Source: a virus. From it: a stretch of 33,470 nucleotides of DNA. The translations under genes were made by a program, and so were the position numbers. Positions 1 through 33,470 of this stretch are shown here, piece by piece. The stretch covers positions 1-33,470 of the IMG/VR virus record IMGVR_UViG_3300034093_001970. One strand, 5' to 3'. Under the pieces are notes generated by a model. That model was not told the DNA's origin. It was given only the letters and a program-made list of their open reading frames with translations, and made no database searches. Position 1 is the stretch's first letter. Each line of letters starts with the position of its first letter.

Positions 1-1009
1 CAACTGGTACATTATTTTGACCTACTAATAGGGTTGGTTTATCAGCTTTATTAATTGCAATAAAATACGAATCTAATTTTGAATTATATAAACTATATTC
101 TTCACCTTTTTTATAATATGATGTATCACCTTTAATTCCTAATTTATTCATGTAATCAGTGCACATATCATATTCATAATAACCTTTAATTAAGTAGTCA
201 CCATCTAGATTAAGATTTGTAACAGGTATTGATTCATTAAGTATGTTTGATGATACACCACTAAACTCAACAAAATTGAATATTCTTGATGTATATGATG
301 CTGGAGTTACGAATACTTTTGATATTGGATTATATTTATAAACTTCATATTTAAAAGTTGCATTATTACCAGTGAATGATGCTGTATTTCCAGTGAAAAT
401 AAATTTAACATCGACAGTTGTTGCAGTATCTACAATATAAACTGCAGTATCACCACTTTTAATTGTTGTATATGTTTTTGAATCAGCTAATGTACAATAT
501 TTTACAATATTTGTGTTACCAGTATTACAATTAATACCAAAATTAACGCAAGTATATATGGATAATGTTTCACATCCAAATGGTTTATCTATATTAAATG
601 TTGTACCACTATAATTATAAGTAATTCCAGTACTTGTTAATGAAGTAGCAATAGATGTCATTATTGATGTAGTACTAGGTGTATTTCCTGTTAATTGTCC
701 ACTACTAAAGAAGAAATTCTCAGCTATAATATTATTATCACTCACTATTTTAGTAGACCATGTAGCACCAGAAAAACAAGATTGACTTGTTGCACTGAAT
801 ACCGTTGATATACCAGAAGTTAATATAGTATTTGCAGAAACACCACTAAAACTAAAAGTCTTTGTCTCATCTATTATTTTAGTTCCACCAGAAACCATAA
901 ATAATGGACTATTGAACTGACAAATATCAGAACTCATATTCACATTTAAATGGTCTCTGTTTCTAACACCATATCCTGTTTGATTATATATTTCTTGTTG
1001 TCTACGCAT
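1..1009 (-). CDS. Tail/baseplate-type structural protein (3' end outside window)
   Basis: Open frame of 336 codons starting at ATG (complement of 1007-1009) and running off the left edge without a stop. The protein is rich in Thr, Ser, Asn and Gly with short beta-strand-like stretches and few charged residues, the style of its neighbours 1254-9408. Its first 8 bases overlap the end of the preceding 79-codon gene, so the two are probably co-translated. No catalytic motif or named family is recognisable in the visible part. The position at the end of a baseplate/tail run suggests a tail or fibre component; this is inference from context and composition. Confidence 0.75.
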   Translation of the reverse strand, partial: MRRQQEIYNQTGYGVRNRDHLNVNMSSDICQFNSPLFMVSGGTKIIDETKTFSFSGVSANTILTSGISTVFSATSQSCFSGATWSTKIVSDNNIIAENFFFSSGQLTGNTPSTTSIMTSIATSLTSTGITYNYSGTTFNIDKPFGCETLSIYTCVNFGINCNTGNTNIVKYCTLADSKTYTTIKSGDTAVYIVDTATTVDVKFIFTGNTASFTGNNATFKYEVYKYNPISKVFVTPASYTSRIFNFVEFSGVSSNILNESIPVTNLNLDGDYLIKGYYEYDMCTDYMNKLGIKGDTSYYKKGEEYSLYNSKLDSYFIAINKADKPTLLVGQNNVPV

Positions 1010-1241
1010 TAACTATTAATTCTGTAAATTCTCTATTATTTTTAAACCCAAATAAAATGGGATTATCAGTATCACTTAATTCATCTGATTTACTCAAATC
1101 CTGTAAAAACATCGTCAGCTTACTAACCTTAATATAATCACCAATACTAAATTGTGTAGCTGGTATTTTATTAGAATTAATAGTGGAATCATAACTTGGT
1201 GTTATGGTTGCTGTTGTCGGATTTATTAATGTTACTGCCAT
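1002..1241 (-). CDS. Small protein in tail module, unknown
   Basis: A 79-residue protein between the 1313-aa tail protein (12 bases upstream) and the partial structural gene (8-base overlap). It begins MAVTLINPTT, is Thr/Ser-rich in the first half and has a charged second half containing FGFKNNREF. There is no signal peptide, membrane segment or Cys cluster. The tight spacing on both sides and the ATATTTATA element 3 bases before the start support a real gene. I do not recognise a family; a small baseplate or tail accessory protein is a guess from position. Confidence 0.65.
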   Translation of the reverse strand: MAVTLINPTTATITPSYDSTINSNKIPATQFSIGDYIKVSKLTMFLQDLSKSDELSDTDNPILFGFKNNREFTELIVNA

Positions 1242-1244
1242 ACT

Positions 1245-1253
1245 TATAAATAT
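1245..1253 (-). promoter_or_regulatory. Recurrent ATATTTATA element before a start codon
   Basis: The minus strand reads ATATTTATA, ending 3 bases before the ATG at 1241. The same 9-mer lies at 12686, 19333, 20320, 26388 and 31786, mostly just upstream of minus-strand start codons. It could be a phage promoter element or an AT-rich translation-start enhancer; the sequence alone does not decide. Confidence 0.3.
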
Positions 1254-4200
1254 TTAATCTAGTCTTATTGTTCCAATAAATTCAGAACTATAATTAATAT
1301 TACAAATCGTTATTCCACTTAAAGTTTGTGTTGGTAAAGATTGAACCACGCAATTATTAACTGTTACTTCATTTGTAATATCAGTAATAATAATTTCAAC
1401 ATTATTTTCAATAGTTATTCCAGTTACAAAATCCACATTAGGGATTGGTTCTTGTAATGTTCCACCAAAGAAAGTACTATATTTTTTATATTTAAATTTC
1501 TGTGCATCAAATTCAGTATTTCTATAAACATTAGTTGAGCCCCATATCGTTGTTGCTGGAATAAATTGTTCAACTAAATCAATCCAATAATTTCCAATTA
1601 ATTCACTAAATGTTTTAAGGTCAACATAATTATATTTTGATGAGTCTGGGCATGTACTACATCCATCAGAAACATAATCTAAATATTTATCATATAATTG
1701 TCTTAATGTTGGATATGAGCCAATTACCTTTCTTGTTTTAACATCAATTAATTCGCTAACAACAATTTTCATAAAGTCTTCAACTGTTGTTAAATTACTA
1801 ATATCACTAGTAAGTAATGGTACTGTATATGGATAAACATAACCAGGGTTAGCAATAGTACTCGCACCCCAAAATTTATCCGTAACAATTTCAGTGGTAC
1901 TAGGTACATCTATAATTGTTGTTATACCATCATAAAATATATTTACTGCACCAGCATCCTGTACTACATTTATAACATCACCTTTACTTAAACCATGGGC
2001 TGTTGCAAATACAAAACCAGTGTATCCACTATAAAATTGATTATCTAAGAATCTTATTTTTATATTTATATTATTATCAACATAACTAAATAAGTTTGAC
2101 TCTATTGCATGTGCACCATCAATATCTAAATCTAATTCTTTACTGTTAATAACTAATCTATCATCATTAACATTATAATTAGTTTCTCTGAATTTTAAAT
2201 CGTAATTTCTATTCTCATCAGCATTAGTCCATGATTTTTTATTATCAACAATTCTTTCTAATTCAAAACCTGGAGACTTAGTTAATGTTATATTTGTTTT
2301 TTCATGAATAGTACATATTTTATTCATTTCAATTCTATCTAATAAAATAGAAATTTTATCATTACCATTAAAAGCAAATTCATTTGGTGTTACCCAATCA
2401 ACAACTAATGAGAATTTTATTTTTTCATTAGTTATTCCACTTAATATTGATTCATCAGAAATTGTAGTTTGGAAAGACTTCCAATTTGAATTAAATGTAT
2501 CTCCACTTATAATTCCACAATTATCAGCTAATTCATTTTTAATTGCCGTTATTAGATTATCGCATGAACCACCAGAAAATAAAATACCTGTATTTGTATT
2601 ATTTGTTATATAATCATTAAAATTAACAATATCTAATACCGTAATCTCAGCTAATTTATCATATTCAACAAATGGTAAACCTACACCTGATTGTGGTATC
2701 ACTTTATCTAGTACTAGTGTAACATTGAAGTTACCTAACATACTTGTTATCGGCATTCCATTGAATGCTGTGATTCTACTTTGTTGTAATGTTAAATCCG
2801 CTTGAGTAATATCTATTGATGCAATTAATCCATCTATAGTAGATTGGGTTGCGATTTCTTGTGCAATTACTATTGGGTCTTGTGTTTGTCCTGTTAATGT
2901 TGCTAAATAATCTATTTGCACATTTAACTGTGTCGTTAAAGAATCAATATCATATTGGTCACCGATAATTCTATTATTAATAGTATCAATAGTGGCATTT
3001 ACACCATCTAAAATATTATCACATACATGACTTATTAAATAATTAAATTTAATTTCTAGATTACATGTTTCATTGTTATTAACATAGAATGTTGACCCAT
3101 CACTTCCATTACTATTAATTACAAATACTCTTTTTTGATTTCTACCATCAGCAAAGAATAATGAACTATCCAATCTTAATGCTAAATCATCACCTGAAAT
3201 TTCACACCCACAATTCGTTTCATCTGGAGTAGGAAATGGGTCATTTATAATAGTACTAGTAAGGTTATAACCTACGTTTTGGGTATCATTATTATCATTA
3301 TCTAGGACCTGTAAATCAATATATAATGGGTCTGTTAATGGTGTATTATTTATATAACCACCATTATAATTTACAAATAAATTAGTAGTACCAGTAGTAA
3401 TTACATCTTCTGTAATTGTGGTAGCACTAAAATCAGGAATTAATGTTCTGAATTGATTGATGTACTCATTACCGCCATCATATGGTCCAATATGTGGATT
3501 ATTTCCATATAATATATCTATGTGTGAATTAGAACCCGCAGTCTCTCTATACCATAAACCACCTTTTTGGAAATACATTGTCGGTGTATCCTTTAAGCAT
3601 TTTGGATATCCTTCTGAATCAATAGTTATATTTGTAATATCACTATCACCAACTATCTTCTCTAATGCCGCTTCTACTAAATTAATATCTAGTACTTTAT
3701 TAGCAACATATACATGTTCTTTGAAGGTTATTAGACCATCTGGTGTACCAATAAAGTTAAATAAAAATTCAATTCCTTTTCTTGTACCTTTAGATTTCCA
3801 TAACCAAGCACTATTCAATATTAATCTTCTCCATAATTCAATCTCAGCTTCGTATGGTGTTAATCCTCTTGATGTACCAGAATATGTTGATTCATTTTTA
3901 GTTAGATAATTTTTTATTAAATCGTTATCTTGGATTGAAGATGTTAAATCCCAACCAAGAGTATAAGCAATATTCTTTAATGTAATATCTGGTGTATTAT
4001 CCTTTTTATTATATGTTACGGTATTAGCATATGCTAATCCATCTATATATTTTTTAATCTCATCAAATTGTCTACCATATATTCTTAATGTTTTGGTCAT
4101 TTTTTGACCAGACTCATCTTCATCTTCTGATGTGGTATCAAATGATGAAATTGATTCACTAGTTAAAAATCTAACCATTAAATCACTATTAGTGCTATCA

Positions 4201-5195
4201 GATGCCTCAGCTATTGTTACTAGATTCTGTACAAAAGTAAGGTACTTAGTTGAATCAAAGTCAATATTATAACCATCCGTGGTAGGCCATGTTAGATTTT
4301 GTTGAGTTTTTATAATAACACCACTATCCGTTTTAATTGAATATGAAAATGTTGATTTATATTTTGGATAAGTTAATCTATTTAATAAATTATTTTGGAA
4401 GCTATCTAAACTATTATAAAATAATTCTTGTTTTTCTTCTGTTGGCTTAATATGATATTCCTTCGATAAGAAAGTAATACCTTGTGGGAATGCATTACCA
4501 TTAACTTCTAAATATATATAATCATTATATTCATTAGTTGAACCAGTGAATGCTATAATACTGAAATCACCAGTTTCATTTGAAACTATGTAATTAGTAT
4601 AGTTAGTACTTAAATTTTTTAAATCATTTGTGGTAGTAAAATTACTAATAACTTCACCATTACTTAAATAATTTAAATTAAATGTGTTAAATACATAATT
4701 TACATTTATCTTAAATGATGATTTATCTAATAATGAATCATAAGAATAATTCTCAACAGTATAACCAGTATTTTGATTACTGATTTTATCAATTGTATTT
4801 ATATATAATGATGCTGGAAATCTCATGATGATATCCTCAAGTGATACTCTCACAAATTCTTTGGCTGAACCAAAATAAGCAAAATTACTCATCTTAGTTG
4901 AGTCTAAATTTAATTTAGCATTACCACTGTTATTAAAGATAATCTGATTAGTTTCTTCATTAACACCTAAATCCTCCATACTAGAGAATTTTGAGAATTT
5001 ACTGGTACTAAATGTTTTACTGGTTTTAGGGTCAAAATTTGTAGTAATGACAAAACCATTTAATGTGAATATAGTGTTATCTGGATTAACAGATGTTTGG
5101 TCACCAGTTAATGATTCAGTATATGGCCTATACTCAATATTGTCCGAGTAGAATTCTCGTTTCGCATAGCCAGGAATTTTAACTTTCTTACTCAT
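1254..5195 (-). CDS. Very large tail/baseplate structural protein (1313 aa)
   Basis: The second largest protein here. Residues about 455-500 hold a conserved-looking helical segment (AWLWKSKGTRKGIEFLF) followed by FIGTPDGLITF, resembling the core of phage tail/baseplate proteins that carry a TRKGI...IG motif. Residues about 730-775 look like a coiled coil (DSLTTQLNVQIDYLATL). Around 1060-1080 is an AHGLSKGDVI segment that recurs as KHGLSQGDSV in the 556-aa protein at 7738-9408. Near 1200-1230, DLVEQFIPATTIWGS resembles a segment seen in tail proteins of other Bacteroidota phages. The next gene upstream ends 2 bases before its start, so it is one of a tightly packed operon. A baseplate wedge or fibre-network role is inferred; no exact T4 counterpart is assigned. 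Confidence 0.8.
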   Translation of the reverse strand: MSKKVKIPGYAKREFYSDNIEYRPYTESLTGDQTSVNPDNTIFTLNGFVITTNFDPKTSKTFSTSKFSKFSSMEDLGVNEETNQIIFNNSGNAKLNLDSTKMSNFAYFGSAKEFVRVSLEDIIMRFPASLYINTIDKISNQNTGYTVENYSYDSLLDKSSFKINVNYVFNTFNLNYLSNGEVISNFTTTNDLKNLSTNYTNYIVSNETGDFSIIAFTGSTNEYNDYIYLEVNGNAFPQGITFLSKEYHIKPTEEKQELFYNSLDSFQNNLLNRLTYPKYKSTFSYSIKTDSGVIIKTQQNLTWPTTDGYNIDFDSTKYLTFVQNLVTIAEASDSTNSDLMVRFLTSESISSFDTTSEDEDESGQKMTKTLRIYGRQFDEIKKYIDGLAYANTVTYNKKDNTPDITLKNIAYTLGWDLTSSIQDNDLIKNYLTKNESTYSGTSRGLTPYEAEIELWRRLILNSAWLWKSKGTRKGIEFLFNFIGTPDGLITFKEHVYVANKVLDINLVEAALEKIVGDSDITNITIDSEGYPKCLKDTPTMYFQKGGLWYRETAGSNSHIDILYGNNPHIGPYDGGNEYINQFRTLIPDFSATTITEDVITTGTTNLFVNYNGGYINNTPLTDPLYIDLQVLDNDNNDTQNVGYNLTSTIINDPFPTPDETNCGCEISGDDLALRLDSSLFFADGRNQKRVFVINSNGSDGSTFYVNNNETCNLEIKFNYLISHVCDNILDGVNATIDTINNRIIGDQYDIDSLTTQLNVQIDYLATLTGQTQDPIVIAQEIATQSTIDGLIASIDITQADLTLQQSRITAFNGMPITSMLGNFNVTLVLDKVIPQSGVGLPFVEYDKLAEITVLDIVNFNDYITNNTNTGILFSGGSCDNLITAIKNELADNCGIISGDTFNSNWKSFQTTISDESILSGITNEKIKFSLVVDWVTPNEFAFNGNDKISILLDRIEMNKICTIHEKTNITLTKSPGFELERIVDNKKSWTNADENRNYDLKFRETNYNVNDDRLVINSKELDLDIDGAHAIESNLFSYVDNNINIKIRFLDNQFYSGYTGFVFATAHGLSKGDVINVVQDAGAVNIFYDGITTIIDVPSTTEIVTDKFWGASTIANPGYVYPYTVPLLTSDISNLTTVEDFMKIVVSELIDVKTRKVIGSYPTLRQLYDKYLDYVSDGCSTCPDSSKYNYVDLKTFSELIGNYWIDLVEQFIPATTIWGSTNVYRNTEFDAQKFKYKKYSTFFGGTLQEPIPNVDFVTGITIENNVEIIITDITNEVTVNNCVVQSLPTQTLSGITICNINYSSEFIGTIRLD

Positions 5196-5197
5196 TA

Positions 5198-6109
5198 TTA
5201 TACGTTAGAAATATCATTAAATTGTTTAGTGAAATCAATACTAGATTTTTTTTCACGAATTTCAAAAAGCGGTTTTCCAGAAAATTGGTCACGAATCTCA
5301 TATAAATTCCACTGTTGATAAATATCATCATTAAAATTATATGCAGTTAAAATACCATCATCGATTGATTTACTTTGATTACCGTATAATCCATATGCAA
5401 TAGTTTCAATATCATGCTCAACCATTTCAATTTCAATCATAACTGGGTCAAAGAAAGTATTTGTAATAATAACCTCTTGATTTGTTTGACCAATGAATGG
5501 TAATACGTTAGGTTTAACGTTAGAAGATGCACTAGGTGACACCGTAGCATAAACTAATGTAGAATTGTCATTAAAACGATATCTAATTGCTTTTTGATTT
5601 GAATTAGATAAATTTTGATTAACTGGTTCAGCTTTATTATTTGATGTAATGATAGTAAAGAAATTTGGAATTTTTCTTTGTGATGTATTTGGGTCAGTTG
5701 AGATATACTCTATTCTATAACCAATTAAACTATTATTCTCAAATTTATTAACTACATTATTATCAATTGATGCCGTATCGAAGACTAAACCTTTAATATC
5801 AGGGTAACTAGATAAAACACCACAATCAACAATTCTTGTTCTTATTTCTAATGGTCTTATTATAATACTATAAAATCCTTTTTGATTGAAATTAGTTGTG
5901 GGTAGTTTCAATGTATATAAACCACCCATAAATTCACTTATAGTTGTTGTATTATTTGGATTTTCAACTCTAACCAAGACTTGTGTTGGGTCTAATTTGG
6001 TTAATTTAACATCACCAGTTTTATCTCTAGATGGTGTATAATGTAATAAAACCTCACAATCACTGATATTGAAGTCCGCTAATCTATTTATTCCTACTGT
6101 TCCACTCAT
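5198..6109 (-). CDS. Tail-module structural protein, unknown (303 aa)
   Basis: Beta-rich, Asn/Thr-rich protein with no signal peptide, membrane segment or catalytic motif. It starts MSGTVGINRL and contains an EIEMVEHDIETIAYGLYGNQ segment near residue 230, followed by a more polar C-terminal region. It is separated by 2 bases from the genes on each side, which marks it as part of the same tail operon. Size and composition fit a baseplate or tail accessory subunit, but I recognise no family. Confidence 0.7.
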   Translation of the reverse strand: MSGTVGINRLADFNISDCEVLLHYTPSRDKTGDVKLTKLDPTQVLVRVENPNNTTTISEFMGGLYTLKLPTTNFNQKGFYSIIIRPLEIRTRIVDCGVLSSYPDIKGLVFDTASIDNNVVNKFENNSLIGYRIEYISTDPNTSQRKIPNFFTIITSNNKAEPVNQNLSNSNQKAIRYRFNDNSTLVYATVSPSASSNVKPNVLPFIGQTNQEVIITNTFFDPVMIEIEMVEHDIETIAYGLYGNQSKSIDDGILTAYNFNDDIYQQWNLYEIRDQFSGKPLFEIREKKSSIDFTKQFNDISNV

Positions 6110-6111
6110 AA

Positions 6112-6960
6112 TTATTCCTTAATTATATTATAAAATCCACCATTATAAAGACTTAAATGTTCAATTGAATCAATTTCTGATAATCTTAAATGTCTATCTA
6201 AAATACTTGATTCTGTTCTATCAATAAATATATCATTATAGACTTCTGGTTTAGATGTGATACCAAATAAATATTCTTCTTTAACTATACCAGATAATAC
6301 AACATTACTCTTATTAAATCCTTGCCCATTCCATTTTACTGTTGTCCTATCAATACCATTTATTTTAGTATTATTATATATAATACCTGTATTTTGATTT
6401 GCTGTTCCTAAATTAATATCATTATTAGCATCAAATGTATATCCACTATTATTTAATGATAAATCAAATATTTGTGATACTCCATTGATAGTTCCACCAG
6501 TATAGTCTATATATTGACCTTGTTCGACATTAAATCCTATAACATATGGATTACTTATATTATAACTTCTTAAATCTAAAATTTTATTTTCTGTTATACC
6601 TGTTATAGTTCTTGTTTCACTAGTATATGATGATAAATCACTACCAGAAATTCTTAAATTACTAATAAATCCAGTATTAATCATTGTTGATGTGGCACCA
6701 GTCATAAATGGGAATGTAATTCCACTAGTAATTAAATTATTAACTAATATATTATTACTATTTGGTGTTATACCATTAGCATATTCTTCTAATAAGTTCT
6801 CATTAACAAAATTAACATCACTGTATATACCAATATCTTTAGTTTTTTGTGTTAATAATATATTAAATGATATAGTACTAGCAGTCACAGTACCATAAGT
6901 GGAATCAGGACTTCTACTTATTAAATGTTCTTTTAATATTTTACGCTTTATTAATTTCAT
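6112..6960 (-). CDS. Tail-module structural protein, unknown (282 aa)
   Basis: The protein begins with a basic stretch (MKLIKRKILKEHL) and then becomes Ser/Thr/Asn/Gly-rich with many short hydrophobic strands, typical of phage tail or fibre proteins. Its start codon overlaps the stop codon of the upstream gene (TAATG arrangement, shared base 6960), and its stop lies 2 bases from the next gene, so translation is probably coupled. No enzymatic motif is visible. The structural role is inferred from operon position and composition only. Confidence 0.7.
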   Translation of the reverse strand: MKLIKRKILKEHLISRSPDSTYGTVTASTISFNILLTQKTKDIGIYSDVNFVNENLLEEYANGITPNSNNILVNNLITSGITFPFMTGATSTMINTGFISNLRISGSDLSSYTSETRTITGITENKILDLRSYNISNPYVIGFNVEQGQYIDYTGGTINGVSQIFDLSLNNSGYTFDANNDINLGTANQNTGIIYNNTKINGIDRTTVKWNGQGFNKSNVVLSGIVKEEYLFGITSKPEVYNDIFIDRTESSILDRHLRLSEIDSIEHLSLYNGGFYNIIKE

Positions 6961-7748
6961 TAAATTACAGTTCTTTCATATAAATTAATTGTTACATTCG
7001 TAATGCTATAACTTACATTTGTTGAGAATGATGAATCCATTTCATAAATATAACCAGTACTTATTCTTTTTAAGATATATTTTGTATATAATTTAGATGT
7101 AATAGTAGTAATATCTTGTGGGGTACTGGTAGTCATCATTTTTGTTGTTTTACCAGTCTTTGCATTATTAAATTCAGCCTCCATATATAATACTTTTGGA
7201 ACTGTCGGTAATATTTCTCCTTTATAATAATATAAATGGTAACCCTCAGCAAAACCGCTAGGTCTTGATATGGGATTACTTACTAAAAATGAAACTGGTA
7301 TCATATTTATATTTTTATATTGACCATTACTTCCAATATCCGAAGATGTTAATCTAGGATATATTGACATAGTAAATAAAAGATTTTGTGTTGTGGGTTG
7401 ATTACTATCAAAGAATTTTAATCTTAAAAAAGAACGTATGAAATTGTTTCTTTGGAATTTTATATCATCCTGTACAAAACCTATATTATTATAGTAGTCA
7501 CCACTATTGAAATGTAGCGAATATTTTACTGTATCTAATAAATCATCCTGTTGATTTGCTGGTAATAATCTTGTCTTTTCATAATCAACAATTGGGTTGA
7601 TTGCATTTTCAACTTCTTTATTTATAAAATCTCTTTTGATGATATCTGATTGGTCAGCTAATTGGAAGTTTCCAGAAATAGGTATATTAATGGTATTACC
7701 TGTGGTACCACTAAAATCTGCTGTTCTTATTGTATATCTAGCAATCAT
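6960..7748 (-). CDS. Tail-module structural protein, unknown (262 aa)
   Basis: The protein starts MIARYTIRTADFSG, overlaps the end of the 556-aa gene by 11 bases and shares one base with the next gene. The middle has an aromatic, basic segment (SFLRLKFFDSNQPT, then YHLYYYKGEILP), and the C-terminus ends in alternating polar/hydrophobic residues (NVTINLYERTVI) as in beta-sandwich virion proteins. No known catalytic residues or transmembrane segments. Likely a baseplate or tail subunit from its position; family not recognised. Confidence 0.7.
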   Translation of the reverse strand: MIARYTIRTADFSGTTGNTINIPISGNFQLADQSDIIKRDFINKEVENAINPIVDYEKTRLLPANQQDDLLDTVKYSLHFNSGDYYNNIGFVQDDIKFQRNNFIRSFLRLKFFDSNQPTTQNLLFTMSIYPRLTSSDIGSNGQYKNINMIPVSFLVSNPISRPSGFAEGYHLYYYKGEILPTVPKVLYMEAEFNNAKTGKTTKMMTTSTPQDITTITSKLYTKYILKRISTGYIYEMDSSFSTNVSYSITNVTINLYERTVI

Positions 7749-9408
7749 TTCCGTTATCGTTTACTATTATATCATCTTCATAGAATCTTTCTCCGTAAGG
7801 GTCTCTTGGGAAATCACTATAAAATAAATTATATTCGCCAAATGGGTCTTGTCTTCTTACATTTAAATCATAATTTTGGTACATATAATGACATCCATTT
7901 AAGAATGGATAATTTAATATTGTTTCATTCCCATCGTTAAATCCAATATCTAATAAATCTCTCCATAGGTATCTACCGTCACCTAAACTTTGTGCATAAT
8001 CTGGAATACCTTCAGTAGAACTATCACCTTGTTCAACATAATTGGAGAATTGTCTTATTTCTATCTTATGATGTGCTTTATAAAAATAACCTTCAACTCT
8101 TGGTCCAAGTGTTATTGATACCCCATTAGTTGACATTCCATTACCACCATCTCTATTTTGAGTATTGAATCTATGGTGAATTTCTCCTAATACTTTTTCT
8201 CTTACTTCAAATTTATTATATTCAACTATATCACCATAAAATTGTGTGTCCGTAATTAATATATTAGATTCTAATTCAGTATGTGATATCGGTGTTACAC
8301 CATTATGGATTCTTCTGATATCTGGGATATTATCGAAATTGTCAATCGCAGGGATATTTGGCATTTCAATACCAGATTTTATAACACTAAATCCTTTATT
8401 ATTATTTTTTATAAATGTTATATATAATTCACTTAATGGTCTATTTAAATTATCTCTTAATTCAGAAACATCAATATCTTTATTAAATACAAATTGTGGT
8501 ATTTTATCAAAGAATAAATTTCTAGCAAAACCTAAAGGATACATTTCATAATCATCGTCATCAGTTAATGTCTCAAATATCCTAAAATAATAATCAGATT
8601 CTTGTCCATTTACTACTCTTCTTATTCTAGTATTTGGGGTTATTAATACTAATGGGTCTATCTTAACTGAAAATGAATAATCTTGTAAGTTTCCAGTATC
8701 ATTACCAATTCTTTCTACTGTATAAGTACCATCGGCTGATGATGGAGTTAGTCCAACTATTTTAACACTATCGCCTTGTGATAAACCATGTTTAACAGGT
8801 GTACTTAGTTCTAACATAGTAATATTACCTATTGTTCCAGTACTTTGGTCAATTATGATTAACCCACCATCTGTAATATCACCACTTGTTCTTGCACTAA
8901 ATGCTGGATATGTTAATTTTATTTCCCAGTTCTTAGCATTTTGAGTATTTACTAACTCAAATTCACTTCTTGCTGGTAACATATCAATTAATGTACAATG
9001 GTCACTACTCGTTTGGTCTGGATTTCTATAACCAAACCATCCATTATTCTCTTCTAAGAATGTATTGATTGATTCTTCATATGTTAAATCTTCTGTATCA
9101 CCCACTGAATTATTATAGGCTACACTTCTATCTCTAAATTTTGAATCATTAAAGTAGGATATACTATTAGCACCAGTTATATTAAATAGAACATTTGATA
9201 TTTTAGGTATTACAGTTCCAATAATTCGATAAAATCCACTACTTTGTCTTTCCTTATTAAATTGGTCACCAGAATTAACAATGTGATTTATCTCATCGGT
9301 TGGGAGTATATTCGTAGTATTAGTTAATTGTAAATTAACCTTAAAATCAGTATTTACTGAGCTTACTGACGTATTTTGATTAAGTCTATGTTGTATTCTA
9401 TTACTCAT
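7738..9408 (-). CDS. Tail/baseplate protein with HGLS-type domain (556 aa)
   Basis: First gene of the leftmost minus-strand operon, facing nrdD across a divergent intergenic region. Residues about 204-250 form a small beta-domain with KHGLSQGDSV, then DGTYTV, a pattern that also occurs in the 1313-aa protein downstream (AHGLSKGDVI), suggesting a shared fold. The C-terminal third is rich in Tyr, Asp, Arg and Phe (RRQDPFGEYNLFYSDF), as in surface-exposed virion proteins. No enzymatic motif is seen. A baseplate or tail component is inferred from the operon. ATG at 9408 is preceded by an ATATTTATT element 7 bases away. Confidence 0.75.
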   Translation of the reverse strand: MSNRIQHRLNQNTSVSSVNTDFKVNLQLTNTTNILPTDEINHIVNSGDQFNKERQSSGFYRIIGTVIPKISNVLFNITGANSISYFNDSKFRDRSVAYNNSVGDTEDLTYEESINTFLEENNGWFGYRNPDQTSSDHCTLIDMLPARSEFELVNTQNAKNWEIKLTYPAFSARTSGDITDGGLIIIDQSTGTIGNITMLELSTPVKHGLSQGDSVKIVGLTPSSADGTYTVERIGNDTGNLQDYSFSVKIDPLVLITPNTRIRRVVNGQESDYYFRIFETLTDDDDYEMYPLGFARNLFFDKIPQFVFNKDIDVSELRDNLNRPLSELYITFIKNNNKGFSVIKSGIEMPNIPAIDNFDNIPDIRRIHNGVTPISHTELESNILITDTQFYGDIVEYNKFEVREKVLGEIHHRFNTQNRDGGNGMSTNGVSITLGPRVEGYFYKAHHKIEIRQFSNYVEQGDSSTEGIPDYAQSLGDGRYLWRDLLDIGFNDGNETILNYPFLNGCHYMYQNYDLNVRRQDPFGEYNLFYSDFPRDPYGERFYEDDIIVNDNGNDC

Positions 9409-9415
9409 TATATAT

Positions 9416-9424
9416 AATAAATAT
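9416..9424 (-). promoter_or_regulatory. ATATTTAT-type element before the 556-aa tail gene
   Basis: The minus strand reads ATATTTATT, one mismatch from the recurrent ATATTTATA element, ending 7 bases before the ATG at 9408. It lies in the divergent region between this operon and nrdD, where a minus-strand promoter is expected. The promoter role is inference. Confidence 0.3.
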
Positions 9425-9571
9425 CTTTTTATGGACTTTATTAATGATACTAAAGTAAATATAAAAATAAATCTTAGTTTTTTAGTAAATCACTATATTG
9501 GTATTTCATGACCTTAATCATAAAATTTGTTTTTATCTTACATTTTTATTCTCTATTTATCTTAAAAGATA

Positions 9572-9579
9572 TATCTTTG
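9572..9579 (+). promoter_or_regulatory. Host-type TAnnTTTG promoter element of nrdD
   Basis: TATCTTTG matches the Bacteroidota -7 consensus TAnnTTTG and ends 8 bases before the nrdD ATG at 9588, which would give a very short leader. No good -33 TTTG is seen at the usual spacing, so the promoter may need an activator or be weak. Confidence 0.5.
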
Positions 9580-9587
9580 TTTCTATT

Positions 9588-11363
9588 ATGATAAAACTAA
9601 ATAACCAACAAATCAACGAAAAAATTGATTTTATTAAGAATTACATCACATCGCAAAATGCAGCAGATGGTTCAACATTAGATGCTAATGCTAATGTCTC
9701 AAATAAAAACATTGCAACCATGGAGGCTGAAATCAATAAGGATATTTATATCCAAATAAATAGGACTTTAGTTTCTAAGAAAATACGGGATATATTTGGT
9801 GAAGATTTAGCAAAGGAATACAATAGACAGATTGAGGAGCATGAGATATATTGTCATGATGAAACATCATTGAAACCATATTGTGCATCAATAAATATGT
9901 ATCCCTTTTTATTACATGGGCTAACTACATTAGGTGGGGAAAGTAAAGCACCACAACACCTTGAGAGTTTTTGTGGTTCTTTTATAAATTTAGTATTTGC
10001 AATTTCATCACAATTTGCTGGTGCGATAGCTACTGTTGAATTTTTAATGTATTTTGATTATTTTGCAAGAAAAGATTACGGTGATTCATATTTAGAAACA
10101 CACACTAAGATTATTGAGAATAGTTTACAACATGTAGTTTATGCCATAAATCAACCAGCTGCAGCTAGAGGATATCAGTCGGTTTTTTGGAATTTATCTA
10201 TTTACGATAAGTATTATTTTGAAAGCTTATTTGGGGATTTTGTTTTTCCTGATATGTCTAAACCTTCTATTACCAGTATTAGTACCTTACAAAGTTTTTT
10301 TATGTCATGGTTTAATAAAGAAAGAGAAAAAGCATTATTAACATTTCCTGTGGTAACCGCAGCAATGTTAATAAAAAATGATGAAACTCTGGATAAGGAT
10401 TTTTCTGGGATGTGTGCAAAAGAATTATCAGAAGGTAATTCATTTTTTATTTATCAATCAGAAAATGCTGATAGTTTAGCTTCTTGTTGTAGATTAAGAA
10501 ATGAAATTTCTGATAATACATTTAGTTATTCTTTAGGTGCTGGTGGTGTATCCACAGGGTCAATTAATGTTATTACTATAAATTTTAATCGGATGATTCA
10601 ATTAAATTTGGACATAAAGTCTGAAATTAATAAAATACATAAATATCAAGTGGCATATAGGAAATTAATGGAGGAATATCAGATTAATGGTATGTTACCA
10701 GTTTATAATGCGAAATTTATTACATTAGATAAACAATTTCTAACTATCGGTATAAATGGTATGGCTGAGGCTGCTGAATTTAATGGTATTACAATAGGTA
10801 ATAATCAAGAATACAAAGATTATGTTAATAAACACCTTAAAGTAATCTACGAAGCAAATAAAGTAGCAAAAAAAATATATGGTTATATGTTTAATACTGA
10901 ATTCGTTCCTGCTGAAAATTTAGGTATTAAGAATTCTAATTGGGATAAGGTAGATGGTTTTAATGTTAAAAGAGATTGTTATAATTCCTATTTTTATTTA
11001 GTTGAGGATTCTAATATTAATCTTATTGATAAGGTTATCTTACATGGAAAAGAAATGATTCAATATCTTGATGGTGGTTCAGCTTTACATTTAAACCTTG
11101 AGGAATATGCAAGTAAGGAGGCTTTTGAGAAACTATTGAACGTTACTGCTAAAGCTGGTTGTAATTATTTCTGTTTTAATATAAAAATAACAATTTGTAA
11201 CGTTTGTGAACATATTGATAAAAGAACAGTATATCAATGTCCTAATTGTAGTTCAGATAATGTTGACCATGCAACTAGGATTATTGGCTATCTAAAGAGA
11301 ATTACTAGTTTCTCAAGTGGTAGACAAAAAGAGGCTTTTAGGAGACATTATCATTTAAATTAA
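9588..11363 (+). CDS. nrdD: Anaerobic ribonucleoside-triphosphate reductase, large subunit (class III)
   Basis: A 591-residue glycyl-radical enzyme that reduces ribonucleoside triphosphates to deoxyribonucleotides without oxygen. The active-site pair is SCCR with C300/C301, as in T4 NrdD. A C-terminal zinc site has two CxxC pairs (about C537/C540 and C551/C554), followed by the glycyl-radical loop RIIGYLKR with G567. The start at 9588 is preferred to the earlier TTG at 9498: the extra 30 codons lack family resemblance and contain the TATCTTTG promoter element. The nrdG start overlaps its stop (TAATG), so activase synthesis is probably coupled. It lies on the opposite strand inside the tail-gene block, apart from the class I nrdA/nrdB, so the phage carries both aerobic and anaerobic dNTP routes. 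Confidence 0.97.
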   Translation: MIKLNNQQINEKIDFIKNYITSQNAADGSTLDANANVSNKNIATMEAEINKDIYIQINRTLVSKKIRDIFGEDLAKEYNRQIEEHEIYCHDETSLKPYCASINMYPFLLHGLTTLGGESKAPQHLESFCGSFINLVFAISSQFAGAIATVEFLMYFDYFARKDYGDSYLETHTKIIENSLQHVVYAINQPAAARGYQSVFWNLSIYDKYYFESLFGDFVFPDMSKPSITSISTLQSFFMSWFNKEREKALLTFPVVTAAMLIKNDETLDKDFSGMCAKELSEGNSFFIYQSENADSLASCCRLRNEISDNTFSYSLGAGGVSTGSINVITINFNRMIQLNLDIKSEINKIHKYQVAYRKLMEEYQINGMLPVYNAKFITLDKQFLTIGINGMAEAAEFNGITIGNNQEYKDYVNKHLKVIYEANKVAKKIYGYMFNTEFVPAENLGIKNSNWDKVDGFNVKRDCYNSYFYLVEDSNINLIDKVILHGKEMIQYLDGGSALHLNLEEYASKEAFEKLLNVTAKAGCNYFCFNIKITICNVCEHIDKRTVYQCPNCSSDNVDHATRIIGYLKRITSFSSGRQKEAFRRHYHLN

Positions 11364-11827
11364 TGAAATATTATTCATATGATATAATATTACAAGAGGT
11401 ACCTAATGAAATTAGTTTAAGTTTTTCTATTACGGGTTGTAATTTAATGTGTGTTGGTTGTCATTCAGCTCATCTATGGAAAAAAGATTCTGGTTTACAT
11501 CTGGATGAAAATGAATTTAAAGAAATTATTTACAAATATAAAGACTTTATTACTTGTATTGTTTTTATGGGTGGTGAATGGTATAAAGAAGAGTTAATTA
11601 ATCTACTCAAAATTTCAAAAACGGTTTTTAATTTAAAAACTTGTCTTTATAGTGGACTGGATGATGTTGATGATAAAATAAAAGAACAATTAACATTTCT
11701 TAAAACTGGTAAATGGGATAGAAATCTAGGTGGACTTGATTCATTAAAAACAAATCAGAGATTTATTGATGTTGTCAACAATAAGAATTTGAATTATCTT
11801 TTTCATGAGAAGGAAGCCTCAGTATGA
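11363..11827 (+). CDS. nrdG: Anaerobic ribonucleotide reductase activating protein (radical SAM)
   Basis: A 154-residue radical SAM activase that uses S-adenosylmethionine and a [4Fe-4S] cluster to generate the glycyl radical on NrdD. The cluster motif CxxxCxxC is at C26, C30 and C33 (GCNLMCVGCH), and the GGEW segment near residue 70 matches the SAM-binding GGE motif. Length is normal for the small NrdG activases of bacteria and T4-like phages. Its ATG shares one base with the nrdD stop. A short hairpin with a T run overlaps the stop codon and may terminate the two-gene transcript before it meets the convergent gene at 11859. Confidence 0.95.
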   Translation: MKYYSYDIILQEVPNEISLSFSITGCNLMCVGCHSAHLWKKDSGLHLDENEFKEIIYKYKDFITCIVFMGGEWYKEELINLLKISKTVFNLKTCLYSGLDDVDDKIKEQLTFLKTGKWDRNLGGLDSLKTNQRFIDVVNNKNLNYLFHEKEASV

Positions 11828-11841
11828 CCTCCTTTTTTTTA
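11810..11841 (+). terminator. Probable terminator after nrdG
   Basis: AAGGAAG (11810-11816) can pair with CCTCCTT (11828-11834) with a single A/C mismatch, followed by a run of T to 11841. The hairpin includes the nrdG stop codon. The stem is short, so termination efficiency is uncertain. Confidence 0.5.
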
Positions 11842-11858
11842 ATCTTAACTTTATATTA

Positions 11859-12671
11859 TTATATCTTTTTTTTATTTTTAATAGTATGTGCAACCTCTAA
11901 TTCAGGTTCTTTAACTGGTTCTTTTAATGCAACTGGTTCTTGTCTAGCTTTTTGTTTATCTAATTCTTTTTGTTTCTCCAAATTATCCTTTTCTGACTTC
12001 TTAATTAATGTCTTATCGATAATTTCATAGTTTTCATCATCAACCTTTCCTAAATTATAAAAATCAAACCCTTCTAATACAACAATCTTTTGTTTTGGGA
12101 AGTTTCCAGTTGCAATTGCGGTACATGCTTGACCAATTACCTCAGTAAATAACGCTGGAATAGCCTCTTTAGGTGCTAATTTAGCATGTCTATTATATGA
12201 TGCAATCTCACCTTTAGCACCAAAATCATGTCCACCTAAAATATGTGCCATATAATCATGTATAGTTCTGAATACAATATTATCAGCCACAGAAAATACT
12301 GGATGTTCCGAATAATCAATTGATATTTTAAGAATTCCACTACTCTCAAATGAATTTCTCATCTCAGATGCGGTTTTATACTCATCACCTGGTTCTATAT
12401 ACTCAATTTTGAAGTCTCTACCCGCAATATTAATAGTTCCAACATCACTTTTATTATTAGTCGTGAATATTACATTAACTTTTGATAATAATCTCTGGAA
12501 TAAAGTGTAATTAGAGGCGTTTAATGCTTTCCAATGACTTAATACACTAGAATCATAGTCTTTGGCTTTTTCATATGCCTCAGCTACCAATTTTACATAT
12601 TCATCATAGTTCTTAAGAACCATCTTCTCCATTAATAATGATTCCCTAAGTCTCCTCCTAATTAAATCCAT
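11859..12671 (-). CDS. Unknown protein with His/Asp/Glu cluster (270 aa)
   Basis: Convergent with nrdG, 31 bases apart. After an Arg-rich N-terminus (MDLIRRRLRESLL) comes a predicted helical and mixed domain. Residues about 137-162 contain HDYMAHILGGHDFGAKGE followed by NRHAK, a compact set of His, Asp and Glu residues that could bind a metal ion or form an active site. The C-terminal 60 residues are highly charged and Pro/Glu/Lys-rich (KEPVKEPELE), probably a disordered tail. There is no signal peptide. I do not recognise the family; similar-looking proteins occur in other large phages. A metal-dependent enzyme or a virion-associated protein are both possible. Confidence 0.8.
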   Translation of the reverse strand: MDLIRRRLRESLLMEKMVLKNYDEYVKLVAEAYEKAKDYDSSVLSHWKALNASNYTLFQRLLSKVNVIFTTNNKSDVGTINIAGRDFKIEYIEPGDEYKTASEMRNSFESSGILKISIDYSEHPVFSVADNIVFRTIHDYMAHILGGHDFGAKGEIASYNRHAKLAPKEAIPALFTEVIGQACTAIATGNFPKQKIVVLEGFDFYNLGKVDDENYEIIDKTLIKKSEKDNLEKQKELDKQKARQEPVALKEPVKEPELEVAHTIKNKKKI

Positions 12672-12685
12672 AATATTACTTTATA

Positions 12686-12694
12686 TATAAATAT
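12686..12694 (-). promoter_or_regulatory. Recurrent ATATTTATA element
   Basis: The minus strand reads ATATTTATA 14 bases before the ATG at 12671, in the 24-base gap after the 121-aa gene. Same 9-mer as at 1245, 19333, 20320, 26388 and 31786. Confidence 0.3.
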
Positions 12695-12695
12695 A

Positions 12696-13061
12696 TTATT
12701 TAACTGGAAAAACTTTGGATGTTTCCTTATCTATCACTAAAACTGTTTCTTGCTTAAAACTTTCTTTTATGTCCTTTGCAAATGATATTGCAATAGTAAT
12801 GTCTTTGGTAATGACCGTAATGGATTTAATCCTCTCTTCGTGAATTATATTTTCATCAGATTTATATAAACCACTAATCGATTTATTGAAGTTTAATCCA
12901 CTAATATTATAATACTGGGATATTATATTTTTTAATTTTTTATTATTATATATAATATTCCTTAATGTTTCAATTTTCATTAAAACAAAATTCCATAAAG
13001 GATATCTATGAAGTTTTATAGAATTAACCTTTATGGAATATAATATTTCGAATGACTTCAT
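12696..13061 (-). CDS. Small unknown protein (121 aa)
   Basis: Lys/Ile/Asn-rich basic protein of 121 residues starting MKSFEILYSIKV. The C-terminal half has alternating hydrophobic strands (SITVITKDITIAISF) and ends VIDKETSKVFPVK. It lies 4 bases after the lipoprotein gene and 24 bases before the 270-aa gene, so it is probably in one transcript with them. No signal peptide, membrane segment or motif gives a function. The clean frame and tight spacing are the main support. Confidence 0.6.
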   Translation of the reverse strand: MKSFEILYSIKVNSIKLHRYPLWNFVLMKIETLRNIIYNNKKLKNIISQYYNISGLNFNKSISGLYKSDENIIHEERIKSITVITKDITIAISFAKDIKESFKQETVLVIDKETSKVFPVK

Positions 13062-13065
13062 TTAT

Positions 13066-13563
13066 TTATGGTATTGGGTGAAAAACATAATTAGGACCTT
13101 CATTAGCTTCATTCATCATTAATCTAAATGGTGAATCAAATAATGTTGTGACATCCCAATGGAATTCTGCATTTGGAAATAAAACATCAGAAAAATGAAT
13201 ATTAATACTACATTTTCTAATATTTCCTTTATTATCTTTTTTAGTTTTATTGAATTCCCATGTACCACTATGGTATTTAAAATTAGGATTACTATAGGCA
13301 ACCGCAGTACTACTTCTCCAGTTAAATGTACCATCAGATTTAAATTCAACAAAACAAGAATCGCCATTACTAGTTCCAGTTGGATTATAGTACCATTTAA
13401 CATCAAGAACTTTGGTTAAATCCCATGTTGCACAGTTACATGTGTCTGTTGATACAATCGGTGTTGGGTCTGGCGTAGGTGCTGGTTCTGGTGTTAATTT
13501 CTCCTTTTTACATGATACCATCATCACCATCATTGTCGCTAAAATAATTACTAAATTTTTCAT
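13066..13563 (-). CDS. Phage-encoded lipoprotein
   Basis: A 165-residue protein with a classical lipoprotein signal: basic start MKN, hydrophobic Met/Val core, then VSC with C18 as the lipid-attachment Cys, followed by KKEK. This Cys-plus-charged start is common in Bacteroidota surface lipoproteins. A Pro/Thr/Glu linker (EPAPTPDPTP) precedes a compact domain with C43/C45 and aromatic residues such as FKSDGTFNW and SGTWEF, which resembles the lipocalin-like lipoproteins of Bacteroidota. Located between baseplate genes. Family knowledge suggests possible roles in blocking reinfection (as T5 Llp does), altering the surface, or being host-derived cargo; none is shown by the sequence. A near-match TATCTTTA promoter element lies upstream at 13595-13602. 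Confidence 0.8.
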   Translation of the reverse strand: MKNLVIILATMMVMMVSCKKEKLTPEPAPTPDPTPIVSTDTCNCATWDLTKVLDVKWYYNPTGTSNGDSCFVEFKSDGTFNWRSSTAVAYSNPNFKYHSGTWEFNKTKKDNKGNIRKCSINIHFSDVLFPNAEFHWDVTTLFDSPFRLMMNEANEGPNYVFHPIP

Positions 13564-13642
13564 GTTATTTATATGTTTTAATTGTTTAATAATGTAAAGA
13601 TATATAAAATATTTCTAATCTCCAAATTTATTTTAAAATAAT

Positions 13643-14612
13643 TTATATTATTATTGTATTAATAATTTTTTCACAGTTATTATCATCTACTACTTTAGCG
13701 GTGTAAGTACCAGCAGCTAAACCTGTAAATGTTCCAGTGAAATTACTTACACCTTGTTGTACATTACCAATATAGATAGAATAAATTAATATACCAAAAC
13801 CACCAGATGCTGTTAATTGTATTGTACCATCAGCATTATTTGCAGTATGTGCAGTATGAGTTTCACTAAATGTAATAGCAGTAGGTTCACTCACTATTAA
13901 ATTATTATAGGTTAGTGTTTGATTAATAGCATCAATAACTTCTACTGAGTATGTATCCGCAAATAAAAATTCAATATTCCGTGTTGTTGCAATAATATTA
14001 TTACTTCCATCTCTCCATTTAAAGCTATATGGTCCTACACCACCACTTGGGCTTGGATTTATTGTGATTTTACCTGTATTACCACCATTACAAGTATTAT
14101 TAATAATAACTGGTGTTGGTACTACCAATGCTGCGGGTTCATTAATAACAATATATGCTGTATTTTGATAACTTTGTGTTGGTGAACTACTATCAGTCAC
14201 TTCAATTATATAATTCCCTGGTACTAAACCAGTAAATTGTACACTAAAACTAAAATTACCAGTTGGTATAAAAGTATTAGATGGTCCAGAAATAATTTGT
14301 GCATTATATGGTGCAGTACCGCCTCTAGGGGTTATTATAATTTTACCATCATTTGATGCATTTTGTGTGGTATCAGTTGGTAATGAATCGAAAGTTAAGG
14401 CAAGTGGTTGTCCTACTTCGAATGAACGACTTACCATTGCACCTGTTGAATCTTTAACTACTACTGTATAATTACCTGCAGATAATAATGAAATATCCTG
14501 TGTTGTTGCACCATTACTCCATAGATAAGTAAATGGTGCGATACCGCCAATCATAGTAATGTCAATAGAGCCATCACTTCCATTAATTGTGGTTACCGCA
14601 TTTACTTCACCT
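13643..14612 (-). repeat. Four SprB-like protein repeats (coding)
   Basis: C-terminal ~320 residues of the 1186-aa protein. Each unit has a Gly/Asp-rich strand (SDGSIDIT, NDGKIIIT, NTGKITIN, ADGTIQLT), a GG.xPY/F-type strand, and a closing strand of the form AGxYxVxVxD or PGNYIIEVTD. Units begin near residues 866, 930, 1020 and 1110. The pattern fits SprB repeats; copies are diverged rather than recently duplicated. Confidence 0.75.
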
Positions 14613-17203
14613 TTAATAATAAAATTATTTTGTTTTTTTACTGTACATTTAGCAAAATATTTACTATTAGCTTTATCTAATGCTGATTTTCCTGGTGTTA
14701 TTCCGAAATAAAAATATAAAGAATTACCTTTTGGTAATTGTACATTACCATATGTAGTAAAATTCCTAAAATTAGTATATTCAGTACCATTAAAATTATC
14801 GTTTGTGCTTGCTAATTGTGTACCTTGATTTATTGATATGAATTTCTTTCTTATTAAATGGTTGTCAATATCATTATTATCAATAATAGAATTATCATTT
14901 GGTGTCTCATCTAAATCAACACCTAATTCACATATTCTTTTATTATTTTGGCAATGTGTAGTATCTACAGTTACTCCAAGACAACTAACATCCATTAATA
15001 ATGGGTCAATTCCTGTAACACCATCATTACTTGTAAAATCAGGTCTTTTATATGTTGTAGTTAATAATTCTGGATACATAACAGGTACGTTTTCATAATC
15101 ACAATTAACAATAGACCCTAATGAAACGATATTAACTGGGAATAATGGGACATTTCCTTTATGTGTTACTGCAGCATAATATAAATCATAATCACCATTA
15201 TCTAATTTTACTCTTTTTACTAATCCTTCTCTTATGTTTATTTCATCAGTAGTATCAAATGAAAGTGTAGCAGTACATCCATCGGCAATATAATTGGTAT
15301 CACAATCATTTTGACTATTACTATCAAAATCATCACAATCAAAATCACATAAAATTTCATCAATTACTACCTTACCAGAAACAATTGTTTTTTTCTTCCT
15401 ATATTTTAATAATGGTAAATAAATAATACCATTTATCCAATCATTAAAGAATTGGAATTTAAACACATTTAGAGCATCAGCTAATGCAACGCTTATACAA
15501 TTAGAGAAATCATCAATATCAGTATGATTGGAGATGCCAGTATGTTCTTTTTCTGATTCAGTTAATCCATATCCTACACATCCTGGTGCATATTCTACTT
15601 CACCACATTTTATTGGAATACATGCAATAAAATCAGGGTCAGGAATAGGTGGTATTGATTTTTCTCCACCACCGAAAAAAGCACTAATAGCATTAACAAT
15701 ACTATTAACAAAATCAATAATAACATTTAATGCATCAATAATTAATCTTACTACAACAATAATCGCATTAATTAATGGTATTATAGCAAAATTAATAACA
15801 TATACAATTGATGCTATAATTTGTAAAATAATACAAAGATAAGTAAATATGGGATTAACGTTCGTATCAACTCTATTAAATGGAAATGGCTGATGAGTAC
15901 CTGGGTTTTCATCAACATCTTTTATTGCGGTATAATAATATCCAGCACTTGGTGTTCTTTGGAATCTAGGTATAAATTGTTTTGTTGTATATAGTTTATT
16001 CCAATGTAATTCTTTAAAAGTTTCATTTTGGATAATTGGGGTGTCAACTCCGAAAGAGTAATTCCCTTCTCCATTTGTTGGGTTATTGGGGATGAGGAAT
16101 GCAGCTCTAGTTCTTCGCATCGATTCCCCTCCTGTGATATCCATGGTTAATTTCAATCTGACATTTGCTCTAGTTGGTATACCTTTAGTTGGGTCTTCCG
16201 ATGGTATTAGATTACCAAATTCATCAGTAACAACATAATCAAGATTCATTGGGATTTGGTAGGAATAAGTTCCATCAGTATCAATACTTTCCACAGAAAA
16301 TTCTTCTACTTGTCCATCATAAGTTTCTCTAATCATTTGAATTAGACCTTCTCCAGTAGTGGTTTCGGATAAATTACCCATTTTTTTTCTTGGTCTACAT
16401 TCTTTACTCAATGAATTAGCTTCATTATCAGAGAATATACTCCCCATCATTATAGCACTTGGCTGTATATTATAAGGGATAGTTAAATCTACTCTAGTAA
16501 TACCCATATCAGTATTATCTACATCAGACCAGAATGGTACTACATTAACACCTCTATTAACCGTTTTAATCTGTGGTAATGAATCTAGGTTTACAGAAGA
16601 TTTAAATTTAGTACTACTTTCAAATTGACTTATATTAGAACCATTACGAATTAAATCATATGGTTTCTGTGAAAGTAATCCAATATCACTAATATCACAA
16701 TCCATATGTAATATATGATTACCAACTGGTACTCCCATTAACATGAAATCTCCAGCGTGATTTGTTATCGTAGTGTATTTATAATATTTGTCATGAATCT
16801 CTAATAAAGTATCATTATCTAATATTCTTCTTTTTGAGGGAAATGTACCAACTGGCGTATGACAAGTACTTTGACTATCTTCTGGTAATAAATTATATCT
16901 TATACCTTCTTTATTTTTATCACTAAATATATTTTGATAGGGATATATAGATTTTATTGCTTCATTATTAGAATCTTCATCTGTTAATGGAATAAATATC
17001 GATACTCTACAATTAGGTACTCCAACATTACTTAATGTAACTCTACCCACAACACAACCATAATCAGCTGAGAAATTTTTATATACATCCTCCTGAGAAA
17101 TTTTAAGTGATAAAATCTCCAAGAAATTAAATTCTTGCTTAAATGGTATTTTTATGTATTGGTCTTTACCAAGTTCAGTTCTTATTCTAATTGTATCACT
17201 CAT
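13643..17203 (-). CDS. Large baseplate-module protein with hydrophobic segment and SprB-like repeats (1186 aa)
   Basis: It sits directly downstream of gp6 and the small membrane protein, where T4 has gp7, but resemblance to gp7 is not evident. The N-terminal region includes CVVGRVTLSNVGVPNCRVSI and NHAGDFMLMGVPVGNHIL, the style of carboxypeptidase-regulatory-like beta-sandwich domains. Residues about 457-515 are a long, strongly hydrophobic, Ile/Val-rich stretch ending in AISAFFGGG, enough for one or two membrane passes. A Cys/Asp-rich region follows (CDFDCDDFDSNSQND). From about residue 864 to the end are four imperfect repeats of roughly 80 residues with SDGSIDIT, APFTYLWSNG and AGNYTVVVKD, matching the SprB repeat of flavobacterial gliding adhesins. 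Possible roles: host binding through the repeats and envelope insertion through the hydrophobic stretch. Both are inference. Confidence 0.85.
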   Translation of the reverse strand: MSDTIRIRTELGKDQYIKIPFKQEFNFLEILSLKISQEDVYKNFSADYGCVVGRVTLSNVGVPNCRVSIFIPLTDEDSNNEAIKSIYPYQNIFSDKNKEGIRYNLLPEDSQSTCHTPVGTFPSKRRILDNDTLLEIHDKYYKYTTITNHAGDFMLMGVPVGNHILHMDCDISDIGLLSQKPYDLIRNGSNISQFESSTKFKSSVNLDSLPQIKTVNRGVNVVPFWSDVDNTDMGITRVDLTIPYNIQPSAIMMGSIFSDNEANSLSKECRPRKKMGNLSETTTGEGLIQMIRETYDGQVEEFSVESIDTDGTYSYQIPMNLDYVVTDEFGNLIPSEDPTKGIPTRANVRLKLTMDITGGESMRRTRAAFLIPNNPTNGEGNYSFGVDTPIIQNETFKELHWNKLYTTKQFIPRFQRTPSAGYYYTAIKDVDENPGTHQPFPFNRVDTNVNPIFTYLCIILQIIASIVYVINFAIIPLINAIIVVVRLIIDALNVIIDFVNSIVNAISAFFGGGEKSIPPIPDPDFIACIPIKCGEVEYAPGCVGYGLTESEKEHTGISNHTDIDDFSNCISVALADALNVFKFQFFNDWINGIIYLPLLKYRKKKTIVSGKVVIDEILCDFDCDDFDSNSQNDCDTNYIADGCTATLSFDTTDEINIREGLVKRVKLDNGDYDLYYAAVTHKGNVPLFPVNIVSLGSIVNCDYENVPVMYPELLTTTYKRPDFTSNDGVTGIDPLLMDVSCLGVTVDTTHCQNNKRICELGVDLDETPNDNSIIDNNDIDNHLIRKKFISINQGTQLASTNDNFNGTEYTNFRNFTTYGNVQLPKGNSLYFYFGITPGKSALDKANSKYFAKCTVKKQNNFIIKGEVNAVTTINGSDGSIDITMIGGIAPFTYLWSNGATTQDISLLSAGNYTVVVKDSTGAMVSRSFEVGQPLALTFDSLPTDTTQNASNDGKIIITPRGGTAPYNAQIISGPSNTFIPTGNFSFSVQFTGLVPGNYIIEVTDSSSPTQSYQNTAYIVINEPAALVVPTPVIINNTCNGGNTGKITINPSPSGGVGPYSFKWRDGSNNIIATTRNIEFLFADTYSVEVIDAINQTLTYNNLIVSEPTAITFSETHTAHTANNADGTIQLTASGGFGILIYSIYIGNVQQGVSNFTGTFTGLAAGTYTAKVVDDNNCEKIINTIII

Positions 17204-17205
17204 AA

Positions 17206-17490
17206 TTATTTTATATCTACAATCTCATATTCTTCATTATTATCTTCTGTTATTTCAGAATCATCATCTTTCTTCGTAAATTTATTTATTATTTTAGCGA
17301 AGAATTGTGCTAAATCGAATGATTTACCAGTTATTTTTTGTTTGATGATTATATAAAAAACAAAAGGTATTAATATCGGTGATAATAATATAAAAAAAAC
17401 TACAAACATGAATGTACTACCAATAAACCCATTCGGTCTTTGTGCCAAACGTTCAGCAGTACCTTTATCTCCTTTACAATTACACGCCAT
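17206..17490 (-). CDS. Small membrane protein in baseplate operon (94 aa)
   Basis: Begins MACNCKGDKG with C3 and C5, then has one long hydrophobic segment at about residues 22-50 (FMFVVFFILLSPILIPFVF, with two prolines in the middle), followed by a basic and finally very acidic tail (DDDSEITEDNNEE). This predicts a single membrane pass or a short hairpin with a charged cytoplasmic tail. It lies 11 bases after gp6 and 2 bases before the 1186-aa protein, so it is embedded in the baseplate operon. Holin-like size and layout are possible, but operon position argues as well for a partner of the hydrophobic segment of its large neighbour. Confidence 0.75.
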   Translation of the reverse strand: MACNCKGDKGTAERLAQRPNGFIGSTFMFVVFFILLSPILIPFVFYIIIKQKITGKSFDLAQFFAKIINKFTKKDDDSEITEDNNEEYEIVDIK

Positions 17491-17501
17491 AAAACAATAT
17501 A

Positions 17502-19319
17502 TTAACTTCTTACTCTTACTTTTATATCTTTTGTTACATTTTTAATTTCAAAAAGTGCATTTGGTTCATTAAATAGGCAGAATTGACCCAATAAATCAAT
17601 TTGTCTAGTTGCAGTATCATAATAAGGTTGTGCAATTTCATTTAATGAATAATCACCACCCACTTTATTATAAACACGTAAATCAACAATATTAAGAACA
17701 CCTCCCACATTATTAATAATCTCATATAATTGAGATAAATAAATATTTTCACCCATTTGGAATTTATTTATATCCATAAAACTATTAACATCTGTAATAA
17801 CTTGTGAAATAATTTGTGATTGTGGATAGTTCTTATCAATAAATAAATCAATTTCAAATGCTATATTAATAATCTTACCATCTGTTACTTCTATATAATC
17901 ATTTAACATTCTGTAATCAGATAAATAGGTTGCTATATTCTCTTTTAATGTATTGGTTGATGTATTGGTTAATTTACCATTAGCATCAAGTCCCAATACA
18001 GATATTTTTACTTTATTTTGTTCTTCAAATACACCACATCTAAATGGTACTCCATATTTACCATCCATTAATGAGATTCTTGATTGGTAATCTTTAATAC
18101 CTACTGCTCTATTTTGTGATGCAAAATTATATCTAACTAAATTTCTTACTTCATCAACTGAAGGTTCATCTCTACCACCCAATGCTGGGGCTGGATTATT
18201 AACAGTTAATGATTTTGCCACTTTTGTATTTATTGATGTGTCAGAACCATTAATAATCATATCAAGTAATCCAACACTATTCAAAACATTTGGTCCCAAA
18301 TTACTTGCAGAACCTCCACCTCTTCTATATTTTATAAATAAAGTTGTACCTACACTATGAGTAGTTCCCAATGAATAGTTATTAATAAAATCACCTATTC
18401 TCTGAGTTAATGATGTATTTATATTGAAATCATTTAAAGAACCAATATCTTGACTACCACCACCAAAAATTAATTTAATAAATCCTTGGTCAGTATATTC
18501 AGTTATAAATCTTTTATCAACTTTAAGATATTTTCCAGGTTTTATACTTGCATTATCAGTTGATTGTGTCTTATCTTCAATAAATACTTTATCCTCCGCT
18601 AAGGCTTGCATTTCAAACCATTGATTATCCACATCTAAAAATTGATTTAGTGTCGGTGTAGACGTATAATCAGTACCATCTAAGGTAATAACTGATTCTA
18701 TCGAGATAATATCGTTTTCTGGTAATAATACTTCTAAGAATGGTTTAACATCGTCTTGTGTTATTATTTTTTTAAATACTTTACTAACACCATTAAGTAC
18801 TATCTCTCTTTTAGTTATAGTATAGTTTTGAATCATATTATTACTATCTATATTTGGTGTTACCAATCTATTTGGTAAACCTCCAGTAGTAAAAGGATTT
18901 GCAAAATCAATATCATCCATCGTTTCAAATACTTTACCTGCACCGTTTACTTGTGCACCCTGTCTAATCACTGGGCAATACTCGGCATCAAAAGAATTTG
19001 CAAATACTGGTACAGTTACACTGAAATCTACTATTGATATTGATGGTCGTTTTCCAGGTATTTTAACACCCATAGTACGTGCCATACTTAATACTGATGC
19101 TCTTTCTTGTGCATAATTGATTTGAGTCTCATTAAACCTATTATCAGCTAGAAAAGAAAGATTGTCTCCTATTGCTGCGTTAATTTCTATTAGAAGTGAA
19201 GCTATTGATGCATCGTTCATATCACTTACTATTTGTGGGTAATATTGTTTAACGTAATTAATTAAATCACCACGATAATCAGCGAAATTTCTACTACTGT
19301 ATGATATCTTTTTAGCCAT
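17502..19319 (-). CDS. 6: Baseplate wedge protein, T4 gp6 / baseplate J-like
   Basis: A 605-residue protein close to the length of T4 gp6, the wedge subunit that forms the inner ring of the baseplate. The N-terminus has the family's typical helical start: NYVKQYYPQIVSDMNDASIA, then LIEINAAIGDNLSFLADNRF, ERASVLSMARTMGVKIPGKR. The central part holds SVDEVRNLVRYNFASQNRAVG with KDYQSRI, the signature of baseplate J/gp6-type proteins; the C-terminal region (LSQLYEIINNVGGVLNIVDL) also fits. gp25 lies upstream on the same strand, as in contractile-tail clusters, but rfbC is inserted between them on the opposite strand. Confidence 0.9.
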   Translation of the reverse strand: MAKKISYSSRNFADYRGDLINYVKQYYPQIVSDMNDASIASLLIEINAAIGDNLSFLADNRFNETQINYAQERASVLSMARTMGVKIPGKRPSISIVDFSVTVPVFANSFDAEYCPVIRQGAQVNGAGKVFETMDDIDFANPFTTGGLPNRLVTPNIDSNNMIQNYTITKREIVLNGVSKVFKKIITQDDVKPFLEVLLPENDIISIESVITLDGTDYTSTPTLNQFLDVDNQWFEMQALAEDKVFIEDKTQSTDNASIKPGKYLKVDKRFITEYTDQGFIKLIFGGGSQDIGSLNDFNINTSLTQRIGDFINNYSLGTTHSVGTTLFIKYRRGGGSASNLGPNVLNSVGLLDMIINGSDTSINTKVAKSLTVNNPAPALGGRDEPSVDEVRNLVRYNFASQNRAVGIKDYQSRISLMDGKYGVPFRCGVFEEQNKVKISVLGLDANGKLTNTSTNTLKENIATYLSDYRMLNDYIEVTDGKIINIAFEIDLFIDKNYPQSQIISQVITDVNSFMDINKFQMGENIYLSQLYEIINNVGGVLNIVDLRVYNKVGGDYSLNEIAQPYYDTATRQIDLLGQFCLFNEPNALFEIKNVTKDIKVRVRS

Positions 19320-19332
19320 AAATCAATTTATA

Positions 19333-19341
19333 TATAAATAT
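19333..19341 (-). promoter_or_regulatory. Recurrent ATATTTATA element before gp6
   Basis: The minus strand reads ATATTTATA 13 bases before the gp6 ATG at 19319, in the divergent region shared with rfbC. Since rfbC blocks read-through from gp25, gp6 needs its own promoter here; this motif is a candidate. Confidence 0.35.
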
Positions 19342-19380
19342 TAATAATAACAAAATATTTATATATATAAAGTTTTATTA

Positions 19381-19388
19381 TATATTTG
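19381..19388 (+). promoter_or_regulatory. Host-type TAnnTTTG promoter element of rfbC
   Basis: TATATTTG matches the Bacteroidota -7 consensus and ends only 4 bases before the rfbC ATG at 19393; a TTTA lies 19 bases upstream (19358-19361) near the expected -33 position. The resulting transcript would be leaderless or nearly so. Confidence 0.5.
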
Positions 19389-19392
19389 TACC

Positions 19393-19935
19393 ATGAAGAT
19401 TACAGAAACTAGCTTATCAGGGGTAATAATTATTGACCCAGTTGTTTATAAAGATAACAGAGGATATTTTTTAGAGTCATTTAATGAATCATTATTAGAT
19501 GTTATTAAAGTGAAACAATTTAAACAAGATAATATATCTTGTTCACATAAAAATGTTGTAAGGGGATTACATTATCAGAAAGCACCACATGCACAAGGTA
19601 AGTTAGTAACAGTAATGAGAGGGTCTGTTATGGATGTCGCAGTAGATATTAGGGAATCATCACCTACATATGGTCAATATATAAGTGTAATTCTATCAGG
19701 AGATAATAATAGATTATTATGGTTACCAGAAGGTATTGCACATGGTTTTGTATCTTTAGAGGATAATACTGTTTTTTATTATAAATGTACTGATGTATAT
19801 AATAAAGAATCCGAGGTTTCAATTAAATGGGATGATACCGATTTAAATATAAAATGGGGATGTCATAACCCTATAATCTCAGATAAAGACCAAATGGCAA
19901 AGTCTTTTAAAGAATCTAAAGGTAGTTTTAATTAG
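19393..19935 (+). CDS. rfbC: dTDP-4-dehydrorhamnose 3,5-epimerase
   Basis: A 180-residue cupin-fold sugar-nucleotide epimerase that converts dTDP-4-keto-6-deoxyglucose to dTDP-4-keto-rhamnose in dTDP-L-rhamnose synthesis. Family motifs are intact: VVRGLHYQ with H60, K70, DVAVDIRESSPTYG, LWLPEGIAHGF with H117, Y130 in FYYKCTDVYNKESE, and D166 in SDKDQ. Length is normal. The rest of the rhamnose pathway (rfbA, B, D) is not in the window. It is a plus-strand single gene between gp25 and gp6, ending in a 4-base convergent overlap with gp25 in which the two stop codons interlock. Likely host-derived cargo that could help remodel the host O-antigen or capsule, or supply a sugar for modification; the role is inferred. 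Confidence 0.95.
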   Translation: MKITETSLSGVIIIDPVVYKDNRGYFLESFNESLLDVIKVKQFKQDNISCSHKNVVRGLHYQKAPHAQGKLVTVMRGSVMDVAVDIRESSPTYGQYISVILSGDNNRLLWLPEGIAHGFVSLEDNTVFYYKCTDVYNKESEVSIKWDDTDLNIKWGCHNPIISDKDQMAKSFKESKGSFN

Positions 19936-20315
19936 ATATTAATAATCACAAAATCTGTTTGTTCAAAAACATCATCTGTAATAGTATAATCAATTTTAAC
20001 TGTTACTAAATGTTCATTGGTCTCACTTGGAGTGATAATTACATCATTTATTTGTAACTTTGGTAGGTATTTCTTAACTACTGATTTAATCTCATCCGAA
20101 ATTTGTGATTGTGTTAAACCATCATTAGGTTCAAATATAAATTTAAGTAAGTTAGTTCCAAATTCTGGATTATAATACCTAGTACCCTTACGAGTAAGTA
20201 TTAAATGCATTAAATCGGATTTAATCTGCTGGCTATCAGTAACAGTTAAATCTAAAAAGAAACCTTTTGGGGAATCTTGGAATGGATAATTAATACCTAA
20301 ATAATTTGTTGCCAT
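19932..20315 (-). CDS. 25: Baseplate wedge protein, gp25/GPW family
   Basis: A 127-residue protein matching the length of T4 gp25, a lysozyme-like wedge subunit that helps initiate sheath assembly. Motifs include YPFQDSPKGFF at the start, then a segment with LMHLILTRKGTRYYNPEFG and LLKFIFEP, typical of the gp25/W family, and a strand-rich C-terminus. Its stop codon overlaps that of the convergent rfbC gene. In contractile-tail clusters gp25 normally precedes gp6 directly, so the intervening rfbC is an insertion relative to that arrangement. Confidence 0.9.
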   Translation of the reverse strand: MATNYLGINYPFQDSPKGFFLDLTVTDSQQIKSDLMHLILTRKGTRYYNPEFGTNLLKFIFEPNDGLTQSQISDEIKSVVKKYLPKLQINDVIITPSETNEHLVTVKIDYTITDDVFEQTDFVIINI

Positions 20316-20319
20316 ATAT

Positions 20320-20328
20320 TATAAATAT
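20320..20328 (-). promoter_or_regulatory. Recurrent ATATTTATA element before gp25
   Basis: The minus strand reads ATATTTATA ending 4 bases before the gp25 ATG at 20315, in the 42-base gap after nrdB. Same 9-mer as ahead of gp6 and several other minus-strand genes; function unproven. Confidence 0.3.
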
Positions 20329-20357
20329 ATGGGAGATATATAATTTATTAATAATTA

Positions 20358-21440
20358 TTACATATCAAACTCTCCAAAATCAGAATCATTAATATCGTTA
20401 TTAAAATTTCCTACAACATATGATTCTTTTTCCGTTTCTTGAGGTGCCTCCTGTATATCTTTTGATTCTGTCCATTGCTTTATCCATGGAATTGGATTTT
20501 TAACATTTTCAAATAATGGTTCCATATGTATAGACCTCATTCTTGAATTTGTTAACCATTTCATATATTCAGTTAATATCTGTGCATTTAATCCTAATAA
20601 TGAACCATTTTCAAATAAATAATTAGCCCATTCAATTTCTTCTTCTGCTGCATCTTTGAACATTTGTTTTACTATAGGTTTACATTCTTTTACAATATGT
20701 AAAAAACCTTCACTTTTTTCCGTTGATAATTTATTGATAACATATTGAGTAAATCCTAGATGAAGATTTTCGTCTCTATTTATCATGCTGATAATCTTGG
20801 CATTACCTTCCATTTTTTTATTTTGGGCAAAACAATATGAACAAGCAAATGAAACATAGAATCTAATACCTTCTAGGATATTAATAGACATTAAAGTTAA
20901 ATATAATTTTTTCTTTAAGTCATCTTCAGTATCTGAAGGGATTGAATTGATTAATTCATCGTAATATTTTGTAACAGATGTTGTTCTTTTGGCAATAGCT
21001 TCATCTTCTAGGATTGAATCAAAAACATCGGAGGCATTGGGATAAACTCCTTTAATTATATATGTATAAGAATATGAATGTAAGGTTTCAAAGAATTCCC
21101 ATGAATTAGCAAATGCTTCTGATTCAAGATTTGTCATATACTCAGTGATATTTTTAATACCTCTGGCTTGTACTGAATCTAACAGAATTTGATATCCTAG
21201 ATTCTTTGTAAAAATAAATTTTTCTTGTTCAGTTAGAGTCATGAAGTCACCCCTATCTTTTTGTACTGCAACTTCTTCTGGTCGCCAAAAGAATCCTAAC
21301 TGTGTTTTAAATAAATTAAATATATTTTTATATCTAAATTTGTCATAACGTTGTAGCCCCATACCATTTTTTCCAAAGAAAAGTGGGTCTGATGTAAAAT
21401 CATTATTATTTAGATTAATTATATGTTTTTCTTCTGCCAT
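20358..21440 (-). CDS. nrdB: Ribonucleoside-diphosphate reductase beta subunit (class Ia)
   Basis: A 360-residue di-iron protein carrying the tyrosyl radical for NrdA. Ligands and radical line up with E. coli NrdB: D88 in LLDSVQARG, E118 and H121 with radical Y125 in ETLHSYSY, E190 in ILEGIRFYVSFAC, and E224/H227 in RDENLHL. The C-terminus (DSDFGEFDM) is the acidic-aromatic peptide expected to dock on NrdA. A TATATTTG promoter element with ATTG at a spacing of 19 lies 16 bases upstream of the ATG at 21440, so nrdB probably has its own promoter besides read-through from nrdA. An endonuclease-like gene separates it from nrdA, as mobE does in T4. Confidence 0.97.
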   Translation of the reverse strand: MAEEKHIINLNNNDFTSDPLFFGKNGMGLQRYDKFRYKNIFNLFKTQLGFFWRPEEVAVQKDRGDFMTLTEQEKFIFTKNLGYQILLDSVQARGIKNITEYMTNLESEAFANSWEFFETLHSYSYTYIIKGVYPNASDVFDSILEDEAIAKRTTSVTKYYDELINSIPSDTEDDLKKKLYLTLMSINILEGIRFYVSFACSYCFAQNKKMEGNAKIISMINRDENLHLGFTQYVINKLSTEKSEGFLHIVKECKPIVKQMFKDAAEEEIEWANYLFENGSLLGLNAQILTEYMKWLTNSRMRSIHMEPLFENVKNPIPWIKQWTESKDIQEAPQETEKESYVVGNFNNDINDSDFGEFDM

Positions 21441-21456
21441 AATTTTATATTTTTTA

Positions 21457-21487
21457 CAAATATAGTAATTTATTTTAAATAAACAAT
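21457..21487 (-). promoter_or_regulatory. Host-type promoter of nrdB
   Basis: On the minus strand, ATTG (21484-21487) is followed 19 bases later by TATATTTG (21457-21464), close to the Bacteroidota TTTG-N19-21-TAnnTTTG consensus. It ends 16 bases before the nrdB start and overlaps the stop of the upstream nuclease gene. Confidence 0.55.
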
Positions 21488-22256
21488 TATAAAATATCTT
21501 TTAAGAACTCTAAAATTTTATTAGTATTCAAATTCTTATCTTCTGCCCATATAGTTAAAACTTTAAAACCATTATCTATTGCTATTTTCTTTTTATATTC
21601 GTCAAATAGGAATACTTCGTCAGCAGTTTTATTATGGTATAATTGTCGCCATTCCATCCACTCAATATTATTTAATTTTTCTTTATTTGGGTGGAATTTT
21701 TCCCCATTATATTCAATAATATGTTTTTTATCTTCATGGAAGATGGTTAAATCATAAAAATAATATTTTTCATTAAAATATATAAACCATTCATTTTTTC
21801 TATTATTAATATCTCCATAATAAATTATTTTTATATTTTTATTATTTAATAATTCTATTATAGGTTTAAATAATGTAAGTGATTCTTTTGTTATTCCGTA
21901 CATAGAAGTTTTCATTTTCCAATATTTTAAATAATTTTCACCATATAATAAGCGGAAATACTCTTCACTATTTCTATCTTTTTTATTTAATAGAATGTAA
22001 TTGAGGTAGGTATTATACCTATTTTCATCAAAAAATGAATAATTTATTCTAAAATAGAGTATGGTGCCTAATTTTGAATTAGGGTTATTTCTAATTTTAT
22101 TTAAGAAAATTATTTTTAATTCATTTGTAAGTTCATTTGGTAAATTAAACCATAATTCTAATTCTTTATCTTTATCATCGATTTGTAAAACTATATTCTT
22201 ATTAGTATAAATAAGAAGCTTAGGTCTAGTATTAAATTTTTATTATTTATTATCAT
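21487..22256 (-). CDS. Homing-endonuclease-like PD-(D/E)xK nuclease, frame broken near start
   Basis: The C-terminal 142 codons (ATG at 21915) encode a Vsr/PD-(D/E)xK-like nuclease domain: FYDLTIFHED, IIEYNGEKFHPN, then DEYKKKIAIDNGFKVLTIWAED, as in free-standing homing endonucleases of phages and giant viruses. But the same frame stays open upstream to 22239 with no ATG, GTG or TTG, and the residues there continue the family pattern (EEYFRLLYGENYLKYWKMKT spans 21915). An ATG at 22254-22256, overlapping the nrdA stop as ATGA, is one frame off; one extra A in the A5 run at 22237-22241 would join it to the long frame, giving 256 residues. So the gene is either a recent frameshift mutant, a recoded gene, or affected by a sequencing error. 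Position between nrdA and nrdB matches mobE of T4. Confidence 0.75.
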
Positions 22257-24769
22257 AATTTACAAGCACCTCCCGCACAGTCATCAATTTCCTCTTCAAT
22301 CTCTGGTTCTGCTTTAATTTCTTCTTTCATCATTTTAGTAATGTCATCTGTTTTACCATCAGAAGTATTGGCATAATATAATTGTTTACCACCCATATTA
22401 TAAAAATATAATAAATCTTTAACTACTTCAGTAATAGATAATGATTCGCCATTTTCCATTGAGTAATAGTGATTACCAGAAATACCTTGGTCAATCCATT
22501 TTTGGATTACTGCTTGGATATTAGTGTATTCTTTATTAGTGACATCAAACGCTAGTTTATATTTATTTTTTAATTTATAAACTTCTGGTACTGCCATTTT
22601 AATAATACCTTGTTTTGATTTTTTACTAGTAATTAAGCTTCTAGGTGGTTCAATACCATTAGTTGAATTGGATACAACAGAAGAGCTTTCACATGGCATC
22701 ATAGCTGTTAATGTCGAGTTTCTCATTCCATGTTCTAATACTTCAGCTCTTAGTTCTTCCCAATCCAAAGATTTCTCTCTTGAAACAATAGTGTCAACTT
22801 TATTACAGTATGTATCTATTGGTAGAATTCCTTTAGAATATTTTGTTCTATTGAAGTATTCACATTTACCAAATTCTTTAGCTAATTTAACAGAAGCTTT
22901 AATTAAATAATATTGGATATATTCCATTGTTTCATCTAATAAACCTAAAGATTCTTGTGAACCATAAATCACTCCATTTTTAGCAAAATAATATGCTAAG
23001 TTAGTAACACCAACACCAACACTTCTTCTAGCTAACATTTTTTTAGCTGCTTCTACTGGATAATCTTGGTGAGTAATTACGAAATCTAATGCTCTTAGTG
23101 TAAATTCACATACTTCTTCTAATTCAGATAATTCTTTAATAGTACCTAAGTTAATAGCAGATAAAACACATAAAGCAATTTCAGCTGGTTCTTCACCCCA
23201 CATCATTTCAAATTTCTGTGGTAATATAGTATATTCATTATTTTTGCTCATTTCAGTATCAAAAGCATCAATAATAGTAAACATATTATTAAAATCTTTT
23301 AATGTTTTTTTATGAATATTATTTGTTTTACCATCAATATAGAATGTTGTATGCTCATTTTTTAATTTTACAAAAGTTTCTACGTCAGTAGATTTCATTT
23401 TTATTAATTTAGTTACAACTTTTCCATCATCAATATGATTTAAAGGAGATGTGGGCAAATCTATCTCCATGCAAAGATTGGATTGATATACCTTATCTAA
23501 GAATGAGCTATGTTCATTTGCATTATCAATATTCATCAAATAAATTCTACCAGTACCAATTCTTTCTTGACAGAATTGATTGAATAGTTCTCTAGCACTT
23601 ACAGTTTTTTTAGTTTTTGTATTATCATTTTCGTATTTAACATATAATTCATCAAAAATATCATTATATCCAAATGCATCATATAAATCTTTAACTTCAT
23701 GTGCTGAAAATAAGGTAACGGTCTCATTATTTATGAAACGTTTATAAAATAATTTTGAGAATTGAATTCCATAGTCCATTTTACGTACACGATTATCATC
23801 AGTTCCTTTATTATTTTTAAGAACTAACACATCTTCAATTTCTTTATGCCAAAATGGTATAAAGGTAGTTGAACTTCCACCTCTAACACCGTTTTGAGTA
23901 CAAGAACGTGTTGTAGATTCGAACATTTTAAGAAATGGTATAACGCCAGTATGTACTACTTCACCACCTCTAATTGGAGCTCCAATTGCTCTTATTCTTC
24001 CTACATTAATACCAATACCAGCTCTTTTAGCAGTATAATAACCAATAGCACTATTAGTTGAATAGATTGATTCTAATGAATCACCACAATCAATTAATGT
24101 ACAACTACTATATTGTCTATTTGGTGTTCTTACACCGCACATAATTGGTGTTGGTAAGGAAATTTTCCATTTTGAAATTTGGTTATAGAAACCTTTAATC
24201 ATATTAACTTTATCTCCTTTAAAATCCGCAAATAAAGTCATAGCAATAAACATATATGCATATTGTGGAGTTTCGTAAATTTCACCAGTTAATCTATCTT
24301 TTAAAAGATATTTATCAACCATTTGTTGTAATCCAGCCCAAGTAAAATTAAAATCTCTTTCATGTTTAATAAAAGAATTAATTTTTTCTAGTTCTTCGTT
24401 GGTGAATGACTTCAATAAAATTTCATCATAAATTCCTCTAGCTACATTATCAACCATAATAGTTTTAATGTGAGGCATATCAGTAGCAGTATTAAATATA
24501 TTTTTTCTTATATAATAATTTAATAAATTAGATGCTACATATTGATAATTAGGTTCATTTTCTGTTACTAATTCTACTGCGGATTGTATTAGTAATTTAT
24601 GAATATCAGATGACTTAATGCCATTATAGAATTGTAATTGGGCATTCATTGCAACATTTGATGCAGAAACTCCATTTATATTTTCTACTGCCCATAATAA
24701 AACTTTATTAATTTTTTCATAATTAATAGCTTCTTTTGTTCCGTCTCTTTTGATGATATTGATTTCCAT
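22253..24769 (-). CDS. nrdA: Ribonucleoside-diphosphate reductase alpha subunit (class Ia)
   Basis: The catalytic subunit that reduces NDPs to dNDPs with NrdB. The N-terminal ~95 residues form an ATP-cone (KRDGTKEAINYEKI). Active-site residues are present: C223 in SSCTLIDCGDS, N431-C433-E435 in SNLCMEI, C534 in ALCVLSAINLG, Y798/Y799 in KQLYYANT, and the redox pair C831/C836 in CAGGACKL, matching the E. coli tail. At 838 residues it is about 77 longer than E. coli NrdA (761); the excess lies at about residues 450-528, between C433 and C534, where family members have only a short linker. It starts 1 base after dnaB and its stop overlaps the ATG of the nuclease gene. Confidence 0.97.
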   Translation of the reverse strand: MEINIIKRDGTKEAINYEKINKVLLWAVENINGVSASNVAMNAQLQFYNGIKSSDIHKLLIQSAVELVTENEPNYQYVASNLLNYYIRKNIFNTATDMPHIKTIMVDNVARGIYDEILLKSFTNEELEKINSFIKHERDFNFTWAGLQQMVDKYLLKDRLTGEIYETPQYAYMFIAMTLFADFKGDKVNMIKGFYNQISKWKISLPTPIMCGVRTPNRQYSSCTLIDCGDSLESIYSTNSAIGYYTAKRAGIGINVGRIRAIGAPIRGGEVVHTGVIPFLKMFESTTRSCTQNGVRGGSSTTFIPFWHKEIEDVLVLKNNKGTDDNRVRKMDYGIQFSKLFYKRFINNETVTLFSAHEVKDLYDAFGYNDIFDELYVKYENDNTKTKKTVSARELFNQFCQERIGTGRIYLMNIDNANEHSSFLDKVYQSNLCMEIDLPTSPLNHIDDGKVVTKLIKMKSTDVETFVKLKNEHTTFYIDGKTNNIHKKTLKDFNNMFTIIDAFDTEMSKNNEYTILPQKFEMMWGEEPAEIALCVLSAINLGTIKELSELEEVCEFTLRALDFVITHQDYPVEAAKKMLARRSVGVGVTNLAYYFAKNGVIYGSQESLGLLDETMEYIQYYLIKASVKLAKEFGKCEYFNRTKYSKGILPIDTYCNKVDTIVSREKSLDWEELRAEVLEHGMRNSTLTAMMPCESSSVVSNSTNGIEPPRSLITSKKSKQGIIKMAVPEVYKLKNKYKLAFDVTNKEYTNIQAVIQKWIDQGISGNHYYSMENGESLSITEVVKDLLYFYNMGGKQLYYANTSDGKTDDITKMMKEEIKAEPEIEEEIDDCAGGACKL

Positions 24770-24770
24770 A

Positions 24771-26189
24771 TTATATTTCTTTTTCTTTATTTTCGTTTAC
24801 TTTATTTACTGCTTGTCTTGTTCTTAATGCTAAATTAACTCTATTTTGCTCATCTTCTTTTTTCTTATTCATCATTCCACCGAAATTTAAACCACTATTT
24901 GATTTTAATTCGATATGCATTGTTGCATTATTAAATATTGAATCAGGAAATGTTATACCATCTTTACCAAATCTTGATTTAAGAATTGCAATACTAGCAG
25001 TACCTTCATCTCTTTGGTCTAATTTCTTAGCGATAGACATAATAAAGTGTCCAATTTGAGCTTTTTTGAATGAACCACCCATTTGATTAGCTTCTACTAT
25101 ATCAGATGTAACTGCACTACGATTAGCTTGTGTACAAACCCATCCAGCAACATCTATTTCACTAATTAATGATTCAAATTCCCTCATTGTTTGACCTTCT
25201 GATGTTGATATATCATCTGAATGTCTTGTCGATTGAACGCAATCAATATAATCTAATAAAATCATATCAGGTTTAATACCTGAAACTGTTAATTTTCTTA
25301 GATATTGTTTTATCATTGGTATTGTGGTGGTACCACTTGGGAATCTTTTCATTATTAATTTACCACCAGTATGTTCTTCTGTTAATGTTACTTTAGCTGC
25401 TTTTACCTCTTCTTTTCTTGAGGATAAATCATTTAATGCAATACCAGTATGGCAAGCTAAATGTTTTCTTTGGATAATTTTGATAGTATCTTCAAAGAAG
25501 ATTTGTACCACAACTTTACCTTCTTTATATGCAGCTTGAGCAAGTTTTGTAACTAGGGTCGTCTTACCAACCCCAGTCGCAGCAAGGATTACAGCGAGTT
25601 CACCCTTAGATAAACCACCATCCATACACTCATCTAAACCATCAATTCCAGTTGAAATTGGTTTTCTAAAGTCATCTTCTAATACACTATCAATAGAATC
25701 TAATAAATGAACACCATTATCTTTATTTCCCCCTAATTCAAGTGCCTTTCTGATTAACTCTTCACATTTAGGGAACTCTTCGATATTACCTCTATCAATA
25801 ATTTTTTTGATATCAGTAATAGTCTTAGACATTTCTTGTTGTTTACAGAACAACATAGCAGTTTCCTGGGTATATTCTGAATCATTTAAGGTAATAGCTC
25901 TAATATCAGTAATAAGGGCTAAGACCTCTTCTCTATCCTTTTCATTTTCTGTAATTACATGATTTAAAAGTCTATTTTGGAGTGTTTCATAATCCAAAAT
26001 AACTTCATCTTTAAATGCATTTACAATTTCAGCTACTAATAAAGATAAATGAATATTACCTTTAAAGTATCCAGGAGATAGTATAGGTAAAATTGATTCT
26101 GCAAATCGTTTATCGGAGATTATTTCTGCGATAATTCTTTTCTGGAATTCTGTACCGTAATGTTCAAATGTTGTTTTGTCTCTTGCCAT
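24771..26189 (-). CDS. dnaB: Replicative DNA helicase, DnaB/T4 gp41-like
   Basis: A 472-residue hexameric 5'-3' helicase of the RecA-fold family, driving the phage replication fork. The N-terminal helical domain (about 1-150) is followed by the ATPase domain: Walker A ATGVGKTT at 204-211, FFEDT in the H1a region, Walker B MILLDYID with D313, TQANRS as the H3/H4 sensor, and ILKSRFGKDG carrying the arginine finger. A Lys/Glu/Asn-rich tail ends the protein. A 209-base non-coding leader with strong secondary structure precedes it; nrdA follows after 1 base, so helicase and reductase are co-transcribed. Confidence 0.93.
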   Translation of the reverse strand: MARDKTTFEHYGTEFQKRIIAEIISDKRFAESILPILSPGYFKGNIHLSLLVAEIVNAFKDEVILDYETLQNRLLNHVITENEKDREEVLALITDIRAITLNDSEYTQETAMLFCKQQEMSKTITDIKKIIDRGNIEEFPKCEELIRKALELGGNKDNGVHLLDSIDSVLEDDFRKPISTGIDGLDECMDGGLSKGELAVILAATGVGKTTLVTKLAQAAYKEGKVVVQIFFEDTIKIIQRKHLACHTGIALNDLSSRKEEVKAAKVTLTEEHTGGKLIMKRFPSGTTTIPMIKQYLRKLTVSGIKPDMILLDYIDCVQSTRHSDDISTSEGQTMREFESLISEIDVAGWVCTQANRSAVTSDIVEANQMGGSFKKAQIGHFIMSIAKKLDQRDEGTASIAILKSRFGKDGITFPDSIFNNATMHIELKSNSGLNFGGMMNKKKEDEQNRVNLALRTRQAVNKVNENKEKEI

Positions 26190-26219
26190 GTAACTTTTAA
26201 ATTCTAGTGTTTATGTGAA

Positions 26220-26355
26220 CTACCTTAAACCTAATGGTTTGAGGCTTTCCAACCTTCGTTGGAAACTTTAGATGTTTCGTAGCTTGTGCACACAGCCAAT
26301 TAAGGGTAGGTGTCTTATTTCAGCTCCACATCTGTAATCGTATGTCCCGTACGAT
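26220..26355 (-). ncRNA. Putative pseudoknotted structured RNA ahead of the helicase gene
   Basis: Non-coding 209-base gap (26190-26398), clearly richer in G+C than its surroundings. Visible pairings: hairpin 26246-26253 with 26258-26265 (8 perfect pairs, 4-base loop); hairpin 26227-26231 with 26236-26240; hairpin 26337-26342 with 26350-26355; closing stem CTACCTT (26220-26226) with AAGGGTAG (26302-26309, one bulged G); GGCT 26243-26246 with AGCC 26294-26297 (sharing one base with the 8-pair hairpin). AGATGT (26270-26275) inside the closing stem can pair with ACATCT (26328-26333) outside it, a pseudoknot, extended by AGCT 26281-26284 with 26322-26325. The strand is assigned from the surrounding operon; a plus-strand RNA or a DNA-level origin structure is possible. 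No known RNA class was recognised. Confidence 0.6.
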
Positions 26356-26387
26356 ATTATTATTAAAAATATTCTAACTTATCTTTA

Positions 26388-26396
26388 TATAAATAT
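26388..26396 (-). promoter_or_regulatory. Recurrent ATATTTATA element before the structured RNA
   Basis: The minus strand reads ATATTTATA just past the stop of the 163-aa gene and 33 bases before the first hairpin of the structured element. This placement suits a promoter for the RNA and helicase transcript, but no experiment is implied. Confidence 0.35.
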
Positions 26397-26398
26397 TC

Positions 26399-26890
26399 CT
26401 AAAGTTCAATTGAATCGTATTCGTGAGTATAATTTTTTCTAGATAATGAATATCTAATTTCACTAACTAATTTAGGAATTAAGTCTTTAATATCAACTTG
26501 ATATCTTACTTTAGTAGGGAAGAAATTACCAGAGAAAGACCCCTTTGCAATATTTACTACACCATCCTCAGTGAATTTATTTATATCGATATAGAAAATA
26601 TCTTCATTCTCGAAAATATTTGCTACTTTTTTACTTTCCACTTGTTGTTCTTTATATGGATTATAAAATTCCCAAAGATAATCAATTGATTTCTTTTTAA
26701 GGTCACTTGGGATGATTCCATGTCCGCCCATTGTTCCATTGTTCATTCCCACTAAAGAATCAACCATTTCTTTAATCTCTAAAGAGTTAATACATTCAGG
26801 ATTGAAATTTTCAACACTGAAATTTCTTGCACAAATAATTTTGTTTCTGTTATTAATGTACAATACGAATTCTACTTTTTGCATTTCCAT
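26399..26890 (-). CDS. Unknown protein in replication operon (163 aa)
   Basis: A soluble 163-residue protein starting MEMQKVEFVLYINNRNKIIC, with a Gly-rich middle (GMNNGTMGGHGI) followed by DLKKKSIDYLWEFYNPY and a C-terminal strand-helix region (KVRYQVDIKDLIPKLVSEIRY). It lies 23 bases after the exonuclease gene and just before the structured RNA element. There is no membrane segment, signal peptide or Cys cluster. I recognise no family. The operon context suggests a replication or recombination accessory protein, for example the position of a helicase loader or assembly factor, but no motif supports a specific role. Confidence 0.75.
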   Translation of the reverse strand: MEMQKVEFVLYINNRNKIICARNFSVENFNPECINSLEIKEMVDSLVGMNNGTMGGHGIIPSDLKKKSIDYLWEFYNPYKEQQVESKKVANIFENEDIFYIDINKFTEDGVVNIAKGSFSGNFFPTKVRYQVDIKDLIPKLVSEIRYSLSRKNYTHEYDSIEL

Positions 26891-26913
26891 GATACTAATT
26901 GTTTATTTATTTA

Positions 26914-27975
26914 TTATATTATATTGTTATTTTTTTCTCGTTCTATTAATTTTTTAAATGGCATTAGATATTCTCCTATTCTTTCTTCACCTACCTTTTT
27001 ATCAATACCATCTCTTTTCATTTTCTCATAAACTGATTTGGTTCCTCCGTATTCTCCTAAAGTAAAATATCCATTTATTAAACTCTCAACATTCTTTTTA
27101 GCTTCTTTAGTTAATAATGGGTTTGATAAATCAACTAATAGTTTATTAATTTGATATATTTTATCCCCTTGAACACCCACCGTTACTTTATTAATGATAT
27201 TATCAATAAATTTAAATGGTATTTTCTTTTCATTTATTCTTTGTGTTTGTATTCCTCTTGCCAATTCTATAATCTCTTCTAATTCTACTTTTCTTTCTTT
27301 TAATATCGGGAAGGTTTCTATTAACTTTGTCTCACTTAAACCTTTTATTCCTTTTATATTATCTGTTGTATCACCACAAATTATTTTTATTAATGCTACG
27401 TTATCTAAATGAAACCCTTTAATCTCAAAAAAATTATCTTTTGTAACAAACATCTTCTTTTGGCAATGATACATTAAAACATTTTCATTTATTAACTGAT
27501 ATAAATCACTATCGCTTGAACATATTGTTATTCTTTCATTATCTTCCTTGTGATTGCAAATATACGCAATAAAATCATCTGCTTCAACAGTTTCGTCAGA
27601 TAATTGTTTAATAAATAATTCTGATAAATATTCTGTTACTTTAAATTGTTGTTCTAAGTAGGATGGGTCATCTGGTTTTGAACCAGTTACGAAATCTTTA
27701 TTGCGATTTGCTTTATATGCTGAATAAATATCATATCGTAATTTACCACTTAATATACCATCCCAAAATACATAAACTGAATGATATAAATTCTCATTCA
27801 ATAATTTTCTTAGTACTGTAATAAATTGGTAGAGTCCTCCGATATGTTGACCATTTGAATTATATTCATTTTTAGCACCGCAGTACCCTAATTTAAATAA
27901 TGCATTACCATCTACTATTAATATATTTTTATATATAATTCTTTCTGTAGCTTGTCTTGGTGGGAGTTTATTCAC
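26914..27975 (-). CDS. 5'-3' exonuclease, FEN/T4 RNase H-like
   Basis: A 353-residue flap endonuclease/5'-exonuclease family protein that removes RNA primers and flaps during lagging-strand synthesis. Metal-binding acidic motifs appear in order: LIVDGNALF (D22), RYDIYSAYKANR, VEADDFIAY near residues 130-140, CSSDSDLYQL, and GDTTDNIKGIKGLSE, the last marking the helix-3-turn-helix that binds DNA. The start is a GTG (complement of 27973-27975); an in-frame TGA lies just upstream and the nearby ATG at 27982 is in another frame that stops after four codons. A hairpin element in its leader (28013-28055) may end recombinase transcription or modulate this gene. Confidence 0.9.
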   Translation of the reverse strand: MNKLPPRQATERIIYKNILIVDGNALFKLGYCGAKNEYNSNGQHIGGLYQFITVLRKLLNENLYHSVYVFWDGILSGKLRYDIYSAYKANRNKDFVTGSKPDDPSYLEQQFKVTEYLSELFIKQLSDETVEADDFIAYICNHKEDNERITICSSDSDLYQLINENVLMYHCQKKMFVTKDNFFEIKGFHLDNVALIKIICGDTTDNIKGIKGLSETKLIETFPILKERKVELEEIIELARGIQTQRINEKKIPFKFIDNIINKVTVGVQGDKIYQINKLLVDLSNPLLTKEAKKNVESLINGYFTLGEYGGTKSVYEKMKRDGIDKKVGEERIGEYLMPFKKLIEREKNNNII

Positions 27976-28012
27976 GATTCATTGTATCAAAGGGTTAAAA
28001 ATTAAATTAATA

Positions 28013-28055
28013 AGGGAGGAGAAGACCAGCGGTCATTACTCCGCTGGAACTCCCT
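28013..28055 (-). terminator. Strong two-part hairpin between recombinase and exonuclease genes
   Basis: Perfect 7-pair GC-rich stem CCAGCGG (28026-28032) with CCGCTGG (28041-28047), flanked by a second stem AGGGAG (28013-28018) with CTCCCT (28050-28055). On the minus strand it is followed by TTATTAATTTAATTTTTAA. It could be a terminator or attenuator after the recombinase gene; the U tract is interrupted, so partial termination or mRNA-end protection are alternatives. Confidence 0.5.
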
Positions 28056-28074
28056 AAGTAGTTACACTACAATA

Positions 28075-29187
28075 TTAATCAGCCATATCTTCATCTGATA
28101 GTTCTTTCTTGAACTCTTCTTTTATAATTTTAAAATCATCCATTGTTGTATTAAGATGTTTTAAAATATAATCACGATGTTCTTTTTTGTAATCCTCAAT
28201 TTTATCTGGATTCCAATATCCATGTGGTGTTGATGCTAACTTACCTTGTTCGATAATTCCATTAACTTGGTTTTTCTCACATCTTACTTTAGTTTCAATA
28301 CCAAATTCATATGTTTGACCACCTGAAGTTGCTTTTAATTTAGACGTACTATGTGTTAGAATACCACCGAAATGAATAATGATTCTTGGTGAATAGAAGA
28401 ATGCTTCGCCACCTTTATGTTTAATAACTGCGTTCATATTATCTAACCATATTTTTTGAACTACTGCAAATGTATTAATATATGGTTTACCTTCTCTTCT
28501 AGAAGAAGGAATTCTATGATTTACTAATGATTTAAAAGCAGATTCCATTGCACCTGCATTCCATTGATTATTAGATGAATTTGAGGTTGCTGACTTATAT
28601 CCATTAATTGAGCCCACTGAATCCCATAAAAAACATAAATTTCTTTGTAGTTTTTCTTCTTTTTGTAAATCCAATAAATCACTCATGAATTTTGCAACAT
28701 CTTCGATAACAGCTTCATCTCTTAATTGTTTTGATTCTGTTTTACTATTTTCATAGTTAAAATTACCATATTTATTTAAGAGGTCTTCACTTGTTACTAG
28801 AATAAAATCACCTTCATAATTAATTTCACCAGTTTCTTCATCAACTACTTCCTCAAATTTAACCCCGATGTTAGCTGCATGTTCCCAATTCCAGTTTCCT
28901 TCAGTTTCAATGATTACAGCTAAATCACCAATTTTTTGACAACCAGCTACCGCTTCATAAATTGCAGTTGATTTTCCTGTATTTGAGTAACCTCTGAATG
29001 ACATAAAAAATCCTCTTGGGATACCTGGAATTTTTAATGCTTCATGAAATGAATCTGATAATGGAATCCAAGATAATTCTTTATCTTTAACTGTTTGTCC
29101 TAATCCATTATCTTTTTTAAATTTTGTTAAATCGAAATCACCTTTTTTAATTGGTTCCTTTTTTCTTTCGGGTTTTTTATTTGACAT
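28075..29187 (-). CDS. uvsX: RecA/UvsX-like recombinase
   Basis: A 370-residue strand-exchange ATPase of the RecA/UvsX group, acting in recombination-dependent replication and repair. Walker A GYSNTGKST is at about residues 66-74, a Walker B-like strand LCFLWDSVGS near residue 195, and NTFAVVQKIW with IKHKGGEAFFYSPRIIIHFGG gives the L1/L2-like DNA-binding region. The start is taken at ATG 29187 (MSNKKPERKK); an in-frame TTG at 29211 would add eight residues of no family character. A Lys/Glu/Asp-rich acidic C-terminus is typical. Position between the SSB and FEN genes fits a T4-like replication-recombination module. A related RecA-fold ATPase role cannot be excluded. Confidence 0.87.
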   Translation of the reverse strand: MSNKKPERKKEPIKKGDFDLTKFKKDNGLGQTVKDKELSWIPLSDSFHEALKIPGIPRGFFMSFRGYSNTGKSTAIYEAVAGCQKIGDLAVIIETEGNWNWEHAANIGVKFEEVVDEETGEINYEGDFILVTSEDLLNKYGNFNYENSKTESKQLRDEAVIEDVAKFMSDLLDLQKEEKLQRNLCFLWDSVGSINGYKSATSNSSNNQWNAGAMESAFKSLVNHRIPSSRREGKPYINTFAVVQKIWLDNMNAVIKHKGGEAFFYSPRIIIHFGGILTHSTSKLKATSGGQTYEFGIETKVRCEKNQVNGIIEQGKLASTPHGYWNPDKIEDYKKEHRDYILKHLNTTMDDFKIIKEEFKKELSDEDMAD

Positions 29188-29217
29188 ATAACTTTTTTGT
29201 CTTAAAAACAATTAATA

Positions 29218-29364
29218 CAGAGGTCGAAGCCACTTTTATCGAAGGGGAACGTTTTTTTGAATTCCTTAACTCCGACCTCTGAAATTAACCTTATTTATAA
29301 ACTACCAATTTTACTTGGCTCATGGCTTGTTTATGATAGCCCTAATGAAACACTATGAAACACT
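29218..29364 (-). promoter_or_regulatory. Structured leader of the recombinase gene
   Basis: Most of the 190-base gap between the SSB stop and the recombinase ATG. A perfect 9-pair stem CAGAGGTCG (29218-29226) with CGACCTCTG (29273-29281) encloses 46 bases. Further upstream on the minus strand are CCAA/TTGG (29304-29307 with 29314-29317) and GGCT/AGCC (29317-29320 with 29338-29341) pairings. After the main stem the minus strand reads TATTAATTGTTTTTAAG, similar to the sequence following the hairpin at 28013-28055. Likely an RNA-level control element or processing site; T4 controls gene 32 by a leader pseudoknot, but homology is not claimed. Confidence 0.45.
29345..29364. repeat. Tandem 10-bp repeat, two copies
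   Basis: ATGAAACACT occurs twice in direct succession (29345-29354 and 29355-29364) in the SSB-recombinase intergenic region, next to the GGCT/AGCC hairpin. Function unknown; could bind a regulator such as the SSB itself. Confidence 0.6.
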
Positions 29365-29377
29365 AAACAACATTCTA

Positions 29378-30292
29378 TTAAAAAGGAACATCATCATCAT
29401 CACTTTCTTCAATTGAAGCACCTAATGATATCTCATTATTTCCTTTAGTAAATTCTTCGATTCTAGCTAATTGTTTTTTCTCCATATCAGCTTTATCTAC
29501 AAATTTACTTGCATCTTTATCCCACATTGGTTCTCCGCCTTTTACGATGATTTCAAGATATTCATATGACTTAACACCATAAACATCTTCCCATGTTCTT
29601 GCATCTGCCAACCATTCTTTAGATTGTGTATCATCAGCACTTACAGGAGTCATTTCTTTATTAGCAGTGATACTTGTGATACTTGCATTACCTTTTTGGT
29701 CTCTACCTAAGTGAATGGTAATGTCTTTACCTTCTTTAGGGTCAATAAAATAACCTTCTTCTTCCAATAAAATCATAATTTTATCCATTACACCACTTCC
29801 TCTTGAGTCATGATTAAATCTCCAAAATTTAATTCCTTCATCCTCTTTACCACGTTCAATTAGTTTTACAACATACATCTTTCTAGAGTTGTATTTCTTT
29901 GCAACAGCTCTATCAGATTCAATCTGACTCTCACTTTTATTAAATACCTTACCAGTAGCTTCATCCGTATCGGTTTTAGAGTATAATTGTTCTCTAGCCT
30001 GACAAAATGGACATGGTTTGTCATAAGTATGTTTAAGACATACAAATTTCTTATATTCTCCATTAATTTCAACACTATGAACGTGTAATTCTACAAATGG
30101 TGAGCTTTCGCCATCAGCTGCAGGTAAAATTCTAATTACTTTTTTAGCTTTTTTCTCTGTTTTAGGGAAAAACGTACTAAAATAATTTTTTAAGTCAAAA
30201 GTTTTCTCTTTTTTAACTTGTTTTTTTGTTGTGTTGTCTTCGTACTGCTTTAAGATTGCACTTAATGCATCATTCTTTTTTTCTGTGCTCAT
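29378..30292 (-). CDS. 32: Single-stranded DNA-binding protein, T4 gp32-like
   Basis: A 304-residue ssDNA-binding protein that coats replication intermediates and coordinates helicase and recombinase. An N-terminal basic segment (KKQVKKEK) precedes the core, whose zinc site is C85-x2-H88-x5-C94-x2-C97 (CLKHTYDKPCPFC), comparable to the His/Cys zinc site of gp32. Core aromatic and basic residues (MYVVKLIERG, IKFWRFNHDSRGSG) fit the OB-fold. The last residues SDDDDVPF are an acidic tail ending like bacterial SSB (DDDIPF), which recruits partner proteins. It heads the SSB, recombinase, exonuclease, helicase order. Confidence 0.88.
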   Translation of the reverse strand: MSTEKKNDALSAILKQYEDNTTKKQVKKEKTFDLKNYFSTFFPKTEKKAKKVIRILPAADGESSPFVELHVHSVEINGEYKKFVCLKHTYDKPCPFCQAREQLYSKTDTDEATGKVFNKSESQIESDRAVAKKYNSRKMYVVKLIERGKEDEGIKFWRFNHDSRGSGVMDKIMILLEEEGYFIDPKEGKDITIHLGRDQKGNASITSITANKEMTPVSADDTQSKEWLADARTWEDVYGVKSYEYLEIIVKGGEPMWDKDASKFVDKADMEKKQLARIEEFTKGNNEISLGASIEESDDDDVPF

Positions 30293-30327
30293 GTTTCTAA
30301 ATTTAAATATATAATTGTTGTTATTTA

Positions 30328-30657
30328 CTAAAGTAATTGCCCATTATCATTCATTAAACTTGAAAATTCATCAATTAATGACTTTGTGTAAATTGGGTCT
30401 CTTAGAATTGGATAATCCTTTTCTAATTTTGCAATAATTAACTTTACTACTTCAATATTAGTACCTTCTGGTAGATGTTTCTTTGGGCGAAACTCTTTCG
30501 GAAGGTCTTCATGATTTCCTTCGTAAACATATTTATTGTGTTTTTGTGATGATTCATCTGTTTTTGTTAGAGAACCGATTTTATTCATTATATCAGATAT
30601 TTGTTCTTCTGACATACCATTAAACATCTCTAATATTTTACTTGCATTATCTTTCAT
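30328..30657 (-). CDS. Small unknown protein upstream of SSB (109 aa)
   Basis: A 109-residue, charged, mainly helical protein starting MKDNASKILEMFNGMSEEQI; the middle is polar (KHNKYVYEGNHEDLPKEFRPKK) and the C-terminal half is predicted helical (VVKLIIAKLEKDYPIL). It is the first gene of the replication transcript, with a TAGATTTG promoter element 23 bases upstream, and ends 35 bases before SSB. No family recognised. Small accessory or regulatory function is a guess from position. Confidence 0.7.
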   Translation of the reverse strand: MKDNASKILEMFNGMSEEQISDIMNKIGSLTKTDESSQKHNKYVYEGNHEDLPKEFRPKKHLPEGTNIEVVKLIIAKLEKDYPILRDPIYTKSLIDEFSSLMNDNGQLL

Positions 30658-30680
30658 TACTTAAAACTTTTAAGGTTTTA

Positions 30681-30712
30681 CAAATCTACTATATAATTAA
30701 TTTTTATACAAT
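30681..30712 (-). promoter_or_regulatory. Host-type promoter of the replication operon
   Basis: On the minus strand ATTG (30709-30712), 20 bases, then TAGATTTG (30681-30688), close to the Bacteroidota TTTG-N19-21-TAnnTTTG consensus, 23 bases before the ATG at 30657. It follows a terminator, which supports a new transcription unit starting here. Confidence 0.6.
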
Positions 30713-30797
30713 AGTTTTATTTTATTTTTTTATTTATTTTTTATTAAAACACTGATTTATAATCCTTTATATATAAAAATAAAAAATATAAAGGGAC

Positions 30798-30826
30798 AAA
30801 AAAGGAGGTTATTAGCCTCCTTTTAT
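30798..30826 (-). terminator. Rho-independent terminator after the acidic 247-aa gene
   Basis: AAAAGGAGG (30800-30808) pairs perfectly with CCTCCTTTT (30816-30824) around the 7-base loop TTATTAG, with T-rich flanks on both sides. It lies 22 bases past the stop at 30847 in the minus direction, ending that transcript. The symmetric A/T flanks could let it act in both directions. Confidence 0.85.
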
Positions 30827-30846
30827 ATTTTTAAGGGTGAATTGTT

Positions 30847-31590
30847 TTAGATATCCTCTTCTTCGTACTCATTAGCACTGAAGGAGTTTTTAAGTGTATT
30901 TGGATTGTAGTCAGATTCGATTGCATCTTTATCTAAAACATATTCTTGTTCTTTTTTCTCACCATTTTTATTCATAACATCATAAATACCTTCTTTTTCA
31001 GACCAGTAGTCAGTTAATTTTTGATTAAATGGATAAGAAGATAAAGACCTCATTTCTAATCTTTCTTCTGGTGTTGGATTTCTTTTCTCAATTTCTTGTT
31101 CTAAATTATCAATTTTAGTTGATAATGCAGACATAGCTGATAATCTTGATTCTAATTCTTTAAAATTATTTAATAACTCTTCCATTTTAGAATTAGATTG
31201 TTCAGCAGCCGCTTTAGCTTCTTCACTACCTTTCACTATTGATGTAACATCAACTTCTACTTCATCACCGTTATCTGTCATTTCTGGTGCATCAACTGGT
31301 GGTACATCCAATGGATTAATATCTTCTGGTGCTCCCATATCATCTAGATTAGCATCACCAGTTAAATCTTCAACTTCAGCATCACCTGATAAGTCTACAA
31401 CTTCTTTATTATCTTCTGGTAAATCTAATTCTGGTTCAGCATCAGCCTCTGGATTTTCTTCATCTTCTCCAAGGATTAAATCCTTACCTTCTTCATCTTT
31501 ACCTTTAATATCATCTTCACCAACATAAAATGAATATTCATTTATTGCTTTGAATCTTTTTAAAGTCTCGTTTAAATCTTTCTTTTGCAT
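30847..31590 (-). CDS. Highly acidic coiled-coil protein, unknown (247 aa)
   Basis: Residues about 20-110 are extremely rich in Asp and Glu with Pro and Val (LDLPEDNKEVVDLSGDAEVE), probably disordered. About 115-175 form an Ala/Glu/Leu-rich coiled coil (FKELESRLSAMSALSTKIDN), followed by NPTPEERLEMRS and a charged C-terminal region. There is no signal peptide or membrane segment. Strongly acidic coiled-coil proteins in T4-like phages are often head-scaffold or internal proteins, but acidic DNA-mimic or chaperone roles are equally open. It is followed by a clear terminator and preceded by a 55-codon gene. Confidence 0.75.
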   Translation of the reverse strand: MQKKDLNETLKRFKAINEYSFYVGEDDIKGKDEEGKDLILGEDEENPEADAEPELDLPEDNKEVVDLSGDAEVEDLTGDANLDDMGAPEDINPLDVPPVDAPEMTDNGDEVEVDVTSIVKGSEEAKAAAEQSNSKMEELLNNFKELESRLSAMSALSTKIDNLEQEIEKRNPTPEERLEMRSLSSYPFNQKLTDYWSEKEGIYDVMNKNGEKKEQEYVLDKDAIESDYNPNTLKNSFSANEYEEEDI

Positions 31591-31603
31591 ATTGGTTTTA
31601 TAA

Positions 31604-31771
31604 TTAAAATAATAATTCTCTACCGTCTTCTGTTATAAATTTTTTATTAACTCTTTCAGTTAAACTTCTGTCCTTAATAAGACAGTCTTCACCAGTACAT
31701 TCTTCTTGATTGTTTACTTCAAGAAAATCATCTAGTTTTTTACTTAAATCTACTTTTTTAGGGTTAGCCAT
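31604..31771 (-). CDS. Small charged protein with CxxxxC (55 aa)
   Basis: A complete 55-codon frame from ATG at 31769-31771 to TAA at 31604-31606, filling the gap between the 247-aa and 134-aa genes. The protein starts MANPKKVDLSKKLDDF, contains CTGEDC with two Cys, and ends ITEDGRELLF. Charged, soluble, no membrane segment. An ATATTTATA element lies 14 bases upstream. Coding density and tight fit between same-strand neighbours support it; function unknown. Confidence 0.7.
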   Translation of the reverse strand: MANPKKVDLSKKLDDFLEVNNQEECTGEDCLIKDRSLTERVNKKFITEDGRELLF

Positions 31772-31785
31772 AATAAATCGTTTAT

Positions 31786-31794
31786 TATAAATAT
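31786..31794 (-). promoter_or_regulatory. Recurrent ATATTTATA element
   Basis: The minus strand reads ATATTTATA 14 bases before the ATG of the 55-codon gene (31771), the same distance as at 12686 from its gene. Candidate phage promoter or start-site element. Confidence 0.35.
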
Positions 31795-31801
31795 CTTAAT
31801 T

Positions 31802-32206
31802 TTAGAAAAAAGTACGTTTAATGGGACTTATAATTAACTGATTACCTTTGTTTAATATGATTTTATATTGGTAGTTATCCCAATTGATTTTATGAGCTTT
31901 AAAATCAATATTACCACTATCTAGATTAGTTTCTTCCTCTATTAATTTGTTTAATGCATTAATAGTGTAAATCGCATTACCTTTCTTATGTATCGGTATT
32001 GTATTGTGATGTATTTCTCTAACATTTATAATGATATCTTGTATTTGGGTATACTTAAATGTTATAATTATATTACTTTTATCATCTAAATTTTCAAAGA
32101 AGAAAACTTCTGTCTTTTTTATATTTAATTTCTCCTCTATGGATGTCAGAAAATAACCCACTCTATCTAATGGTACAAAGGCAGCAAATAATGTGGTTTT
32201 ATTCAT
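31802..32206 (-). CDS. Small unknown protein (134 aa)
   Basis: A 134-residue protein starting MNKTTLFAAFVPLDRVGYFL and ending in a basic, Phe-rich tail (PIKRTFF). The middle is strand-rich with Ile/Thr/Lys (NIIITFKYTQIQDIIINV) and includes IHHNTIPIHKK. Its first 8 bases overlap the end of the 198-aa gene, so the two are co-translated. No signal peptide or known motif; function unknown. Confidence 0.7.
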   Translation of the reverse strand: MNKTTLFAAFVPLDRVGYFLTSIEEKLNIKKTEVFFFENLDDKSNIIITFKYTQIQDIIINVREIHHNTIPIHKKGNAIYTINALNKLIEEETNLDSGNIDFKAHKINWDNYQYKIILNKGNQLIISPIKRTFF

Positions 32207-32795
32207 TTAGTATGGCAAAATAAGGGATATATTTATTATTTTCAAGTGAATCTGTTAATTCTTCTTTATATTTAATAATTATATCATTTTTTACCAAAGT
32301 ACCATTAGTTAATTTTTTTATTTTATTAAAAATCTTTACTGGGTTAAGACCAAGATACACTAGAAGTTCTTTATCTATACCAAATATAAAATTATCACAG
32401 TAAATATAAATCATTCTATTATTTTCATAATAATAGAATTTGGTTGTGTTTTTTATTTTTAATATTAATTTTTTTATTGATGCTAATTTCATTTGTATTA
32501 AATCAACAAAGAAATATTTCGGTTTACTTTTAAATATATTATAAGATGTATGTATAAAATTTTTAGTGTCTAGGACATATGATTGTCTATCTACTTTCTT
32601 GGAATATGTCCAATAAATTAAATTATTATATTTTTTATTAAGGGCACTAACATCTGGAAAATGTTCTTTCATTAATTTAAAATCAATAATTAATGTCGGT
32701 AATTCTGGAATTGTTTTATCAATAGAGTCAACGACATTGAATGTTATTGGGTATTCTATTTTAGTACTTGATACTACATTTGCAATAAACTTCAT
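32199..32795 (-). CDS. Unknown protein (198 aa)
   Basis: A Lys/Ile/Asn/Tyr-rich protein of 198 residues starting MKFIANVVSSTKIEYPITF, with an aromatic core (NLIYWTYSKK, FYYYENNRMIYIYCDNFIFG) and a basic helical C-terminal part. No membrane anchor or signal is evident and no family is recognised. The composition is like that of many early, host-takeover phage proteins, but that is a weak inference. A TATATTTG element ends 4 bases before its ATG, so it starts a new transcript just after the GH19 gene. Confidence 0.7.
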   Translation of the reverse strand: MKFIANVVSSTKIEYPITFNVVDSIDKTIPELPTLIIDFKLMKEHFPDVSALNKKYNNLIYWTYSKKVDRQSYVLDTKNFIHTSYNIFKSKPKYFFVDLIQMKLASIKKLILKIKNTTKFYYYENNRMIYIYCDNFIFGIDKELLVYLGLNPVKIFNKIKKLTNGTLVKNDIIIKYKEELTDSLENNKYIPYFAILNE

Positions 32796-32799
32796 ATTG

Positions 32800-32831
32800 C
32801 AAATATACTAAAAATATTATAAAGATGTAAT
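32800..32831 (-). promoter_or_regulatory. Host-type promoter of the 198-aa gene
   Basis: On the minus strand ATTA (32828-32831), 20 bases, then TATATTTG (32800-32807), ending 4 bases before the ATG at 32795. It overlaps the stop region of the GH19 gene and implies a nearly leaderless message. Confidence 0.5.
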
Positions 32832-33470
32832 TATCTTATATTTTTGGTCTACTACTGATATTGCTTTTAAATATCCTACATCATTAACTGGAACATTTTT
32901 TTCACCTTTCTTCTTTATATTTTCCTGTATTTGTTTTAAATCAGTATTTAATTTTTTACCTAAACCAGCATTTATTTGCATAGCAACTTGTGTTCCTTTA
33001 GTAGTATCATTAATATCTTCTACTTTTGTGACACCATATTTTTTAAATGAACCTAATTTTAAACCAGATTTTAACCCATTTTTAAAGAATATGGCATTAG
33101 CATCTGATGCTATCTCTGGTTCTAATAATTTATCTGGGTTATTAACTAAATCAATTTTAAGTTCATCACCAATTGATTTATATGTTCCCTTAAAGGTTAT
33201 CTGATTGAAACCACGACCTCTATATCTATAGCCATCTCCACTAGCTTCATCACCGTTACCGTTTTCATTAGCATAAACATGATTTGCTGTTTTTACAGAA
33301 TTTTTAACATATGGTTTTGCACTTTCTAATGTTGGGAAATCAATATCTCCGAATGTATTCTTTAAGTTTTCTGGTGTACTATAATATAAACTTTCAGCTA
33401 CTGGTGTACTATTAGATTCTTTAGTTATTATTGCTAATATTCCAGCTTGTAAATATTGATTTGTAATATT
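32817..33470 (-). CDS. GH19 (chitinase-like) muralytic protein, C-terminal part
   Basis: An open frame of 217 codons entering from the right edge and ending at TAA (32817-32819); the N-terminus is outside the window. It matches the glycoside hydrolase 19 family used by phage endolysins: AGILAIITKES with the likely catalytic Glu in the first 20 visible residues, then YANENGNGDEASGDGYRYRG, RGFNQITFKGTY, and LVNNPDKLLEPE before an ANAIFF helix. Such enzymes cut peptidoglycan glycan strands. Whether this is a free endolysin or the lysozyme domain of a tail protein (as in T4 gp5) cannot be told without the missing N-terminus. Confidence 0.85.
   Translation of the reverse strand, partial: NITNQYLQAGILAIITKESNSTPVAESLYYSTPENLKNTFGDIDFPTLESAKPYVKNSVKTANHVYANENGNGDEASGDGYRYRGRGFNQITFKGTYKSIGDELKIDLVNNPDKLLEPEIASDANAIFFKNGLKSGLKLGSFKKYGVTKVEDINDTTKGTQVAMQINAGLGKKLNTDLKQIQENIKKKGEKNVPVNDVGYLKAISVVDQKYKIITSL

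Follow-up and report, generated by a model that had tools for sequence, protein, structure and literature searches.

The question raised by this locus is what occupies the non-coding gap in front of the replicative helicase gene of a T4-like phage, known from a viral sequence of 33,470 nucleotides (IMG/VR record IMGVR_UViG_3300034093_001970), the whole of which is hereafter called the window. Both genes bordering the gap lie on the minus strand, the upstream one at 26890-26399 and the gene of a gp41-like helicase with a DnaB_C domain at 26189-24771. A preliminary description of the sequence had pointed to positions 26220-26355 as a structured, pseudoknot-capable non-coding RNA standing out from its surroundings, and this view was borne out, all of the segments that it named being present where it placed them. 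It had also seen no resemblance to a tRNA; indeed, ARAGORN finds neither a tRNA nor a tmRNA, and a tRNA-like cloverleaf was thus discarded. In Rfam, riboswitches and ribozymes included, there is no match at the gathering thresholds and no meaningful one up to E 10. The stretch has no homologue by blastn among phage and plasmid records, and searching viral contigs for short exact segments of it gave only the phage itself or chance matches.

The setting was compared with that in viral contigs fetched through the relatedness of their helicase. L002/L020 represent the same phage as the window (duplicate contig), and L003 is a sister phage with 89-92% DNA identity to the window on both sides of the gap. 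The alignment of L003 with the window ends at 26214 and restarts at 26384; read along the minus strand, L003 carries GGAATATTTAT-ATAAACACTAGAATTTGAAAG as a contiguous sequence, and the window carries GGAATATTTAT-[174 bp]-ATAAACACTAGAATTTAAAAG. About 12 distinct relatives further removed, in which the gene order is the same, also lack the element and have only a short gap there. Since it is missing from the same gap in L003 and in all of the more distant relatives read, 26215-26388 is an insertion, 174 bp long, that splits a site intact in L003. The true unit is larger than the span singled out at first, which misses both of its ends.

The insert is flanked by a 5-bp direct repeat, TTTAT, with one copy at 26210-26214 and the second at 26384-26388 (plus strand). 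On the minus strand, TTTAT at 26389-26393 stands on the 5′ side of the element and, being a family motif in the literature, represents the target pentanucleotide and the expected TAM. Elements of the IS200/IS605 family make no target-site duplication, and the repeat around the insert may have arisen by chance within the palindromic site TTTATATAAA. A MITE of a DDE transposon with a 5-bp duplication was rejected because no terminal inverted repeats are seen. Immediately beyond the stop of the upstream gene, at 26388-26395 of the window, lies a ATAAATAT motif that resembles a T4 late promoter in the plus-strand reading; it is conserved at the corresponding place in most of the contigs L004-L018, and the element is inserted directly beside it.

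Several features of other genes were recorded on the way. The helicase of L003 bears an intein-like in-frame insertion in its P-loop (GVGKAQPL...VTHNTTLVTK) with LAGLIDADG-type motifs, and a similar insertion is found at this position in the related L019; the helicase of the window is free of it (site 25555-25564). The small gene behind nrdA (21487-21915, minus strand) looks by eye like a free-standing endonuclease of the homing/VSR type and has no Pfam match. For another minus-strand gene, at 12696-13061, Pfam gives a weak hit to S-adenosylmethionine lyase that falls short of the curated cut-off (E 2.6e-4); this gene may serve in anti-restriction.

The origin of the insert becomes apparent from its relatives. 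The TnpB nucleases of IS200/IS605 elements, relatives of the ancestors of CRISPR-Cas12, are guided by an RNA termed the omega RNA. A set of eighty tnpB loci was assembled from viral contigs, and many of these loci end in GTAGTTCAC next to the tnpB stop codon. When the 174-nt element was compared with these tnpB 3′ ends by nhmmer, matches were obtained to L180 (E 2.9e-11), L182 (6.5e-5), L172 (2.7e-4), and others, the best alignments beginning in the final codons of tnpB and reaching as far as the element does. A covariance model for which the copy in the window, folded as the minus strand, was the sole source (the other row of its alignment, L002, has the same sequence) matches 20 viral tnpB loci at E below 0.01, in every case on the tnpB sense strand and over the full model length, 1-143. 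The scores reach 84.7 bits for L180 (E 1.3e-16), 50.1 for L181, 47.4 for L177, and 40.1 for L182, while the best unrelated match in 529 kb gives 9.9 bits. In Parabacteroides phage PF672P2 (L159), the tnpB element likewise has the same UAGUUCAC end after its hairpin.

Which strand gives rise to the RNA cannot be read from the folding energy. The plus strand folds better (z −5.19 against dinucleotide-preserving shuffles, none of 200 as good) than the minus strand (z −3.35, one of 200 as good), because G-U pairs form at the positions of minus-strand C-A mismatches and the palindromic target site supplies a closing stem of 14 pairs. According to the covariance model, the RNA is nevertheless encoded by the minus strand, as are the flanking genes. 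A standalone plus-strand non-coding RNA, favoured by folding energy and the G-U pairs, is ruled out by the minus-strand homology to tnpB.

The covariation check proposed in the preliminary description was carried out on the 21 model matches with E below 0.01. Standard pairs are formed in 93.4% of the cells, and pairing-preserving changes on both sides occur in 30 of the 33 pairs; none of 500 shuffles scores as high, and slid versions are only 28-42% paired, so that the margin is large, even though fitting the alignment to the structure makes it lean that way. The crossing helix formed by 26270-26275 and 26328-26333, as described previously, proved to be real and to covary in relatives, and hairpins at 26246-26265, 26223-26244, and 26337-26355 are all supported (covariation helices 4, 5 and 6, and 1, respectively). 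The long-range closing stem proposed between 26220-26226 and 26302-26309 fared differently: it exists by its letters but is not conserved, with 64.9% of the cells pairing versus 62.9% in shuffles.

Read along the minus strand, the element begins with a residual left end of only ~10 nt, downwards from 26388. In IS200/IS605 elements, subterminal hairpins recognised by TnpA are found at both ends; here, no clear palindrome is seen at the left end, and the right-end hairpin is present. There follows, at 26268-26378, the decayed 3′ end of a tnpB reading frame (VRIFLIIISYGTYDYRCGAEIRHLPLIGCVHKLRNI up to its stop), which aligns to the tnpB 3′ end of L180, comprises the last ~36 codons, and overlaps the omega RNA. 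The latter starts with the 5′ hairpin AUCGUACGGGACAUACGAU at 26337-26355 (helix 1), where 99% of the cells are paired and both sides change in 6 of 7 pairs. Stem 1 (helix 2, within 26270-26333) is made by AGAUGU (26333-26328) and ACAUCU (26275-26270), which are replaced by AGAAGU/ACUUUU in L180 and by AGGAAU/GUUUCU in L182; it encloses an inner stem, 26325-26322 with 26284-26281 (helix 3). The next hairpin, UUUCCAAC-GAAG-GUUGGAAA at 26246-26265 (helix 4), is present in only part of the relatives, and its pairing is kept with unrelated sequence in L180, L182, and L183, both sides having changed in all 8 pairs. The terminal, right-end hairpin CCUCAAACC-AUUA-GGUUUAAGG at 26223-26244 (helices 5 and 6) occupies the position of stem 4 in ISDra2 and ends 8 nt before the element boundary, i.e., within the ~10 nt taken as a criterion (PMC10278001). 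The omega RNA is closed by the tail UAGUUCAC (26215-26222), which is identical in 15 of the 20 tnpB relatives and ends exactly at the insertion boundary, the expected start of the guide.

Two C/A mismatches interrupt the helices, one in the 5′ hairpin (the same in L180) and one in stem 4, and they could be signs of decay. The true pseudoknot is probably formed on the minus strand by 26215-26219 (UUCAC) with GUGGA at 26325-26329: 86.5% of the cells pair, compared with 31-49% in slid versions, and the two strands are invariant and thus lack covariation. An earlier guess at the partner, GAA at 26319-26321, was abandoned since it is not conserved in relatives and GUGGA fits better.

The same arrangement is known from the solved ISDra2 omega RNA, in which G-6 U-5 U-4 C-3 A-2 precedes the guide, the stem-4 hairpin has its tetraloop at -20 to -17, and U-5 to C-3 form a pseudoknot with an upstream strand near -105 (PMC10097598). 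In the window, counting back from 26215, the same G-6 U-5 U-4 C-3 A-2 recurs, the tetraloop of stem 4 falls at -21 to -18, and the strand that may serve as the pseudoknot partner lies at -115 to -111. Among the T-rich pentanucleotides that precede IS605-type insertions, TTTAT is reported for group A IStrons (PMC4227781) and for the solo tnpB elements of Sulfolobus islandicus (PMC10640517). The window element thus resembles TnpB omega RNAs and right ends (ISDra2 and the phage loci L180, L177, and OP172820.1) in its set of hairpins with stem 4, in a candidate guide-proximal UUC pseudoknot, in the boundary tail UAGUUCAC, in the T-rich pentanucleotide on the opposite side, and in a predicted flank-derived guide. 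It differs from them by having no tnpB in cis, only the last, decayed codons, and by the extra hairpin 26246-26265, which only part of the family has.

Other systems are similar in part. The archaeal palindrome-associated transposable elements (PATEs), which are degenerate IS605-type elements, are likewise too short for a transposase, lack terminal inverted repeats, and have an IS605-type origin, and one of them, HqIRS71, also retains a C-terminal coding region (PMC3119063). Unlike PATEs, the element described here resides in a phage, is bordered by a 5-bp direct repeat, shows no evident left palindrome, and has a guide RNA scaffold that looks intact. The phage-encoded guide RNA of TldR shares with it phage carriage and TnpB ancestry, but there a gene for the TldR protein is present (PMC13418256), and none is found here. 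HEARO, the omega RNA of IscB (RF02033), is also an insertion-borne guide RNA with a pseudoknot; its guide, however, lies at the opposite end.

Taken together, the insertion, the homology, the conserved fold, the end motif, the TTTAT flank, and the match of the guide to an empty site identify the 174-bp feature as an ORF-less, non-autonomous copy of an IS200/IS605-family tnpB element in a T4-like phage, with very little room for doubt. The predicted 16-nt guide, AUAAACACUAGAAUUU, is flanking phage DNA directly 3′ of the element (26199-26214, minus strand), and all 16 positions match the empty site of L003, where the identical sequence adjoins TTTAT. With the site occupied, as in the window, the guide match has GTTCAC in front of it instead of TTTAT, the insert having parted the two, and the phage's own genome would therefore be spared.

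Neither the window nor the duplicate contig nor the sister contigs yielded an intact tnpB; all are fragments, and the sister contigs included no positive control for the search. With the tnpB gene gone and only its 3′ tip left, the element is non-autonomous: either a relic or a mini-element needing TnpB from elsewhere. It is known that TnpB processes its own mRNA into the omega RNA (PMC10278001), and that TnpB of IS200/605 elements, together with a recorded site, constitutes a gene drive against element-free plasmids (PMC11870625). The element would be transcribed by read-through, as part of a minus-strand message that covers the upstream gene (26890-26399) and continues into the helicase gene, and a compatible TnpB acting in trans, encoded by the host, by a co-infecting phage, or elsewhere in the phage's own genome, would trim this transcript to the omega RNA. 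The guide AUAAACACUAGAAUUU might then direct cutting of the unoccupied allele, TTTAT followed by ATAAACACTAGAATTT, in sister phages, and such cutting of empty alleles would favour copying of the element into them. The whole reading, an ORF-less omega-RNA element whose guide is possibly used by TnpB in trans, is assigned a probability of roughly 0.85.

Copies of a similar kind exist elsewhere. Applied to 37 whole viral records, the covariance model finds multiple copies in three of them: six in G029, ten in G036, and three in G017. As judged by tblastn upstream of the copies, about 10 of them have no more than a short tnpB remnant and lie beside intact or near-intact tnpB genes in the same records. 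Four ORF-less copies in G029 share 293-375 bp at 86-92% identity and, by this likeness, behave as a mobile family; in G017, L264 has only the last 137 bp in common with full copies and is a right-end-only copy much like that of the window. As to the structure of the ORF-less copies in G029 (L251, L263, L266, and L269), they have an upstream segment in common, and two also have an 86-aa frame (MEIDLKQI..KRPFSGVARK...) that extends into the omega RNA with an end like the TnpB C-terminus. The 243-kb record G036 (IMGVR_UViG_3300042560_001323) contains its ten omega RNA matches as L255, L265, L268, L270, L272, and L274-L278, about half of them without tnpB, and appears to be a heavily invaded phage genome.

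The most serious alternative shares the identity proposed above and denies any present function: an IS605/tnpB element was inserted, its core was deleted, and the inactive right end is decaying, its fold persisting only through the recency of the loss. Only the last tnpB codons remain, the left end is nearly gone, two helices contain C/A mismatches, and core deletions in IS605-type elements are documented in Haloquadratum (PMC3119063), all of which fit this account. On the other hand, all scaffold helices and the guide-adjacent tail are intact, and the recurrence of ORF-less copies, multiple in G029 and G036, suggests mobility. The odds of a pure relic can be put at about even, and those of an element still used by TnpB in trans rather than decaying at somewhat lower; judged from sequence, function in trans is plausible and a decaying relic about equally likely.

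Much less can be said for a riboswitch-like or autoregulatory leader of the helicase/nrdA operon, which the preliminary description had envisaged. The element is indeed structured and occupies the gap in front of the helicase gene, but its absence from the sister phage, with an empty site in L003, and from the relatives with the same gene order, the lack of an Rfam match, and the homology to the 3′ ends of tnpB, i.e., to transposon ends, make such a role very improbable. A plus-strand omega RNA of the IscB/HEARO type, taking its guide from the left flank and using ATAAA for a target motif, would agree with the better plus-strand fold, the GTGA at the start of the insert, and the ATAAA in the right flank; it is contradicted by the homology of the minus strand to the tnpB sense strand and by the HEARO model, which finds no match at E<=10, and hardly deserves credence. 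Equally negligible is a DNA structure forming part of a replication origin, also suggested before, for the sequence is palindromic and adjoins replication genes, but neither the sister phage nor the other relatives have it in this gap, and the empty site contradicts such a role.

With the feature read as an ORF-less omega-RNA element, an unexplained phage RNA structure turns into a guide RNA with a stated, if predicted, target. Omega RNAs lacking a tnpB can occur in phage contigs, in several copies per genome and often beside an intact tnpB, and the occupied allele of the window and the empty allele of L003 form a natural pair for testing guides in trans. A more far-reaching suggestion, which must be regarded as doubtful, is that orphan phage omega RNAs are maintained as trans-acting guides, so that TnpB would cut element-free sister alleles at co-infection and a 174-bp non-coding element would home like a mobile intron. 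If orphan guides do act in trans, they would provide for the nuclease-driven spread of small non-coding inserts or for the exclusion of sister phages.
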